From contig NZ_QTUA01000001.1 in the NCBI RefSeq assembly GCF_003386865.1, forward strand, positions 2,232,001-2,296,000: 64,000 nt of DNA. The letters run 5' to 3'. The translations under genes and the position numbers were made by a program. The notes under the pieces are model-generated. The model had not been told where the DNA came from. It searched no databases and worked only from the letters and a program-made list of their open reading frames with translations. This DNA comes from Calidifontibacter indicus (GTDB taxonomy: Bacteria; Actinomycetota; Actinomycetes; Actinomycetales; Dermatophilaceae). Positions 1 to 64,000 of this stretch are shown here, in pieces (the stretch's first letter is position 1; the number at the start of each line of letters is the position of its first letter).

Positions 1-1
1 C

Positions 2-925
2 ATCCTCGACATGGCCCACAACGAGGGCGGGCTGGAGGCGCTGCTGCGGGTGGCCCGCGGGTTGTGTGAGCAGGGCGCCCACCTGGTGCTCGGTCTCGGC
101 ACCGGGGGCGACCGCACCGACGAGATCCTGCGCAACCTCGGAGAAATGGCCGGCCGCGACGCCGACCGGGTGCACATCCAGCACAAGGCGAAGTATCTGC
201 GCGACCGCACGATGGCCGACCTCGAGGCGAAGCTCGTCGAGGGACTGTCGCGGGTGGGCGCCACCTCGCTGTCGAGTTCGCCGACCGAACTCGAGGGCTT
301 GCAGGCGCTGCTCGCCGACGCCCACGACGGTGACGTGCTCGCGATGATGACGCACGAGAGCCGCGCCCAACTGCACGACTGGTTGCTCGCGCGAGGAGGC
401 GGGGAAGACTCCCCGGAAGCGGTGCGGCACAAGGTGATCCGGGCCCGCGGCGAGCACGAGGCCGAGGACGAGATCGTCGCACTCTGGCAGATCGACGACC
501 CCACCGAACGGATCGCCGTGGGGGCGAAACTGCGCGACCGCTTCCCGGACGACGCCCGGGTGCTCTACGAGTACGCCGGCACCTTCGACAGCGCCGGCGA
601 GGAGGAACAGGCCGTCGCGGCCTACGATGAGGCGCTGGCCGCCGGGCTGCGCGAGCCGTTCCATCGGCGTGCGCTGATCCAGAAGGCATCGACGCTGCGT
701 CACCTGGGCCGGTTGGAGGAGTCGCAGGAGATCCTCGACGACCTCGCCGCGGCGTGGCCCGACAACGACGCGATTGCGTTGTTCCGCGCCTTGACGATGC
801 ATGACCGGCATCTCGACGCGGCTGCGCTCGGCGACGTGCTGCGCCGCCTGGTCCTGCGTTCGACCGACCCCGAGGTCGACCGCTACCGCCGCTCCCTGAC
901 CGCGTTCACCGACGAAGTCCGCTAA
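2..925 (+). CDS. Mur-ligase C-terminal domain / TPR fusion protein (5' end outside window)
   Basis: The reading frame is open to the left edge, so this is the C-terminal 307 residues of a longer protein. The first residues, ILDMAHNEGGLEALLRVA, match the C-terminal glutamate-ligase domain of Mur ligases and resemble the DYCHNPPGMERLGEF stretch of the cyanophycin synthetase encoded next door. From about residue 150 the sequence becomes tetratricopeptide-like (FPDDARVLYEYAGTFDSAGE, then a further helical pair after REPFHRRALIQKAS). The frame is continuous across the junction, so the fusion looks real. Function is not known; as a Mur-type ligase beside cphA/cphB it may join amino acids or act on a cyanophycin-like polymer, with the TPR part for protein contacts. 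That role is inference. It converges on cphA across a strong hairpin. Confidence 0.75.
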   Translation: MLDMAHNEGGLEALLRVARGLCEQGAHLVLGLGTGGDRTDEILRNLGEMAGRDADRVHIQHKAKYLRDRTMADLEAKLVEGLSRVGATSLSSSPTELEGLQALLADAHDGDVLAMMTHESRAQLHDWLLARGGGEDSPEAVRHKVIRARGEHEAEDEIVALWQIDDPTERIAVGAKLRDRFPDDARVLYEYAGTFDSAGEEEQAVAAYDEALAAGLREPFHRRALIQKASTLRHLGRLEESQEILDDLAAAWPDNDAIALFRALTMHDRHLDAAALGDVLRRLVLRSTDPEVDRYRRSLTAFTDEVR

Positions 926-930
926 CACAC

Positions 931-974
931 AACGGAATCGGCGCGACGAGCAAGACTGTCGCGCCGATTCCGTT
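931..974. terminator. Bidirectional intrinsic-type terminator hairpin
   Basis: A perfect 17-bp inverted repeat (931-947 with 958-974, beginning AACGGAATCGGCGCGAC) encloses a 10-nt loop. It lies between two convergent genes (Mur/TPR protein and cphA) just after the first stop codon. There is no long U tract, which is common for high-GC actinobacteria. Confidence 0.8.
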
Positions 975-997
975 GACTGCTGATCAGGCCGGCGAGG

Positions 998-3856
998 TCA
1001 TTCCGAGGCCGACGACTCCAGCGCCTCACGCAGCTCCAGGTCGTCCTGCTCCATCGCCGACTCCGCCTCGGCGGCGAGCTCGGTCGGGTCGAGGTCGGGG
1101 TCGCCGGGCTGGTCGTCGCTGAACCGCGAACCGGCCTGCGCCTTGTGGCTGAACGCCTCCAACTCGTGCAGCACCTTTGCGTGCTGGTCGACGCAGAGCA
1201 TGACGAGGTCGCCGGGGTTGGAGCGCAGCACCGCATTGCGCACGGCATCGAGTTCGTTGAGCACGGTGTCGATCACACGGACGCGGGCACCGTCGGACTG
1301 GGCCTGCTTGGCGCCCTCGACGAGCAACGCAGCAGCTTCACCCGGCGCACGACGACGCAGGTTGTCGTCCTCGCGGATGACCAGCACGTCGAAGTGTCGC
1401 GCGGCGATCCGGGCGAGTTCGCGGATGTCCTCGTCGCGACGGTCACCGGCGGCACCGATCATGCCGATGCGCGAGATGCGGGTCTCCGAGGCGCCCTGGC
1501 GGGCCTTGACGTAGCCCTCGACGAACTCGCCGAGCCGCTCCATGCCGGGCGGGTTGTGGCAGTAGTCGACGAACACCTCGGCGTTGTTGAGCTCCACCCG
1601 GTTGAGGCGTCCCGGGGAGAGGTAGTAGGAGGTGTCGAAGGTGCGCAGGCCCTGCCGGATGTCGTGCAGCGGGGCACCGGCGGCGAACGCTGCGCCGGCC
1701 GCGGCGAGCGCGTTCGCGACGTTCATCCGTGCCGCACCGCCGAAGGTCGAGGGCAACAGGTGGGTCCATGCCAACGGCATCGAGCGGCGTCCCTGCTTGA
1801 GCACGATCATCTCGCCGCGGTCGGACGGTTCAAGCACCACGGCACGTGCGCCGCGCCGGCACCGCTCGTCGATGAACTCCCGGACGGCGGAGCCGGGCGG
1901 CTCCATCGAGAACCACACGATGGTGCCGCTGCACCGACGACGCATCTGGCGCACCAAGGGGTCGTCGGCGTTCAGCACCGCGAAGCCGTCGCGCGGAACA
2001 GCCTCCACGACAACGGATTTCACCGAGGCGAGGTCTTCCAGGGAGTCGACGCCGCGCATCCCCAGGTGGTCGGCCTGGATGTTGGTGACCACTGCGATGT
2101 CGTTGCGGTCGTAGCCGAGGCCCTCGCGCAGGATGCCGCCGCGGGCGACCTCCATGATCGCGAAGTCGACGCGGGGGTTCTGCAGCACCATCCGCGCCGA
2201 GCGCGGACCGGAGGCGTCGGCCTTGATGACCAGCCGCTCGTCGATGACGATGCCGTCGGTCGAGGTCATGCCGACCTTGCGGCCGAGACCCTTCATGATG
2301 TGGGCGATCATTCGCGAGGTCGTGGTCTTGCCGTTGGTGCCGGTCACGGCCACGATCGGCACCCGCGAGGCAGCGCCGGGCGGGAAGAGCAGGTCGACCA
2401 CCGGCTTGGCGATGAACTGCGGCTCGCCGACGGTGGGGTGGGTGTGCATCCGGAAACCGGGTGCCGCGTTGACCTCGCAGATCGCGCCGCCGGTCTCACG
2501 CACCGGGGCGGTGATGTCGGGGCAGATGAAGTCGATGCCCGCCACGTCGAGCCCGATCATCCGGGCGGCTTCCTCGGCGATCTCGATGTTGTCGGGGTGG
2601 GCGTCGAAGGTGCGGTCGACGCTGATGCCACCGGTCGACATGTTGCCGGTGAGCGCAAGTTTGACCATCCTGTCCTTCGGCGGCACCTCGTCCATCGCGA
2701 AGCCCTGCTCCCGCACCAGTTCGATCGCTGCGTCGTCGACCTTGATGCGGGTGAGCACCTTCTCGTGGCCGACTCCGCGACGCGGGTCGGCGTTGGTGAT
2801 GTCGACCAGTTCGCTCACGGTGTGCTCGCCGTCGCCGATGACGTGCGCGGGCACCCGCTCGGCGATGGCCGCCATCCGGCCGCCGATGATGAGGCAGCGG
2901 TAGTCCTTGCCGGTGATGAACGACTCGACCTGCACCACTCCGCGCCGGGACTGCCCCTCGGCGATCGGGAAGGCCTCGCGCACGTCGTCGTCGGACTGCA
3001 GGTTGAGGCACACACCGCGTCCGTGGTTGCCGTCGAGCGGCTTGACGACGACCGGGTAGCCGACGCGGCGGGCGGCCGACACGGCACCGTCGACCGTGCG
3101 CACGGTCTCGGCCTTCGGCACCGGCAGCCCGGCCGACCCGAGCAGGCGGGTGGTGAGGTTCTTGTCGCCGGCGATGTCGACGGCGAGCGCGGAGGTCTGC
3201 GACGTCATCGTCGCCCGGATGCGCTGGGCGTGCACGCCCTGACCGAGCTGCACCAGCGAGTACTCGTTGAGGCGGGTCCACGGGATGTCGCGGCTGACGG
3301 CCTCTTCGATGATCGCGGCGGTCGACGGCCCGAAGGCGGTGCGGCCGGCCCGCGTCAGGAAGGTTTCGAGCGCGTCGGCGAAGTCGAAGTCGTCCTCGGC
3401 CTGCACCAGGTGGTTGACGAGCCGCACCGCGAGCTCGCCGGCGGCGAGGCCGACACGCTCGTCGATGAACCCGTAGATCAGGTTGTAGAGACCGGTCTCG
3501 CCCTTGACCGCGCGGGTCTTGCCACGGCGCATGTCGTGTCCGGCTTCCTGCTGCAGTTGCAGGGCGACGTGCTCGGCGACGTGCCCGAGCCAGGTGCCTT
3601 CCCGCAGTCGCTCCACGAAGCCGCCGCGATGCCCGCGCGAGCAGGTGTGGCCCTCGATGCCGGGCAGCAGTTCGAGCAGCCGGTCGGTGAATCCGGGCAG
3701 CTTGCTCGTCGGATACTCCTCCAGCACACCGAGATCGACGACGAGGTGGATCGCTTGCTCGTACGACCAGACGTTCGGACCGCGGTAGACGCGGGTCGAC
3801 CTGATGGTGAGGTCGGGCGCGGCCGGACGGCTGGGCTCGGGGGTCACGTCGGTCAT
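998..3856 (-). CDS. cphA: Cyanophycin synthetase
   Basis: Makes cyanophycin (multi-L-arginyl-poly-L-aspartate), a non-ribosomal nitrogen and carbon store, by ATP-dependent addition of Asp to the backbone and Arg to the side chain. At 952 aa it is slightly longer than the usual 870-900 aa. After an N-terminal domain comes an ATP-grasp region (about residues 225-490, with VVVKPLDGNHGRGVCLN and a metal-binding CEVNAAPGF), then a Mur-ligase-like domain with the P-loop VTGTNGKTTTSR at about 503-514 and a C-terminal ligase domain with DYCHNPPGMERLGEF. The last 50 residues are an acidic extension. It is the last gene of the glgC-serB-cphB-cphA run, 78 nt after cyanophycinase. The ATG at 3856 precedes the conserved N-terminus. 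Confidence 0.95.
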   Translation of the reverse strand: MTDVTPEPSRPAAPDLTIRSTRVYRGPNVWSYEQAIHLVVDLGVLEEYPTSKLPGFTDRLLELLPGIEGHTCSRGHRGGFVERLREGTWLGHVAEHVALQLQQEAGHDMRRGKTRAVKGETGLYNLIYGFIDERVGLAAGELAVRLVNHLVQAEDDFDFADALETFLTRAGRTAFGPSTAAIIEEAVSRDIPWTRLNEYSLVQLGQGVHAQRIRATMTSQTSALAVDIAGDKNLTTRLLGSAGLPVPKAETVRTVDGAVSAARRVGYPVVVKPLDGNHGRGVCLNLQSDDDVREAFPIAEGQSRRGVVQVESFITGKDYRCLIIGGRMAAIAERVPAHVIGDGEHTVSELVDITNADPRRGVGHEKVLTRIKVDDAAIELVREQGFAMDEVPPKDRMVKLALTGNMSTGGISVDRTFDAHPDNIEIAEEAARMIGLDVAGIDFICPDITAPVRETGGAICEVNAAPGFRMHTHPTVGEPQFIAKPVVDLLFPPGAASRVPIVAVTGTNGKTTTSRMIAHIMKGLGRKVGMTSTDGIVIDERLVIKADASGPRSARMVLQNPRVDFAIMEVARGGILREGLGYDRNDIAVVTNIQADHLGMRGVDSLEDLASVKSVVVEAVPRDGFAVLNADDPLVRQMRRRCSGTIVWFSMEPPGSAVREFIDERCRRGARAVVLEPSDRGEMIVLKQGRRSMPLAWTHLLPSTFGGAARMNVANALAAAGAAFAAGAPLHDIRQGLRTFDTSYYLSPGRLNRVELNNAEVFVDYCHNPPGMERLGEFVEGYVKARQGASETRISRIGMIGAAGDRRDEDIRELARIAARHFDVLVIREDDNLRRRAPGEAAALLVEGAKQAQSDGARVRVIDTVLNELDAVRNAVLRSNPGDLVMLCVDQHAKVLHELEAFSHKAQAGSRFSDDQPGDPDLDPTELAAEAESAMEQDDLELREALESSASE

Positions 3857-3934
3857 CGCGTGCTCCTGTCTCGGCGGTGGCTCGGGGCGGGGTGGACGGG
3901 TACTCAGGGGTAACTGAGGGCGTGCTGGGTGACG

Positions 3935-4822
3935 CTAGTGGTGGCGCAACGCGGCGGCGGCCGTGGCCGTGTCGTGCTGGTCGCGACCCGACTGCACCGC
4001 GACGTCGGGGTACTTCTCGACGAAGTCGATCAGTTTCGCACTGTCGAGGTCGAAGGTGGCGCCGAACGGGAGCGTGTGCACGATCGCACCGGTGACCAGC
4101 AGTGGTGCGTCGCGCCGTGCCTCGTGCGCGTCGGTGACCGCGTTTCGGGCATCGACGACGAACACGGCCCCGCTGCCCACCACGGTCAGCTCGGTCTCGT
4201 CGGTGATCTCGGCGGCGGTGTCCTCGTCGATGCCCATGCCGAGCAACGAGGGCGAACCGGCGACCAGCGACAGCAGGCGGCCGTAGCGGGCGCGCTGGTC
4301 GAAGTGCTGGTCGACGATGACACCGGGTAGGAGGCCGAGGCCGGCGGTGAGCTGTGAGGAGCGCTGCCGCGGGGTCACGCCTTCCTCACCCATCGAGATC
4401 ATGAACTGACTCATGATCGACGCACCCGCGGAGGTGCCGGCGACGACGGCGCCGCGCTGGTAGGCCTCGAGCAGGGCGCGTCCGAGCGGGGTGCCGACGA
4501 TGAGCTGGCTGAGCTTGAGCTGGTTGCCGCCGGAGATGAAGATGCCCGTCGCGTCGTCGATCCGACCGATGAGTTCCTCGTCGTTGCTCGCCTGGCGGTT
4601 CGGCGGGTTGACCGAGGTGATGCTCTCGCAGCCCAACCGGCTGAACACGGTCGAGTAGACCTCGACGACCTCGTCGGGCACGGACGACGCAGTCGGGATG
4701 ACCACGATCCGCGCCTTGCGCCCACCGGCGAGGCGCACGAACCGGCGCAGCACGGTGACGCGCCCGACCTTGTCCTCGGCGCCGCCGATGATGAGCAGGG
4801 AACGAGAACCTGGTTTACGCAT
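3935..4822 (-). CDS. cphB: Cyanophycinase (peptidase family S51)
   Basis: Hydrolyses cyanophycin to beta-Asp-Arg dipeptides. The 295-residue protein starts [18 protein letters not shown], has the SGGNQ loop at 97-101 and the nucleophile elbow GTSAGAS with Ser131, and continues through a conserved QHFDQRARYGRL segment, all typical of CphB. A longer frame continues upstream, but that part lies inside serB and is not homologous; the ATG at 4822 gives the family N-terminus. The start lies 8 nt inside the end of serB, so translation is probably coupled. Being beside cphA, it provides the degradative half of a polymer cycle. Confidence 0.93.
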   Translation of the reverse strand: MRKPGSRSLLIIGGAEDKVGRVTVLRRFVRLAGGRKARIVVIPTASSVPDEVVEVYSTVFSRLGCESITSVNPPNRQASNDEELIGRIDDATGIFISGGNQLKLSQLIVGTPLGRALLEAYQRGAVVAGTSAGASIMSQFMISMGEEGVTPRQRSSQLTAGLGLLPGVIVDQHFDQRARYGRLLSLVAGSPSLLGMGIDEDTAAEITDETELTVVGSGAVFVVDARNAVTDAHEARRDAPLLVTGAIVHTLPFGATFDLDSAKLIDFVEKYPDVAVQSGRDQHDTATAAAALRHH

Positions 4823-6086
4823 GGGTCGGATTGTAGGGACCGGCGCAAGTGGTCGCGTCGGCTTCCTCCACCTCGTCGCGGGAAATGCCCAACAGGAACA
4901 GCACGGAGTCGAGATAGGGCACGTTGACGGTCGTGTCGGCGCGGGCCTGCACGACCGGCTTGGCGTTGAACGCGATGCCCATCCCGGCGGTCGCGAGCAT
5001 GTCGAGGTCGTTGGCACCGTCACCGACCGCGACCGTGCGCTCGACCGGCAGGTCGGCCTGCCGCGCCCACTCACGCAACTTGCACGCCTTCTCGGCGCGG
5101 TCGACGACCGGGCCCGACACGCGTCCGGTGAGCACGCCGTCGACCACCTCGAGGGCGTTGGCGTGTGCATGGTCGATCTGCAGCTGCGCGGCCAGCGGGC
5201 CGACGATCTCGATGAACCCGCCGGAGACCACACCGACCGTGTAACCTAATCGGCGGACGGTGCGCACGAGCGTCGCCGCGCCGGGCGTGAGGCGCACCTG
5301 GTCGCGCACCTCCGCCAGCACCGACTCCGGCAACCCGGCGAGCGCCTCGACCCGCTGGTGCAGGCTCTCGGTGAAGTCGATCTCGCCGCGCATGGCCCGC
5401 TCCGTGACCGCGGCGACCTCCGCCTCCCGGCCGGCGTGACGCGCCAGCAACTCGATGACCTCGTCCTGGATGAGCGTGCTGTCGACGTCCATCACCAGCA
5501 GGCGGCGTCCGCGGCGGGCGAGACCGCCCGGAGCGACGGCGATGTCGACGCCGAGTTCGGCGGCGTCGAGGGCCAGTCGGCGCCGCAGCGTGGGCACGTC
5601 GGCACCGGAGACATCGAGTTCGAACGCGGTCACCGGAGTGCGGGCAAGGCGGCGGATGCGGTCGATGTTCGCGCCCGACCCGGCGATCTGGCGGGTGATG
5701 TGCGCGACCGCCTGCGACCCGAGTCGCCGGGCGAGGATCACGACGTACGCCCGGCCCGGGGCGCGGTTGGCGTTGTCGCCGCGGCCCTCGGTGAGCTGCA
5801 GGTCGAGACCTTCGGCGGCGGCCCACTGCCGCAGGGCCTCGCCGTCGGCGAGCACCTGTGGTGCGTCGGTCACCAGAACGCACAGCACGAGCCGTCCGCG
5901 CACCACGACCTGCTCCAGGTCGAGCACGGCGACACCTTCGGGGAGGCGCTGCAGCAAGCCGGTCGTGACGCCCGGGTGGTCGGGCCCGGTGATCGTGAGC
6001 AGGACGGTGTCGGCAGACGTGCCCTTGGCCGCGTCGGTGGGCTGGGTGGTGGAGTTGTCTTTCGTGCCGGGGGAGGCGTCGGTCAC
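4815..6086 (-). CDS. serB: Phosphoserine phosphatase with N-terminal ACT region
   Basis: Catalyses the last step of serine synthesis, O-phospho-L-serine to L-serine. About residues 25-190 form two ACT-like regulatory modules ([20 protein letters not shown]). The HAD phosphatase domain follows: catalytic [18 protein letters not shown] (motif DxDxT), VVSGGF (motif II) and [11 protein letters not shown] (motif IV). The GTG start at 6086 overlaps the glgC stop as GTGA; the stop overlaps the cphB start by 8 nt. The tight packing with storage-polymer genes is unusual and suggests co-expression. 423 aa is normal for ACT-SerB of actinobacteria. Confidence 0.93.
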
Positions 6087-7330
6087 GGGACGATGACCGT
6101 GCCCTTGCCGACGACGACGATGCCCGAATCGGTGACGGTGAAACCGCGGGCACGGTCGTGCTCGAGGTCGATGCCGATGTTCGTGCCCGGGGGCAACACG
6201 ACGTCCTTGTCGATGATCGCCCGGCGCACCCGGCAGTTGCGCCCGATGTCGACGTTGTTCAACACGATCGAGTCGCTCACCTCGGCGAAACTGTGTGTTC
6301 TCACGGCGGGGGAGAGCACCGAGTTGCGGATCGTCGAACCGCTGACGATGCAGCCCTGCGACACGATCGAGCCGACCGCGTATCCGGCGATGTCGGACGC
6401 ACCCGTCGTGAACTTCGCCGGCGGGTAGTTGCCGGCGCTGGTGCGGATCGGCCAGTCGTAGTTGTAGACGTTGAAGATCGGGTGGATCGAGGTGAGATCC
6501 ATGTGCGAGTCGAAGTAGGAGTCGATCGTGCCGACGTCACGCCAGTAACCGAAGTCGCGTTCGGTCGCGCCGGGCACCTCGTTGTCCTTGAAGTCGTAGA
6601 CGTAGGCCTCGCCGCGGTCGACGAAGAACGGGATGATGTCGCCGCCCATGTCGTGCTTGCTCGACTCGTCGTGCGCGTCCTGGGTGACGGCGTCGACCAG
6701 TGCCTGCGTGGTGAACACGTAGTTGCCCATCGACGCGAGCACCTCGTCGGGGTTGTCCGGCAGGCCCTGCGGGTCGGACGGCTTCTCCAGGAAGGCGTTG
6801 ACCTTGCCCGGGGTATTGGTGTCGAGGTCGATGACACCGAACTGGTTGGCCAACGAGATCGGCTGGCGGATGGCGGCCACGGTGGCCGAGGCTCCCGACT
6901 CGATGTGCCGGTCGACCATCTGGCTGAAGTCCATGCGGTAGACGTGGTCGGCACCGACGACCACCACATAGTCGGGCTTCTCGTCGTGAATCAGGTTGAG
7001 GCTCTGGAAGATTGCGTCGGCCGAGCCGGCGAACCAGTGCTTGCCGACACGCTGCTGGGCGGGCACCGGCGCGACGTAGTTGTCGAGCATGGTCGACATG
7101 CGCCAGGTCTTGGTGACGTGACGGTCGAGGCTGTGCGATTTGTACTGCGTGAGTACGACGATCTTGAGGTAGCCGCTGTTCACCAGATTGGACAGCGCGA
7201 AGTCGATGAGCCGGTAGATGCCACCGAACGGCACCGCCGGTTTCGCGCGGTCCTGGGTGAGGGGCATCAGTCGTTTGCCCTCGCCGCCGGCGAGGACGAT
7301 GGCGAGTACCTTCGGGCCCTTTGCAACCAT
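6083..7330 (-). CDS. glgC: Glucose-1-phosphate adenylyltransferase (ADP-glucose pyrophosphorylase)
   Basis: Forms ADP-glucose from glucose-1-phosphate and ATP, the committed step to glycogen or, in actinobacteria, to maltose-1-phosphate. The 415-aa sequence has the nucleotidyltransferase motif [14 protein letters not shown] at the N-terminus, [15 protein letters not shown], the sugar-binding [18 protein letters not shown], and a C-terminal left-handed beta-helix. It diverges from glgA across 86 bp. A TAGGTT hexamer (complement of 7337-7342) lies 6 nt before the ATG, suggesting a leaderless start. It is the first gene of a chain into serB, cphB and cphA. Confidence 0.96.
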
Positions 7331-7416
7331 GCCCCAAACCTAGTTGGGCGGGGCGGGACGGTGTGACCAAACCCGTCCCCATGTCTCGGAAGCTGAACAG
7401 CGGTAGCGTTCGAGTC
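7331..7416. promoter_or_regulatory. Divergent glgC / glgA promoter region
   Basis: This 86-bp gap separates the start codons of glgC and glgA. TANNNT hexamers lie close to both starts: TAGGTT on the minus strand (complement of 7337-7342) and TAGCGT on the plus strand (7404-7409). A 7-bp inverted repeat, GGGACGG at 7355-7361 with CCGTCCC at 7373-7379, sits between them and could be an operator. The role is inference. Confidence 0.5.
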
Positions 7417-8640
7417 ATGCGAGTCGACGTGCTGACCAAGGAGTACCCGCCGAACATCTACGGCGGCGCAGGAGTGCATGTGGCCGAACTCGTCCGGGCG
7501 CTGCGGGGCCTCGGGCAGGACGTCGCGGTGCGCGCGTTCGGTGAACCGGTCGACGAACCGGGCACCTTCGGTTATCCCGACCTTCCCGAACTCGCCGACG
7601 CGAACGCCGCCCTGCGCACCCTCGGCGTCGACCTGCAGATCGCCCAGGACTGCGAGGGTGCGGCGCTGGTGCACTCGCACACCTGGTACGCGAACATGGC
7701 CGGTCATCTGGCGTCGTTGTTGCACGGCGTGCCCCACGTGATCAGCGCCCACAGTCTCGAACCGCTGCGGCCGTGGAAGGCCGAACAGTTGGGCGGCGGC
7801 TACCAGGTGTCGTCGTTCGTCGAGCGCACCGCCTACGAGCACGCGGCGGCGATCATCGCGGTGAGCGACGGGATGCGCAAGGACGTGCTGCGCTGCTACC
7901 CGCAACTCGACCCGGCCAAGGTGCGGGTGATCCACAACGGCATCGACTCGACGATGTGGCAACGCGACGGTTCCGACGCAGGCAAGGAGATCGTGCGCAG
8001 CCACGGTCTCGACCCCGATGCCCCGTCGGTCGTGTTCGTCGGCCGCATCACCCGGCAGAAGGGCATGCCTTACCTGTTGCGTGCGTGCCGCGAACTGCCC
8101 GACGAGGTGCAGTTGGTGTTGTGCGCGGGCGCGCCCGACACCCCGGAGATCCTCGAGGAGGTCAAGGGGCTCGTCGACGAACTGCGCACGGTTCGCAGCG
8201 CCCCGGTGGTCTGGATCGACGAGATGCTTCCGCGCACCGAGGTCATCGCACTCCTTTCCGCCGCAACGGTTTTCGTCTGCCCGTCGGTTTATGAGCCGCT
8301 CGGCATCGTGAACCTCGAGGCGATGGCGTGCGAGGCCGCTGTCGTCGCCACCGCCACCGGCGGCATCCCCGAGGTAGTCGCCGACGGCGAGACCGGCTGG
8401 CTGGTGCCGATCGAGCAGGTCGACGACGGCACCGGCACGCCGGTCGACCCGGACAAGTTCGTCGCCGACCTCGCCGCGGCACTCACCGAGGCGGTGTCCG
8501 ACCCGCAGGAAGCCCGCCGCCGCGGGCAGGCCGGGCGCGCGCGTGCGGTCGAGAAGTTCGGCTGGGACGCCATCGCCGCGAAGACCCAGCAGGCCTACCG
8601 GGAGATCGTCGAGCAGTTCGGCGCAACGTCGGCCGGCTGA
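7417..8640 (+). CDS. glgA: Glycogen synthase, GT4 family (GlgA/GlgM type)
   Basis: GT-B glycosyltransferase using ADP-glucose to extend alpha-glucans or, as shown for the mycobacterial homologue GlgM, to make alpha-maltose-1-phosphate. The 407 residues begin MRVDVLTKEYPPNIYGGAGV, typical of the actinobacterial family. The C-terminal Rossmann domain has VFVGRITRQKGMPYLL, then CPSVYEPLGIVNLEAMAC, which carries the E-x7-E nucleotide-sugar motif. A longer frame extends 96 nt upstream but the ATG at 7417 gives the conserved N-terminus, 7 nt after TAGCGT. It is divergent from glgC, so both enzymes of the pathway share one control region. Confidence 0.94.
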   Translation: MRVDVLTKEYPPNIYGGAGVHVAELVRALRGLGQDVAVRAFGEPVDEPGTFGYPDLPELADANAALRTLGVDLQIAQDCEGAALVHSHTWYANMAGHLASLLHGVPHVISAHSLEPLRPWKAEQLGGGYQVSSFVERTAYEHAAAIIAVSDGMRKDVLRCYPQLDPAKVRVIHNGIDSTMWQRDGSDAGKEIVRSHGLDPDAPSVVFVGRITRQKGMPYLLRACRELPDEVQLVLCAGAPDTPEILEEVKGLVDELRTVRSAPVVWIDEMLPRTEVIALLSAATVFVCPSVYEPLGIVNLEAMACEAAVVATATGGIPEVVADGETGWLVPIEQVDDGTGTPVDPDKFVADLAAALTEAVSDPQEARRRGQAGRARAVEKFGWDAIAAKTQQAYREIVEQFGATSAG

Positions 8641-8681
8641 GTCTGGCGCAGCGTCGCCCGGCTGAGTCGGGACCGCCTGCA

Positions 8682-8700
8682 GCCCGCTCAGCGAGCGGGC
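8682..8700. terminator. Short hairpin between convergent genes
   Basis: An 8-bp perfect stem (8682-8689 with 8693-8700, GCCCGCTC / GAGCGGGC) with a 3-nt loop lies between the end of glgA and the end of the next gene, covering the latter's stop codon. It is a plausible terminator for either strand. Confidence 0.4.
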
Positions 8701-9443
8701 ACCAACCCGGCGAGCACGACCGCGGCGAGGTTCGTCGCGTCGGCCAACACCTGATCGGCCCCGACCATGAGGTCGCGCAGGGTGCTCTGGCGCCGTTCGT
8801 GCGCAGCCGCGCCGACGATCGGGTCGTGCTCGAGCGCGGCCTCGGCTGCCTCCGAGACGGTGGCTGCGCTCCAGATGGTGCGGGCCAGGCGTCCCGGCAT
8901 GCCCGCCGGCAGGCCGAAGCTGCCGCTGAGTTCGGCTGCGGCACGGTCGCGTTCGCTGCTGCGCTGCCAGGGCACCAGGTCGATCTGGGTGAGTTCGGAC
9001 GTCGCGGCGGCGATCGCGGCCTGCAGTCGGCGTTCGATCGCCGAGTCGGTGAGCATCTCGATGCGGTGAATCGGTGTCGGGGCGCAGTCGAACGCCCGCA
9101 GCCGGGCGCGCCAGCCCTGGTCGGACGCCGGGCCGTACCGTTCGATCTCCGGCACGATCGCCCCGCCGAACATCGGCACGTAGACGCACTCACCGGCGTC
9201 CAGTGCGTCGGCGAGCAACTCGGTGCCGCCCTTGGGCATCGCCTGCGCGTGCCCGGGGTGCGGCAGCGCGCACAGCAACACGCGTTCACCGATCTGCGGC
9301 CACAGCTCGAGCCGGTCGAGGTCGCCGGCGACGTCGTCGATGTCCGGAAATGCCCGGTCGAGCAGGGTGTTGGCGGGTGCCAGGCCGTTCCACACGGCGG
9401 TGGCCCACAGCGCCAGACGGACCGAAGCGGGGAGGGTGCCCAT
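8688..9443 (-). CDS. Hypothetical protein, 251 aa
   Basis: I do not recognise a named family. The protein is soluble-looking, with no signal peptide or membrane helix. It begins MGTLPASVRLALWATAVWNG, has a GGTELLADALDAGECVYVP stretch mid-N-terminal half, and a helical C-terminus rich in Ala and Glu. Codon use and G/C at third positions look like a genuine gene, and a TAGAAT hexamer (complement of 9450-9455) lies 6 nt before the ATG. It diverges from an ABC ATPase gene by only 32 bp and converges on glgA. No function can be inferred. Confidence 0.75.
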   Translation of the reverse strand: MGTLPASVRLALWATAVWNGLAPANTLLDRAFPDIDDVAGDLDRLELWPQIGERVLLCALPHPGHAQAMPKGGTELLADALDAGECVYVPMFGGAIVPEIERYGPASDQGWRARLRAFDCAPTPIHRIEMLTDSAIERRLQAAIAAATSELTQIDLVPWQRSSERDRAAAELSGSFGLPAGMPGRLARTIWSAATVSEAAEAALEHDPIVGAAAHERRQSTLRDLMVGADQVLADATNLAAVVLAGLVPAR

Positions 9444-9475
9444 CCGGAAATTCTAGTTGGCCTAGGTTTGGGGCC
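9444..9475. promoter_or_regulatory. Very compact divergent promoter
   Basis: Only 32 bp separate two divergent start codons. TAGAAT (complement of 9450-9455) and TAGGTT (9463-9468) lie 6 and 7 nt before the respective ATG codons, so the two presumed -10 elements are back to back and both transcripts would be leaderless. Simultaneous polymerase binding at both looks impossible, implying competition. Confidence 0.5.
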
Positions 9476-10261
9476 ATGAGCGATGTGTTGGCGTTCGCCG
9501 GGGTGTCCGTTCGTCGTGGCAACAAGTTGCTGCTCGACGATGTCACCTGGGAGGTCGAGGAGGGTGAGCGGTGGGTCGTGCTCGGCCCGAACGGTGCCGG
9601 CAAGACCACCCTGTTGCAGCTCGCGGCGGCGAGGATGCACCCGACCAGCGGTGTGGCGGGGGTGCTGTCGGAAGTGCTCGGCGCGGTGAACGTGTTCGAG
9701 CTGCGCCCCCGAATCGGCTTGTCGTCGGCGGTGATTGCCGAGCGCATCCCGCGCGAGGAGAAGGTTGCCGATGTGGTCGTGACCGCGTCGTACGGCATCG
9801 TCGGACGCTGGCGCGAGGACTACCACTCGCTCGATCACCAGCGTGCGGCCGAACTGCTCGACCAACTGGGCGCGGGCCACCTGGCCGACCGGATGTTCGG
9901 CACGCTCAGCGAGGGCGAGCGCAAGCGGGTGCAGATCGCGCGCGCCTTGATGACCGATCCCGAACTCATGCTGCTCGACGAGCCGGCGGCCGGGCTCGAC
10001 CTCGGCGGCCGCGAAGACCTCGTCCGGCGGTTGGGTGAGTTGGCACAGGACGTCTACGCGCCCGCGATGGTGCTGGTCACCCACCACGTCGAGGAGATCC
10101 CGCCCGGGTTCACCGACGTGCTCATGCTGCGGGAGGGGCGTGTGGTCGCCGCGGGGCCGATCGAGGCGACCCTGACCGCGGACAACCTCAGCGAAACCTT
10201 CGGCATGCCACTCGAACTCGACCGTCACGGCGACAGGTGGAGTGCCCGCGCCGGCTCCTGA
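9476..10261 (+). CDS. ABC transporter ATP-binding protein (stand-alone)
   Basis: A 261-aa cytoplasmic ATPase with Walker A LGPNGAGKTTLLQL, signature TLSEGERKRVQIARALM, Walker B ELMLLDEPAAGLDLGG and a switch histidine in VLVTHHVEEIPPG. It resembles the YlmA/molybdate-type single-domain family. No permease of the matching type is adjacent (the next gene is a TauE/SafE permease, which is not ABC-type), so its partner is unknown. The frame stays open upstream to 9074, but the ATG at 9476, 7 nt after TAGGTT, gives the natural N-terminus MSDVLAFAGVSVRRGNKLLL. Confidence 0.9.
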   Translation: MSDVLAFAGVSVRRGNKLLLDDVTWEVEEGERWVVLGPNGAGKTTLLQLAAARMHPTSGVAGVLSEVLGAVNVFELRPRIGLSSAVIAERIPREEKVADVVVTASYGIVGRWREDYHSLDHQRAAELLDQLGAGHLADRMFGTLSEGERKRVQIARALMTDPELMLLDEPAAGLDLGGREDLVRRLGELAQDVYAPAMVLVTHHVEEIPPGFTDVLMLREGRVVAAGPIEATLTADNLSETFGMPLELDRHGDRWSARAGS

Positions 10262-10283
10262 GGGCCACCGATAACCTGCAGCA

Positions 10284-11060
10284 ATGCCCTGGACCGAAGC
10301 TCTGCTCATCCTGCTCGCCGGCATGGCGGCAGGCACGATCAACACGATCGTCGGCTCGGGCACCCTGGTCACCTTCCCGACGCTGCTCGCGTTCGGTTTC
10401 CCCAGCGTCACCGCGAACGTCTCGAACACCATCGGGCTGGTCGCCGGGGGCCTGAGCGGCACCTGGGGTTACCGCCGCGAGGTGCGGACGATGTCCGACC
10501 AGTTGAAGCGTCTCGCGCCGATGTCGTTCCTCGGCGCGGTGGTCGGTGCGCTGCTGCTCATCGTGCTGCCGCCGTCGGCATTCCAGGCCATCGTGCCCGC
10601 GCTCATCCTGCTGGGGGTGCTACTGGTCGTCTTCGGTCCGCGCATCCAACGCTGGGCGGCCAAGAACCACGCCGACCAGGAGGTCGCACACGACTCCGCC
10701 GGCCGCCGCATCCTGCTGGCCGGCGGCATCTTCGTCGCCGGTGTGTACGGCGGGTATTTCGGTGCGGCACAGGGCGTTCTGTTGATGGGCATCATGAGTG
10801 TGCTGCTGTCGCAGCCGCTGCAACGGATCAACGGCATCAAGAATGTGCTCGGCACGATCGTCAACGGTGTCGCCGCGATCACCTTCATCATCGTGGCCCG
10901 CGACCACGTCGACTGGCGGGTGGCCGGCCTGATCGCGGTCGGCTCGCTGCTCGGCGGTTTCATCGGCGCCGGGGTCGGGCGCAAGCTGCCGCCGAACGTG
11001 CTGCGCGGCTTCATCGTGGTCATCGGGTTGATCGCGATCGTCAACCTCCTGCTGAAGTGA
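10284..11060 (+). CDS. Sulfite exporter TauE/SafE (TSUP) family permease
   Basis: Integral membrane protein of 258 aa with about eight hydrophobic segments. The family signature occurs twice in relaxed form: GMAAGTINTIVGSGTLVTFP with NTIGLVAGG near the N-terminus, and VAGVYGGYFGAAQGVLLMG with NGIKNVLGTIVNG in the second half. Members export sulfite, sulfoacetate or related sulfur anions, or are uncharacterised; substrate here is unknown. TAACCT at 10272-10277 lies 6 nt before the ATG. It probably leads into the methyltransferase gene 7 nt downstream. Confidence 0.88.
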   Translation: MPWTEALLILLAGMAAGTINTIVGSGTLVTFPTLLAFGFPSVTANVSNTIGLVAGGLSGTWGYRREVRTMSDQLKRLAPMSFLGAVVGALLLIVLPPSAFQAIVPALILLGVLLVVFGPRIQRWAAKNHADQEVAHDSAGRRILLAGGIFVAGVYGGYFGAAQGVLLMGIMSVLLSQPLQRINGIKNVLGTIVNGVAAITFIIVARDHVDWRVAGLIAVGSLLGGFIGAGVGRKLPPNVLRGFIVVIGLIAIVNLLLK

Positions 11061-11067
11061 GTGCGCC

Positions 11068-11874
11068 GTGACCATCGTGCGCATCGACGACCCGACCGAC
11101 GAGCGGGTGCGCGACTACTTCGGCCTCACCGATGTGGCGCTGCGCCGCATCCTCGAGCCCGCCGAGGGCCTCTACCTCGCCGAGAGCGAGAAGGTGATCC
11201 GGCGGGCGCTCGGTGCGGGACACCGTCCGCGCTCGTATTTGATGGGGGAGCGCTGGCTCACCGATCTCGCCGATCTTGTTTCCGACGCCGAGCGCGACGG
11301 GGTGCCGGTCTACGTCGCCGAGGCGTCGGTCATCGAGGCGATGACCGGATTCCACCTGCACCGTGGCGCGCTCGCCTCGATGCACCGTCCGCAGAATCGG
11401 CCATGGCAGGAGGTGGTGCGCGACGCCCGACGCATTCTGGTGATCGAGGACGTTGTCGACCACACGAACGTGGGTGCGATCTTCCGGTCGGCGGCGGCAA
11501 TGGGCACCGACGCTGTGCTCGTCACGCCGCGGTGCGCCGACCCGCTCTATCGGCGGGCCGTGCGGGTGTCGATGGGCACCGTCTTCCAGGTGCCCTGGAC
11601 GCGGGTGGAACCGTGGCCGGCCGCAATCACCGAACTACGCGAATCGGGTTGGGACGTAGCCGCGCTCGCGCTCGACGACGACGCCGAATCGCTCGACGAT
11701 CTCGCCGCCGCGAAACACGACAAGCTGTGCCTCGTAGTAGGCACCGAGGGCGACGGACTGAGTCGCCGCACCACCGCACTGGCCACCCGCACCGTGTGCA
11801 TCCCGATGGCCGGCGGCGTCGACTCGTTGAACGTCGCGGCTGCGTCGGCCGTGGCGCTCTGGGCCACCAGGTAG
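11068..11874 (+). CDS. SPOUT-class RNA 2'-O-methyltransferase (TrmH/SpoU family)
   Basis: S-adenosylmethionine-dependent methyltransferase of rRNA or tRNA ribose, 268 aa. An N-terminal substrate-binding domain (DYFGLTDVALRRILEPAEGL) precedes the SpoU knot: motif 1 IEDVVDHTNVGAIFRSAAAM, motif 2 LVVGTEGDGLSRRT and motif 3 IPMAGGVDSLNVAAASAVAL. The GTG at 11068 begins MTIVRIDDPTDERV; another GTG at 11061 is out of frame. The exact target nucleotide cannot be inferred. Spacing to the TauE/SafE gene is 7 nt, so they are probably cotranscribed. Confidence 0.9.
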   Translation: MTIVRIDDPTDERVRDYFGLTDVALRRILEPAEGLYLAESEKVIRRALGAGHRPRSYLMGERWLTDLADLVSDAERDGVPVYVAEASVIEAMTGFHLHRGALASMHRPQNRPWQEVVRDARRILVIEDVVDHTNVGAIFRSAAAMGTDAVLVTPRCADPLYRRAVRVSMGTVFQVPWTRVEPWPAAITELRESGWDVAALALDDDAESLDDLAAAKHDKLCLVVGTEGDGLSRRTTALATRTVCIPMAGGVDSLNVAAASAVALWATR

Positions 11875-12008
11875 CTGCTCCTCACCGATAAGGATCAGAC
11901 AGTTCCGGCACAGCCGAGAACACACAAACACCCGCTCCGACCGCGTACGTTCGGTTGAGAACCACCCACAGGTGGACCCATTCGACCCCCGAACGGCAGG
12001 AGAGTGGC

Positions 12009-13823
12009 ATGGACAACCCCGTCCTCTGGATCATCGTCGCCATCGTCGTGATCTTGATCATCGTCGCCATCGTCGCGATGTTGAACGGCAAGAAGAAAAA
12101 GGAACAGCAGCGCGAGGAAGCCGCGCAGTTGCGCGAGCAGGCCGCGGCCCAGGAGTTGCAGGTCAAGCAGCGCGAGCAGGAAGCCGAGCAGGCAGCTCAG
12201 GAAGCCGCGCGCCGACGGGCAGATGCCGACCGCGCCGCCGCCGAGGCACGGCAGGCGGAGCAGGCGGCGTCGCAGAAGCAGGCCGGTGCCCAGTCCGTTC
12301 GCGGTGAGTACGACGATCAGCACCGTCAGGCCGACTTGATCGACCCCGATGTCGACACCGACAGGGACGGTTTCCGCACCGACGGCAGCCGCCCGGGCGG
12401 CGACGACGCGCTCGGCGCCGCGGACGGTCCTCGCGATGGTGTCGCGCAGGAGGAGCGCAACGACCGCAACGACGGCCCCGGCTGGGGCACCGCCGCCGCA
12501 GCCGGTGGAGCCGGTGCGCTCGGCGCGGGTGCGGCGGCGCACCACACTCGGGACAACGACGACCGAGCGGGAGTTCTCGACGACGACCGCACCGGCGTTC
12601 GGGACGACCAGCGGGTTGCCGACCACGGCGACAGCGGGCTCGACCTGCGCGACCGCGACAACGACGGTGACCGTTTCGGTGACCACGATGCCGACGCACC
12701 GGTTGGTGCGCCGGCCGCCACGTCCGCCGGCACGTCCGGTGGTGCCTACGGCATCTCGGATCCCGCGGCTGGTCCGGTCGATGATTCGGTCGATGGTCCG
12801 GTGGTGGACGATCTGGGTGACCGGGAGTCGACCCGCACGATGGGTGACGTCGCCGGCGACGCCCACCACGGCGGCTACGACGAACAGGGCGACCCCCAGA
12901 CTCACTTCGGCGACGGACTCGCCGGCAACAGCCCGCGTGGCCACGACGGCGATCTGCCCGCGCGTTCGCAGGAGCCGGGTCTGGCAGGGCGTCACTCGTA
13001 CAACGAGGGCACCGGCGACCACCACCGCGACGTCGAGGGTCACCAGCACGAAGGCGGCCTCGGCGGACGCCGCTCCGAGGCCGCCGACGGTGCGGTCGCC
13101 GGTGCAGCCGCTTCGCCGGTGTTCGAGCAGACCCGTACGGAACACACCGACGCTCCGGTCGGCGCAGCGGACGAGATCGGCGGCGGTTACGCCGACGAGT
13201 CGACCGCCGGATGGAACGACTCCGTCGACCGCCCGGCCGACGGCTTCGACCAGGCGCCGTCCACTCAAGCAGGCACTGGTGCGCCTGGCGCACAGTCGAA
13301 CTGGGATGCGCCGCCGCAGCAGGACCAGTTCGGTGACCAGTCGCAGGGTGGCAACTTCGAGCAGCCGCAGGCGGGCGCCGACGGGGCGCGCGGGGAGTAC
13401 CCCGCCGATGACGCGCAGCTTCCGGACGGCACCGACTGGCACTCGCACCAGGGCACGCCAGGAGTCGACGACCAGGCGCCGGTGAGCCCCGGTGCACCTG
13501 CGGACGGTGGGTTCGGTGCTCCGGATCAACAGTTCGACGGTGACCGTGGCTTCGAGGGTGACCGTGGCTTCGACGGTGCAGACCGGAACCCCGCTGACGC
13601 CTCCGGCGGTTACCCCGGTGTGATCGACCAGGAACCCGCCGTTGGTGCGGCGGACGGCACCGTCAACGCGACGGGTACCGACACGACCGGTGATCCGGCC
13701 GGTGGCACGGTCGATGACTCGGTCGGCAATCCGGCTGACAACGGTTCGAAGCACCGCTCGATCGGTGACCGGATCCGATCGCTACGCGATGACATGCGAG
13801 GTCGTGACAACGACGGCGCGTAG
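12009..13823 (+). CDS. Membrane-anchored coiled-coil / disordered protein
   Basis: A 604-aa protein with one N-terminal transmembrane helix (residues about 5-25, VLWIIVAIVVILIIVAIVAM), a KKKKE stop-transfer patch, and a Glu/Gln/Arg/Ala-rich coiled coil to about residue 100. The rest (about 500 residues) is low-complexity, rich in Asp, Gly, Ala, Gln and His, with short repeats such as GDRGFEGDRGFDGA. An AGGAGAG ribosome site ends 5 nt before the ATG at 12009, so this start is preferred to the upstream in-frame codon at 11955. No catalytic domain is seen. It may be an intracellular scaffold or envelope-linked protein; that is a guess. Confidence 0.75.
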   Translation: MDNPVLWIIVAIVVILIIVAIVAMLNGKKKKEQQREEAAQLREQAAAQELQVKQREQEAEQAAQEAARRRADADRAAAEARQAEQAASQKQAGAQSVRGEYDDQHRQADLIDPDVDTDRDGFRTDGSRPGGDDALGAADGPRDGVAQEERNDRNDGPGWGTAAAAGGAGALGAGAAAHHTRDNDDRAGVLDDDRTGVRDDQRVADHGDSGLDLRDRDNDGDRFGDHDADAPVGAPAATSAGTSGGAYGISDPAAGPVDDSVDGPVVDDLGDRESTRTMGDVAGDAHHGGYDEQGDPQTHFGDGLAGNSPRGHDGDLPARSQEPGLAGRHSYNEGTGDHHRDVEGHQHEGGLGGRRSEAADGAVAGAAASPVFEQTRTEHTDAPVGAADEIGGGYADESTAGWNDSVDRPADGFDQAPSTQAGTGAPGAQSNWDAPPQQDQFGDQSQGGNFEQPQAGADGARGEYPADDAQLPDGTDWHSHQGTPGVDDQAPVSPGAPADGGFGAPDQQFDGDRGFEGDRGFDGADRNPADASGGYPGVIDQEPAVGAADGTVNATGTDTTGDPAGGTVDDSVGNPADNGSKHRSIGDRIRSLRDDMRGRDNDGA

Positions 13824-13882
13824 CCCGAGAGCTCCGCTCCCGGTGCCGGCTCGGTGAGACGGTTTCGAGAGCGGAAACACAT

Positions 13883-13919
13883 ACGACGCCCCACCCGCGT
13901 TCTGCGGGTGGGGCGTCGT
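13883..13919. terminator. Bidirectional terminator hairpin
   Basis: A perfect 16-bp stem (13883-13898 with 13904-13919, ACGACGCCCCACCCGC) and 5-nt loop lie between the convergent disordered-protein gene and the DUF3037 gene. This is one of the strongest hairpins in the window. Confidence 0.82.
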
Positions 13920-13941
13920 CCTGTTCAGCGCGGACGTTCGG

Positions 13942-14325
13942 TCAGGCGCGCGACCCGATGAGCCGGTCGAGCAACCGCTGGGTCTCGGCGGCCGGGTCGT
14001 CGGTGAGCCCGCCGTGTACCGGACCCGGCTGGATGCTGGTGCTCCTCGGAGCGGTCAGCCAGCCGAATCGTGCTCCGAGTGAACGGATCTCGGGTTTGCC
14101 CGGGGTGGCGCGTCCGGCGGCGCAGTCGGCGAGCGAGGTCAGCGCCGTTTCGATCTCCGCGACGTCGATGGTGGGGGCGAGGGCTCGGACGAGCGCAGGT
14201 CGCAGCCGCCACGCGATCTCCAGGTGGTCGGCCATCTGGGCGTAGACGACCACACCCACGTTCACGAACTCCTCACGTTCGACCGCCGGCACCAACCGGA
14301 GCACGGCGTACTGGTAGCCGATCAT
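13942..14325 (-). CDS. DUF3037 family protein
   Basis: A 127-aa protein beginning MIGYQYAVLRLVPAVEREEFVNVGV, the characteristic opening of DUF3037 (QYAxLRxVP...REEFVNVGVVL). It has no membrane segment. The ATG overlaps the stop codon of the upstream HipA-like kinase gene as ATGA (14322-14325), so the two are translationally coupled. DUF3037 is often the downstream partner of this HipA-like family; the pair has been likened to toxin-antitoxin kinase modules, but I know of no function established for it. Confidence 0.88.
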   Translation of the reverse strand: MIGYQYAVLRLVPAVEREEFVNVGVVVYAQMADHLEIAWRLRPALVRALAPTIDVAEIETALTSLADCAAGRATPGKPEIRSLGARFGWLTAPRSTSIQPGPVHGGLTDDPAAETQRLLDRLIGSRA

Positions 14326-15089
14326 CGCCCGTCCTCCGGCAGCCACGCGTCCGGGCGCTCGAGGCGCTCCACGAGGTGGTCGACGTACATCGCACGGATC
14401 GCTGTCGCGTTCGGGAGGTCGTCGGTCGGCTCGAGCCACTCGTCCGGAACGTCGGCGACGATGCCGGCCAGCAGTTCCGGGGTCACGGCGTCGCGGGCCG
14501 CTTGGTGCACCGTCGAGACCGATCCTGCGACCGGGCGCAGGATGTGTCCGGAGTCGTCGAACCGTTGCGCCGCAAAGCGATTCGGGTCGGGTGTGCGCGA
14601 CGGCCAGGTGTGGTGGAAGTAGAGGCCGGCGCCGTGGTCGATCGCCCACAACTGCTTGCCCCAGCGCAGCAGGTTCGGGTTGTGCGGTGTGCGGTCGATG
14701 TTCGCGACGTAGGCGTCGAGCCACAGGATCGCGGCGGCGTCCTGCGGGGGCGGGGGCGTCGAACCGTCGTAGTTGAACGCGCCGGGCAGGAAGTCCATGG
14801 CCAGGTTGAGGCCGACGGACGCGTTCAGGAGGTCCTGCACCTCTTCGTCCGCCTCGTACTTCGCGATCTGCTCGGGCATCTCGATGAGCTTGAGCTCCGG
14901 CACCCGCACACCGATGGCGCGGGCGATGCCGGCGACGATGATCTCGGCGACGAGCACCTTCACGCCCTGCCCGGCACCCCGGTACTTCACCACCCAGGTG
15001 CCACAGTCGTCCGCCTCCATCACGCCGGGCAACGACCCGCCTTCTTTGAGCGGGACGACGTACCTGAGGGCGTTGACGGTGGGCAGCAC
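14322..15089 (-). CDS. HipA-like kinase family protein
   Basis: A 255-aa stand-alone member of the small HipA-like kinase family. It has WVVKYRGAGQGVKVLVAEII (lysine of an ATP-binding strand), WLDAYVANIDRTPHNPNLL (equivalent of the HipA catalytic loop with Asp and Asn) and QLWAIDHGAGLYF (metal-binding Asp, the DFG equivalent). It lacks the HipA N-terminal subdomain and no HipB-type DNA-binding partner is encoded; instead DUF3037 follows with a 4-nt overlap. The GTG at 15089 follows a TAGACT hexamer (complement of 15096-15101) by 6 nt. Kinase activity and target are inferred only. Confidence 0.85.
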   Translation of the reverse strand: MLPTVNALRYVVPLKEGGSLPGVMEADDCGTWVVKYRGAGQGVKVLVAEIIVAGIARAIGVRVPELKLIEMPEQIAKYEADEEVQDLLNASVGLNLAMDFLPGAFNYDGSTPPPPQDAAAILWLDAYVANIDRTPHNPNLLRWGKQLWAIDHGAGLYFHHTWPSRTPDPNRFAAQRFDDSGHILRPVAGSVSTVHQAARDAVTPELLAGIVADVPDEWLEPTDDLPNATAIRAMYVDHLVERLERPDAWLPEDGR

Positions 15090-15147
15090 GCAAGGAGTCT
15101 ACGGAGCAGCGGCGGAAGCCCCGCTACTGATGGGTAGGCTGCTGGAC
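15090..15147. promoter_or_regulatory. Divergent promoter between HipA-like kinase and acyltransferase
   Basis: In 58 bp there are two presumed -10 hexamers: TAGACT on the minus strand (complement of 15096-15101, 6 nt before the kinase GTG) and TAGGCT on the plus strand (15135-15140, 7 nt before the acyltransferase ATG). Confidence 0.5.
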
Positions 15148-15930
15148 ATGGAACCGGTCTACACGCCAGTCCTCTGGACGGCTCGGAGTCTGTTCGCCTT
15201 CCAGGGACTCAAGTTCGACACCGCCGGACAGGAGAACATCCCGCGCACCGGTGGCGGCGTCGTGGCCCTCAACCACTTCGGCTACATGGATTTCGCACTG
15301 TCCGGACGCATCTACCTCGACGTCGACCGGATCGTGCGGTTCATGGCGAAGAAGGAGGTCTTCGACAACAAGGTCGCCGGACCTCTCATGCGCGGCATGA
15401 AGCACATTCCGGTCGACCGATCCGCGGGTGCGGACGCGTACCGCGCGGCCGTGGACGCACTCAAGGCCGGCGAACTCGTCGGGGTGTTCCCGGAAGCGAC
15501 GATCTCCCGCTCGTTCGAGCTGAAGGAGTTCAAGACGGGGGCCGTGCGGATGGCGCAGGAGGCGGGTGTGCCGGTGCTGCCCACCGTGATGTGGGGCGCG
15601 CACCGGATGTGGACCAAGGACCATCCGAAGCGGCTGGGCCGCACCAAGTTGCCGATCACGCTCGTTGTCGGCCCGGCGATCTATGTCGCACCGACCGACG
15701 ACCCGGTCGAGCGCACGGCCGAACTCAAGGCCGTGATGAAGCAGATGCTCGACAAGGCCAAGGCCGACTACGAGCCGCTGACCGGCGACGACCTGGTGTT
15801 TCTGCCGAAGGCGCTCGGCGGCACGGCTCCGTCGCTGGAAGAAGCCGAGAAGCTGGACGCCGACGAGCGGGCTCGGCGTGCCGAGCGCAAGGCGGCGAAG
15901 GCCGCGGCCAAGGAGAACGGCTCGAAGTAG
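15148..15930 (+). CDS. 1-acyl-sn-glycerol-3-phosphate acyltransferase (PlsC-like)
   Basis: Transfers an acyl chain to lysophosphatidic acid or a related lipid acceptor at the inner face of the membrane. The 260-aa protein has catalytic NHFGYMD (HX4D), KHIPVDR (motif II), and VFPEATIS (a variant of FPEGT, motif III with Ala for Gly), then VPVLPTVMWG. The C-terminal 35 residues are Ala/Lys/Glu-rich (ARRAERKAAKAAAKENGSK), typical of actinobacterial members. An upstream in-frame extension to 14773 overlaps the kinase gene on the other strand; the ATG at 15148 follows TAGGCT by 7 nt. Confidence 0.9.
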   Translation: MEPVYTPVLWTARSLFAFQGLKFDTAGQENIPRTGGGVVALNHFGYMDFALSGRIYLDVDRIVRFMAKKEVFDNKVAGPLMRGMKHIPVDRSAGADAYRAAVDALKAGELVGVFPEATISRSFELKEFKTGAVRMAQEAGVPVLPTVMWGAHRMWTKDHPKRLGRTKLPITLVVGPAIYVAPTDDPVERTAELKAVMKQMLDKAKADYEPLTGDDLVFLPKALGGTAPSLEEAEKLDADERARRAERKAAKAAAKENGSK

Positions 15931-15951
15931 CGCGGCTCGCTCTGTGGCGGC

Positions 15952-15989
15952 CCGTGCCGGCCGCTGTCGGCCGTGCCGGCCGCTGTCGG
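15952..15989. repeat. Two perfect 19-bp tandem repeats
   Basis: The unit CCGTGCCGGCCGCTGTCGG occurs at 15952-15970 and again at 15971-15989 in the 130-bp gap between the acyltransferase and recQ genes. The unit contains the palindrome GCCGGC. No function is evident; slippage is likely. Confidence 0.7.
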
Positions 15990-16060
15990 CCGCCAGGTTT
16001 TCAACAGGCCTCTGACGGGTTCTTGGCGGGTTGTCGGCACCTCGTGGCAAGGTCGAGCAC

Positions 16061-18148
16061 ATGTCGACCGAACTGTTGGACAACGCCGTCGAACGCGTCC
16101 TGGGAGCCCTCGCCGGCCCGGGCGCGCAGCTGAGGGACGGCCAGGGCGAAGCGCTCGAGCATCTCACCCACCCGGGTGCGCGGGTGCTCGTCGTGCAAGC
16201 CACCGGGTGGGGCAAGTCGGCCGTCTACTGGATCGCCACCTCGATGCTGCGCGATCGCGGCGAAGGCGCCACCTTGGTGGTCTCGCCGTTGCTGTCGCTG
16301 ATGCGGGATCAGGTCGCCGCCGCCGAGCGCGCCGGTCTGGTGGCGGCCACCCTCAACTCCGCCAACATCGACGACTGGTCGCGCATCGAGGCCGAGCTCG
16401 CCGCCGACCGCATCGACGTGCTGCTCGTCTCGCCCGAACGGCTCGCCAATCCGGGATTCGGCGCCCGGGTGCTCGACGCCCTCACCGGACGACTCGGCAT
16501 GGTGGTCGTCGACGAGGCCCACGCGGTGAGCGACTGGGGTCACGACTTCCGCCCCGACTACCGCCGGGTGGTCGATGTGCTCGGACGCCTCAACCCGCAG
16601 ACCCCGGTGCTCGCCACGACCGCGACCGCGAACGCGCGCGTCGTGGAAGACGTTGCGGCACAGCTGGGTTCAGACACTCTCGTGTTGCGCGGACCGCTCG
16701 CACGTTCGAGCCTCACCCTCGCGGTGACCCCGCAGATGGACCCGCTCGCACGGTTCGCCTGGGTGGCCGACCACCTGCCCAAACTTCCCGGCTCGGGCAT
16801 CATCTACACGCTCACCGTCGCCGATGCCGAACGTCTCGCCGAGGTGCTGCGCACCCGACACGGCGCCGACCCGTCGCTGCAGGTGGCGGCCTACACCGGT
16901 CAGCTCGACGGCGCCGAACGCGAGCGACTCGAGGAGGGGCTGCGTCGCAACGAGCTGAAGGCACTCGTGGCCACCTCGGCGCTCGGGATGGGCTACGACA
17001 AGCCCGACCTGGGGTTCGTCGTGCACGTCGGCGCCCCGCCGTCCCCGGTGTCGTACTACCAGCAGGTCGGCCGTGCCGGCCGTGCGATCGACCATGCTCT
17101 CGTGACACTGCTGCCGTCGGCCTCCGACGAGTCGGTCTGGGACTACTTCGCCACCGCGACCATCCCGCGACCGAAGGAGGTCGAGCGGGTGCTCGAGATC
17201 CTGCGCGGGGTCGACGGGCCGATGTCGGTCGTCGCCTTGGAGGCGGAGTCGGGCGTGCGACGCACCCGTGTCGAATTGATGCTCAAACAGCTGGCCGTCG
17301 ACGACATCGTCACCCGCAGCACCGACGGCTGGACGGTGACCGGCAAGGAGTGGCGTTACGACCAGGAACACTACGACTCGGTGCTTGCAACGCGGCGGCG
17401 CGAGGCGGAGATCATGCGCCGCTACGTGCGTGGGCAGGGCTGCCTGATGCAACTGCTGCAGGAGTCGCTCGACGATCCGTCGGCGGCGCCGTGCGGACGA
17501 TGCTCGGTGTGCACCGGCGGCCTGCCCGACGGACTGGTGGGCGAGGCGTCCGCCGACACGATGCGTGGGGTCCGTCGGGTGCTGCGCACCGAACGACACG
17601 TATTGGAGCCGCGCAAGATGTGGCCCGGTGGGGCCTTCGGTACTCGCGGCAAGATTCCGGTCGCTGTCGCGGCCGACGCAGGGCGGGTGCTGGTGCACGC
17701 CGACGCACCGGAATGGTCGGACTCGCTGGCCGGCTGTCTTGCCGACGGGTCGGCTGCCGACCCCGAACTGCTCGAACACGCGGTGCACACGCTGTCGGAC
17801 TGGGCGCAGAGCTGGACGCAGCGGCCGACCTGCGTGGTGTCGGTCGCACCCGGCGGCCTCCCGGCACTCGTGCAGTCGGTCGCCGAGCACCTCGCTGCGG
17901 CTGGTCGCTTGCCGTATGCGAACTGGCCGGTCGAGCGCGTGCCCTCCGATCTGCCGAGCGCTGATGAAGCCGCCGCGTTGAAGGAGCGTCTCGGTGCCGG
18001 GCCGCAGGCTCCGGTCAGCGAACACACCGTCCTGCTCATCATCGACCGCACCTCGTCCGGCTGGGCCGCCACGGTCGCCGCGGCCGTGCTGCGTGGGCAG
18101 GGTGCGACGCGGGTGCTGCCCTTGGTTGTGCACCGCACGGTGGGGTAG
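16061..18148 (+). CDS. RecQ-type ATP-dependent DNA helicase with C-terminal phosphoribosyltransferase-like tail
   Basis: Superfamily 2 helicase of 695 aa. Motif 0/I reads LRDGQGEALEHL and QATGWGKSAVYW; motif Ia SPLLSLMRDQ; motif II VVVDEAHAVSDWGHDFRP; motif III LATTATAN; motif V ATSALGMGYDKPD; motif VI YQQVGRAGR. A RecQ-C-like region with a compact zinc knuckle CGRCSVC follows at about residue 480. The last 170 residues are not typical of E. coli RecQ; they end with LLIIDRTSSGWAATVAA, resembling the PRPP loop of phosphoribosyltransferases. It lacks an HRDC domain. The ATG at 16061 is chosen over an in-frame codon 30 nt upstream. Confidence 0.9.
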   Translation: MSTELLDNAVERVLGALAGPGAQLRDGQGEALEHLTHPGARVLVVQATGWGKSAVYWIATSMLRDRGEGATLVVSPLLSLMRDQVAAAERAGLVAATLNSANIDDWSRIEAELAADRIDVLLVSPERLANPGFGARVLDALTGRLGMVVVDEAHAVSDWGHDFRPDYRRVVDVLGRLNPQTPVLATTATANARVVEDVAAQLGSDTLVLRGPLARSSLTLAVTPQMDPLARFAWVADHLPKLPGSGIIYTLTVADAERLAEVLRTRHGADPSLQVAAYTGQLDGAERERLEEGLRRNELKALVATSALGMGYDKPDLGFVVHVGAPPSPVSYYQQVGRAGRAIDHALVTLLPSASDESVWDYFATATIPRPKEVERVLEILRGVDGPMSVVALEAESGVRRTRVELMLKQLAVDDIVTRSTDGWTVTGKEWRYDQEHYDSVLATRRREAEIMRRYVRGQGCLMQLLQESLDDPSAAPCGRCSVCTGGLPDGLVGEASADTMRGVRRVLRTERHVLEPRKMWPGGAFGTRGKIPVAVAADAGRVLVHADAPEWSDSLAGCLADGSAADPELLEHAVHTLSDWAQSWTQRPTCVVSVAPGGLPALVQSVAEHLAAAGRLPYANWPVERVPSDLPSADEAAALKERLGAGPQAPVSEHTVLLIIDRTSSGWAATVAAAVLRGQGATRVLPLVVHRTVG

Positions 18149-18289
18149 CGATCGCGCGAGCGAAGCGAGCCCGAGCCGATACCCGACCGTGTCCAAACCA
18201 GTTGATTCTCAACGTGATTTGATCCACAGCCCCTCGGGTCGGTGTCGTTTGTCCACAGGTCGTCTGCGACTGATTGTGGGTGTCGGTGG

Positions 18290-18305
18290 TCGTACATATG
18301 TTTGA
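18290..18305. promoter_or_regulatory. Probable LexA (SOS) box
   Basis: TCGTACATATGTTTGA matches the actinobacterial SOS consensus TCGAACNNNNGTTCGA at 10 of the 12 fixed positions and is centred on the palindrome ACATATGT. It ends 3 nt before the ATG of the HNH nuclease gene, where LexA would block initiation. The identification is by consensus only. Confidence 0.55.
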
Positions 18306-18308
18306 TTC

Positions 18309-19972
18309 ATGGCCACCAGTTACGAGATCGATGAGCCTCTGAGCGAGGTCGAACTCGAGCTGCTCGAATCGGTGTTGAGTCGCAAGACGTATCGGGTGCG
18401 CCCGGTGATCACGCAGCATTCCTCGGCGACGGACATGCTGGCTGCGGCGGCGCAGTTGTGTCGGGATGCGTTCGCCAAGATCGACACCGACACGATCCGC
18501 GCGGGTGAGGGTGCGGCCACGGGGCGGGTGTCGTCGGTGGAGGAGCTGCGGTCGTTGGAGGAGACGATCCGTGCGGCCGCGGTGACGGGTTCGGTGGTGC
18601 AGGCCGCTTCGGCGATCGCGATGGCGAGGTACGCGGCGATCGACCGGGAAGTGATCGATTCCGACACCGGGTTCGCGGTGCCGGTCGAACGGCCCATCGG
18701 GCATCAGGCGGACTTCGCCGACACTGATTTGGCCGCGGCCTGCCGGTTGGCGCCCCGGACGGCCTCGACCCGGTTGGGTGCCGCGGTGACGGCGTGTACG
18801 AAAACCCCGCGGCTGGTCGAGGCCGCGGTCGCGGGTGGGGTGCCGTTCTGGAAGGTGAACCTCGTCGCGGCCGAAGTCGCCGACGCCTCCCGTGAGACCG
18901 CAGCCTTGGTCGAGGCGGAGTTGTTGGGGTCGCGCGGGTTCGCATCGTGGGGGTTCCAGAAACTGAAGTCGACTGTGCGAGCTCTGGTGACCCGGTGGGA
19001 AGCCGACGCCGCGAAACAAACGAGAAAGCGGACCGCGCGGGAGGCGATCGGGGTCTGGGCCGACGCCTCCGACATCCCCGGACTCTCGGAGTTACGTGCG
19101 GTGGGTCCGGCGGATCAGATCGCGAAGATCCACGCCGCGCTCGACCACTTGGCCGACACCTGGCGTAAACACCCCGAACAACACGCCAAAGCGCACCCCG
19201 AGCACTACTCGCAGGGTTCGGAACCGGGCGCAGCCTTCAAGCCGACACTGGGCCAGCTACGCCTCGACGCGTTGTGTGACCTCGTCACTGAAGGCTGCGA
19301 CATCGGGGTCCACCTCGTCATCCACGTCCCCTTCGAACGCACCAACGCCACCAGCGACGACCATGACGACAGCAGTGACTGCGCCGACAACGGCGAAGGC
19401 GCCGGTCCGCAGGCGGCAAGCGATCCAGGTCCTCCCGAAAATGACTGTGACACAGCCGATCCGGAGACATCACACGGCTCGACCGGCCCACCAGATGGTG
19501 ACGCCCATGGGAGGCCCCGCACTGACTGGGCGGAGATCCCCGGCATCGGGTTGGTCGCACCGGACACCGTCGATGCGCTGGTCGACCGGTTCGGCTGCCG
19601 GCTGACCCGGGTGCTGTTCGACGCCGACACCGGCATCACCGCGCAAACAGCGTCCGCACGCTACGAACCGCCACCGAAGATCCGGGAGTTCGTGCATTGC
19701 GGGACCGGTCGTGCCGGTTCCCCGGATGCAGCCGACCCGCGATCCGCTGCGACGAAGACCATGTGCAGGAATGGCCAACCGGCGACACCAAGGGCGCGAA
19801 CCTCGCCGCGATGTGCCGGCACCACCACGACGCCAAGACCAAAGGCCACTGGGACGTCGAAATGACCGACGACGGCATCTGTACCTGGATCAGCCGCACC
19901 GGCCGCCGCTACACCACGTACCCCGACAGCGACAGCGGCCGCACCGAGAAGAATCCACCCGAGCCACGTTGA
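18309..19972 (+). pseudogene. DUF222 / HNH endonuclease, single-base frameshift
   Basis: The first frame (18309 to about 19697) encodes the DUF222 region of actinobacterial 13E12-type HNH proteins, ending SARYEPPPKIREFVH. The HNH nuclease domain then continues in another frame from about 19697: LRDRSCRFPGCSRPAIRCDE, DHVQEWPTGD, NLAAMCRHHHDAKT, ending at 19972. Restoring one base near 19697 (CATTGCGG read as CATTTGCGG) would join them as IREFVHLRDRSCRFPGC, the family consensus. As given, the first frame runs on to 19865 with a non-homologous tail and has no HNH motif. This is either decay or a sequence error. A LexA-like box lies immediately upstream. Confidence 0.85.
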
Positions 19973-20026
19973 GCCGCCAGAGTCGCATCGGGCCACCAGC
20001 GTCACATCGAGCCAGCCGCGATCTTC

Positions 20027-20239
20027 TCAACCGGTGTGTGCGCGTGCCCGGCGGCATCCGGCGATGAACCCGACGAACGCGAGAACGACGAGCACGGCGG
20101 CGCATGCCATCGTCGGCCAGTTCCACGACGTCAGGTTGGTCGGTGCGACATTGCTGCAGCAGCGCGCCGGCGAAGCACGATGCCGTGACACCACTGACGA
20201 AGCAGTCGAAGCAGACGATGCAGAGATCACGACCCCCAT
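20027..20239 (-). CDS. Small putative membrane protein (doubtful)
   Basis: This 70-codon frame lies in the 320-bp gap between the HNH gene and dinB. It ends with a hydrophobic helix (TMACAAVLVVLAFVGFIAGC, about residues 45-64) followed by an Arg-rich tail. The alternative frame starting at 20243 has better codon bias in its first 30 codons and a hydrophobic Cys-rich run (LCIVCFDCFVSGVTASCFAG), so the true gene could be a two-helix protein split by an indel. No family is recognised. Otherwise the gap holds nothing I can identify. Confidence 0.25.
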   Translation of the reverse strand: MGVVISASSASTASSVVSRHRASPARCCSNVAPTNLTSWNWPTMACAAVLVVLAFVGFIAGCRRARAHTG

Positions 20240-20296
20240 CCACCGAGGCACCCGTGCCCCAGACGTCAACGCGCGGTGACGGGCCAGAATGAACGG

Positions 20297-21631
20297 GTGA
20301 GAACTCGTCCGAGCGTGTTGCACCTCGACCTCGACGCCTTCTTCGCCGCCGTCGAACAGCGTGACAAGCCGAGCCTGCGCGGCAAACCGGTGGTCGTGGG
20401 CGGCACCGGCGGACGCGGTGTCGTGGCGACAGCGTCGTACGAGGCGAGGGTGTTCGGGGCGAGGTCGGCGATGCCGACGGCGCAGGCCAGGCGTCTGTGC
20501 CCGCCGGGCACCGCGTTCCTCAGCCCGCGCGGCGCCGCGTATCGACGGTCGAGCGCTCTGGTCATGGAGTTGCTGCACGAACTCTCGCCCACCGTCGAGC
20601 AGGTGTCGGTCGACGAGGCGTACGTCGACCTGGCCGATGGCGACATCGAAGACTTCTCGGTCGAGGCCCTGCGCCCGCGGATCGAAATGTTGCTGGCCGA
20701 GATCTCCACTGCGACAGGCGGACTGACCGCCAGCGTCGGTGTCGCAAGCTCGAAGCAGATGGCGAAGATCGGTTCCGACCTCGACAAACCGAACGGTCTG
20801 GTGATCGTTCCGGCCGGGCACGAGGTGGAGGTGCTCGCGCCGCTGCCCGTCCGTGTGCTCGGCGGCGTCGGCCCGGTGACGGGGGAGCGGCTGCGCACCT
20901 TCGGAGTCGAGGCGGTCGCCGACCTCCAGCGCATGTCGGTCACCGACCTCGTCAGCATCTTCGGCGAGTCGCACGGACGCGGCCTGCACGAGATGGCGTT
21001 CGCCCGCGACGACCGTCCGGTGGTCACCGAGCGCGAGGCGAAGAGCATCTCGGCCGAGGAGACCTTTCCGATCGACATCGCCGACTCGGCGGTGCTCGAC
21101 CGTGAACTCGTCAAACTGGTCGAGCGGGTCACCGCCCGACTGCTCGAGCACGGACACTTCGCGCGCACGATGACCATCAAGGTGCGCCACGGCGACTTCT
21201 CCACCTTCACCCGGTCGGAGAGCACCCTGCACCCGACCGGCGACCTGGCCGCGATCCTCGCCGTCGCCCGCCGTCTGCTCTCGGCCGCCGACACCGCCGC
21301 CGGCCTGCGACTGCTGGGGTTCGGCGTGTCGGGCATGTCGCCCCATGCGCAGGAGCGGATGGCGTTCGACGAGGAGGAGGTCGTCGAACCGTCCCCGGCG
21401 CAAGCGGTGACGGCTCACGACCTCGACGAAGGTTGGGGACGCGACCCGCACACCTGGTCGCCCGGGGCCGACGTCCGCCACGAGGAGCACGGCGCCGGCT
21501 GGGTGTGGGGCAGTGGGCTGGGCCGGGTCACGGTGCGGTTCGAGGGCCCGACGACCGGCCCGGGGCCGGTGCGCACCTTCCGAAGTGACGATCCTCACTT
21601 GTCCACGGCCGATCCACCCGACTGGAGTTGA
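20297..21631 (+). CDS. dinB: DNA polymerase IV (Y-family)
   Basis: Translesion polymerase of 444 aa. It has LHLDLDAFFAAVEQ (catalytic Asp), SVDEAYVDL (catalytic Asp-Glu), SVGVASSKQMAKIGSDLDKP and the thumb helix-hairpin-helix LGGVGPVTGERLRTFGV. After the little-finger domain there is an extra 75 residues: an acidic linker, then a small basic-hydrophobic module, HEEHGAGWVWGSGLGRVTVR, like the C-terminal Tudor-like fold of UvrD/PcrA. The GTG at 20297 gives the usual MRTRPSVLHLDLD opening; an in-frame GTG at 20276 would add 7 residues. No beta-clamp box or SOS box is obvious. Confidence 0.92.
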   Translation: MRTRPSVLHLDLDAFFAAVEQRDKPSLRGKPVVVGGTGGRGVVATASYEARVFGARSAMPTAQARRLCPPGTAFLSPRGAAYRRSSALVMELLHELSPTVEQVSVDEAYVDLADGDIEDFSVEALRPRIEMLLAEISTATGGLTASVGVASSKQMAKIGSDLDKPNGLVIVPAGHEVEVLAPLPVRVLGGVGPVTGERLRTFGVEAVADLQRMSVTDLVSIFGESHGRGLHEMAFARDDRPVVTEREAKSISAEETFPIDIADSAVLDRELVKLVERVTARLLEHGHFARTMTIKVRHGDFSTFTRSESTLHPTGDLAAILAVARRLLSAADTAAGLRLLGFGVSGMSPHAQERMAFDEEEVVEPSPAQAVTAHDLDEGWGRDPHTWSPGADVRHEEHGAGWVWGSGLGRVTVRFEGPTTGPGPVRTFRSDDPHLSTADPPDWS

Positions 21632-21668
21632 ACCCGCAGGAGACCCGGCTCTGGATACTGTTGGCCGG

Positions 21669-24600
21669 GTGACGATCCGGGTTGCCCTCCACCACCGCAC
21701 GACGTACACCTTCGACGAGCCGGTGACGGTGCACCCGCATGTCGTCCGGCTGCGACCGGCACCGCACAGTCGCACTCCGATCGAGTCGTATTCGCTGTCG
21801 GTCTCGCCGAAGAACCACTTCATCAACTGGCAGCAGGACCCGTTCGGCAACTACCTCGCCCGGCTGGTCTTCCCCGAGCGCGTCAAGGAACTCGACATCA
21901 CCGTCGACCTGGTCGCCGACATGACGGTGATCAACCCCTTCGACTTCTTCGTCGAGGAGTACGCCGAGCACTTCCCGTTCGAGTACGCCCCCGACCTGCG
22001 TGCCGATCTGGAGCCCTACCTGCGCCCGGTCGACGACGGCGACGAGGGCAGCGGCCCCTCGCCGCAGGTGCGGGAATGGATCGACAAGGCGGTTGCCGAC
22101 GCCCGCTCCGGCGAGGACGACCCGCGCATCGTCGACTTCCTGGTCGCGATGAACAGCGCTGTGAACCGGTCGGTTTCGTACTCCGTGCGGATGGAGCACG
22201 GCGTGCAGACACCGCAGGAGACCCTCGATCGAGGTATCGGGTCGTGCCGTGACAGTGCCTGGCTGCTGGTGTCGGCGCTGCGCGAAGCCGGCCTGGCCGC
22301 CCGATTCGTCTCGGGCTATCTCGTTCAGCTCACCTCCGACGTGAAGGCGCTCGACGGACCCGACGGTCCGACCGAGGACTTCACCGACCTGCATGCCTGG
22401 GCCGAGGTGTTCGTGCCGGGCGCCGGATGGATCGGACTCGACGCGACCAGTGGCCTCTTCGCAGGCGAGGGGCACATCCCGCTGTGCGCCACGCCCCACC
22501 CGTCCGCCGCGGCACCGATCACCGGAGCCACCGCACCCGTCGGTGTCAGCTTCGATTTCGAGAACACCGTCACCCGCATCTTCGAAGACCCGCGCGTCAC
22601 CAAGCCCTACTCCGACGTGCAGTGGGAGAAGGTGCGCGAGCTCGGACGCCACGTCGACGAACTGCTCGAGGCGGGCGACGTGCGGCTCACCATGGGCGGC
22701 GAGCCCACCTTCGTCTCCGCAGGCGACACCTCGACCCCGCAGTGGGAGACCGCGGCCGACGGCCCCGAGAAGCGCAAGCTCGCCACCGAACTCGCCGCGA
22801 CGCTGCGCACCCGCTACGCCGAAGGCGGCATCACCCACCACGGTCAGGGCAAGTGGTATCCGGGAGAACCGTTGCCGCGCTGGCAGATCGGCCTCATCTG
22901 GCGGGCCGACGGACAACAGATGTGGCAGCACCCCGACCTGCTCGACGACCCGTGGGGCGACGCGCGTGTGCCCGACGACGAGCAGGAGAAGGCGACCGCC
23001 GTCCGTGACTTCGCCCAACACCTCGCCGCCCGACTCGGGCTGCCCGACGACGTGGTGCGCGCGGCCTACGAAGACCCGATCACGCAGTGGCACAACGAGA
23101 TCCGCCAACCCGCCGGGGAGAAGCCGGGCGACGACGTCGACGCGCTCGACCCGGACCGTGCGCAGAAGCTCGCCGCGAAGGAGCAGGCACCCGAGCTGCC
23201 GACCGGCTGGGTGTTGCCGATCTTCCCAAACTCGGACGGCGACGGCTGGGGGAGCGCGATCTGGCGCACCCGCCGCGACCACCTCTACCTCACCCCGGGC
23301 ACCTCACCGATGGGCCTACGGTTGCCGCTGAGCTCGATCGCCTGGACCGAAGCACCGTTCACGCCCGACGCCTCGCCGTTCGCGGCGTCCGGCACGCTCC
23401 CCACACCCGAAGAACTCGCCTCGGACGACGTCGCGCCGGCCACCCTGCACGACATCGAGGAATCGCCGAGCACCGCGCTGACCGTCGAGGCCCGCGACGG
23501 GCACCTGTTCGTCTTCCTGCCGCCGCTGTCGGAACTCGACGACGCCCTACTCATGCTCGCAGCGATCGAGCAGGCCGCTGTCGCCACCGGCACCCCAGTG
23601 GTGCTCGAGGGATACGCGCCGCCCAGCGGTGCCGGACGGCTCAAGTCGCTGACCGTCACCCCCGACCCCGGCGTCATCGAGGTCAACGTGCAGCCCACCT
23701 CGTCGTGGGAGGAGTTGGAAGACCTCACCACCACGCTCTTCGACGACGCGCGCCGCACCCGCCTGGCCACCGAGAAGTTCGACCTCGACGGCACACACAC
23801 CGGCACCGGCGGCGGCAACCACATCACCCTCGGCGGCTCGACACCGAAGGACTCCCCGCTGCTGCGCCGTCCCGACCTGCTGCGCAGCCTGATCACCTTC
23901 TGGCAGCACCACCCGGCGCTGTCGTATGTGTTCTCCGGACGCTTCATCGGCCCGACCAGCCAGTCGCCGCGCGTCGACGAAGGACGCCACGAGACGCTCT
24001 ACGAACTCGAGATCGCCTTCCACGAACTCGACCGCGTCACAAAGGAATCCGGCGGCGAGCCGCGGCCGTGGCTGACCGACCGACTGCTGCGCCACCTGCT
24101 GACCGACATCACCGGCAACACCCACCGCAGCGAGTTCTGCATCGACAAGCTCTACAGCCCCGACTCCGACCGCGGCCGCCTCGGCATCCTCGAACTGCGC
24201 GGCTTCGAAATGCCCCCGCACGCGCGAATGTCGCTGGTGCAGGCATTGCTCGTGCGCACCCTGGTCGCCCGGTTCTGGAACGAGCCGTACGAGGGCGCCC
24301 TGGTGCGCTGGGGTTCCCGGTTGCACGACCGATTCCTGTTGCCCGCGTTCGCCGCAGCCGACCTGCGCGACGTGGTGGCCGACCTCAACCGGTTCCTGGA
24401 GAACAACGGCAACGGCGACGAGCACCGGTTCGACCCGGCGTGGTTCGACCCGTTCCTGGAGTTCCGCTTCCCCCGGCTCGGCGAGACCGACGTCGACGGG
24501 GTGCACCTCGAACTGCGTCAGGCCGTCGAACCCTGGCACGTGCTGGGGGAGGAGGTGTCGGCCGGAGGGACCGCTCGCTACGTCGACTCCTCGGTCGAGA

Positions 24601-25085
24601 AGGTGCAGGTCGCCGCGACCGGTCTGGTGCCCGGACGCCACGTCGTCACCTGCAACGGCATCCCCGTTCCGATGTCGCCGGTGTCCGGATCGGGTTGGGG
24701 CACAGGCAGCCCCGGCACCGCCGGTGCGCCCGACACGGCGGTCGGTGGCGTTCGGTACCGCGCGTGGGCACCGCCGTCCGCCCTGCACCCGACGATCGGG
24801 GTGCACTCGCCGTTGGTGTTCGACCTGGTCGACCGCTGGAACGGGCTGTCGTTGGGCGGGTTCACCTATCACGTCGTGCACCCGGGTGGCCGGGCGTTCG
24901 AGACCTACCCGGTGAACGCGGCCGAGGCCGAATCGCGCCGCAACAGCCGGTTCGAGGCGCTCGGACACACCTCGGGGCCGATCGACACCTCGACCTGGCC
25001 GGCCGACACCCAGGTGCGACACGGCGGCGGCGAGTACCCGTCGACCCTGGATCTGCGCCGATTCCTGCCCGGGCACCGCGACTGA
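21669..25085 (+). CDS. Transglutaminase-like / DUF2126 (predicted amidoligase) fusion protein
   Basis: A 1138-aa two-part protein. Residues 1-290 form a transglutaminase-like domain with N-terminal beta region and the full triad: Cys193 in GIGSCRDSAWLL, His242 in LHAWAEVF, Asp258 in GLDATSG. Residues about 330-1138 are DUF2126, predicted on family grounds to be a COOH-NH2 ligase of glutamine-synthetase fold; visible elements include MGGEPTFVSAGD, GKWYPGEPLPRWQIG, HTGTGGGNHITLGG and ELRGFEMPPHARMSL. The GTG at 21669 follows TACTGT by 7 nt. It starts a three-gene operon with an ATP-grasp/alpha-E protein and a second transglutaminase, a set predicted to make and process a small peptide; no product is known. 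Confidence 0.92.
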   Translation: MTIRVALHHRTTYTFDEPVTVHPHVVRLRPAPHSRTPIESYSLSVSPKNHFINWQQDPFGNYLARLVFPERVKELDITVDLVADMTVINPFDFFVEEYAEHFPFEYAPDLRADLEPYLRPVDDGDEGSGPSPQVREWIDKAVADARSGEDDPRIVDFLVAMNSAVNRSVSYSVRMEHGVQTPQETLDRGIGSCRDSAWLLVSALREAGLAARFVSGYLVQLTSDVKALDGPDGPTEDFTDLHAWAEVFVPGAGWIGLDATSGLFAGEGHIPLCATPHPSAAAPITGATAPVGVSFDFENTVTRIFEDPRVTKPYSDVQWEKVRELGRHVDELLEAGDVRLTMGGEPTFVSAGDTSTPQWETAADGPEKRKLATELAATLRTRYAEGGITHHGQGKWYPGEPLPRWQIGLIWRADGQQMWQHPDLLDDPWGDARVPDDEQEKATAVRDFAQHLAARLGLPDDVVRAAYEDPITQWHNEIRQPAGEKPGDDVDALDPDRAQKLAAKEQAPELPTGWVLPIFPNSDGDGWGSAIWRTRRDHLYLTPGTSPMGLRLPLSSIAWTEAPFTPDASPFAASGTLPTPEELASDDVAPATLHDIEESPSTALTVEARDGHLFVFLPPLSELDDALLMLAAIEQAAVATGTPVVLEGYAPPSGAGRLKSLTVTPDPGVIEVNVQPTSSWEELEDLTTTLFDDARRTRLATEKFDLDGTHTGTGGGNHITLGGSTPKDSPLLRRPDLLRSLITFWQHHPALSYVFSGRFIGPTSQSPRVDEGRHETLYELEIAFHELDRVTKESGGEPRPWLTDRLLRHLLTDITGNTHRSEFCIDKLYSPDSDRGRLGILELRGFEMPPHARMSLVQALLVRTLVARFWNEPYEGALVRWGSRLHDRFLLPAFAAADLRDVVADLNRFLENNGNGDEHRFDPAWFDPFLEFRFPRLGETDVDGVHLELRQAVEPWHVLGEEVSAGGTARYVDSSVEKVQVAATGLVPGRHVVTCNGIPVPMSPVSGSGWGTGSPGTAGAPDTAVGGVRYRAWAPPSALHPTIGVHSPLVFDLVDRWNGLSLGGFTYHVVHPGGRAFETYPVNAAEAESRRNSRFEALGHTSGPIDTSTWPADTQVRHGGGEYPSTLDLRRFLPGHRD

Positions 25086-25122
25086 CCGGCATCCGGTCGG
25101 TGCCGCCTCATAGGGTGGACGC

Positions 25123-27672
25123 ATGACGGCGCAACCACACGACCGCTCCGGCGTGCTGAGCCGCTACGACGAACGCGTCGAAGCGCTGAGCACCGAGCTC
25201 GGTGACCGGGTCGGCGGTTCTTACGACGAGTGGGTCGGCGACGGTGCAGCAGTGCACGAGTCGCTGCGGTCCATCGTCGACACCGTCGGGGTCGGCGGGC
25301 TGCTCGCCCGCCGCGCCGCGGCGAACCGCTACATCAAGGACGACGGGCTCACCTACACGGCCAACGGCGAACAGCGTTCTCGCCCATGGCAACTCGACCC
25401 GTTACCGGTCGTGATGACCGACACCAAGTGGGTCGAACTCGAACGCGGACTCGCCCAGCGGGCGATGCTGCTCGACGCGTTGCTCGAAGACCTCTATGGC
25501 GACCGGCGGATGATCTCCGAACGTGTCGTCCCGGCGGCGGCGGTCGTCGGTCACGACGGGTTCCTGCCCGCCGCCGATGGCATCCGGCTGCCCGGTGCCC
25601 GCCAACTCGTCATGACCAGCGTCGACCTCGCGCGTGACGCCGCCGGCAACTGGACGGTGATCGCCGACCGCAATCAGGCGCCGTCCGGTGCGGGCTACGC
25701 GATGGCCGACCGCCGGATCATCGCGCGCACCCTCCCACGCCTCTACCGCGACACCGCGCTGGCGCGGCTGCGCGGCTTCTTCGACGAGATGAGCGACGCG
25801 CTGCTCGACGCCGCGCCGGTCACCGTCGACCAGCCCAACATCGTGCTGCTGTCGCCCGGCCCGGAGAGCGAGACCGCGTTCGACCAGGCCTTCCTCGCCA
25901 CCCTGCTCGGCCTGCCGCTGGTGCTCGCCGAAGACCTCACGATGCGCGACGGCCAGGTCTGGCGGCGCACCACCCACAAGCCCCAGAAGGTCGACCTGCT
26001 CGTGCGCCGCGTCGACGCGGCATGGTCGGATCCCCTTGACCTGCGAGGGGATTCGCGGCTCGGAGTCACCGGTCTCACCGAGGCTGCCCGGCGCGGCACG
26101 ATCAGTGTGGTCAACCCGCTGGGCAGCGGAGTGCTGGAGAACCCCGGCCTCGTGCCGTTCCTGCCCGAGGCGGCCAAGCGGCTGCTCGGCGAAGAACTGA
26201 TCCTGCCGGACGCCCGCACCTGGTGGATGGGTGACGACGGGCAGCGGGCCGAGGCGCTCGACCGACTCGACGAACTCGTCGTGAAGCCGATCAGCCGCGG
26301 CGAGGCCGACCCTGCGACGTACGGCTGGGAGCTGTCGACCGAGCAACTCGACGAGCTGCGCACTCGCATCGAGGCCGAGCCCTGGAAGTGGACGGCGCAG
26401 GAGCAGGTGGCGATGTCGACCGCCCCCGTCGTGGCCTCGGACGGCCTTGAGCCGCGTCGCCTCGTACTGCGCACGTTCGGGGTGGGCGGCAACGACGGCT
26501 ACCGGTTCCTGCACGGTGGGCTCGGACGGGTGTCGCCGGACAGCATGAGCTGGGACGTCTCGAACCAGCGCGGCGGCATCGCCAAGGACATCTGGGTGCT
26601 CGCGCCGAGCGAGTTCGAGGCCGCGATGACGGCCCGTGGCCGACACCGTGACACCCTCCAGCTCACCGCCGCCGAGCCGGAGTCGCTCTCGTTGGCACCC
26701 CGTGTCGCCGACGATCTGTTCTGGCTCGGTCGCTACGCCGAACGCGCCGAGTCGAGTGCGCGCCTGGTGACCGTGGTCGACGACCTGGTGGCCGACCACT
26801 GGGGCCGCACCGGGTCGCCCGGGTTCTCCGCGATGCGCGAGATGCTGCTCACCCTCGGTCAGGTCACCGGTGTGCCCACGCCGGGCGTCGAGGAGCACCC
26901 GACCGAGTTCCTGCGCCGCATCGTCTTCGACGAGGAGACGCCGGGCACGATCGCCTACTCGGTACGACGACTCGCGCGCACGGCCCACGCCGTCCGCGAA
27001 CTGCTGTCGCCCGACACCTGGCTGATCCTCAGCCGGTTGCAGACCGCGATCCACCGTCCGGAAGACGACGACGAGCCGCTGCCCGGTGTGCTCGCACAGG
27101 TGCTCGAGGGCCTCGTCGGTCTCGCCGGACTGTCCGCCGAGAACACCGTGCGTGACGAGGTGTGGGCGTTCACCGAGTTCGGCCGCCGGCTCGAGCGGGC
27201 GCTGCAACAGTCGACCCTGCTGCGCGTGTCGATCGGCGCCGAGCGGTCGCCGGTGACCGACGGTCAGGTCACCGAGGCCGCACTGCGGGCCTGCGACAGC
27301 GTCATCACGTTCCGTCGCCGGCTCGCGTCCGGCACCGGTCCGGCATCGCCGGTCGCCGGCATGCTGCAACTGCTGCTGCGCGACCCGATCAACCCGCGGT
27401 CGATGGAGTTCCAGGTGAACCGCCTCTCGGCGATCACCGAGACCGTCGACGACCCCGACATCCGCGAGTCCGTCGACAACCTCGCCGCACACCTGAAGTC
27501 GATCGCACCGGAGGCGCTGGCGTCCAGGGAGCGCAATCAGCTCGCCGACTACACCAGCGAGCTCGCGACACAGCTGCGCAGGCTCAGCGACCTGGTGTCC
27601 GAGCGCTACTTCGTGCGGCCCACGCCACTGCACCGGGTCAGGACGATCCACGAGATCGGAGTGCGCCAGTGA
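25123..27672 (+). CDS. Circularly permuted type 2 ATP-grasp / alpha-E domain fusion protein
   Basis: An 849-aa protein combining two modules that are separate genes in many bacteria. Residues 1 to about 510 are the circularly permuted ATP-grasp family (DUF404/DUF407), with LLEDLYGDRRMISERVVPAA, GYAMADRRIIARTLP, NPLGSGVLENPGLVPFLPE and VVKPISRGEAD. From about 520 the alpha-E (DUF403) helical domain begins with LAPRVADDLFWLGRYAERAE. The ATP-grasp part is expected to form an amide or peptide bond from acyl-phosphate; alpha-E has no known activity. TAGGGT at 25111-25116 lies 6 nt before the ATG. The stop overlaps the next gene's start as GTGA. Confidence 0.92.
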   Translation: MTAQPHDRSGVLSRYDERVEALSTELGDRVGGSYDEWVGDGAAVHESLRSIVDTVGVGGLLARRAAANRYIKDDGLTYTANGEQRSRPWQLDPLPVVMTDTKWVELERGLAQRAMLLDALLEDLYGDRRMISERVVPAAAVVGHDGFLPAADGIRLPGARQLVMTSVDLARDAAGNWTVIADRNQAPSGAGYAMADRRIIARTLPRLYRDTALARLRGFFDEMSDALLDAAPVTVDQPNIVLLSPGPESETAFDQAFLATLLGLPLVLAEDLTMRDGQVWRRTTHKPQKVDLLVRRVDAAWSDPLDLRGDSRLGVTGLTEAARRGTISVVNPLGSGVLENPGLVPFLPEAAKRLLGEELILPDARTWWMGDDGQRAEALDRLDELVVKPISRGEADPATYGWELSTEQLDELRTRIEAEPWKWTAQEQVAMSTAPVVASDGLEPRRLVLRTFGVGGNDGYRFLHGGLGRVSPDSMSWDVSNQRGGIAKDIWVLAPSEFEAAMTARGRHRDTLQLTAAEPESLSLAPRVADDLFWLGRYAERAESSARLVTVVDDLVADHWGRTGSPGFSAMREMLLTLGQVTGVPTPGVEEHPTEFLRRIVFDEETPGTIAYSVRRLARTAHAVRELLSPDTWLILSRLQTAIHRPEDDDEPLPGVLAQVLEGLVGLAGLSAENTVRDEVWAFTEFGRRLERALQQSTLLRVSIGAERSPVTDGQVTEAALRACDSVITFRRRLASGTGPASPVAGMLQLLLRDPINPRSMEFQVNRLSAITETVDDPDIRESVDNLAAHLKSIAPEALASRERNQLADYTSELATQLRRLSDLVSERYFVRPTPLHRVRTIHEIGVRQ

Positions 27673-28628
27673 CCACGACCGAGCCGCGCCCCGACCTGCA
27701 CAACACCCGCCACTACGAGGTGCGTCACACCACCGAGTACGTCTACGAGGACTACGTCACCGCGTCCTACAGCCGGGCCTGCCTGCGTCCGCGCTCGACC
27801 GACCACCAGAAGGTCGTCTCCAACGTCATCGAGGTGACCCCGTCGGCGAACGTGATGTCGGAACACACCGACTTCTTCGGCAACTACAGCCACTACCTGG
27901 AGATCCGCACCCGGCACACGCGGTTTGCGGTGACCAAGCGGTCGGAGCTCGAGATCACCTGGCCCCAGGTCGACGTCGAAGCCCTCAACCGGTGGACGGT
28001 GGCCACCGCCCGGGAGGAACTGCGCTCCACCGCAGCGGGATTCGACCTCGATCACGCGCGCTACCTGTTGCCCTCACGGCTGGTCGATGTGACCCCGATG
28101 GTCGCCGCGTACGCGGTCGAGCACCTGCCCGACAACAAGCCGCTCGGCGACGCGCTGGTGCACCTCTACGAGCTGATCTACAGCGACTACAAGTACGCCA
28201 AGGGAGCCACCTCGACCACGACCACCCTCGAGGAGGTCATCGAGGGCAAGGCCGGGGTCTGCCAGGACTTCGCACACCTCGCCGCGGGCATGGCTCGCCA
28301 CGTCGGGCTGCCGGCCCGCTACGTCAGCGGCTACATCGAGACGGTGCCCCCACCGGGCAAACCGAAGCTCGCGGGGTCGGACGCCACCCACGCCTGGACG
28401 TCCATACGGACCCCGCTCGGGTGGGTCGACCTCGACCCGACGAACAACCACTTCGCCGACTCGCGCTACATCGTGACCGCGTGGGGGCGTGACTTCCGCG
28501 ACGTGTCACCGCTCAAGGGCATCATCTTCAGCGAGGGCAGTGGCAGCACCCTCCACGTCGCTGTCGACGTCATCCCGCTGACCAAGGAGCGGGCGCACCG
28601 CCAGCCGGAGTTGGGCGACCTGGGCTGA
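27669..28628 (+). CDS. Transglutaminase-like cysteine protease family protein
   Basis: A 319-aa transglutaminase-fold protein with an N-terminal beta domain (YEVRHTTEYVYEDYVTASYS) and triad Cys198 in GVCQDFAHLAAGMAR, His241 in THAWTSI and Asp256 in DLDPTNN. It is the short stand-alone type that accompanies circularly permuted ATP-grasp and alpha-E genes. The frame is open far upstream inside the previous gene; the GTG at 27669 overlaps that gene's stop by 4 nt and gives the proper N-terminus. It may hydrolyse or transfer the isopeptide product made by the operon's ligases; this is inference. Confidence 0.92.
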   Translation: MTTTEPRPDLHNTRHYEVRHTTEYVYEDYVTASYSRACLRPRSTDHQKVVSNVIEVTPSANVMSEHTDFFGNYSHYLEIRTRHTRFAVTKRSELEITWPQVDVEALNRWTVATAREELRSTAAGFDLDHARYLLPSRLVDVTPMVAAYAVEHLPDNKPLGDALVHLYELIYSDYKYAKGATSTTTTLEEVIEGKAGVCQDFAHLAAGMARHVGLPARYVSGYIETVPPPGKPKLAGSDATHAWTSIRTPLGWVDLDPTNNHFADSRYIVTAWGRDFRDVSPLKGIIFSEGSGSTLHVAVDVIPLTKERAHRQPELGDLG

Positions 28629-28848
28629 TCGCGCTCGGCGTGGATGCGGGGCCAGGCGGCGGAGTCGCTCATGACCGGCTTTCTACGGCGGGGGCGGACG
28701 GAGGGCGTGGTTCGAGTATCCCGCGCCAGCCTGATCTCGGCCTGACAATTCTCAGCGGCCGACGTGGCGGCCGATGCGGGAGTTTTGGCGCCTCCGTGCT
28801 AATGTTTCGCGTCGTTGGCCACCGAGAAATCGGCAGCCAAGTCACCTC

Positions 28849-28936
28849 GTCCGGGTGGCGGAATGGCAGACGCGCTAGCTTGAGGTGCTAGTGCCCTTTA
28901 ACGGGCGTGGGGGTTCAAGTCCCCCTCCGGACACCA
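28849..28936 (+). tRNA. tRNA-Leu (anticodon GAG)
   Basis: An 88-nt cloverleaf with encoded CCA. The acceptor strands GTCCGGG (28849-28855) and TCCGGAC (28926-28932) pair with one G-U; the discriminator is A and CCA is at 28934-28936. The anticodon stem CTAGC/GCTAG holds the 7-nt loop TTGAGGT, so the anticodon is GAG, reading CUC and CUU. A long variable arm (GTGCCCTTTAACGGGCGT region) is typical of class II leucine tRNAs. The T arm is GGGGG-TTCAAGT-CCCCC. Its 3' end is duplicated 1.9 kb downstream. Confidence 0.95.
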
Positions 28937-28938
28937 GT
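28922..28938. repeat. Left 17-bp direct repeat (tRNA-Leu 3' end)
   Basis: CCCCTCCGGACACCAGT, comprising the T-stem 3' strand, acceptor 3' strand and CCA of tRNA-Leu, recurs exactly at 30853-30869 on the far side of the insertion. It is either a long target-site duplication of the IS481-type element or an attachment-site duplication. Confidence 0.85.
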
Positions 28939-28959
28939 GTGATGTCTCAGGACATCGGA

Positions 28960-28990
28960 AACAGGGCGAACCCTCAGGGTTCGCCCTGTT
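28960..28990. terminator. Perfect palindrome at IS481 transposase 3' end
   Basis: A 15-bp perfect inverted repeat (28960-28974 with 28976-28990, AACAGGGCGAACCCT) lies 24 nt after tRNA-Leu and spans the stop codon of the minus-strand transposase fragment. Followed by TCGTGTTTT, it may now terminate the tRNA transcript. Confidence 0.6.
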
Positions 28991-29429
28991 TCGTGTTTTG
29001 GGGCTGGTATTTGCGGGTGGTGTCGAGGGTGAGTTCTCGTAGGACTTCGCCGGTTTCGGTGTGGATGATCGTGATGTCGAGGTCCTGGATGAGCAGGGTC
29101 ACGGGTTGTCCGGTGTGGGCTCGGCCGATGCCGATGTGGAACAGCTGCCCGGCGTGGCGGAGGGTGACGCGGCCGTTGTTGACTTTGTCGTGGCGGACGC
29201 GGCTGTGGGTTCGGTCTGAGGGTTCGGTGCTGGGCGTGGCTTTGGGTCGCGCCTGGTAGGCCGCAGCGGGTGTGCGCCGGTGCAGGGAGCGGTGGGGCCG
29301 CTGCTGGTTGTACTCGTCACGGAATTGGTCGAGCAGGGCCTGGAGTTCGGCGATCGTGGTGGGTTGGACGGGTTGGCGCCGCAGCCAGTTCTTCAGTGTT
29401 TGTTGGAAGCGTTCGACCTTGCCGCAGGT
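28974..29429 (-). pseudogene. IS481-family transposase, C-terminal fragment
   Basis: Translation of the minus strand from the IS3 boundary gives an uninterrupted 151-residue tail: KVERFQQTLKNWLRRQP, then QFRDEYNQQRPHRSL, RRTPAAAYQARPKA, LFHIGIGRAHTGQPVTLL and QDLDITIIHTETGEVLREL. This is the C-terminus of an IS481-family (rve-type) integrase/transposase including the region just after the catalytic Glu. There is no start codon; the N-terminal two thirds, with the catalytic Asp residues, is missing. It cannot encode an active enzyme. Confidence 0.85.
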
Positions 29430-29467
29430 TGAATCGCCCCGGAGTGTCCGGAGACTTTCTCAAACGG

Positions 29468-30409
29468 TCAGCGCAGCGGTTTGCTGGGCTGTTTTGCGAG
29501 CGTAGTACGCCTCCTCAAGCTCGACGGGTGGGATGTCGCCGCAGTACTCGTACAGGCGCCGATGGGGTTGAACCAGTCGACCCATTCGGTGGTCGCGATC
29601 TCGACGTCATCGGCGCCCTTCCAGGGCTTGGCTCGCTTGATCAACTCGGTCTTGTACAACCCGTTGATCGACTCCGCTAACGCGTTGTCGTACGAATCCC
29701 CAGTACTACCAATGGAATCCGCGACACCGGCCTCGGCCAGGGCTTGACCGAACCGGATCGAGGTGTACTGAGACCCCCGATCGTGGTGATGCACCAACGC
29801 GCTGAAATCAGCTGTCCCGTAACGGTTCCGGGTCCAGACAGCCTGCTCGAACGCATGCAACACGAAGTCCGTCGTCATCGACGTCGACACCGACCACCCC
29901 AAGATCCGCCGCGCGTAGGCGTCGACGACGAACGCGACGTACACCCACCCCGACCACGTGCTGACATAGGTGAAGTCGGCGACCCACAGCCGGTCCGGCG
30001 CCAACGGCGCGAACCGGCGACACACCAGATCATCCGGACGCCGATCAGCGGCCGACGCGTCGGGCGTCGTGGTCCGCTTGACCGTGCCGCGGATCGCGCC
30101 CCGCCACCCGCGTTCACGCATGATCCGCTCCACCGTGCACCGGGCAACCCGGTGGCCTTCGCGGTTGAGTTGCAACCACACCTTCCGAGCCCCGTACACG
30201 CTGTAGTTCTCGGTGTAGACACGGTGAATCTCTCTGGTCAGCAACGCTTCTCGCCAGTCCGAGGTGGTCATCGGGCGATCCACGAGTTCGTAATAGGTCG
30301 ATGGGGCGATCGTGATCCCGTGCTCGGTCAGCACGGAACAGATCGGCTCGACACCCCACCGCAGACCACCAGGTTCACGCCGATCGGCGTGCACCCTGAT
30401 GAAGTCCAC
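29468..30409 (-). CDS. IS3-family transposase OrfB, C-terminal frameshift
   Basis: A 313-aa rve/DDE transposase subunit: N-terminal HTH_21-like region (CSVLTEHGITIAPSTYYELV), catalytic Asp in WVADFTYVSTW, second Asp in HHHDRGSQYTS, and catalytic Glu in NALAESINGLYKTELI. After TEWVDWFN the tail becomes non-homologous. In the next frame the expected RRLYEYCGDIPPVELEEAYY appears, ending at 29460. A missing A near 29567 (AACCCCATCGG for AACCACCATCGG) would restore it. The catalytic triad lies upstream of the shift, so activity may be impaired rather than certainly lost. OrfB overlaps orfA in the -1 frame, as usual for programmed frameshifting in IS3. Confidence 0.85.
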   Translation of the reverse strand: MDFIRVHADRREPGGLRWGVEPICSVLTEHGITIAPSTYYELVDRPMTTSDWREALLTREIHRVYTENYSVYGARKVWLQLNREGHRVARCTVERIMRERGWRGAIRGTVKRTTTPDASAADRRPDDLVCRRFAPLAPDRLWVADFTYVSTWSGWVYVAFVVDAYARRILGWSVSTSMTTDFVLHAFEQAVWTRNRYGTADFSALVHHHDRGSQYTSIRFGQALAEAGVADSIGSTGDSYDNALAESINGLYKTELIKRAKPWKGADDVEIATTEWVDWFNPIGACTSTAATSHPSSLRRRTTLAKQPSKPLR

Positions 30410-30411
30410 GA

Positions 30412-30744
30412 TCAGCCGCGTGGCCGGTCGAGCTCGGCTGCGAAGAAAGCCGAGGCTGCCTTCAGGATCGAGTTCGCTCGCTTCAACTCGGCGACCTCGC
30501 GCCGCAGCCTGCGCAGTTCCTCCGACTCGGCCGTCCCGACCCCGCCGACACCGCCAGCAGCGCCGGCGTCAGCCTCTGCCTGACGCACCCACTTCCGAAG
30601 CGTCTCGGCCGACCCGATCCCCAACAAAGGAGCGACCCGCTGGATCGCCGGCCACTCACTCTCGTCCGAGGGCCGCTCGGTCACCATCCGCACCGCGCGC
30701 TCCTTGAGCTCCGCGGGATACCTCTTCGTACCAGTGCCTGCCAT
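30412..30744 (-). CDS. IS3-family transposase OrfA
   Basis: A 110-aa DNA-binding subunit with the HTH_Tnp_1 helix-turn-helix (KRYPAELKERAVRMV, then VAPLLGIGSAETLRKWVRQA) and a C-terminal leucine-zipper region (EELRRLRREVAELKRANSIL, then KAASAFFAAELDRPRG). It recognises the IS ends and is fused to OrfB by -1 frameshifting to make the full transposase. It looks intact, with its ATG 51 nt inside the right terminal repeat end. Confidence 0.88.
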   Translation of the reverse strand: MAGTGTKRYPAELKERAVRMVTERPSDESEWPAIQRVAPLLGIGSAETLRKWVRQAEADAGAAGGVGGVGTAESEELRRLRREVAELKRANSILKAASAFFAAELDRPRG

Positions 30745-30803
30745 GACTCCAACCTTCCCAACATCTGGAGTCTCCGGACATGCCGGGGCGATTCACCCAG
30801 CAG

Positions 30804-30845
30804 TGTTTCCGATGTCTTGAGACATGTGTTTCCTATGTCCTGAGA
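30804..30845. repeat. Two tandem IS481-type end repeats
   Basis: TGTTTCCGATGTCTTGAGA (30804-30822) and TGTTTCCTATGTCCTGAGA (30827-30845) match at 17 of 19 positions and both resemble the complement of the left IS481 end. Two ends in a row suggest either a built-in double transposase-binding site or the relic of a second IS481-type insertion. Confidence 0.65.
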
Positions 30846-30852
30846 CTCAACA

Positions 30853-30869
30853 CCCCTCCGGACACCAGT
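30853..30869. repeat. Right 17-bp direct repeat (copy of tRNA-Leu 3' end)
   Basis: Exact second copy of CCCCTCCGGACACCAGT. It is followed at once by a terminator hairpin, which was probably the original tRNA-Leu terminator. Confidence 0.85.
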
Positions 30870-30870
30870 C

Positions 30871-30901
30871 ACGAAGGGCCACCCAACGGGTGGCCCTTCG
30901 T
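30871..30901. terminator. Terminator hairpin, probably ancestral to tRNA-Leu
   Basis: A perfect 14-bp stem (30871-30884 with 30888-30901, ACGAAGGGCCACCC) with a 3-nt loop lies just after the right repeat and just before the end of the convergent amidohydrolase gene. Removing the insertion would place it 2 nt after the tRNA 3'-flanking repeat. Confidence 0.75.
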
Positions 30902-30915
30902 CGTTCGGTCGCCGG

Positions 30916-31815
30916 TCAGCCGCGCCCGAACAAGCGGGCCGCGTTGTCGTGCAACACACCTCGACACCAGTCGTCGCCGAGACCCAGACCGACGATGGCG
31001 TCGAGGGCCTCCACGTACGGGTAGGGGATGTTCGGGAAGTCGGTGCCGAGCAGCACTCGGTCACCGAGGCGCACCAGGTCGCCCAGGCGGTCCTTCGGGA
31101 ACGGCATGTCGTTCTCCACGAACTGCGTGAACACCATCGTGGTGTCGAGGTGCACGCCGGCGAACTCATCACACAGGTCGAGGAATTCGCCGTACTCCGG
31201 CATACCCATGTGGGCGATGATCAGCTTGAGGCCGGGGAAGCGTTCCAGCACGGAGCGCACCCGCTGCGGTCCGGTGAACTCGCCCGGGGTCGGGCCGCTG
31301 CCGGCGTGCAACACCACCGGAACGCCGGACTCCTGCAACCTCGCCCAGACGCCGTCCAACAGGTCGTCGGTCGGGTCGTAGGCGCCGACCTGCACGTGGG
31401 CCTTGAAGATCTCGGCGCCCGACGCGATCGCCTCGGCCACGTAGTCACCGGCCCCGGGTTCGGGATAGAACGTCGCCGATTGCAGGCAGTCCGGGTGTGC
31501 CGCAGCGAAATCGGCGCTCCACTGGTTCAGCCACTGCGCCATTCCCGGCTTGTGCGGGTAGTTGAGCGACGACCACCCGACGACCCCGAGTTCGCGCAGC
31601 TTCGCAACCCGTTCCGCTTCGTCGAACCGGTACGCGATGCCCCATTCCCGGCCGGTGAGCGGCCCGACCGAGTCGAAGTAGGCCCACACCTTGTCGAGCA
31701 CCGACTTCGGCATGAAGTGAGTGTGCACGTCGATCAGGCCGGGAAGGCCCAGCCGGTCGATGAGTGCATGCACCCGGGTCGCTTCGTCCGACGGCAGTTC
31801 GACCGTCACCGGCAT
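30916..31815 (-). CDS. Amidohydrolase family protein (ACMSD-like, TIM barrel)
   Basis: A 299-aa metal-dependent hydrolase or decarboxylase of the amidohydrolase-2 family. The metal-binding HxH is in LIDVHTHFMPKSVLDKVW, a further His in VVLHAGSGPTPGEF, another in LIIAHMGMPEYGEF, and the conserved Asp in VLLGTDFPNIPYPYVEAL. The ATG at 31815 is preceded by a strong AGGAGGAG ribosome site, so it is preferred to an in-frame start at 31893. Substrate is unknown. It is transcribed away from the SRPBCC-hydrolase-ligase operon across 163 bp in which I see no clear regulatory motif. Confidence 0.88.
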   Translation of the reverse strand: MPVTVELPSDEATRVHALIDRLGLPGLIDVHTHFMPKSVLDKVWAYFDSVGPLTGREWGIAYRFDEAERVAKLRELGVVGWSSLNYPHKPGMAQWLNQWSADFAAAHPDCLQSATFYPEPGAGDYVAEAIASGAEIFKAHVQVGAYDPTDDLLDGVWARLQESGVPVVLHAGSGPTPGEFTGPQRVRSVLERFPGLKLIIAHMGMPEYGEFLDLCDEFAGVHLDTTMVFTQFVENDMPFPKDRLGDLVRLGDRVLLGTDFPNIPYPYVEALDAIVGLGLGDDWCRGVLHDNAARLFGRG

Positions 31816-31978
31816 CGGTCTCCTCCTGGGCTTGATGATTCTGGGGTGAACGGTGTGCTCGCCACGGGTTCGGCACGCCGTGGCCACCGTCACACCGCTG
31901 ATCCTGCCAGGATCGGACGTGCCACCAGGCGGTGCTCACACGGACCACCCCTGACGAAACGCGAACCCCGGAGAGCCG

Positions 31979-32425
31979 ATGACCGACCACGTCGAGATCG
32001 AACGCACCTTCACAACAGACCCGCGGCGGCTGTTCCGCGCCTGGACCGACCCGGTCGAGTTGGCCGCGTGGTTCGCGCCGACCGGGTGGACCGTCCCGGC
32101 CGAGACCGTCACGATCGACCCACGCCCGGGTGGCGTCTGGCGGCTCACGATGGCGGAGGACGGCGGTGCCGGCCGGGTGCCGGTCGACGCACAGCTCACC
32201 GAGGTGGTGCCGGGGGAGCGGCTCGTCGGCAAGGAGTCGATGGACGGGCCCGACGGCGCAACCGAGATCACTCTCGCCGTCACCTTCGGCGCCGACCCGT
32301 CCGGTGCGAAACTCGTGCTGCGCCAAGGACCTTTCCCCACCGAGGAACTCCTCGCGCAGACCGCCGCAGGGTGGGGCAGTTCCTTCGAGAAGCTCGACAC
32401 CTTGGTCAACCCGGGCGAGCGCTGA
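31979..32425 (+). CDS. SRPBCC / AHSA1 domain protein
   Basis: A 148-aa START-like helix-grip protein. VEIERTFTTDPRRLFRAWTD followed by WFAPTGW is the AHSA1/CalC signature, with GGVWRLTM and GPFPTEELLAQTAAGWGSSF completing the fold. Members bind small hydrophobic ligands or act as Hsp90 co-chaperones (Aha1); the role here is not known. The next gene begins 3 nt after its stop, heading a four-gene run. Confidence 0.85.
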   Translation: MTDHVEIERTFTTDPRRLFRAWTDPVELAAWFAPTGWTVPAETVTIDPRPGGVWRLTMAEDGGAGRVPVDAQLTEVVPGERLVGKESMDGPDGATEITLAVTFGADPSGAKLVLRQGPFPTEELLAQTAAGWGSSFEKLDTLVNPGER

Positions 32426-32428
32426 GCG

Positions 32429-33268
32429 GTGGACCTGCACGAGGACAACATCCGGCTGCCCGACGGGCGCGTGCTGCACGCGTACGTCGCGGTTCCGTCC
32501 GATCGTGTCGCGCTCACCCTCTACTGGCACCACGGGTCGCCCAACATCGGGCAGCCGCCGGTGCCGCTGTTCCCGCTCGCCGACGAGCTCGGCATCCGGT
32601 TCGTCTCGCACACCCGCCCCGGCTACACCGGGTCCGACCGTGCGCGTGACCGCCGGGTGGTCGACGTGGTGCCCGACGCCGCGACGGTGCTCGACCACCT
32701 CGGCATCGAACAGTTCGTGCCGATGGGGCATTCCGGTGGCGGAGCGCACAGCCTGGCGCTGGCGGCCCGCGATCGGAGATGCGTTGGCGCGCTGGCCATT
32801 TCGGGACTCGCGCCGATCGACGCGGAGGGCTTGGACTTCTTCGCCGGGTTCGACGAGGCCGGACGTCGCGAACTCGCCGCCGCGTCGGCCGGTCCGCGGG
32901 AGATGGAGCGTTTCCTGGCCGCAGAGCCCGACGCAGAGCCGCCGTTCGAACCCGACGACCTGGAGATGTTCGAGGGCGCCTGGTCGTGGTTCATGGACGT
33001 CGTGCGCCCCTCGATGGTGCACAGCCCGGACGGCTTCGTCGACGACGACGTCGCAGCGACCCACCCGTGGGGCTTCGATCCGGCCGGCATCGGGGTGCCA
33101 ACCGTGCTGCTGCACGGGGCGCGCGACCGGATGGTGCCCGCCGACCACTCCCGCTGGCTCGCCGGCGTGATCCCGGACGCCGACCTGCGGGTCGTCGACG
33201 CCGGCCACCTGAGCGTCATGCGTTTCGTCGAGCCGGCGATCCGCGACCTGCACTCCCGGCTCGCATGA
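32429..33268 (+). CDS. Alpha/beta hydrolase
   Basis: A 279-aa single-domain hydrolase. The nucleophile elbow is MGHSGGGAHSLALAA (Ser in GHSGG), an acid lies in LLHGARDRMVPADHSRWL, and the catalytic His in VVDAGHLSVMRF. There is no signal peptide. The oxyanion region is atypical (LYWHHGSPNIG). The GTG at 32429 starts 3 nt after the previous gene; the stop overlaps the DNA ligase start as ATGA. Substrate is unknown. Confidence 0.86.
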   Translation: MDLHEDNIRLPDGRVLHAYVAVPSDRVALTLYWHHGSPNIGQPPVPLFPLADELGIRFVSHTRPGYTGSDRARDRRVVDVVPDAATVLDHLGIEQFVPMGHSGGGAHSLALAARDRRCVGALAISGLAPIDAEGLDFFAGFDEAGRRELAAASAGPREMERFLAAEPDAEPPFEPDDLEMFEGAWSWFMDVVRPSMVHSPDGFVDDDVAATHPWGFDPAGIGVPTVLLHGARDRMVPADHSRWLAGVIPDADLRVVDAGHLSVMRFVEPAIRDLHSRLA

Positions 33269-34845
33269 ACCCGACTCCGTTCGCCCGCCTCGCGGACGTC
33301 TCCCGGCAGGTGGCCGGCACGGCATCGCGCAACGAGAAGGTTGCCCACATCGCGGCGCTGCTGCGCGACGTGGCGCCCGACGAACGTGCACTCACCGCCG
33401 ACTACCTCGCCGGCACCCTCCCGCAACGACGTGTAGGCGTCGGTTGGCGATCGCTGCGGGGCAGCACCTCGACACCCGCGCAGGCACCGACGGTCGCCGT
33501 CCGCGAGATCGATGCCCGGCTCACCGAGTTGGAAGACCTGCACGGCCCCGGCTCCGTGACCCGTCGCAAGGAACTGCTCGACGACCTGTGGGCGCGGCTC
33601 ACCGACGCCGAGCGCACCTTTCTCACCGGTCTGCTGATCGGTGATGCCCGCCAAGGCGCGGGCGACGGCGTGATGCTCAAGGCGATCGCGGCGGCCGCCG
33701 ACCTGAAGGAGACGCAGGTGCGTCGGGCGGTGATGCTCGCCGGGCGCACCGGCCCCGTCGCGGCGATCGCGCTCGACGGCGGAGCCGAGGCACTCGCGCG
33801 CATTCGGTTGGAGGTGGGTCGACCGTTGCGCCCGATGCTCGCCGGTTCGAGCCCCGACATCGCCTCGGCGCTCGGCGACGTCACCGCACCGGGCGAGTGG
33901 ACCGTCGAGGTGAAACTCGACGGAATCCGGTTGCAGGCACACAAGATCGGCGACGACGTGCGGTTGTTCACCCGCAGCCTCGACGACATCACTGCCCGGC
34001 TGCCGGAGATCGTCGACCTCGTCGGCTCGCTCCCCGCGCGCAATGTGGTGCTCGACGGTGAAGCGATCGCGCTCCGCCCCGACGGCAGCCCGCACCCTTT
34101 CCAGGTCACCGGGGCCCGCACGGCCAGCAGCGCCGACCCCGACGAACTGCGACGCACCGTGCCGGTCACCGCGCTCTTCTTCGACCTGTTGCACCTCGAC
34201 GGCGCCGACCTCGTCGATGCGCCGATGCAGCAGCGGCGCGCTGCGCTGCAAGGCCTCGTGCCCGCCGAGCACGTCGTCTCCGCGCTCGAGGTCACCGAAA
34301 CGGCTGCCGCACAGGCATTCTTCGACGACTGGGTGGCCCGCGGCCACGAGGGCGTCGTGGCCAAACGCACCGACGCCGTCTATGCCGCCGGACGCCGGGG
34401 CAACGGCTGGGTGAAGGTCAAACCCCGGCACACCCTCGACCTGGTCGTGCTCGCCGTCGAGGAGGGCAGTGGTCGCCGCCGCGGTTACCTGTCGAACATC
34501 CACCTCGGCGCCCGCGACGGCAAGGGCGGCTTCGTGATGCTCGGTAAGACCTTCAAAGGCATGACCGACGAGATGCTCGCCTGGCAGACCCGGCGGTTCA
34601 CCGACCTGATGACCGAACGCGACGACTGGGTCGTGCGGGTGCGCCCGGAGCAGGTCGTGGAGATTGCGTTCGACGGTCTGCAACGCTCCACGCGCTACCC
34701 GGGCGGCGTCGCTCTGCGCTTCGCGCGGGTGCTGCGCTATCGCGACGACAAGTCCGCCGAGCAGGCCGACTCGATCGACGACGTGCTGCGTTTGGCACAG
34801 TGGCAGCAGAACAACCAGGTGGACCCGGACGAGGAGCAGACATGA
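33265..34845 (+). CDS. ATP-dependent DNA ligase (LigB type)
   Basis: Seals nicks in duplex DNA with ATP. The 526-aa protein has an N-terminal DNA-binding domain (ELLDDLWARLTDAERTFLTG), the nucleotidyltransferase motif I VEVKLDGIRLQAHK with Lys217 as the adenylated residue, motif III LFFDLLHLDG, motif IV HEGVVAKR and motif V WVKVKPRHTLDLVVL, then an OB fold. It matches the mycobacterial LigB layout rather than LigC or LigD (no polymerase or nuclease domains). A dispensable or repair role is expected, the main replicative ligase being NAD-dependent. ATGA overlaps join it to genes on both sides. Confidence 0.92.
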   Translation: MNPTPFARLADVSRQVAGTASRNEKVAHIAALLRDVAPDERALTADYLAGTLPQRRVGVGWRSLRGSTSTPAQAPTVAVREIDARLTELEDLHGPGSVTRRKELLDDLWARLTDAERTFLTGLLIGDARQGAGDGVMLKAIAAAADLKETQVRRAVMLAGRTGPVAAIALDGGAEALARIRLEVGRPLRPMLAGSSPDIASALGDVTAPGEWTVEVKLDGIRLQAHKIGDDVRLFTRSLDDITARLPEIVDLVGSLPARNVVLDGEAIALRPDGSPHPFQVTGARTASSADPDELRRTVPVTALFFDLLHLDGADLVDAPMQQRRAALQGLVPAEHVVSALEVTETAAAQAFFDDWVARGHEGVVAKRTDAVYAAGRRGNGWVKVKPRHTLDLVVLAVEEGSGRRRGYLSNIHLGARDGKGGFVMLGKTFKGMTDEMLAWQTRRFTDLMTERDDWVVRVRPEQVVEIAFDGLQRSTRYPGGVALRFARVLRYRDDKSAEQADSIDDVLRLAQWQQNNQVDPDEEQT

Positions 34846-36185
34846 GCGACACGAACAACACCACGACGTCGGACGTCAAGGCCCGCGACGAGGTCGTGCG
34901 CATCTGTCAGGACCTCATCGGCATCGACACCAGCAACTACGGCACCGACAAGGGCCCCGGCGAGCGCAAGGCGGCCGAGTACGTCATGTCGCAGTTCGCC
35001 GAGGTGGGCCTCGAACCCGAACTGCTCGAGAGCGAGCCCGGCCGCGCGTCCGTCGTGGTGCGGATCGAGGGTGAGGACTCCTCGCGCGGCGCCCTGGTGG
35101 TGCACGGCCACCTCGACGTCGTGCCGGCGAACGCCGACGACTGGCAGGTCGACCCGTTCGCGGCAGAGATCAAGGACGACTGCGTCTGGGGCCGCGGCGC
35201 GGTCGACATGAAGGACATGGACGCGATGATCATCGCGAACGTGCGCGAACTCGTCCGGTCGGGCAAGAAGCCCCCGCGTGACCTCATCATCGGCATGTTC
35301 GCCGACGAGGAGGCCGGCGGCATCAAGGGCAGCCACTGGCTGGTCGACAACCGTCCCGACCTGTTCGAAGGCGCCAGCGAGGCGATCAGCGAGGTCGGTG
35401 GTTACAGCGTCACCGTGCCCACCAAAACCGCTGCCCAGCAACGGGTCTACCTGCTGCAGACGGCGGAGAAGGGCATCGCCTGGCTGCGTCTGGTGGCGCA
35501 CGGACGCGCCGGTCACGGCTCGGTGCCCAACGATGCCAACGCGGTCGTGCGGCTCGCCGAGGCGATCGCCCGCATCAGCGCCCACCCGTGGCCGCGTGAG
35601 TACATCGCGAGCGTGTCGCTGCTGCTCGACGGACTCTGCGACATCACCGGCATCGGCTACACGTCCGACGACGCGAGCGAACTGCTGCAGCACATCGGCG
35701 GCGCCCGCGGATTCGTCGAAGGCACCCTGCGCGACACCGCGAACTTCACCATGTTGGACAGCGGTTACAAGCACAACGTCATCCCTCAGACCGCGTCGGC
35801 ATCGCTCGACTGCCGGTTCCTGCCTGGACACGAGGACGATCTGATGAACGTGATCCGCGAACTGGCGGGGGAGTTCGTCGAGGTGGAGGTGCTGCACCAC
35901 GACATCGCGCTCGACGCTCCGGTCGACGGGCCGCTGGTCGCCAAGATGCGCAGCGCCGTCGCCGCACACGACCCGGAGGCGGTCGTGCTGCCGTACTGCC
36001 TGTCGGGCGGCACCGACAACAAGGCGCTGAAGAAGTTGGGTATCACCGGTTACGGGTTCGCCCCGCTCAAGCTGCCGGCCGACCTCGACTTCGCGCCGAT
36101 GTTCCACGGCATCGACGAGCGGGTTCCGTTGGAGTCGCTCCGTTTCGGCGCCGACGTGCTGGGCGAGTTCTTCCGCGACTGCTGA
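34842..36185 (+). CDS. M20 family metallopeptidase
   Basis: A 447-aa zinc aminoacylase or dipeptidase-type enzyme. Metal ligands lie in VVHGHLDVVPANADDW (His, Asp), WGRGAVDMKDMDAM (bridging Asp), FADEEAGGIKGSHWLV (catalytic Glu and Glu ligand) and HGIDERVP (last His). The dimerisation lid includes GRAGHGSVPNDANAVVRL. The ATG at 34842 overlaps the ligase stop by 4 nt. It may cleave peptides or N-acyl amino acids; the connection with DNA ligase seems to be transcriptional only. Confidence 0.9.
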   Translation: MSDTNNTTTSDVKARDEVVRICQDLIGIDTSNYGTDKGPGERKAAEYVMSQFAEVGLEPELLESEPGRASVVVRIEGEDSSRGALVVHGHLDVVPANADDWQVDPFAAEIKDDCVWGRGAVDMKDMDAMIIANVRELVRSGKKPPRDLIIGMFADEEAGGIKGSHWLVDNRPDLFEGASEAISEVGGYSVTVPTKTAAQQRVYLLQTAEKGIAWLRLVAHGRAGHGSVPNDANAVVRLAEAIARISAHPWPREYIASVSLLLDGLCDITGIGYTSDDASELLQHIGGARGFVEGTLRDTANFTMLDSGYKHNVIPQTASASLDCRFLPGHEDDLMNVIRELAGEFVEVEVLHHDIALDAPVDGPLVAKMRSAVAAHDPEAVVLPYCLSGGTDNKALKKLGITGYGFAPLKLPADLDFAPMFHGIDERVPLESLRFGADVLGEFFRDC

Positions 36186-36209
36186 GTGCGGATCACCGCT
36201 GATCGGACG

Positions 36210-36404
36210 TCAGGCCGTGCGCTGCACCCGGATGATCTTGCGGCGCAGCCACACCCGCCGCAAGCCGCCGAGATACAGCACGGAACGGGCCAGTTCCCAG
36301 TGTCCGTACTCGGCGTGGTCGGTCAGGGCTTGACGGATCACCGACCGTTCCACGTCCCGCGGGAAGGTCAGCACCTGGTACTCGTACTCGATCATCGATG
36401 CCAT
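36210..36404 (-). CDS. DUF5703 family protein
   Basis: A 64-aa basic protein, MIEYEYQVLTFPRDVERS, with AEYGHWELARSVLY and a C-terminal RRVWLRRKIIRVQRTA. This is the DUF5703 pattern of small actinobacterial proteins of unknown function. It converges on the M20 peptidase gene (24 nt) and diverges from the acidic protein gene with only 29 bp between start codons. An in-frame ATG at 36395 is an alternative start. Confidence 0.85.
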   Translation of the reverse strand: MASMIEYEYQVLTFPRDVERSVIRQALTDHAEYGHWELARSVLYLGGLRRVWLRRKIIRVQRTA

Positions 36405-36433
36405 TGTGCGCCAGAGCCGCTAGCGTTCGTGTC

Positions 36434-36835
36434 ATGAGTGACGACCCGCGTGCCGCCCTCGCAGTTTTCGTCAACGCCCTGGAGCGTCATCTCGAGCTTG
36501 CCTCGAGCGGGCGCAATCCCGACGACCCCCACCTCCGAGAGGCCTACGACGCGTTGTCCGACGCGTTCGAGGCCTACGACGACGCGCTCTACGACGAGTA
36601 CGGCGTCGCCACCCCGTTCTTCGTGCCGGCCGACGAGGACGACGACTTCGACGACGACTTCGATGAAGACGACGACGACGAAGAAAACGAGGACGACGAG
36701 GCTGACGAGGACGACGACCTCGACGACGACGAACTCGAGGAGTTCGAGGACGACGACGAGGACGACGACGAGGACGCCGCGTCGTACCGGGGGCTGGACG
36801 ACGAGGACATCGAGTACGACGACAGCGACGAATGA
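36434..36835 (+). CDS. Highly acidic protein of unknown function
   Basis: A 133-aa protein. Residues 1-65 are a folded-looking helical part (AALAVFVNALERHLELASSG, then LREAYDALSDAFEAYDDAL). Residues 67-133 are almost entirely Asp and Glu, encoded mostly by GAC and GAG repeats, with few other residues. Such proteins are common in actinobacteria and sometimes mislabelled as DNA primase; no primase motif exists here. TAGCGT at 36421-36426 lies 7 nt before the ATG, chosen over an upstream in-frame codon at 36398. Confidence 0.75.
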   Translation: MSDDPRAALAVFVNALERHLELASSGRNPDDPHLREAYDALSDAFEAYDDALYDEYGVATPFFVPADEDDDFDDDFDEDDDDEENEDDEADEDDDLDDDELEEFEDDDEDDDEDAASYRGLDDEDIEYDDSDE

Positions 36836-36862
36836 GTTGCTGAACGAGTCGTCGCGCTCAGC

Positions 36863-37798
36863 TCAGGCCGACACCTCATCGAGTGCCTGCTTGATCGCCG
36901 GCGCGATCTCGAGTCGCTCGCTGGCCAACGCCATCCGCAGCTGACTCTGCCGACTGGCGCCGACGACGGCCGTGGCCAGCCCGGGACGGTCACGCAACCA
37001 CGCCAGCGCGACCTCGGTGGCCGACACGCCGAGGCCGTCGGCGGCGGTGGCCACCGCCTTCATCACCGGTCCGTCGGCGGCCGCCAGCATCCTGGCCGCC
37101 CAGCGGGGGTGGTCACCCGAACCGGCACGGCTCTGCGCGGGCACCCCTGCGCGGTACTTCCCGGTGAGCACGCCGCCGGCCAACGGCGACCACGCCATCA
37201 ACCCCAGACCGAGCGCCTGCGCGGCCGGCACGATCTCCGCTTCCGCCTCGCGGGCCAGGAGGCTGTACTGGACTTGGTTGGCGATCAACGGGATCCGGCA
37301 GCGTTGCGCTTCGCTCGTCACCATCGCCGACTGCCAGCCGGTGTGGTTGGACAGCCCGACGTAGCGCGCACGGCCCGAGACCACGGCGTGTTCGAGCGCC
37401 GACAGCGTCTCCTGCCAAGGCACCGCGTCCGACCAGGTGTGCACCAGCCACAGGTCGAGGTGGTCGGTGCCCAGCCGGCCCAAGCTCGCGTCGAGCTGGT
37501 CGAGCAGGGCCCGCCGCGAGGTGTCGACGACCCGCTCGCCGGTGCGGCGGGAAATACCGGCCTTGCCGACGAGCACAAGGTCTTCGCGGCGCAGGTCGGC
37601 GGTCAGCGAGCCGATGATCGTCTCCGACGCGCCGTCGGCGTATCCGTAGGCGGTGTCGATCGTGGTGCCGCCCGCGTCGAGGTAGTCGTCGAGCAGTTGC
37701 CGCGCATCGTCCTCGTCGACCTGGGTGCCCCAGTTCATCGTCCCCAAGGAGAGGGTGGAGACGGTCAGGCCGCTACGACCGAGAGGGCGGGAGTGCAT
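36863..37798 (-). CDS. Aldo/keto reductase
   Basis: A 311-aa NADPH-dependent TIM-barrel oxidoreductase. It shows GTMNWGTQVDEDDARQLLDD, the catalytic Asp and Tyr region TIDTAYGYADGASE, catalytic Lys in VLVGKAG, His in DLWLVHTW, YVGLSNHTGW, and a C-terminal coenzyme-binding ATAVVGASRQSQL. The ATG at 37798 is preferred to a TTG at 37807 because a TAGGTT hexamer (complement of 37806-37811) lies 7 nt before it and overlaps the TTG. Substrate is unknown. Confidence 0.9.
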   Translation of the reverse strand: MHSRPLGRSGLTVSTLSLGTMNWGTQVDEDDARQLLDDYLDAGGTTIDTAYGYADGASETIIGSLTADLRREDLVLVGKAGISRRTGERVVDTSRRALLDQLDASLGRLGTDHLDLWLVHTWSDAVPWQETLSALEHAVVSGRARYVGLSNHTGWQSAMVTSEAQRCRIPLIANQVQYSLLAREAEAEIVPAAQALGLGLMAWSPLAGGVLTGKYRAGVPAQSRAGSGDHPRWAARMLAAADGPVMKAVATAADGLGVSATEVALAWLRDRPGLATAVVGASRQSQLRMALASERLEIAPAIKQALDEVSA

Positions 37799-37878
37799 GC
37801 GCCCCAACCTATCTGCAGCAGGCGCGCACCCTGCCGGTGCCGCTCGCGGCGCGTCGCCGACCGAGTACCGTTCAGGCC

Positions 37879-38940
37879 ATGCGACTTGCGCTGAATGTGG
37901 GCTATTGGGGCACGACCGGCACCGACGACCTGAACGGCATGCTCGCGCTGTCGAAGGCGGCCGACGAGCACCACTACGACGTCGTCTGGCTGGCCGAGGC
38001 GTACGGCTCCGACATCCCCAGCCTCACCGGCTACCTCGCCGCGCACACCCAGAACGTCGGCTACGGCGCCGCGATCATGCAGATCCCGGGTCGCACCCCG
38101 GCGATGACCGCCATGACCGCCGCGACGCTCGACCGCATCACCGGCGGACGCTTCCACCTCGGTCTCGGGGTCTCCGGGCCCCAGGTCAGCGAGGGCTGGC
38201 ACGGCGTGCGTTTCGCCGACCCGCTGGGTCGCACCCGGGAGTACGTCGAGATCGTGCGGCAGGCGCTCGGGCGCAAGAACGTCGAGTTTCACGGCAAGCA
38301 CTTCGACCTGCCGCTGCCGGACGGTCCGGGCAAGTCGCTGCGCCTGCTCCTGCTGCCCGAACGCGACGACCTGCCGATCTACCTCGCCTCGCTCGGCCCG
38401 AAGAACCTCGCGCTGACCGGTGAGATCGCCGACGGCTGGATCGGCATCTTCGTCAGCCCCGAGTTCCTTCCCGAGCAGCTCGCGGTGATGGGCGAGGGGC
38501 GGCAGAAGGCCGGCAAGACGATGGACGGGTTCGACGTGGTCGCCTCCATCGGAATCAGCGTTTCGGATGACATCGATGTCGCCGCGGACCGCCTGCGAGC
38601 CCACACCGCGCTCTACGTCGGTGGCATGGGCTCGCGGGACAAGAACTTCTACCACGCGCTCGCGACCCGAATGGGGTTCGAGAAGCAGGCCGATCACGTG
38701 CAGGACCTCTACCTCGCCAAGCAGCACCGCGACGCGGCAGCGGCGGTGCCCCGGGAGTTCATCGAACGCACCGCGATGGTCGGCGACTCGGAGGCGATCC
38801 GTGCCCGCCTGCGCGCCTACGCCAAGGCCGGCGTCACGACGCTGGCGATCTCGCCGTGGATGGACAGCCTCGAGGAACGCATCGAGTTGGTCGGCCTGGT
38901 CGCACGACTGATGGACGAAGAGGGGCTGCGGTCGAAATGA
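37879..38940 (+). CDS. LLM-class (F420/flavin-dependent) oxidoreductase
   Basis: A 353-aa luciferase-like monooxygenase-fold enzyme of the F420-type branch: MRLALNVGYWGTTGTDDL, then DVVWLAEAYGSDIPSLTGYL, GAAIMQIPGRTPAMTAMTAA, ITGGRFHLGLGVSGPQVSEG and PIYLASLGPKNLALTGEIAD, the last being a strong family signature. The substrate is unknown. The ATG at 37879 follows TACCGT by 7 nt; upstream in-frame sequence from 37837 is not homologous. Its stop overlaps the phosphatase start (ATGA). Confidence 0.9.
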   Translation: MRLALNVGYWGTTGTDDLNGMLALSKAADEHHYDVVWLAEAYGSDIPSLTGYLAAHTQNVGYGAAIMQIPGRTPAMTAMTAATLDRITGGRFHLGLGVSGPQVSEGWHGVRFADPLGRTREYVEIVRQALGRKNVEFHGKHFDLPLPDGPGKSLRLLLLPERDDLPIYLASLGPKNLALTGEIADGWIGIFVSPEFLPEQLAVMGEGRQKAGKTMDGFDVVASIGISVSDDIDVAADRLRAHTALYVGGMGSRDKNFYHALATRMGFEKQADHVQDLYLAKQHRDAAAAVPREFIERTAMVGDSEAIRARLRAYAKAGVTTLAISPWMDSLEERIELVGLVARLMDEEGLRSK

Positions 38941-39644
38941 CGACCGTGCTGCTGCTGCGTCACGGCCGCACCGCGGCGAACGCCGGCGGCCTGCTCGCCG
39001 GCTGGACCGAGGGCATCGGGCTCGACGACACCGGTCGCGCGCAGGCCGAGGCCCTCGGCAAGCGCCTCGCCGAGGTGCCGCTCGCGGGTGTCGTCACCAG
39101 CCCCTTGCAGCGCTGCGTCGAGACCACCGACTCGGTCGTGGCCGGCCGAGACACCCCGGTGGTCGTCGACGAGGGCGTGGGGGAGTGCCACTACGGGGCG
39201 TGGACCGGTCGCCCGCTCAAGGACCTCGCCAAGGAAGACCTCTGGCGCACCGTCCAACACCGGCCGAGCGCCGCGACCTTCCCGGCGAGCGACGACTTCC
39301 GGCACGAGTCGATCGCCCAGATGCAACTGCGCGCGGTCGAGACGATGCGGCGACACGACGAGCGTTTCGCTGCCGAGGTCGGACCGCACGCGGTCTGGGC
39401 GCTGGTCTCGCACGGCGACGTCATCAAGTCGATTCTCGCCGACTGCCTCGGCGAACACCTCGACCAGTTCCAGCGCATCACCGTGGGCCCGGCGTCGCTC
39501 AGCGCCGTCCGCCTCGGCCCCGGGCGCCCGTTCGTGTTGCGGATCAACGACACCGGCAGTGACCCGTCCGATCTCGTGCCTGCACCCCAGGAGGAGGCGT
39601 CGTCGGACGCCGCCGTCGGTGGTGGCGCGACCGCGCAGGGTTAG
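38937..39644 (+). CDS. Histidine phosphatase family protein (MSMEG_4193-like)
   Basis: A 235-aa phosphoglycerate-mutase-like phosphatase. The catalytic RHG motif is LLLRHGRTAANAGG with phosphohistidine His9, an Arg in VVTSPLQRCVETTD, Glu in GVGECHYGAWTG, and the second His in WALVSHGDVIKSIL. It belongs to the actinobacterial subgroup usually placed before DUF3090 and the SCO1664-like gene, as here. The start overlaps the LLM gene stop by 4 nt. Its last 30 residues are low-complexity. The substrate is unknown. Confidence 0.9.
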   Translation: MTTVLLLRHGRTAANAGGLLAGWTEGIGLDDTGRAQAEALGKRLAEVPLAGVVTSPLQRCVETTDSVVAGRDTPVVVDEGVGECHYGAWTGRPLKDLAKEDLWRTVQHRPSAATFPASDDFRHESIAQMQLRAVETMRRHDERFAAEVGPHAVWALVSHGDVIKSILADCLGEHLDQFQRITVGPASLSAVRLGPGRPFVLRINDTGSDPSDLVPAPQEEASSDAAVGGGATAQG

Positions 39645-39664
39645 CGCGGCGTTAGGGTCAGGTC

Positions 39665-40204
39665 ATGCCGCTCATCGACTACGTGGATCCAGACCGGTTC
39701 GTCGCCGGCACCGTCGGACCGGCCGGTCAACGCACCTTCTTCCTGCAGGCCGTCGACGGGCGCCGGGTCACCAGCGTGTCCCTGGAGAAGGCGCAGGTGG
39801 CGATGCTCGCCGAGCGCCTCGAGGAACTGCTCGACCAACTCGGCGCTGACGACGACCTCCCGGCCATCGAGCCCGACAACGCGCCGCTCACCACCCCGAT
39901 CGACGACGAGTTCCGGGTGGGCACGCTCACCCTCGCCTGGGACCCGGAATCGGGCCGGGTGCTGGTGGAGTGCCTCGACTCGACGGTGTCGGTCGAGGTC
40001 GACGAGACGGGGGAGCCGTCCGTCGCCGTCGACGAACCCGACAGCACCACCCTGCGCGTCGCCGTCAGCCCGGCGGCTGCCCGTGAATTCGCCCGGCGCG
40101 CAGGCGCTCTGCTCGAACAGGGCAGGCCACCCTGCCCGTTGTGCGGCGACCCCTTGGACCCCAGCGGACACATCTGCCCCCGTGCCAACGGATACAAACG
40201 CTGA
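39665..40204 (+). CDS. DUF3090 family protein
   Basis: A 179-aa protein of the actinobacterial DUF3090 family (repeat protein YllP-like). It has the core VAGTVGPAGQRTFFLQA, VSLEKAQVAMLAERLEELL and a C-terminal zinc-ribbon-like CPLCGDPLDPSGHICPRANG with three Cys and a His. TAGGGT at 39653-39658 lies 6 nt before the ATG. It overlaps the SCO1664-like gene by 23 nt, and the order phosphatase-DUF3090-kinase is conserved in many actinobacteria, implying one pathway of unknown purpose. Confidence 0.88.
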   Translation: MPLIDYVDPDRFVAGTVGPAGQRTFFLQAVDGRRVTSVSLEKAQVAMLAERLEELLDQLGADDDLPAIEPDNAPLTTPIDDEFRVGTLTLAWDPESGRVLVECLDSTVSVEVDETGEPSVAVDEPDSTTLRVAVSPAAAREFARRAGALLEQGRPPCPLCGDPLDPSGHICPRANGYKR

Positions 40205-40991
40205 CGACCCGGTGCTGCGGCTGCTGGCCGACAGCGACCTGGAGATCGAAGGACGCCTGGTCGACGCGTCCAACCTCGCCCTGCGCGTCTGGGTGGGTGC
40301 GGGCGAGTCGCGAACTGCAGCCGTCTACAAGCCGATTCAGGGGGAGCGTCCGCTCTGGGACTTCCCCGACGGATCCCTGGCCGGGCGCGAGTTGGCTGCG
40401 TCGCTGGTGTCGGACGCCACCGGCTGGGGTTTCGTGCCCCGCACCGTGCTGCGCGACGGTCCGCTCGGTGTGGGCACCGTGCAGGAATGGGTCGGGCCGC
40501 TCGACGGGCGTGAAGACCCCGACTTCGTGCGCATCGACGAGCCGTCACACGTGCCGGCCGGCAATGTGGTCGTGCTCATGGTGCGCGACGACGCGAACCG
40601 TCCGCTCGTCGTGTCGCACAGCGACACTCCTCGGCTGCGCACGCTGGCGTTGTTCGACGCCCTGTTGAACAACGCCGACCGCAAGGCCAGCGCGCTGCTC
40701 GCCGACGGAGACGGCTTCTGGGCGATCGACCACGGTCTGTGCTTCCACGAGGAGGAGAAGCTGCGCACGGTGTTCTGGGGGTTCGCCGGCGCCCCGATCG
40801 CCGAAGCGGATCTCGCTGCGCTGCAACGCTTCTCGAACGCGTTGGACGCGGAGTGCGGTGACGAACTCGCCGAAGTGCTGACGCCGGTGGAGATCGAGGC
40901 GCTCGACGACCGCCTTCATCGCCTGCTGTCGACACGCGTGATGCCCGAGGTGCCGGACGACCGGCACCCGCTGCCGTGGCCGCTGTGGTGA
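40182..40991 (+). CDS. SCO1664 family protein (PI3/4-kinase-like)
   Basis: A 269-aa protein with a phosphatidylinositol-kinase-like / HipA-like fold. The presumed ATP lysine is in AAVYKPIQGERPLWDFPDGS, the catalytic loop in LFDALLNNADRKASALL, and the metal Asp in GFWAIDHGLCFH. This resembles the HipA-like kinase at 14322-15089 in motif order but not in overall sequence. The GTG at 40182, 23 nt inside the DUF3090 gene, is favoured; GTG at 40212 is an alternative. It is followed after 100 bp by mshC, a neighbourhood common in actinobacteria. Confidence 0.85.
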   Translation: MPTDTNADDPVLRLLADSDLEIEGRLVDASNLALRVWVGAGESRTAAVYKPIQGERPLWDFPDGSLAGRELAASLVSDATGWGFVPRTVLRDGPLGVGTVQEWVGPLDGREDPDFVRIDEPSHVPAGNVVVLMVRDDANRPLVVSHSDTPRLRTLALFDALLNNADRKASALLADGDGFWAIDHGLCFHEEEKLRTVFWGFAGAPIAEADLAALQRFSNALDAECGDELAEVLTPVEIEALDDRLHRLLSTRVMPEVPDDRHPLPWPLW

Positions 40992-41091
40992 GTGCGGTGC
41001 TGACGGCGCTGGTGCTGCTGCGCGCGTGATCCTCGCCACCGCAGGCCCGAGCGGTGCAGGGGTGGTCGGCCACGGGGCCTAGGCTCTACGC

Positions 41092-42345
41092 GTGAAGTCC
41101 TGGTCGTCGCCGTCGCTGCCCACCCTGGAGACCCCGGCACCCGCCCTGCGGATGCGGGCCGAGCTCACCGGTGAAGTGGAGCCCGTGCCGGTCGACAAGC
41201 CGGTCGGCGTCTACGTCTGCGGCATCACGCCGTACGACACCACCCACCTCGGCCACGCCGCCACCTACGTCACCTTCGACCTCGCGATCCGGGCCCTGCG
41301 CAACGCCGGACACCCGGTCACCTACGTGCAGAACGTCACCGACATCGACGACCCGTTGCTGGAGCGGGCCGCCCGCGACGGCATCGACTGGGTCGACCTC
41401 GCCCAGCGCGAGATCGAGATCTTCCACGGCGACATGGAGGCGCTGCGCAACATCGCGCCGCAGCACTATGTGGGTGTCGTCGAGACCATGCCGCGCCACG
41501 TCGAGGTGATCCTGAAACTCGTCGCCGACGGCGTCGCCTACGGGCTCCCGGTCGACGAGCCCGAGGCGGGTGCACCGGGTGTGCAGGACTTCTACCTCGA
41601 CCTGTCCACCCAGCCGTCGTTCGGCGCCACCAGCGGGTGGACCCGCGAGCAGATGCTCGAGGTGTTCGCCGACCGCGGCGGCGACCCCGACCGTGCCGGC
41701 AAGCGTGACGTGCTCGACCCGTTGCTGTGGCGTGGCCGCCGTGTCGGCGAACCGCACTGGGACGGAGGCGAACTCGGCGACGGCCGTCCGGGCTGGCACC
41801 TGGAATGCACCACGATCGCGCTCGACCACCTCGGCATCTCGTTCACCCTGCAGGGTGGCGGCACCGACCTGGTGTTCCCGCACCACGAGATGTCGGCCGT
41901 GCAGGCCGAGGCGCTCACCGGCAAGTCGCCGTTCGCACGCCGCTACGCGCACCAGGCGATGGTGGCGTACGACGGCGAGAAGATGAGCAAGTCGCTCGGC
42001 AACCTGGTGAAGGTGTCGGTGCTGCGCGCGGCCGGCGTCGACCCGATGGCGGTGCGCCTGGCGGTGCTCGACCACCACTACGGCACCGACTGGGAGTACA
42101 CCGACGACCAGCTGACCCGTGCGCAGGAGCGGCTCGCCACCTGGCGCGACGTCGCGGCGCGGGCGGGTGACACCGATGCCGACGACCTGATCGCCACGAT
42201 CACCGCAGCGCTGGCCGAAGACCTCGATTCGCCGTCCGCGCTGGCCGCCGTCGACGCCTGGGCGGCCCGCAACGTTCAGGCGGAGTCGGGCGACTCCCCG
42301 CGGGTGCGCGCCGCGATCGACGCCGTGCTCGGTGTCGCACTCTGA
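41092..42345 (+). CDS. mshC: L-cysteine:1D-myo-inosityl 2-amino-2-deoxy-alpha-D-glucopyranoside ligase
   Basis: Adds cysteine to GlcN-Ins with ATP, the third step of mycothiol synthesis. The 417-aa enzyme is a cysteinyl-tRNA-synthetase relative: VYVCGITPYDTTHLGHA contains the zinc Cys and the HIGH-like signature, then WHLECTTIALDHLG, the zinc ligands DLVFPHHE, and KMSKSLGN as the KMSKS loop. It lacks the tRNA-binding C-terminal domain of CysS. TAGGCT at 41080-41085 lies 6 nt before the GTG start. It is direct evidence for mycothiol in this organism. Confidence 0.95.
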   Translation: MKSWSSPSLPTLETPAPALRMRAELTGEVEPVPVDKPVGVYVCGITPYDTTHLGHAATYVTFDLAIRALRNAGHPVTYVQNVTDIDDPLLERAARDGIDWVDLAQREIEIFHGDMEALRNIAPQHYVGVVETMPRHVEVILKLVADGVAYGLPVDEPEAGAPGVQDFYLDLSTQPSFGATSGWTREQMLEVFADRGGDPDRAGKRDVLDPLLWRGRRVGEPHWDGGELGDGRPGWHLECTTIALDHLGISFTLQGGGTDLVFPHHEMSAVQAEALTGKSPFARRYAHQAMVAYDGEKMSKSLGNLVKVSVLRAAGVDPMAVRLAVLDHHYGTDWEYTDDQLTRAQERLATWRDVAARAGDTDADDLIATITAALAEDLDSPSALAAVDAWAARNVQAESGDSPRVRAAIDAVLGVAL

Positions 42346-42366
42346 CAATCGCGCTCTGAGACCGGG

Positions 42367-43212
42367 CTACTGGTCCTCGTCGCGCCGACGCAGGTACTTC
42401 TCGAACTCGCGCGCGATCGCGTCACCGCTCGCCTCGGGTAGATCGGTGGTGTCCTGCGCCTGCTCCAGCGCCTGCACGTATTCGGCGACCTCGTCGTCGT
42501 TGGCGGCCAGGTCGTCGACCCCGCGCTGCCACGCCGCCGCCGCGTCGGGCAGGTCGGCGTGCTCGATCACGGCGTCGAGGAGTTCCTCGAGCTTCACCAC
42601 CATCGCCAAGGTCGCCTTGGGCGAAGGCGCCGCGGCAGCGTAGTGGGGGATGGCCGCCCAGGCCGACAGGGTGGTGATGCCGGTGCGACCCGCGGTGTCG
42701 GTCAGCACGCCCACGATGCCGGTCGGGCCTTCGTAGCGGCTCGGCTCGACGTCGTAGCGCTGCTGGATGTCGGGGTGCTCGGCGGTGACCGTGATCGGCA
42801 GCGGACGGGTGTGCGGGACGTCCGCGAGCAGACCACCGAGCGTGATGATCATCGTCGTGTCGGTCTCGACCGCCAACGACAGCAGCTCGGACGTGAACTG
42901 CATCCACCGGAACGACGGCTCGATGCCGTGCACCAGCAGCACATCGCGGTCGAGCGGGGTGTCACGGGCGAGGTAGATGCGGGTGGTCGGCCACTCGACC
43001 TGCCGTGACCCCGGTTCGCCCGTGACCCGGGGGCGGTTGACCTGGAAGTCGTAGTAGTCGGCCGGGTCGATCGCGGCCACCAGCTCGGCGTCCCACACCT
43101 CGATGAGGTGCGCGATGGTGCTGGACGAAACCTCGCCGGCGTCGTTCCACCCTTCGAACGCCGCGATCATGATCGGGTCGTCCAGCAGTGGAATGTCCTC
43201 GATCTCGATCAC
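42367..43212 (-). CDS. PAC2 family protein
   Basis: A 281-aa member of the PAC2 / proteasome-assembly-chaperone-like family. It opens [25 protein letters not shown], the family hallmark, with [23 protein letters not shown] and [16 protein letters not shown]. Actinobacterial genomes carry two or three such proteins of unknown role; a link to the nearby proteasome is suggested only by eukaryotic PAC2. The GTG at 43212 is chosen since residues upstream in the same frame are not conserved. It is divergent from metH across 146 bp. Confidence 0.9.
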
Positions 43213-43358
43213 GCGACTTCGTCCTCCGGGGCCGGGAAGCAGCTGAGGAAACAGCTGTCCCCACCAGCCTACGGAGTGACCGGGGCCGCAGGTGCAGCCC
43301 CCGGGGATCACGCGGCCGTGTCGTAAACTCGGTCGACTCTACGAAGGGAACAACAACA

Positions 43359-47174
<3,816 letters not shown>

Positions 47175-47177
47175 ACG

Positions 47178-47834
47178 GTGCCAGACCTGCCCAAGGCCAC
47201 GCTGTGGGACATGGACGGCACGCTCGTCGACACCGAGCCGTATTGGATGAACGCCGAGCACGAACTGGTCGGCGAGTTCGGCGGGGTGTGGAACGACGAC
47301 CTGGCACACCTGCTCGTGGGCAACCCGTTGCTCGTGTCGGCGCAGGTCATCCGCGACAACTCACCCGTGACGCTGGCCCCGGAGCAGATCGTCGACCGGT
47401 TGCTCGAGTCGGTGATCCGGCAGATGCGCGAGCACATCCCGTGGCGTCCGGGCGCCGCCGAGTTGTTGAACGAGGCTGTGGCACAAGGGATTCCGAACGC
47501 GCTGGTGACGATGTCGTATGCGTCGTTCGCTCAGGTGCTGGTCGAGGAACTACCTGAGGGCACCTTCAGCGCGATCGTCACCGGCGATGCCGTGACCCAC
47601 GGCAAGCCGCACCCGGAGCCTTACCTCAAGGCGGTTGAGGCCCTCGGTGTCGATCCGATCGACTGCCTCGCGGTGGAGGACTCGCCGACGGGAGCGCGCT
47701 CTGCGGTCGACTCCGGTGCCCGCACCGTGGCCGTGCCACATATCGTCGCGGTGCCCGACGAGGTCGGCGCGGCGAAGGTCGACACGCTCGCTGGTCAGAG
47801 CCTCGAGTCACTCTGGCGGATCGCGCAGACCTGA
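47178..47834 (+). CDS. HAD-superfamily hydrolase (beta-phosphoglucomutase-like)
   Basis: A 218-aa subfamily IA phosphatase. Motif I is TLWDMDGTLVDTEPYW, motif II NALVTMSYASF, motif III Lys in GKPHPEPYLKAVEALGV, motif IV LAVEDSPTGARSAV. This resembles phosphatases acting on sugar phosphates or related metabolites; the substrate is unknown. The GTG at 47178 starts 3 nt after metH, so they are probably cotranscribed. It converges on the RecB-like gene with 3 bp between stop codons. Confidence 0.9.
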   Translation: MPDLPKATLWDMDGTLVDTEPYWMNAEHELVGEFGGVWNDDLAHLLVGNPLLVSAQVIRDNSPVTLAPEQIVDRLLESVIRQMREHIPWRPGAAELLNEAVAQGIPNALVTMSYASFAQVLVEELPEGTFSAIVTGDAVTHGKPHPEPYLKAVEALGVDPIDCLAVEDSPTGARSAVDSGARTVAVPHIVAVPDEVGAAKVDTLAGQSLESLWRIAQT

Positions 47835-47837
47835 CGG

Positions 47838-48710
47838 TCAGTCGTCGACCTCGGGGGTGCCGGCGACCGACGGGTCGACAGCGCGTCCGGCGGCCTGGGC
47901 GGGCAGCGGCGGGGGAGTGCCGCCGAACGCGGGGCAGATCGCCTGGTGATTGCACCAGTCGCACAAACGCGAGGTCGACGGGCGCCAGTCTCCGGTGCGG
48001 GCCGAGCGCTCGATGGCGGCCCACAGCGCCTGCACCTTGCGCTCGGTGGCCAGCAACTCCTGCTCGTCGGGCGCGTAGCGCACGATCTCGCTGTTGCCGA
48101 GGTAGACCAACTGGAGCAGCTTGGGAATCTCGCCGCGCGTGCGCCACAGCACGAGGGCGTAGAACTTCATCTGGAACAGCGCCTTGGCCTCGAACAACGG
48201 GGACGGCGAGCGACCGGTCTTGTAGTCGACCACCCGCATCTCGCCGGTCGGGGCGACGTCGAGCCGGTCGACGTAGCCACGGAAGGTGAGCCCGTCGAGT
48301 TCGACCTGGACGTACAGCTCGCGTTCGGCCGGCTCGAGCCGCGTCGGGTCTTCCAGCGCGAACCACCGCTCGACCAAGCCCCGTGCCGGCGCCAACCAGT
48401 CGCCGAGGTCACCCTCGACCAACTGCGCGAGCTCGGGATCGTCGGCGACCAGCGCCTCCCATTGCGGCTGCAGCAGGCTGTGCGCGTGCGCAAGGGTTCG
48501 CGAGGCCGCCTCGACGTCGAACAACCTCTCCAGCACCGCGTGCACGAGCGTGCCGCGTGCAGCGGCGGCAGAGCGGGGCTCGGGCAGCCGATCGACGACC
48601 CGGAAGCGGTAGAGCAACGGACACTGCATGTAGTCGGCAGCACGGCTCGGGGAGATCGCCGGTTTGACGACGGTGACCGAGACTTCTTGGGCGAGCGTGC
48701 TGTCCTGCAT
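47838..48710 (-). CDS. RecB-family PD-(D/E)XK exonuclease
   Basis: A 290-aa stand-alone RecB-like nuclease. The N-terminal ISPSRAADYMQCPLLYRFR and HAVLERLF region, Asp of RGYVDRLDV, and MRVVDYKTGRSP give the nuclease core. Four Cys (CP in the YMQCPLLY segment and C-x2-C...C in LCDWCNHQAICPAF) would ligate an iron-sulfur cluster as in AddB/Cas4-type enzymes. It is common in actinobacteria beside the site-2 protease and trmI genes, as here. The ATG at 48710 is preferred to an in-frame codon 30 nt upstream. Confidence 0.9.
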   Translation of the reverse strand: MQDSTLAQEVSVTVVKPAISPSRAADYMQCPLLYRFRVVDRLPEPRSAAAARGTLVHAVLERLFDVEAASRTLAHAHSLLQPQWEALVADDPELAQLVEGDLGDWLAPARGLVERWFALEDPTRLEPAERELYVQVELDGLTFRGYVDRLDVAPTGEMRVVDYKTGRSPSPLFEAKALFQMKFYALVLWRTRGEIPKLLQLVYLGNSEIVRYAPDEQELLATERKVQALWAAIERSARTGDWRPSTSRLCDWCNHQAICPAFGGTPPPLPAQAAGRAVDPSVAGTPEVDD

Positions 48711-48799
48711 GTCCTGGACTCTAGGCGCGGGCGCCGACAACCGCAGCGCGGGCCGGACGGCATCGGACCTCCACAGGCGCGGCAGTTAACCTTTCGAAC

Positions 48800-49924
48800 A
48801 TGAATCGCAACGCCGCCCCCGGTCTGAAGATCGGTTCCCTGCGCGGCGTGCCCGTGTTCATCGGCAGTTCATGGGTGCTCATCGCGATCGTCATCGTGGC
48901 GACGTTCGGCCCTCAGGTGCAGCGGGCGTTGCCCGAGCTCGGCGGTCTGGCCTACGTCGTGGCGCTGGCCTATGTCCTCGGCCTCCTGCTCTCGGTGCTC
49001 GTGCACGAGGCCGCCCACACGCTGGCCGGCCAATGGCGCGGTTTCGAGGTGCACCAGATCGTCGCCGATCTCTGGGGCGGTCACACGTCGTTCACCCGTG
49101 AGGACAGCTCCCCGGCCAGCAGCGCGATCGTCGCCGTCGTCGGACCCCTGTCCAACGCCCTGCTCGCCGTCGCCGGGTGGGGCGCTCTGCAGTTCGGTCT
49201 GCCCGATGTCGCCCATCTCCTGGTCGTCGCGTTCACCTGGGCCAACGCGCTGGTGGCGGCGTTCAACCTGCTCCCCGGCTTCCCGCTCGACGGCGGCCAT
49301 CTGGTCGAGGCGGCGGTGTGGGGCGCCACCGGCAATCGCAACAAGGGCACCGTCGCCGCCGGCTGGTGCGGACGCTTGGTCACCCTGGCCGTGGTCGGCG
49401 TGCTTGTCGTCTGGCCGCTGGTCAACGGCCGGCCGCTGTCGATGATCGGCACCGTGTGGGTCGCTCTCATCGCCTCGTTCATGTGGTTCGGTGCGTCGTC
49501 CGCGGTGCAACGGGGCAAGGTCAACAACCAGCTCGGCGCGGTCGCGCTCGGTGACATCCTGCGTCCGCTGGCGGTCGCCGCCGCCGACATCACGGTGGCC
49601 AACCTGCCGCCGGCCGACACCCTCTTGGTCGGAGGCGATCAACAAGCGGCGGGGTTCGTGCCCGCGGGCAGCGCGATGGCCGTGCCGATCGAACGTCGTG
49701 CCTCGACCCCGGCGCACGCCTTGATGATCGTGCCGACCGGCCCGTGGTTGGTGCAGGTCGAGAACGAGAACACCGCCGGTCACGACCTCGGCGCCCTCGT
49801 CGAGCACGCGTCCCGGCACGGCGGGGTCGCCGAACGCACGGTCGTCCTGACCGCGGACGGACGCCCCCTGGGCTGGATCGCCCGCGACGACCTGATCAAC
49901 GCGGTGAGCCGGGCGCTGACCTGA
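48800..49924 (+). CDS. Site-2 protease family zinc metalloprotease (M50)
   Basis: Intramembrane protease of 374 aa. Zinc ligands are in VLVHEAAHTLAG (HExxH, His69 and His73) within the third hydrophobic segment, and NLLPGFPLDGGHLVEAAVWG supplies the conserved Asp (LDGGH). Roughly six membrane segments occupy residues 15-235; the remaining C-terminus is a degenerate CBS-like soluble part (VVLTADGRPLGWIARDDLI). TAACCT at 48787-48792 lies 7 nt before the ATG. It probably leads into trmI and the proteasomal ATPase gene, a conserved order. Confidence 0.9.
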   Translation: MNRNAAPGLKIGSLRGVPVFIGSSWVLIAIVIVATFGPQVQRALPELGGLAYVVALAYVLGLLLSVLVHEAAHTLAGQWRGFEVHQIVADLWGGHTSFTREDSSPASSAIVAVVGPLSNALLAVAGWGALQFGLPDVAHLLVVAFTWANALVAAFNLLPGFPLDGGHLVEAAVWGATGNRNKGTVAAGWCGRLVTLAVVGVLVVWPLVNGRPLSMIGTVWVALIASFMWFGASSAVQRGKVNNQLGAVALGDILRPLAVAAADITVANLPPADTLLVGGDQQAAGFVPAGSAMAVPIERRASTPAHALMIVPTGPWLVQVENENTAGHDLGALVEHASRHGGVAERTVVLTADGRPLGWIARDDLINAVSRALT

Positions 49925-49991
49925 GCCGCCTCCGCCGCGGTCGCTTCGACCGAATTCGTCCGCGGCGCGGCCGACCCTAGACTTGGCGCCC

Positions 49992-51026
49992 ATGACCGAA
50001 GCACCCGACAGCCCGCTCGGCGCCCACCTGCGCCGCGGCCCCTTCACCGAGGGCGAACGCGTCCAGCTCACCGACCCGAAGGGGCGGATGCACACGATCA
50101 CCCTGGGTGCCGGCAAGCAGTTCCACACCCACCGCGGCTACCTCAGCCACGACGAGCTGATCGGCAGCCCCGATGGCACCACGATCACCAACACCGCGGG
50201 CGTGGAGTATCTCGCGCTGCGGCCGCTGCTGCCCGACTACGTGCTGTCGATGCCGCGCGGCGCCGCCGTCGTCTACCCCAAGGACGCCGGCCAGATCGTC
50301 ACGATGGGCGACATCTTCCCGGGCGCTCGGGTGGTCGAGGCCGGCGTCGGCTCGGGCGCGTTGTCGATGTCGCTGCTGCGCGCGGTCGGCGACCAGGGAC
50401 GGCTCTACTCCTTCGAGCGCCGTGACGACTTCGCTCAGATCGCCCGCGGCAACGTGAATGCCTTCTTCGGCGGCGAACACCCCGGCTGGACCGTGACCGT
50501 CGGTGACCTGGTCGACGCCCTCCCCACCACTGTCGAGGCCGGCACCATCGACCGGGTCGTGCTCGACATGCTGGCGCCCTGGGACTGCCTGGGCGTCGTC
50601 GGTGACGCGCTCGCCCCCGGCGGCCTGCTCATCTGTTATGTCGCCACCGCGACTCAGCTGTCCCGCACCGCGGAGGCGATGCGTGATCACGGTGGTTTCA
50701 CCGAGCCGCAGGCCTGGGAGTCGCTGGTGCGCGGTTGGCACCTCGAGGGACTCGCGGTGCGACCCGAGCACCGCATGCACGGCCACACCGGCTTCCTCGT
50801 CTCCACCCGGCGCCTCGCTCCGGGCGTCACGCCGCCGGTGCGCAAGCGCCGTCCGAGCAAGGGTGCGGCCGACGGCTACGACGAGGCCGACGTGCAGGCC
50901 GTGCTCCCGTCGGGCGAGTGGAGCCCGCAGGACGTGGGGGAGCGCCCGGTCTCGGACAAGAAGGTGCGCAAGCTGGCGCGTTCATTTGGTGAGCCGCACC
51001 AGGATTCGACCCGCTCGGAGAGTTAG
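49992..51026 (+). CDS. trmI: tRNA (adenine-58-N1)-methyltransferase
   Basis: Makes m1A58 in the tRNA T loop. The 344-aa Rossmann methyltransferase has an N-terminal beta domain, MPRGAAVVYPKDAGQIVTMG, the SAM motif VVEAGVGSGALSMSLLRAVG, LYSFERRDDFAQIARGNV and LDMLAPWDCL. The last 60 residues are basic and disordered (VRKRRPSKGAADGYDEAD). The ATG at 49992 follows TAGACT by 8 nt; an in-frame TTG at 49983 overlaps that hexamer and is less likely. Its position just upstream of the proteasome ATPase is conserved in actinobacteria. Confidence 0.93.
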   Translation: MTEAPDSPLGAHLRRGPFTEGERVQLTDPKGRMHTITLGAGKQFHTHRGYLSHDELIGSPDGTTITNTAGVEYLALRPLLPDYVLSMPRGAAVVYPKDAGQIVTMGDIFPGARVVEAGVGSGALSMSLLRAVGDQGRLYSFERRDDFAQIARGNVNAFFGGEHPGWTVTVGDLVDALPTTVEAGTIDRVVLDMLAPWDCLGVVGDALAPGGLLICYVATATQLSRTAEAMRDHGGFTEPQAWESLVRGWHLEGLAVRPEHRMHGHTGFLVSTRRLAPGVTPPVRKRRPSKGAADGYDEADVQAVLPSGEWSPQDVGERPVSDKKVRKLARSFGEPHQDSTRSES

Positions 51027-51062
51027 GGTCGAAGTCGGAGCCGTCGACGAAGGGATAGTGAC

Positions 51063-52817
51063 GTGTCCGACGAACAGCGCCCCAGCGGCGATGCCGCCCG
51101 CTTCGACGAGGTGCAGAGTCTGCGCGCCGAGGTCGAGGCCCTCCGTTCACGTGTCACCGGGTCGGCGCAGCGTGCCGAACAGGATCAGAAGATCCGGCAG
51201 TTGCAGTCGGCGCAGGCGACCCTGTCGACCCAGAACGAACGTCTCGTCCGCACCTTGAAGGACGCGCGCGAGCAGATCGTCTCGCTCAAGGGCGAGATCG
51301 ACCGGCTCGCCCAGCCGCCGGCGTCGTTCGGCATCATCCTGCAGCGCAACGACGCCGCCGACAGCGGTGAGGTCGAGACGGTCGACATTCTCACCTCGGG
51401 CCGCAAGATGCGCGTTGCGGTGAGCCCGACCATCGAACTCGACCAGTTGGTGCCCGGGCGGGAGGTCGTGCTCAACGAGGCCCTCAACGTGGTGCGCGCG
51501 CTCGGCTACGAGAACGTCGGGGAACTCGTGCAGTGCAAGGAGTTCCTCGGCGACGACCGGGTGCTCGTCGTGCTGCACGGCGACGAGGAGCGGGTCTGCC
51601 GCGTGGCCGACGTGCTCAAGGGGGTGAAGGTGCGCATCGGCGACTCCCTGTTGCTCGACGCGCGCAGCAACTTCGTCTTCGAGCGCATCCCGAAGGCCGA
51701 GGTGGCCGACCTCGTGCTGGAGGAGGTGCCCGACATCCGTTACGAGGACATCGGTGGCCTCGCCGGTCAGATCGAACAGATCCGCGACGCGGTCGAGATG
51801 CCGTACCTGCACGCCGAACTCTTCCGCGAGCACGCGCTGCGGCCGCCGAAGGGCGTGCTGCTCTACGGCCCTCCCGGCTGCGGCAAGACGATGATCGCGA
51901 AGGCGGTCGCCGCCTCGCTCGCGCGCAAGGTCGCCGAGAGGACCGGGCAGGAAGAGGCCAAGAGCTACTTCCTGAACATCAAGGGTCCGGAACTGCTCAA
52001 CAAGTACGTCGGCGAGACCGAACGCCACATCCGGCTGATCTTCCAGCGCGCCCGGGAGGCGTCGTCGGGCGGCAACCCCGTGGTGGTGTTCTTCGACGAG
52101 ATGGAGTCGCTGTTCCGCACCCGCGGCTCCGGCGTGAGCTCCGACGTCGAGACGACGATCGTGCCGCAGCTGCTGGCCGAGATCGACGGCGTGGAGAAGC
52201 TCGAGAACGTCATCGTCATCGGCGCGTCCAACCGCGAGGACATGATCGACCCGGCCATCCTGCGTCCGGGCCGGCTCGACGTGAAGATCAAGATCGAACG
52301 CCCAGATGCCCAGTCGGCGCACGAGATCTTCGGCAAGTACCTCACCGCCGACCTCCCGCTGCACGCCAACGACCTCGCCGAGAACAGCGGCGACCGTCAG
52401 GCGACGGTGGAGGCGATGATCCAGGCCGCGGTCGAGCGGATGTACGCCGAGATCGACGAGAACCGCTTCCTGGAGGTCACCTACGCCAGCGGCGACAAGG
52501 AGATCCTCTACTTCAAGGACTTCAACTCCGGCGCGATGGTGCAGAACATCGTCGACCGCGCCAAGAAGATGGCGATCAAGGACCAACTGACGACGGGCGC
52601 CAAGGGCATCCGGGTCGAGCACCTCCTGGAGAGCTGCGTGGTGGAGTTCAAGGAGAACGAAGACCTGCCCAACACCACCAACCCGGACGACTGGGCACGC
52701 ATCTCGGGCAAGAAGGGGGAACGGATCACGTACATCCGCACTCTCATCGACGGCAAGCAGGGCGGTGGATCCGCAAAAGCGATCGATTCGGTCGCCACCA
52801 CCGGCCAGTACCTCTGA
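51063..52817 (+). CDS. arc: Proteasome-associated AAA ATPase (ARC/Mpa)
   Basis: Hexameric unfoldase that recognises pupylated proteins and feeds them to the 20S proteasome. In 584 aa it has the N-terminal coiled coil that binds Pup (residues about 10-85, [19 protein letters not shown]), two OB folds, the AAA domain with Walker [18 protein letters not shown] (about residue 265), Walker [13 protein letters not shown], and second-region [17 protein letters not shown]. The C-terminus GQYL is the proteasome-docking motif. The GTG at 51063 follows trmI by 36 nt, with GAAGGG upstream. Confidence 0.96.
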
Positions 52818-52870
52818 CGAAACGGTGACCGCGAACACTGAGGTGTGACCTGAATGCCGAAACCACGCCG

Positions 52871-53021
52871 ATGATGCTCGTGCTCATCGGGCTCATCTGC
52901 GCCGGACTGATCCAGTTCCATCGTTCACGTGGTGCCGAACCGTGGGCTGGTCACCCGGATCGAACGCCGCCTCGACGCGGACGGTGGGCGCTCCCGGCTG
53001 TCCGCCCTGTTCGGCTACTGA
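52871..53021 (+). pseudogene. Tiny putative membrane-protein ORF, apparently frameshifted
   Basis: In the 208-bp gap after arc, a frame from ATG 52871 reads MMLVLIGLICAGLIQFHRSR, a single hydrophobic helix with G/C-rich third codon positions. Codon bias then fades in that frame and becomes strong in another one that reads VPNRGLVTRIERRLDADGG, RSRLSALFGY and stops at 53019-53021. One missing or extra base near 52925 would join them to a protein of about 50 aa. No family is recognised. It could also be chance. Confidence 0.3.
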
Positions 53022-53025
53022 TCGA

Positions 53026-53421
53026 TCACGGAGTCTTCGCCGAGCGGCTCGCCAGCAGGTGGCGCACCGCCCGCCATCCGATGAGGAACACCGCGAGCAC
53101 GACGCTCGCCACGACGATGAACGAGAACGCCGTGCCCTTGTCGGTGAAGTGACGGATCAGCATCCCGAAACACACCGTCGACACCCACACGGTCACGCCC
53201 GAGGCCACCGACACCGGGATGACCCGCGACCAGTTGAAGTAGGCGATCAGCCAACCGATGGCCAGTCCGGCCAGGAACGGCCACGCCGTATCCAGCGCTC
53301 CCGCAACGGGATCGGCTTCGTCGTGCGACCGGCGTCCGATGGCTGCGAAGACCGTGACCAGCGCCGCGTCGAGCAGGAAGAAGGCCCACAGCAGGGCCGA
53401 CTGGCGAGCACGCGCACTCAT
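53026..53421 (-). CDS. DUF3054 family membrane protein
   Basis: A 131-aa integral membrane protein with four hydrophobic segments (ALLWAFFLLDAALVTVFAAI; WPFLAGLAIGWLIAYF; TVWVSTVCFGMLIRHF; FSFIVVASVVLAVFLIGWRA). The conserved first-loop Asp and the FAAIGRRSHDE segment fit DUF3054. Function is unknown. Its ATG overlaps the stop of the esterase gene upstream (ATGA, 53418-53421), so the two are coupled. Confidence 0.88.
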   Translation of the reverse strand: MSARARQSALLWAFFLLDAALVTVFAAIGRRSHDEADPVAGALDTAWPFLAGLAIGWLIAYFNWSRVIPVSVASGVTVWVSTVCFGMLIRHFTDKGTAFSFIVVASVVLAVFLIGWRAVRHLLASRSAKTP

Positions 53422-54380
53422 CGGTGCTGCCACCAGTCGATGAGCTGGTCGGCGATCTCCATCCGCGCCTGATGCCCGCAACTGGTGGCCCCCGGCATGT
53501 TGAGGAAGCCGTGCGGCACCTGGTAGTAGCGCGTGAGTCGCACCTCGTTGCCGGCGTGGCGCAGCTTGTGGGCGTAGTCGATGCCTTCGTCCCGCAGCGG
53601 GTCCATTTCCGCGGTCTGCACCAGCGCCGGGGCCAACCCGCGCAGGTCACCCCGCGCGGGCGAAAGCACCGCGGACTCGGCCTCGATCCCGCTGCCGGAC
53701 AGGTAGAGGTCCTTGTAGCGGTCGATGTCGTCGCCGGTGAGGCCGGGCGCGTTGCGCATCGTGTGCTCGATCGACAGGTCGGTCGCGGGGTAGATCAGCA
53801 CCTGACCGACGAGGTCCTTGCGGTGGTCGCGGGCGTGCTGCGCCACCAAGGCCGAGAGGTTGCCGCCCGCACTGTCACCACCGACGACGATGCGCGGGGA
53901 GGTCGTGCCGCATTCCGACGGCGCCGCCGCGAGCCAGTCGAAGACGTCGAGGCAGTCGTGCAGGCCGTTCGGAGCCTTGTGCTCGGGCGCCTTGCGGTAG
54001 TCGGGTGCGAGCACCGTCGCGTCGCACCGGCCGGCCAGCATCGACAGCATCGAGTCGTAGTCCTGCGGGCGCCCCAGCACCCACCCGCCACCGTGCAGGT
54101 AGAGCAGCACCCGGTCGGTGCGCCGTCCGGTGCGGTAGCGGCGCACCGGGATCTCGTGGCCCGACCGGCCACGCACGGTGAACCCGTCGATCTGCACCCC
54201 CTTGGTGAGACTTCCGATCACGAGCGAGGCGGGGAAGCGCGGCGCCGGCGAGAGGGCGCGGTTGACCGCGATCTGCTCGAGGGTCATGTCCGCGACGCTG
54301 CCGCTGCGTCCACGTGCATAGCAGAGCAGGCGGGTGCGCAACGGCATTCCGGCGGTGTCGGTCCAGGAAGTGGGGGACAT
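53418..54380 (-). CDS. Alpha/beta hydrolase, hormone-sensitive-lipase (HSL) family esterase
   Basis: A 320-aa esterase. It has the oxyanion-hole motif LLYLHGGGWVLGRP, nucleophile elbow VVGGDSAGGNLSALV, acid in VQTAEMDPLRDEG and catalytic His in QVPHGFLNMPGA. There is no secretion signal. Likely substrates are short-chain acyl esters. The ATG at 54380 gives the first sensible N-terminus; frames upstream overlap dop's promoter region. It diverges from dop by 64 bp and runs into the DUF3054 gene. Confidence 0.9.
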   Translation of the reverse strand: MSPTSWTDTAGMPLRTRLLCYARGRSGSVADMTLEQIAVNRALSPAPRFPASLVIGSLTKGVQIDGFTVRGRSGHEIPVRRYRTGRRTDRVLLYLHGGGWVLGRPQDYDSMLSMLAGRCDATVLAPDYRKAPEHKAPNGLHDCLDVFDWLAAAPSECGTTSPRIVVGGDSAGGNLSALVAQHARDHRKDLVGQVLIYPATDLSIEHTMRNAPGLTGDDIDRYKDLYLSGSGIEAESAVLSPARGDLRGLAPALVQTAEMDPLRDEGIDYAHKLRHAGNEVRLTRYYQVPHGFLNMPGATSCGHQARMEIADQLIDWWQHR

Positions 54381-54444
54381 GCGGCAAGTCTGCTGGATGA
54401 CCACCCGCCACGGGCCTGCCGGGGTCGCTCCTAGGGTGGGGTGC

Positions 54445-55953
54445 ATGACCGTGCGCCGTGTGATGGGAATCGAGACCGAGTACGGGATCTCACAGCCCGG
54501 CGACCCGAGCGCCAACCCGATGGTGCTCTCGGGTCGAGTCGTCACTGCCTATGCCCGCGAACTCGGCCTGCGCGCCGCTCAGACCGGGTGGGACTACGCC
54601 GACGAAGCGCCGCTGCAGGACGCCCGCGGCTGGGCGATGGACCGGGAGTTCGCCGACCCCAGCCAGTTGACCGACGCCGAAGACCCGACGATGGCGAACG
54701 TCGTGCTGGGCAACGGCGCCCGGCTGTACGTCGACCACGCCCACCCGGAGTACAGCTCACCGGAGGTGACCGGCCCGCTTGCGGCCGTCACCTGGGACCG
54801 CGCCGGTGAGCTCGTGATGCGGGAGGCGGCCCGCCTGCTCAACCAGCCCGGCATGCCGCCGCTGAACCTCTACAAGAACAACACCGACGGCAAGGGCGCC
54901 TCCTACGGCACCCACGAGAACTACCTCATGCGCCGGCTGACCCCGTTCGCCGACATCGTGAAGGGACTCATCCCGTTCTTCGTGTCCCGCCAGGTGATCT
55001 GCGGCTCGGGCAAGGTCGGCATCGGCACCGAGTCGCAGCGTCCGGGCTTCCAGTTGTCGCAGCGCGCCGACTTCTTCGAGACGGAGGTCGGGCTCGAGAC
55101 CACCTTGAAGCGGCCGATCATCAACACCCGCGACGAACCCCACGCGGTGACCGAGAAGTACCGCCGGCTGCACGTCATCATCGGCGACGCCAACCACTGC
55201 GACGTCGCGAACTTCCTCAAGCTCGGCACCACCAGCCTGGTGCTCGCGATCATCGAGGCCGGCGCGGTCACCCGCGACCTCAGCCTGCGCGAGCCGGTCG
55301 CGGCGCTGCAACAGATCTCGCACGACCCGAGCCTGCGCACCACCGTCCGGTTGGAGGACGGTCGTGAGCTCACCGCCGTGCAGATCCAGCGCGAGTACCT
55401 CGCGATGGTCACCGATTGGCTCGAGGCCACCTACGGCTCGGACGTCGATTCCGAGACCGCCGAGGTGGTGCGCCGGTGGGGGCAGACCCTCGACACCCTC
55501 GCCACCGACCCGATGAACGCCGCGGCCGACCTCGACTGGGTTGCCAAACTGCAACTGCTGCAAGGGTTTCGCAACCGCGGCATCGAGTGGGCCGATCCCA
55601 AGCTGCGCGCGATCGACATCCAGTGGAGCGACGTGCGGGCCGACAAGGGCATCTTCCACAAGCTCGCCGCGGGTGGCCGTTTCACCGAACTCGTCTCGGC
55701 GGAGGCCGTCGCCGCGGCCGTGCACAACCCGCCGGAAGACACCCGCGCCTACTTCCGGGGCCGCGCCGTGACGCAGTTCCCCGATCAGATCGCCGCCGCG
55801 TCGTGGGACTCGGTGATCTTCGACGTGCCGCAACGTCGCACCATGCAGCGGGTGCCGATGCTCGAGCCGTTGCGCGGCACCCGGGAGCACGTCGGCGAGC
55901 TGTTCGACCGCGCCGCCAGCGCCGACGAACTGCTCAACGAACTGCTGCGCTGA
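54445..55953 (+). CDS. dop: Deamidase of Pup / depupylase
   Basis: Converts the C-terminal Gln of Pup to Glu so that it can be ligated, and removes Pup from substrates. The 502-aa protein has a glutamine-synthetase-like fold with ATP-site RVMGIETEYGISQPGDPSAN at the N-terminus, YVDHAHPEYSSPEV, NNTDGKGASYGTHENYLMRR, and RYLHVIIGD-like RRLHVIIGDANHCDVANFLK. Length fits Dop (about 500 aa) rather than PafA (about 450). TAGGGT at 54432-54437 lies 7 nt before the ATG. The Pup in this window ends in Gln, so Dop is required. Confidence 0.94.
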   Translation: MTVRRVMGIETEYGISQPGDPSANPMVLSGRVVTAYARELGLRAAQTGWDYADEAPLQDARGWAMDREFADPSQLTDAEDPTMANVVLGNGARLYVDHAHPEYSSPEVTGPLAAVTWDRAGELVMREAARLLNQPGMPPLNLYKNNTDGKGASYGTHENYLMRRLTPFADIVKGLIPFFVSRQVICGSGKVGIGTESQRPGFQLSQRADFFETEVGLETTLKRPIINTRDEPHAVTEKYRRLHVIIGDANHCDVANFLKLGTTSLVLAIIEAGAVTRDLSLREPVAALQQISHDPSLRTTVRLEDGRELTAVQIQREYLAMVTDWLEATYGSDVDSETAEVVRRWGQTLDTLATDPMNAAADLDWVAKLQLLQGFRNRGIEWADPKLRAIDIQWSDVRADKGIFHKLAAGGRFTELVSAEAVAAAVHNPPEDTRAYFRGRAVTQFPDQIAAASWDSVIFDVPQRRTMQRVPMLEPLRGTREHVGELFDRAASADELLNELLR

Positions 55954-55965
55954 GCCGGCCCCGAC

Positions 55966-57237
55966 TCAGTCGGTTGCCGGTGCGGGGGACAGGTTGCACG
56001 CGTTCGAGTCGCCCTTGATCAACTGCGACTCACGCTCGAACGACTTCGGGTTCGACGTCGGGGTCACCAATTTCAGGATGTATCCGCCGGTGCGGTCGAC
56101 CCGCGTCACCTGATACTCGGCGGACGGCTGCGTCCACTTGCCGTCGGCGCCCCGCTTGAAAGTCGCCTTGACGATGATGCCGTCCTGGGTTTCGTCCGGG
56201 AAACCCCAGTTGGTGCCCTGGTCGGAGATCTGGTTGCCCAGACCGTAGAAGACGTTGCGGTCGTTGATGCGGTCGCACTTCTGCACGACGTGGGCGTGGT
56301 TGCCGATGATCGTGTCGACCTCACCGGAGGCGAGCACCTTCGTGGCGGTGTCGACCATCTGCGGCGTCGGGGTGAAGGTGAACTGGATACCCCAGTGCAT
56401 CGAGACCAGCACGATCTGGGCACCGTTGGCGCGTTCCTGCTTGGCGTCGGCGATGATGCCCGCGGCGTCCTTCAGCTTCCACATCGAGTCCTTGAACCAC
56501 GGCACGTTCGCCGGCACGGAGGTGTCGGTGCCGCCGGCGAAGTTGTCGAGCGTGTAGCTGTAGGACAACTGCGCGATCTTCACGCCCTTGACCTCGTACG
56601 TCGCCACCTTGGGCGTCTGCGCGTCGGGCCCGGGGCCCGACACCTTGAGCCCGGCATCGGCCATCACCTGGCGGGTCTGACCGATGCCCGGCAGACCGGC
56701 GTCGAAGGTGTGGTTGTTGGCCGTGCTGCACCCGTCGTAGCCCATCCAGGCCAGCGCCGTGGCGAACTCGCGTGGCCCGTGATGGCGGATGCCGACGGTG
56801 AGGTTGGTGTTGTCCGGCGACAGCGCCCCCTCCATGTTGCAGATCGACAGGTCGGCCGAGGAGGTGTAGGGCTTGGCCGCGGCGAGCAACGGCTTGAAGT
56901 CGTAGGTGTTCCTCGTGCCGGGCACCCGTGCCGCCCGGTTCGGCGCGGATTGCGGAATGTCGTCGCCGCTGAACAGGATCGTCAGGCTGTCGGCGCCGCC
57001 CTGCGTCGTGCCGTTCGCGCTGCCGGTGCCCGACCCGGACGAGGGCGCACCCGTGGTACCCGAAGCAGTGCCCGAAGCAGTGCCGGACGCGGTCTTCGCC
57101 GCGGGATCCGAACTCGAGCCCGAGCAGCCCGCCACCGTCACCGAACCCGCGAGCACGGCGGCCAGGAGCGCGACGGTCGCCCTTTGCCGCCGCTTGCCCG
57201 ACGCGGGCGTCTTTGCTGTCGTCGTTCGTGCGTTCAT
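55966..57237 (-). CDS. CapA family lipoprotein (poly-gamma-glutamate capsule-type metallophosphatase fold)
   Basis: A 423-aa secreted lipoprotein. The signal peptide RATVALLAAVLAGSVTVAGC ends in a lipobox with Cys40, followed by a Ser/Gly/Thr linker with TASG triplicate repeats. The PGA_cap/CapA domain (from about residue 90) has LTILFSGDDIPQ, LSICNMEGALSPDN, CSTANNHTFDAGLPG, VLVSMHWGIQF-like LVSMHWGIQFTFTP and TIIGNHAHVVQ, which supply the metal ligands. It may act on a cell-wall polymer or peptide. It lies between dop and pup on the opposite strand, so the Pup genes are not one transcript. The ATG at 57237 gives the signal peptide. Confidence 0.88.
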   Translation of the reverse strand: MNARTTTAKTPASGKRRQRATVALLAAVLAGSVTVAGCSGSSSDPAAKTASGTASGTASGTTGAPSSGSGTGSANGTTQGGADSLTILFSGDDIPQSAPNRAARVPGTRNTYDFKPLLAAAKPYTSSADLSICNMEGALSPDNTNLTVGIRHHGPREFATALAWMGYDGCSTANNHTFDAGLPGIGQTRQVMADAGLKVSGPGPDAQTPKVATYEVKGVKIAQLSYSYTLDNFAGGTDTSVPANVPWFKDSMWKLKDAAGIIADAKQERANGAQIVLVSMHWGIQFTFTPTPQMVDTATKVLASGEVDTIIGNHAHVVQKCDRINDRNVFYGLGNQISDQGTNWGFPDETQDGIIVKATFKRGADGKWTQPSAEYQVTRVDRTGGYILKLVTPTSNPKSFERESQLIKGDSNACNLSPAPATD

Positions 57238-57327
57238 CTGCAGTCCCCGTCCACCCCTTGAGCGCTTGCGCCGACAGTACCTGCGGACTGCCGCCGGATG
57301 GCCGCGCCGCGCGGTTAGGGTGAAGGT

Positions 57328-57516
57328 ATGGCTCAGGAACGCATCACCCCGCAGCGTCGAGACGGAGACCCGGCCGACGAGACCCCGCCGCCCGCACCGG
57401 CCGCGCCCCAGGTGCAGACCGGCGACATCGACAGCGTCCTCGATGAGATCGACGGCGTGCTCGAGGCGAACTCCGAGGAGTTCGTGCGCGGATTCGTGCA
57501 GAAGGGCGGCCAGTGA
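57328..57516 (+). CDS. pup: Prokaryotic ubiquitin-like protein Pup
   Basis: A 62-aa disordered modifier protein attached to lysines of proteins destined for the proteasome. The helical ATPase-binding segment is [20 protein letters not shown] (residues 33-52) and the C-terminus is [10 protein letters not shown], ending GGQ so that Dop must deamidate it before ligation. TAGGGT at 57316-57321 lies 6 nt before the ATG. Its stop overlaps the prcB start (GTGA). Confidence 0.95.
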
Positions 57517-58340
57517 CCGCCGACCCGGCCGGTCGGCTGCCTGCTGCCTACTTCGCACCCGGTTCGTCCTCGTTCACCGAGTTCCTCCAGGCCTACGCGC
57601 CCGACGTCGCCCGGGCGCAGCTCGACGCGGCGTCCGCCTCGGGGGGAGCGGCTGCGTCCGCCCCGCACGGCACGACGATCGTCGCGGTCTCCTACGACGG
57701 CGGCGTGCTCGTGGCGGGTGACCGGCGCGCCACCATGGGCAACCTCATCGCCAGCCACACGATGCGCAAGGTCTTCATCACCGACGACTACTCCTGCGTC
57801 GGCATCGCCGGCACCGCGGGTGTCGCGATCGAGATGGTGCGGTTGTTCCAGGTCGAACTCGAGCACTACGAGAAGATCGAGGGCACGCAGTTGTCCTTGA
57901 AGGGCAAGGCCAACCGCCTCGCGTCGATGATCCGAGGCAACCTGTCGATGGCATTCCAGGGCCTCACGGTCGTGCCGATGTTCGCCGGCTTCGATCTCGA
58001 CACCGGCGCTGGTCGCATCTTCAGCTACGACGTCACCGGCGGGTGCTACGAGGAGCAGCAGTACCACTCGGTCGGCTCCGGATCGTTGTTCGCCCGCGGT
58101 GCGCTGAAGAAGTTGTACCGCGACGGCATGGACGCCGACGCCGCGGTGCGGGTGATCGTCGAGGCGCTGTACGACGCCGCCGACGACGACTCGGCCACCG
58201 GTGGCCCCGACCCCGGACGCCGCATCTGGCCGACCGTCGCCGTGCTCGACGCCGAGGGCGGCAGGTTCGTGGCCGACGACGACATCGAACAGGTGGTGGC
58301 CTCGGTCATCGAGTCCCGCCGGAGGGGTGGTGCGCGATGA
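57513..58340 (+). CDS. prcB: 20S proteasome beta subunit
   Basis: Proteolytic subunit of the core particle. The 275-aa precursor has a propeptide of 53 residues (containing [17 protein letters not shown]) cleaved at HG/TTIVAV to free the catalytic Thr54. Next come [17 protein letters not shown] (Asp and Arg of the active site), [19 protein letters not shown] and [15 protein letters not shown]. The GTG at 57513 overlaps pup by 4 nt; the stop overlaps prcA by 4 nt. Confidence 0.96.
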
Positions 58341-59107
58341 GCATGCCGTTCTACGTCTCGCCCGAACAGTTGATGAAGGACCGCGCCGACTTCGCCCGCA
58401 AGGGCATCGCCCGCGGACGCGCGGTGGTGGCGCTGGTCTACGACGGCGGCATCGCGTTCGTCGCCGAGAACCCGAGCCGGGCGCTGCACAAGATCTCCGA
58501 GATCTACGACCGCATCGCGTTCGCGGCGGTCGGCAAGTACAACGAGTTCGAGAACCTCAGGGTCGCCGGCGTCCGTTACGCCGACCTGCGCGGCTACTCC
58601 TACGACCGCAGCGATGTCACCGCCCGCGGTCTGGCGAACGCTTACGCCCAGACGCTCGGCACGGTGTTCACCCAGGAGTCGAAGCCGTACGAGGTGGAGA
58701 TCGTCGTCGCGCAGTTGGGGGAGTCGGCGTCCGACGACCAGATCTACCGCTTGATGTACGACGGCTCCGTCGCCGACGAACGGGCCTACGTCGCGATGGG
58801 CGGCGGGGCCGACCGCATCACGGCCGGCTTGCAGGAGCGCTGGCGTGACGACCTCGATCTCGGTGCCGCGTTGCGCCTGGCAGTCGAACTGCTCGGTGCC
58901 GACGGCGACGGGGGCTCCCGCGAGCTGTCGGCCGACCAGTTGGAGGTGGCGGTGCTCGATCGTGCCCGAGAACGTCGCACCTTCCGCCGATTGGCCGTGC
59001 CCGTGCTGGAGGGGCTGCTCCGCGAAGGTACTTCGGCAGACAATGTTCCGTCGTCGAACTCTCCTGAGCCGCAACAGGATCCGATCACCGAGGACCCGCA
59101 GCCCTAG
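58337..59107 (+). CDS. prcA: 20S proteasome alpha subunit
   Basis: Forms the outer rings and gate of the core particle. The 256-aa protein begins with the gating N-terminus [20 protein letters not shown], then [40 protein letters not shown] and [20 protein letters not shown]. The acidic tail [11 protein letters not shown] is divergent, as usual. ATGA joins it to prcB. PafA, the Pup ligase, often follows here but is not encoded; an ABC exporter follows instead. Confidence 0.95.
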
Positions 59108-59265
59108 TTTTTCGCTCGCCCTTTGTCGGTGTCGGCTGGCATACTCGTGGAGCGGCATGATTCAGTGCCGAACTTTTTCCTGAGGGGCGCTTGAGGTCTT
59201 GTCCGCCGACGCACACCGGTCCAACACACTCGCGGCACCCGGCGAGCTGATCAGCCAACCCAGCA

Positions 59266-61143
59266 TTGCGCCGGCGGGGGGGGAAGGGTCTGCGGGCCAA
59301 CTCCCTGTGGCGGCTGGTGCCCTACCTGCGGCCCTACCGCACCCGGTTGATCGTGATGTTCGTCGTCGCGCTCGCCTCCATCGGCAGCACGATCGCCATC
59401 CCGCTGATGACCAAGGCGGTCATCGACGGTCCGGTGCGACACAAGGACGAACACGGCCTGTGGGTGCTGGGGGCCAGCGCGATCCTGCTCGGCATCGCCG
59501 AGGCTGCGCTGTGGATGCTGCGCCGCTGGCTCGTGAAGCTCGCGAGCACGGGTGTCGAGACCGACATCCGCAAGCAGATGCACGCCCGACTGCAGGTGCT
59601 GCCAATGAGTTTTCACGGCAGTTGGCAGTCGGGGCAGTTGCTCTCCCGCATCATGAACGACCTCGGCATGATGCGCCGGTTCATCGGATTCGGCGCCGTG
59701 ATGCTCATCCTCAACCTCATCCAGGTCGTGGTCGTCACGATCATGCTGCTGGCGATGTACTGGCCGCTCGGCATCGTCGTGCTCATCTCCATCGGCCCTG
59801 TCGTGGCCGCCAACCTGCACTACGAGCGGCAGTTCACCAAGGCGTCCCGGGCCGCCCAGGACCAGACCGGAAACGTCGCCACCCAGGTGGAAGAGGCCGC
59901 GCTGGGCATCCGCGTCATCAAGTCGTTCGGCCGCGAGGACTACTCCTTCGAGCGGTTCGACGAACAGGCCCGCACCCTGCGTGACATCCAGTTGCGCAAG
60001 GTGAAGATCATGTCGCGCTTCTGGACGCTGCTCGAGGTGATCCCGACCGCCACCTTGGTGATCGTGCTCGCTCTCGGCGCCCACGCGGTCGGTGATGGCT
60101 CGATCACCCTCGGCACGCTCGTCGCGTTCATCACCTTCATGCTCAACCTCGTCTGGCCGATCGCCAGCCTCGGCTTCCTGTTGTCGATGCTGCAGGAGAC
60201 GGTCACGGCCGCCGACCGCGTCGGCGAGATCTTCGATGCACCGCGTGAGATCGTCAGCGGGCAACGCGACGTCCCGATCACCAGCGGACGGCTCGAGTTC
60301 CGCGACGCCGGGTTCCGCTTCCCCGACTCCGAGGAGTGGGCGCTTCGCCATCTCGACCTCGTCGTCGAACCGGGGGAGACCGTCGCGCTCGTCGGGGCCA
60401 CCGGCTCCGGCAAGTCCGTGCTCACCGGGCTCGTCTCCCGGCTGCAGGACGTCAGCGAGGGAGCTGTGCTCATCGACGACGTCGACGTGCGTGAACTCCC
60501 GCTGCCGGTGGTGCGCAAGGTCGTCGCCACCGCCTTCGAAGACCCCACCTTGTTCTCGATGTCCGTGCGCGAGAACCTCACGCTCGGTCACCCCGACGCC
60601 ACCGACGCCGAGATCGACCGCGCGATCGACGTCGCTCAGGCCGGCTTCGTCCGCGACCTGCCGTTCGGCCTGGAGACTCGCATCGGTGAGCAGGGCATGA
60701 GCCTTTCCGGTGGGCAGCGGCAGCGCCTGTCCCTGGCTCGAGCGGTGCTCGCCGAACCGCGGATCCTGGTGCTCGACGACACCTTGTCGGCCCTGGACGT
60801 GCACACCGAAGCACTGGTCGAACAGGCGTTGCGCAGCGTGCTCGCCGAGGCGACCGGCATCGTCGTGGCCCACCGCGCCTCGACCGTGCTGCTGGCCGAC
60901 AAGGTGGCGCTGCTCGAGCGCGGAACGATCAGTCACGTCGGTTCGCACACCGAACTGCTGGCCACCGTGCCGGAATACCGCTACCTGCTCGCCGCCGACG
61001 ACGAGATCGACGACGCCGAGCACGACGAGACCTGGCTCAGCGACGACGAACGCGATGCGCTCGACGAAGGGGTGCTGGTCGGGATGCCGACCGAGCGCTC
61101 CGCCGATCGACGCCGCGAGGACAACTGCGAGGGCAGCCGATGA
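59266..61143 (+). CDS. ABC exporter half-transporter 1 (degenerate catalytic site); N-terminus frameshifted
   Basis: A type IV ABC exporter (six membrane helices, then ATPase). Walker A is VGATGSGKSVLTGL, signature MSLSGGQRQRLSLARAV and Walker B ILVLDDTLSALD, with Asp in place of the catalytic Glu. The partner encoded downstream has a normal Glu, so the pair forms a heterodimer with one degenerate site, as in TM287/288-type exporters. As given, only a TTG at 59266 opens this frame. A more natural N-terminus, from TTG 59199 (MSADAHRSNTLAAPGELISQ, then PSIAPAG), lies in another frame that meets this one at a run of eight G; seven G would fuse them as SIAPAGGKGLRANSLW. The stop overlaps the partner's start by 4 nt. 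Confidence 0.88.
   Translation: MRRRGGKGLRANSLWRLVPYLRPYRTRLIVMFVVALASIGSTIAIPLMTKAVIDGPVRHKDEHGLWVLGASAILLGIAEAALWMLRRWLVKLASTGVETDIRKQMHARLQVLPMSFHGSWQSGQLLSRIMNDLGMMRRFIGFGAVMLILNLIQVVVVTIMLLAMYWPLGIVVLISIGPVVAANLHYERQFTKASRAAQDQTGNVATQVEEAALGIRVIKSFGREDYSFERFDEQARTLRDIQLRKVKIMSRFWTLLEVIPTATLVIVLALGAHAVGDGSITLGTLVAFITFMLNLVWPIASLGFLLSMLQETVTAADRVGEIFDAPREIVSGQRDVPITSGRLEFRDAGFRFPDSEEWALRHLDLVVEPGETVALVGATGSGKSVLTGLVSRLQDVSEGAVLIDDVDVRELPLPVVRKVVATAFEDPTLFSMSVRENLTLGHPDATDAEIDRAIDVAQAGFVRDLPFGLETRIGEQGMSLSGGQRQRLSLARAVLAEPRILVLDDTLSALDVHTEALVEQALRSVLAEATGIVVAHRASTVLLADKVALLERGTISHVGSHTELLATVPEYRYLLAADDEIDDAEHDETWLSDDERDALDEGVLVGMPTERSADRRREDNCEGSR
59276..59283 (+). repeat. Homopolymer of eight G at an apparent frameshift
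   Basis: Eight consecutive G separate the frame of the probable true N-terminus (from 59199) from the frame of the transporter body. Such a tract is prone to slippage in the cell and to miscounting in sequencing. Confidence 0.75.
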
Positions 61144-63017
61144 CGACCACTTCCACCACCTCGACGTCCGCGGCGACGTCGGACACCGCCCAGGGCGCCA
61201 CCGAGACCACCGATGCATGGCGCGGCCGGATGGCCGACCAGCCGCAGGCCGATGTCGAGAAGCACGCGGCTCCCGGGCAGGCCAAGGCGCTGCTGTGGGA
61301 CCTGCTGCGGCCCTACCGCAAGACGGTCTTCTTGCTCGCGATCGCGGTGGTGCTGGAGAACGCCGCGCGACTGTCGGTGCCGCGCCTTGTGCAGGTGGGC
61401 GTCGACGACGGTGTGCCCCCGCTGCAGCGCTCCGGCGACTCCAGCGTGCTCACCCGGGTGGTCGTCGTGCTGCTGATCGCGCTGGTGGTGCAGGCCGGCA
61501 TGCGCATGGTGTTCCTACTGCAGTCGGGCCGCATCGGCCAGAACGTGCTGCTCGAACTGCGCCGACGCATCTTCTGCCACTTCGGCCGGCTCGACGTCAC
61601 CTTCCACGACAAGTACACCTCCGGCCGCGTCGTCAGTCGTTCCACCAGCGACGTCGAGGCGATCCAGGAGATGCTCGAGAACGGCTTCGACGGCCTCATC
61701 ACCGCCGTCCTCACCCTGATCGGCACGTCGATCCTGCTGATCACCCTCGATGTGCGCCTCGGCCTGGTCTGCCTGGTCAGCTTCCCGTTTCTCGTGCTGT
61801 TGTCGCTGTGGTTCCGCCGTGAGTCGGCGGCCGCCTACCGCACCGTCCGCGAGATCTCCGCGCTGCTCATCGTGCAGTTCGTCGAGACGATGACCGGGGT
61901 GAAGGCGGTGCAGGCCTACCGCCGCGAGCCGCGCAACCAGGAGATCTTCGACGGCCTGGCCGACCGCTACCGCGACATCAACATCCACACCATGCGACTG
62001 GTCGCGATCTTCATGCCAGGTGTCAAGCTCATCGGCAACCTCACGACGGGCGTGGTGCTGCTCTACGGCGGTTACCTGGCGATGCACGGCGAGATGACGA
62101 TCGGCGTCCTGACCGCCTTCCTGCTGTACCTGCGGATGTTCTTCGAACCGATGCAGGAGATCACGCAGTTCTACAACACCTTCCAGTCGGCCACGTCGGC
62201 GCTGGAGAAGCTGTCGGTGGTGCTGGCCGAGAAGCCCGCGATCGACGACCCGGCCGAGCCTACGCCGCTGCACGACGTCAAGGGTGAGGTCATCTTCGAC
62301 GACGTGCACTTCGCCTACGTGGCCGATCGGCCGGTGTTGCCCGGTCTCGATCTCTTCGTTCCGGCCGGTCAGACCGTTGCGCTCGTGGGCACCACCGGAG
62401 CCGGCAAGACGACCATCGCCAAGCTGATCGCCCGTTTCCACGACCCCGACAGCGGTCGGGTGTTGCTCGACGGCCACGACCTGCGCGACCTCGCCCAGCC
62501 CGACCTGCGCCGCCACGTGGTGATGGTGACCCAGGAGAACGTCATGTTCTCGGGGTCGGTCGCCGACAACATCCGGTTCGGTCGCCCCGACGCGAGCGAC
62601 GACGAGGTGCGTGCGGCTGCCACTGCGGTGGGTGCCCACACCTTCATCGAGGCGCTCCCGCAGGTTTACGACACCGACGTCGCCAAGCGCGGCGGACGGC
62701 TCTCGGCGGGTCAACGACAGTTGGTCGCCTTCGCCCGCGCGTTCCTCGCCGACCCCGACGTGCTGATCCTGGACGAGGCCACCAGTTCGCTCGACATCCC
62801 GAGCGAGCGGTTGGTGCAGCACGCCCTGCAGACGGTGCTGGCCGGTCGCACCGCGCTGATCATCGCTCACCGCCTGTCGACGGTCGAGATCGCCGACCGC
62901 GTGCTGGTGCTCGAACACGGCCGGGTGCTCGAGGACGGCTCGCCCCAGGAACTCATGCGCCAGACCGGCGGCAAGTACGCCGCGTTGCACCAGGCCTGGG
63001 TCGACTCGCTCGCCTGA
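61140..63017 (+). CDS. ABC exporter half-transporter 2 (canonical catalytic site)
   Basis: A 625-aa half-transporter with a 50-residue Ser/Thr-rich N-terminal extension, six membrane helices (about 65-350) and a C-terminal ATPase. Walker A is LVGTTGAGKTTIAKL, signature GRLSAGQRQLVAFARAF, Walker B VLILDEATSSLD with catalytic Glu, and switch His in LIIAHRLSTVEIA. It starts at an ATG overlapping the first half-transporter's stop. The two would form a heterodimeric multidrug or lipid-type exporter; substrate is unknown. Confidence 0.93.
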   Translation: MTTTSTTSTSAATSDTAQGATETTDAWRGRMADQPQADVEKHAAPGQAKALLWDLLRPYRKTVFLLAIAVVLENAARLSVPRLVQVGVDDGVPPLQRSGDSSVLTRVVVVLLIALVVQAGMRMVFLLQSGRIGQNVLLELRRRIFCHFGRLDVTFHDKYTSGRVVSRSTSDVEAIQEMLENGFDGLITAVLTLIGTSILLITLDVRLGLVCLVSFPFLVLLSLWFRRESAAAYRTVREISALLIVQFVETMTGVKAVQAYRREPRNQEIFDGLADRYRDINIHTMRLVAIFMPGVKLIGNLTTGVVLLYGGYLAMHGEMTIGVLTAFLLYLRMFFEPMQEITQFYNTFQSATSALEKLSVVLAEKPAIDDPAEPTPLHDVKGEVIFDDVHFAYVADRPVLPGLDLFVPAGQTVALVGTTGAGKTTIAKLIARFHDPDSGRVLLDGHDLRDLAQPDLRRHVVMVTQENVMFSGSVADNIRFGRPDASDDEVRAAATAVGAHTFIEALPQVYDTDVAKRGGRLSAGQRQLVAFARAFLADPDVLILDEATSSLDIPSERLVQHALQTVLAGRTALIIAHRLSTVEIADRVLVLEHGRVLEDGSPQELMRQTGGKYAALHQAWVDSLA

Positions 63018-63018
63018 C

Positions 63019-63059
63019 CCACCCGCCAAATCCCTACCCCAACCCCCGTTTGCGGGTGG
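63019..63059. terminator. Possible terminator between convergent genes
   Basis: CCACCCGC (63019-63026) can pair with GCGGGTGG (63052-63059), with a 25-nt loop that includes a smaller hairpin. It lies between the convergent ABC exporter and epimerase genes. The structure is weak compared with others in the window. Confidence 0.35.
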
Positions 63060-63071
63060 TTCGGGTCGGCC

Positions 63072-64000
63072 TCAGGCTGGTTCGGACAACCGCTGGGTGA
63101 TGAGGTCGGCCTCGTCCGTCGGTGAGAGTCCCGCCTTGCGCGGTCGCCCCGGCCCGGAGCGCAGCTCCCACGCGAGCGCGTCGGTGAAGGTCTGCGGCAG
63201 CGGGCGCACGGTCAGCCCGGCGCGTTGGGCGGCGCCGTTGTCGACGGTCATCATCCCGGCGAGGTCGGGCCACGGCAGCCACAGCGGCAGGGAACGTTCA
63301 CCCATCCACGGCGAAACTCCGTGTGCGGCAAGCCAGTCGGGTGTCACCGGCACCAGTTCGTCGGTGTGGCCGGCGACCTTGCGGGCGGCGGCGAGCGCGC
63401 CGTGCAGCGGCACGCTCGGCCCGGACGCGTTGAAGACTCCGACCACCTCGTTCTCCGCGCCGGCCACCAGCCAGTCGGCAAGATCTCGGACGTCGATCAG
63501 CTGCACCTGGGCGTCGGGGGAGTGCGGCACCAACACGCGTCCGTCGGCGCGGGACGGGTGCGCGAACCGCAGCGGCCAGTAGCCGGTGCGATCGGAGACG
63601 TCCTCGGGCCCGCCCAGCAGACCGGCGCGGGCGATGAGGTGCGCGTCCGGATAGGCCTGTGCGACAAGCCGTTCGCAGGTCACCTTTCCGGCGCCGTACT
63701 GCTCGGGCGTCCAGTCGTCGCCGTCCCAGGCGTCCAACAGGGGCGCCGATTCGTCGGCACCGATGACGTCCGGTCCGACATCGGCGTAGACGTTGATGGT
63801 CGAGACCAGCGACCACCGGCCGATGCGTCCCTCGAGCGCTCGGAGCGCGGTGCGCACATGCCGTGGTTCGCGGGCGACGTCGATGACGGCGTCGAAGTCG
63901 CCGTCCAGTGCCGCGTAGCCCGTGGAGGTGCTGCGCTCTCCGACCACGAGTTCGGCACCTTCGGCCACCGGCCCACTGGTGCCTCGCGCCAGGCAGGTGA
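63072..64000 (-). CDS. NAD-dependent epimerase/dehydratase family protein (N-terminus outside window)
   Basis: An extended short-chain dehydrogenase-like protein; at least 309 residues are visible. The reading frame is open to the right edge (TCLARGTSGPVAEGAELVVG), and the GxxGxxG nucleotide motif must lie beyond. Visible elements are FDAVIDVAREPRHVRTALRA, VSTINVYAD, EQYGAGKVTCERLVAQA (a Tyr-x3-Lys catalytic pair), LIARAGLLGGPED and QLIDVRDLADWLV. The C-terminus resembles uncharacterised actinobacterial reductases. An internal GTG at 63968 is not the true start. Substrate is unknown. Confidence 0.85.
   Translation of the reverse strand, partial: TCLARGTSGPVAEGAELVVGERSTSTGYAALDGDFDAVIDVAREPRHVRTALRALEGRIGRWSLVSTINVYADVGPDVIGADESAPLLDAWDGDDWTPEQYGAGKVTCERLVAQAYPDAHLIARAGLLGGPEDVSDRTGYWPLRFAHPSRADGRVLVPHSPDAQVQLIDVRDLADWLVAGAENEVVGVFNASGPSVPLHGALAAARKVAGHTDELVPVTPDWLAAHGVSPWMGERSLPLWLPWPDLAGMMTVDNGAAQRAGLTVRPLPQTFTDALAWELRSGPGRPRKAGLSPTDEADLITQRLSEPA

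Follow-up and report, generated by a model that had tools for sequence, protein, structure and literature searches.

The transglutaminase, DUF2126 and ATP-grasp–alpha-E operon of Calidifontibacter indicus has, in our judgement, an even chance of belonging to a conserved amide-bond system of two parts, of which it would be one and in which the ATP-grasp protein encoded by gene 2 is non-catalytic and an intact ATP-grasp set is encoded at a distance. An amide-bond (peptide) module is the best reading of the gene set, in line with published predictions.

The operon belongs to a widespread bacterial module

The operon was analysed within a window, the whole 64-kb stretch of DNA to which the coordinates below refer. 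Genes 1 and 2 are separated by 37 nt.

21669..25085, + strand: gene 1, a fusion of transglutaminase-like and DUF2126 domains (1138 aa, GTG start; ORF and Pfam)
25123..27672, + strand: gene 2 (849 aa), a circularly permuted ATP-grasp, predicted to be a pseudoenzyme, joined to alpha-E
27669..28628, + strand: gene 3, an unfused transglutaminase-like protein with triad C198/H241/D256 (319 aa, GTG start)
27669..27672, + strand: 4-nt overlap of genes 2 and 3 (GTGA)

ORF coordinates and Pfam matches bear out the gene positions, domain fusions and overlap given in the original prediction. Gene 1 matched Bact_transglu_N, Transglut_core and DUF2126 (1142 bits), gene 2 matched CP_ATPgrasp_2 (433 bits) and Alpha-E (205 bits), and gene 3 matched Bact_transglu_N and Transglut_core; none of the three had a match in NCBIfam. 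The order TG-DUF2126, ATP-grasp-alphaE, TG on one strand is common to 62 of the 80 named loci, and at least 10 of the 18 loci without it end at contig borders. The fused form is therefore the usual one, and not a reduction special to this genome.

The gene set is a widespread module that had already been predicted in print. Amidoligase operons were reportedly predicted by Iyer et al. in 2009, and no identified product was found for the set in the literature since the 2008-2009 prediction. A fusion of transglutaminase and GS-fold ligase, exemplified by M. tuberculosis Rv2566, was described in 2008 with a predicted role in the synthesis of peptide metabolites (PMC2588565). Gene 1 carries this same fusion, with no difference in kind found. 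The proposal of an undescribed peptide-making system is partly supported: a peptide module is the best reading, but calling the gene set undescribed is wrong, because the domain fusion is named there.

Two published operons resemble the module. The related Anbu operon (ATP-grasp, alphaE, TG, Anbu), discussed with citation of the 2009 prediction paper in the available text of PMC6376114 and PMC5666114, is built from the same families, and PMC6376114 describes phosphate release from ATP by an ATP-grasp encoded in such an operon. Its ATP-grasp and alphaE are, however, separate proteins and its four-gene set has no DUF2126, whereas the window has no Anbu. In the rlo operon of Pseudomonas aeruginosa an ATP-grasp likewise adjoins a TG-domain protein and a protease, but the available description gives a RimK-like ATP-grasp, a membrane-bound inactive TG and a retropepsin (PMC12239564); neither ‘DUF2126’ nor ‘alpha-E’ is mentioned in that paper.

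Gene 2 has an ATP-grasp fold without the metal and phosphate motifs

The E-x-N motif binds Mg in glutathione synthetase. Its counterpart in gene 2 and the other regions discussed here are located as follows.

25405..26535, + strand: circularly permuted ATP-grasp region, fold matching 3n6x at Z 37.9 and glutathione synthetase at Z 26
25663..25671, + strand: codons of A181-D182-R183, E-D-N in intact relatives (metal motif lost)
26302..26313, + strand: codons of residues 394-397 (EADP), GGxG in intact relatives (Gly-rich loop lost)
26695..27612, + strand: alpha-E domain (Pfam; all-helical in the model)

The structural model of gene 2 matches 3n6x, a putative glutathionylspermidine synthase from Methylobacillus flagellatus, over 442 aligned residues (3.1 Å, 30% identity), and the glutathione synthetase 2hgs over 416 (Z 26.0, 3.9 Å). 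The predicted fold is shared over about 350-417 residues with eukaryotic-type glutathione synthetase and bacterial glutathionylspermidine synthetase, which are known active enzymes, whereas gene 2 has lost the metal and phosphate motifs; 3n6x retains both E-D-N and the Gly-rich loop. For alpha-E, the model gave helical-bundle matches only (cytochrome bd, Z 9.9), below the tool's noise level for helical models.

The loss is common to all the gene-2-type proteins that were aligned. None of the 107 gene-2-type copies retains the E and N of E-x-N, GGxG or D448, whereas all 54 stand-alone-type copies do, with PDB 3n6x in the latter state, and independent profile alignments to 3n6x agree on the motif loss in gene 2. 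The ATP-grasp rows cover ORFs that the first search returned with more than 350 aligned residues; 11 of the 80 named loci, plus L151, have no gene-2-type row. The gene-2-type ATP-grasps form a single clade (support 1.0). Across these 107 proteins twenty positions never vary, so the proteins are under constraint and not decaying. Alignments and tree show, at the level of sequence, a single ancient loss of the metal and phosphate motifs, with other residues staying invariant. The best reading of gene 2 is a partner protein made of pseudo-ATP-grasp and alphaE, the motif loss predicting, without proving, inactivity. Its link to DUF2126 is not exclusive, since the genomes that encode ten of the 107 gene-2-type proteins lack DUF2126. 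At loci with gene 2 and no DUF2126 (L141-L150), searches, one of them noisy with antisense ORFs, gave no clear replacement family beyond gene 3 and Peptidase_Mx.

DUF2126 and the transglutaminase domains keep their conserved residues

22104..22445, + strand: transglutaminase core of gene 1 (Pfam; triad C193, H242, D258; fold 3isr, Z 18.2)
22542..25058, + strand: DUF2126 domain (Pfam; GS fold and Dop 7oy3 matches, see below)

Both transglutaminase triads are intact, as originally noted: that of gene 1 is invariant in 108/108 aligned proteins and that of gene 3 in 102/102, the window protein counted each time. Removal of incomplete or low-scoring matches beforehand had taken out one of 108 gene-1 loci and 11 of 112 gene-3 loci. 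Judged by their sequences, genes 1 and 3 are transglutaminase-type cysteine amidases. Elsewhere, the TG at C1:3117 kb is the closest to Anbu-linked TGs among five TG queries; its scanned neighbours show nothing tying that TG to the system.

DUF2126 looks GS-like by predicted structure, with no support from sequence profiles. Its model matches glutamine synthetases at moderate scores (Z 8.6-9.3, 215-292 aligned residues, rmsd 3.4-5.2 Å), many glutamine-synthetase-family chains in the VIA list match the DUF2126 region, and Foldseek paired the model with the depupylase Dop (7oy3, probability 0.93, E 0.025). With low-diversity profiles, neither the alignment to GS (probability 0.2%, E 0.28) nor that by hhalign to the window's Pup_ligase-family protein, which is Dop or PafA, the two not told apart (probability 0.5%, E 0.12), was significant. 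At about 830 residues, DUF2126 is also unlike glutamine synthetase and Dop in length. Residues E345, E671, H718, R820, E842 and R844 are invariant in 108/108 proteins, with E345, H718, E842 and R844 as candidates for a two-metal ligand set. T347, likewise invariant, would by GS motifs and numbering fall where GS has a metal-site Glu; the chemistry of DUF2126 may therefore also deviate.

Loss of metal and ATP ligands, which the original prediction named as grounds for refuting it, was accordingly observed for one of the two ligase-like parts: the ATP-grasp shows it (0/107), whereas DUF2126 has conserved motifs, with the position of T347 possibly changed. DUF2126 survives as a putative ligase, since its conserved motifs stay and its predicted fold matches glutamine synthetases; the suggested structure predictions thus returned a GS-like DUF2126 and an ATP-grasp fold for gene 2. 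The four activity types first counted are too many, the ATP-grasp part lacking its metal and phosphate motifs. In our best reading, DUF2126 is the operon's sole candidate ATP-dependent ligase.

A second, intact set and variable peptidase companions

With working parts apparently lost from gene 2, a further copy that is intact would be expected elsewhere in the genome. At ~1.16 Mb from the operon the same genome does carry an intact ATP-grasp-alphaE-TG set, the two sets being unlinked. This set, and the Peptidase_Mx of relatives, lay outside the view of the original prediction. In a class survey, DUF2126 scored above the cut-off in 34 of 296 genomes (G209, below it, was left out); by raw genome counts that ignore kinship, at least two alphaE genes were present in 34/34 genomes with DUF2126 and in 16/262 without. 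Nine of these 34 genomes were inspected, and in each the second alphaE is part of an intact ATP-grasp set. The control genome, that of Synechococcus elongatus, has matches to DUF2126, CP_ATPgrasp_2 and alphaE. An intact ATP-grasp and alphaE pair directly adjoins the module on the same strand at 24 of the 80 named loci, and at L085, L103 and L117 DUF2126 adjoins the intact pair with no gene-2 homologue within the ~10 kb flank.

Peptidase_Mx, a zinc peptidase, is present in 32 of the 34 DUF2126 genomes of the class survey. Within the host's own family, where DUF2126 occurs in 28/149 genomes, it accompanies DUF2126 in 4/28, one of these matches being a 43-position scrap; given this weak association we do not call it obligatory. 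It had no match in the whole host genome in a search that scored above the cut-off in 66 of the 296 class genomes (G081 and G060, below the cut-off, are left out of these counts). A weak partial match, G273, is the sole one of the 66 without alphaE.

The reported lack of an Anbu gene beside the operon and the presence of Pup-proteasome (pupylation) genes in the host were both confirmed. The Anbu profile had no match in the 64-kb window or in the own-genome loci L159-L162. PF00227 matched two 20S proteasome subunits only over the genome; this family misses the true Anbu of L055, so that search excludes no Anbu. Seventeen of the 80 named loci, 16 from Methylococcales and one from a Hahella, have an Anbu homologue in the locus of the DUF2126 module; its identity as Anbu was confirmed for L055.

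Origin of the operon and search for a precursor

Because DUF2126 is patchily distributed in both surveys, we considered horizontal gain from Gammaproteobacteria. It is ruled out by the DUF2126 tree (midpoint root), in which the window groups with Metallococcus (support 0.89) within a clade of 37 actinobacterial sequences (support 1.0), and by the upstream DinB flank common to the window, L041 and L042. A precursor-peptide gene was sought among flanking ORFs of 20-150 aa by comparison with L041-L044, ORFs below 20 aa and distant precursors lying outside the scope and the flanks of L043 and L044 being less conserved. Matches were confined to L041 and L042 and lie in or opposite the DinB frame, leaving no candidate precursor in the flanks compared.

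Alternative readings

Two alternatives would make gene 2 an enzyme. Gene 2 and DUF2126 could both be active ligases, the operon, its two TGs included, then sufficing on its own for peptide synthesis. The clear predicted ATP-grasp fold of gene 2 would allow this; K388 is moreover kept in the window's protein (K in 74 of the 107 gene-2-type proteins) and D182 in 105/107. We nonetheless regard this as very unlikely, as none of the 107 retains E, N, GGxG or D448 and each of the 34 DUF2126 genomes in the class survey has a further alphaE gene. The pocket might instead have been remodelled, through D182, R183, Q185, G191 and E339, to bind a nucleotide or substrate otherwise and catalyse something else. 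Several substituted positions are indeed strongly conserved: Q185 in 105/107 (R in 54/54 intact copies), G191 in 107/107 (S in 52/54) and E339 in 107/107 (D in 54/54). Such a change of chemistry is improbable all the same, for no other set of metal ligands came to light and the phosphate-loop region is variable and gapped.

DUF2126 could also serve a protein tag. If it resembled Dop in function as it does in the Foldseek match, it might cleave isopeptide bonds together with TG isopeptidases in tag removal or salvage, and the TGs being cysteine amidases and the peptidase companions in relatives would suit such a role; the pairing of the DUF2126 region with glutamine-synthetase-family chains in the VIA list, and the E value of only 0.12 against the Pup_ligase-family protein, make us doubt it. 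Still less probable is that DUF2126 joins a peptide to proteins that are later trimmed or degraded. Tagging proposals for the Anbu operon are cited in the available text of PMC6376114 and the host also has pupylation genes, but the two close relatives with the shared upstream flank have no conserved small ORF next to the operon, and PMC2588565, in its available sections, uses the absence of Pup-like ORFs to argue for peptide metabolites over tagging.

A possible division of labour

Under the preferred reading of a two-part system with a non-catalytic gene 2, the intact glutathione synthetase-like ATP-grasp of the distant set would form a short peptide or isopeptide bond in an ATP-driven step, and DUF2126 would add or join a further residue, also driven by ATP. 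Gene 2 may be a non-catalytic receptor or scaffold that holds the shared substrate or partners the intact ATP-grasp, and so presents substrate to alphaE and the ligase parts. Amide bonds would be cleaved or transferred by the two TG domains; since the relatives' peptidases (Peptidase_Mx, and Anbu in Methylococcales) were not found in the host (Peptidase_Mx across the whole genome, Anbu in the window and four loci), the TGs may also do the trimming.

We suggest, tentatively, that one duplication of a glutathione synthetase-like ligase gave rise to a dead, alphaE-fused copy that was kept as a substrate holder in the sampled loci, which are actinobacterial, proteobacterial, campylobacterial, bacteroidotal and from Trueperaceae. 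If this is true, peptides would be assembled by two ATP-grasps, one intact and one dead, together with a GS-fold ligase. Gene-2-type proteins, if they are pseudo-ATP-grasps, are predicted to be inactive when alone. The gene set is common. Given that its ATP-grasp is probably dead and that a second alphaE gene is present in the surveyed genomes, DUF2126 and the distant ATP-grasp would be the candidates for ATP-dependent ligation, gene 2 a binding partner and Peptidase_Mx the peptidase to consider.

Operon layout and distribution

The three genes lie on one strand, with a gap of 37 nt between genes 1 and 2 and a GTGA overlap at the junction of genes 2 and 3. A DinB gene lies upstream. Domains were assigned with Pfam; an NCBIfam scan of the operon gave no matches.

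Features of the operon and its downstream flank (window positions)
21669-25085, same strand as genes 2 and 3: gene 1, 1138 aa, bacterial transglutaminase N-region, transglutaminase core and DUF2126
25123-27672, same strand as genes 1 and 3: gene 2, 849 aa, circularly permuted ATP-grasp and Alpha-E
27669-28628, same strand as genes 1 and 2: gene 3, 319 aa, transglutaminase N-region and core
28849-28936: tRNA-Leu (gag), directly downstream of the operon
29468-30409, minus strand: IS3-like transposase ORF (rve, HTH_21), after the tRNA-Leu

We compared 80 named loci, the best 80 of 307 gene-1 matches, whose record titles cover actinomycetes, Gammaproteobacteria, Campylobacterota, a Desulfuromonad, Bacteroidota and a Trueperaceae. 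Gene 1, ATP-grasp-alphaE and transglutaminase follow in that order on one strand in 62 of the 80. The fusions are therefore the normal form of the module and not a reduction peculiar to this genome. At least 10 of the 18 exceptions are cut by contig ends and some have inverted parts; in L080, L085, L103 and L117 no gene-2 homologue was detected in the approximately 10 kb searched. A citrate synthase gene separates DUF2126 from the ATP-grasp-alphaE gene in one locus (L055, 13437-14795; Pfam, this locus alone), an unexplained insertion of a central-metabolism gene. Citrate synthase-homologous ORFs occur in 21 loci; the five among them that were listed belong to Methylococcales.

Among named relatives, Metallococcus carri, Allobranchiibius, Arsenicicoccus and Luteipulveratus come closest (67-76% identity over the best segment). 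In the tree the window protein groups with Metallococcus inside actinobacterial sequences, and the DinB flank is common to the window and loci L041 and L042; both observations point to vertical descent accompanied by many losses. DUF2126 exceeds the cut-off in 34/296 genomes of the class, 28/149 of the organism's own family and all three searched of its genus. L042 likewise has a tRNA-Leu (gag) near its operon. Another record, L048, carries the Firmicute title Planococcus sp. and may be mislabelled, because its DUF2126 groups with actinobacterial sequences.

The gene-2 ATP-grasp has lost its ligand motifs

The gene-2 model (mean pLDDT 88) matches the structure 3n6x (Z 37.9), human glutathione synthetase (Z 26.0) and glutathionylspermidine synthetase (Z 22.7). 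In glutathione synthetase, E-x-N holds Mg. ATP-grasp proteins from loci L041-L176 were sorted according to which they matched better, the window copy or the other copy in this genome, motifs playing no part. This gave 107 proteins of gene-2 type, the window protein among them (69 come from named loci), and 54 of stand-alone type, of which 39 come from named loci. All 54 stand-alone proteins keep E-D-N, GGxG, K388 and D448, whereas the E, the N, GGxG and D448 are each found in 0/107 of the gene-2 type; position 388 is K in 74 of these and R in 28. Window gene 2 reads A-D-R for E-D-N and E-A-D-P for GGxG, and another program placed the same replacements in profile alignments to 3n6x.

The metal and ATP ligands are thus lost on alignment, and the ATP-grasp that the original prediction counted as an activity is probably dead. 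We are fairly confident of the narrower claim that gene 2 is no ordinary ATP-grasp ligase. Because all gene-2-type proteins fall in a single clade (support 1.0), the motifs appear to have been lost once, long ago, and twenty positions invariant among the 107 proteins show that these are constrained. Gene 2 could conceivably have acquired new chemistry, since some replaced positions (Q185, G191, E339) are conserved in their new state.

An intact set lies elsewhere in the genome

A second set, comprising a stand-alone ATP-grasp, alphaE and transglutaminase, lies within C1:1087-1092 kb, about 1.16 Mb from the operon, and its ATP-grasp keeps LEDN and GAGGKG. At least two alphaE genes were found in 34/34 DUF2126 genomes of the class survey vs 16/262 others (Fisher p about 1e-32, ancestry ignored), and the second alphaE locus was an intact set in all eight other DUF2126 genomes fetched (L163-L170; 8 of 33). 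An intact ATP-grasp and alphaE directly adjoin the module on the same strand in 24/80 named loci; an intact-type ATP-grasp falls within the fetched flank in 42/80. DUF2126 stands directly behind the intact pair in L085, L103 and L117, and no gene-2 homologue was detected in the approximately 10 kb searched. Passages of PMC6376114 describe release of phosphate from ATP by the ATP-grasp of an Anbu operon.

DUF2126 and the transglutaminase domains

The 50 structures shown for the gene-1 AlphaFold2 model (mean pLDDT 78.8) were transglutaminase- or papain-like for the N-terminal part and of the glutamine synthetase family for the rest. Residues of about 308-1099 matched glutamine synthetases with Z 8.6-9.3 over 215-292 aligned positions, Z near 9 being moderate for a long model, and the Foldseek hits included Dop, a depupylase (prob 0.93, E 0.025). 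Profile-profile comparison of DUF2126 with 24 glutamine synthetases and with the window's own Pup_ligase-family protein gave no significant match; by sequence the gene-1 profile found, beyond noise, transglutaminase-type structures alone. Residues E345, E671, H718, R820, E842 and R844 are kept in 108/108 proteins. Position 347 is Thr in the gene-1 consensus; judged by glutamine synthetase motifs it would correspond to a Glu of the metal site, which may thus be altered. Passages of PMC2588565 (2008) assign Rv2566, which has the gene-1 domain order, to this ligase superfamily by sequence searches.

Both transglutaminase triads are intact, as predicted: C193/H242/D258 in 108/108 aligned gene-1 proteins and C198/H241/D256 in 102/102 for gene 3. 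In the gene-1 model the N-terminal region matches the structure 3isr (Z 18.2), as gene 3 does by sequence (E 1.9e-13). The genome has two further transglutaminase-like genes, one at C1:3117241, the best match among the transglutaminase queries used to Anbu-linked transglutaminases, and one at C1:872279, adjoining an AMP-binding enzyme and a GNAT gene. A sixth transglutaminase domain lies at C1:2680247.

Peptidase companions

A homologue of the zinc peptidase Peptidase_Mx, usually adjoining gene 3, occurs in 22/28 fetched actinomycete DUF2126 loci and in nine of ten actinomycete loci (L141-L150) that keep genes 2 and 3 in genomes without DUF2126. Pfam found zinc-ribbon and Peptidase_Mx domains in the one such homologue-bearing locus scanned and in L048. 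In the class survey Peptidase_Mx is carried by 32/34 DUF2126 genomes, and alphaE is present in 65/66 Peptidase_Mx genomes. Peptidase_Mx exceeds the cut-off in 4/28 DUF2126 genomes of the family, and a genome-wide search of the window's own genome gave no match. Anbu homologues occur in 17/80 named loci (16 Methylococcales and one Hahella); for L055 the identification was checked against structures of Anbu. The window itself has none by the Anbu profile and encodes Pup-proteasome genes (ARC ATPase, Pup_ligase-family protein, two proteasome subunits), both in line with the original prediction.

Proposed function

The system had been put forward as a candidate undescribed one; the transglutaminase-ligase fusion and the peptide-synthesis idea are in print in passages of PMC2588565. 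Titles, abstract openings and passages of the papers that the literature searches listed report neither a product, the ATP-grasp motif loss nor the Peptidase_Mx link. A 2009 paper, cited in passages of PMC5666114, PMC6376114, PMC12239564 and PMC12096838, could contain the latter two, and we therefore claim no priority for them.

From the observed gene content, triads, fold matches, motif loss and co-occurrence we infer a mechanism whose chances as a whole we judge evenly balanced. The distant intact ATP-grasp and DUF2126 would use ATP to build a small peptide or isopeptide, the pseudo-ATP-grasp/alphaE protein would hold it, and the transglutaminases would cut or transfer it.
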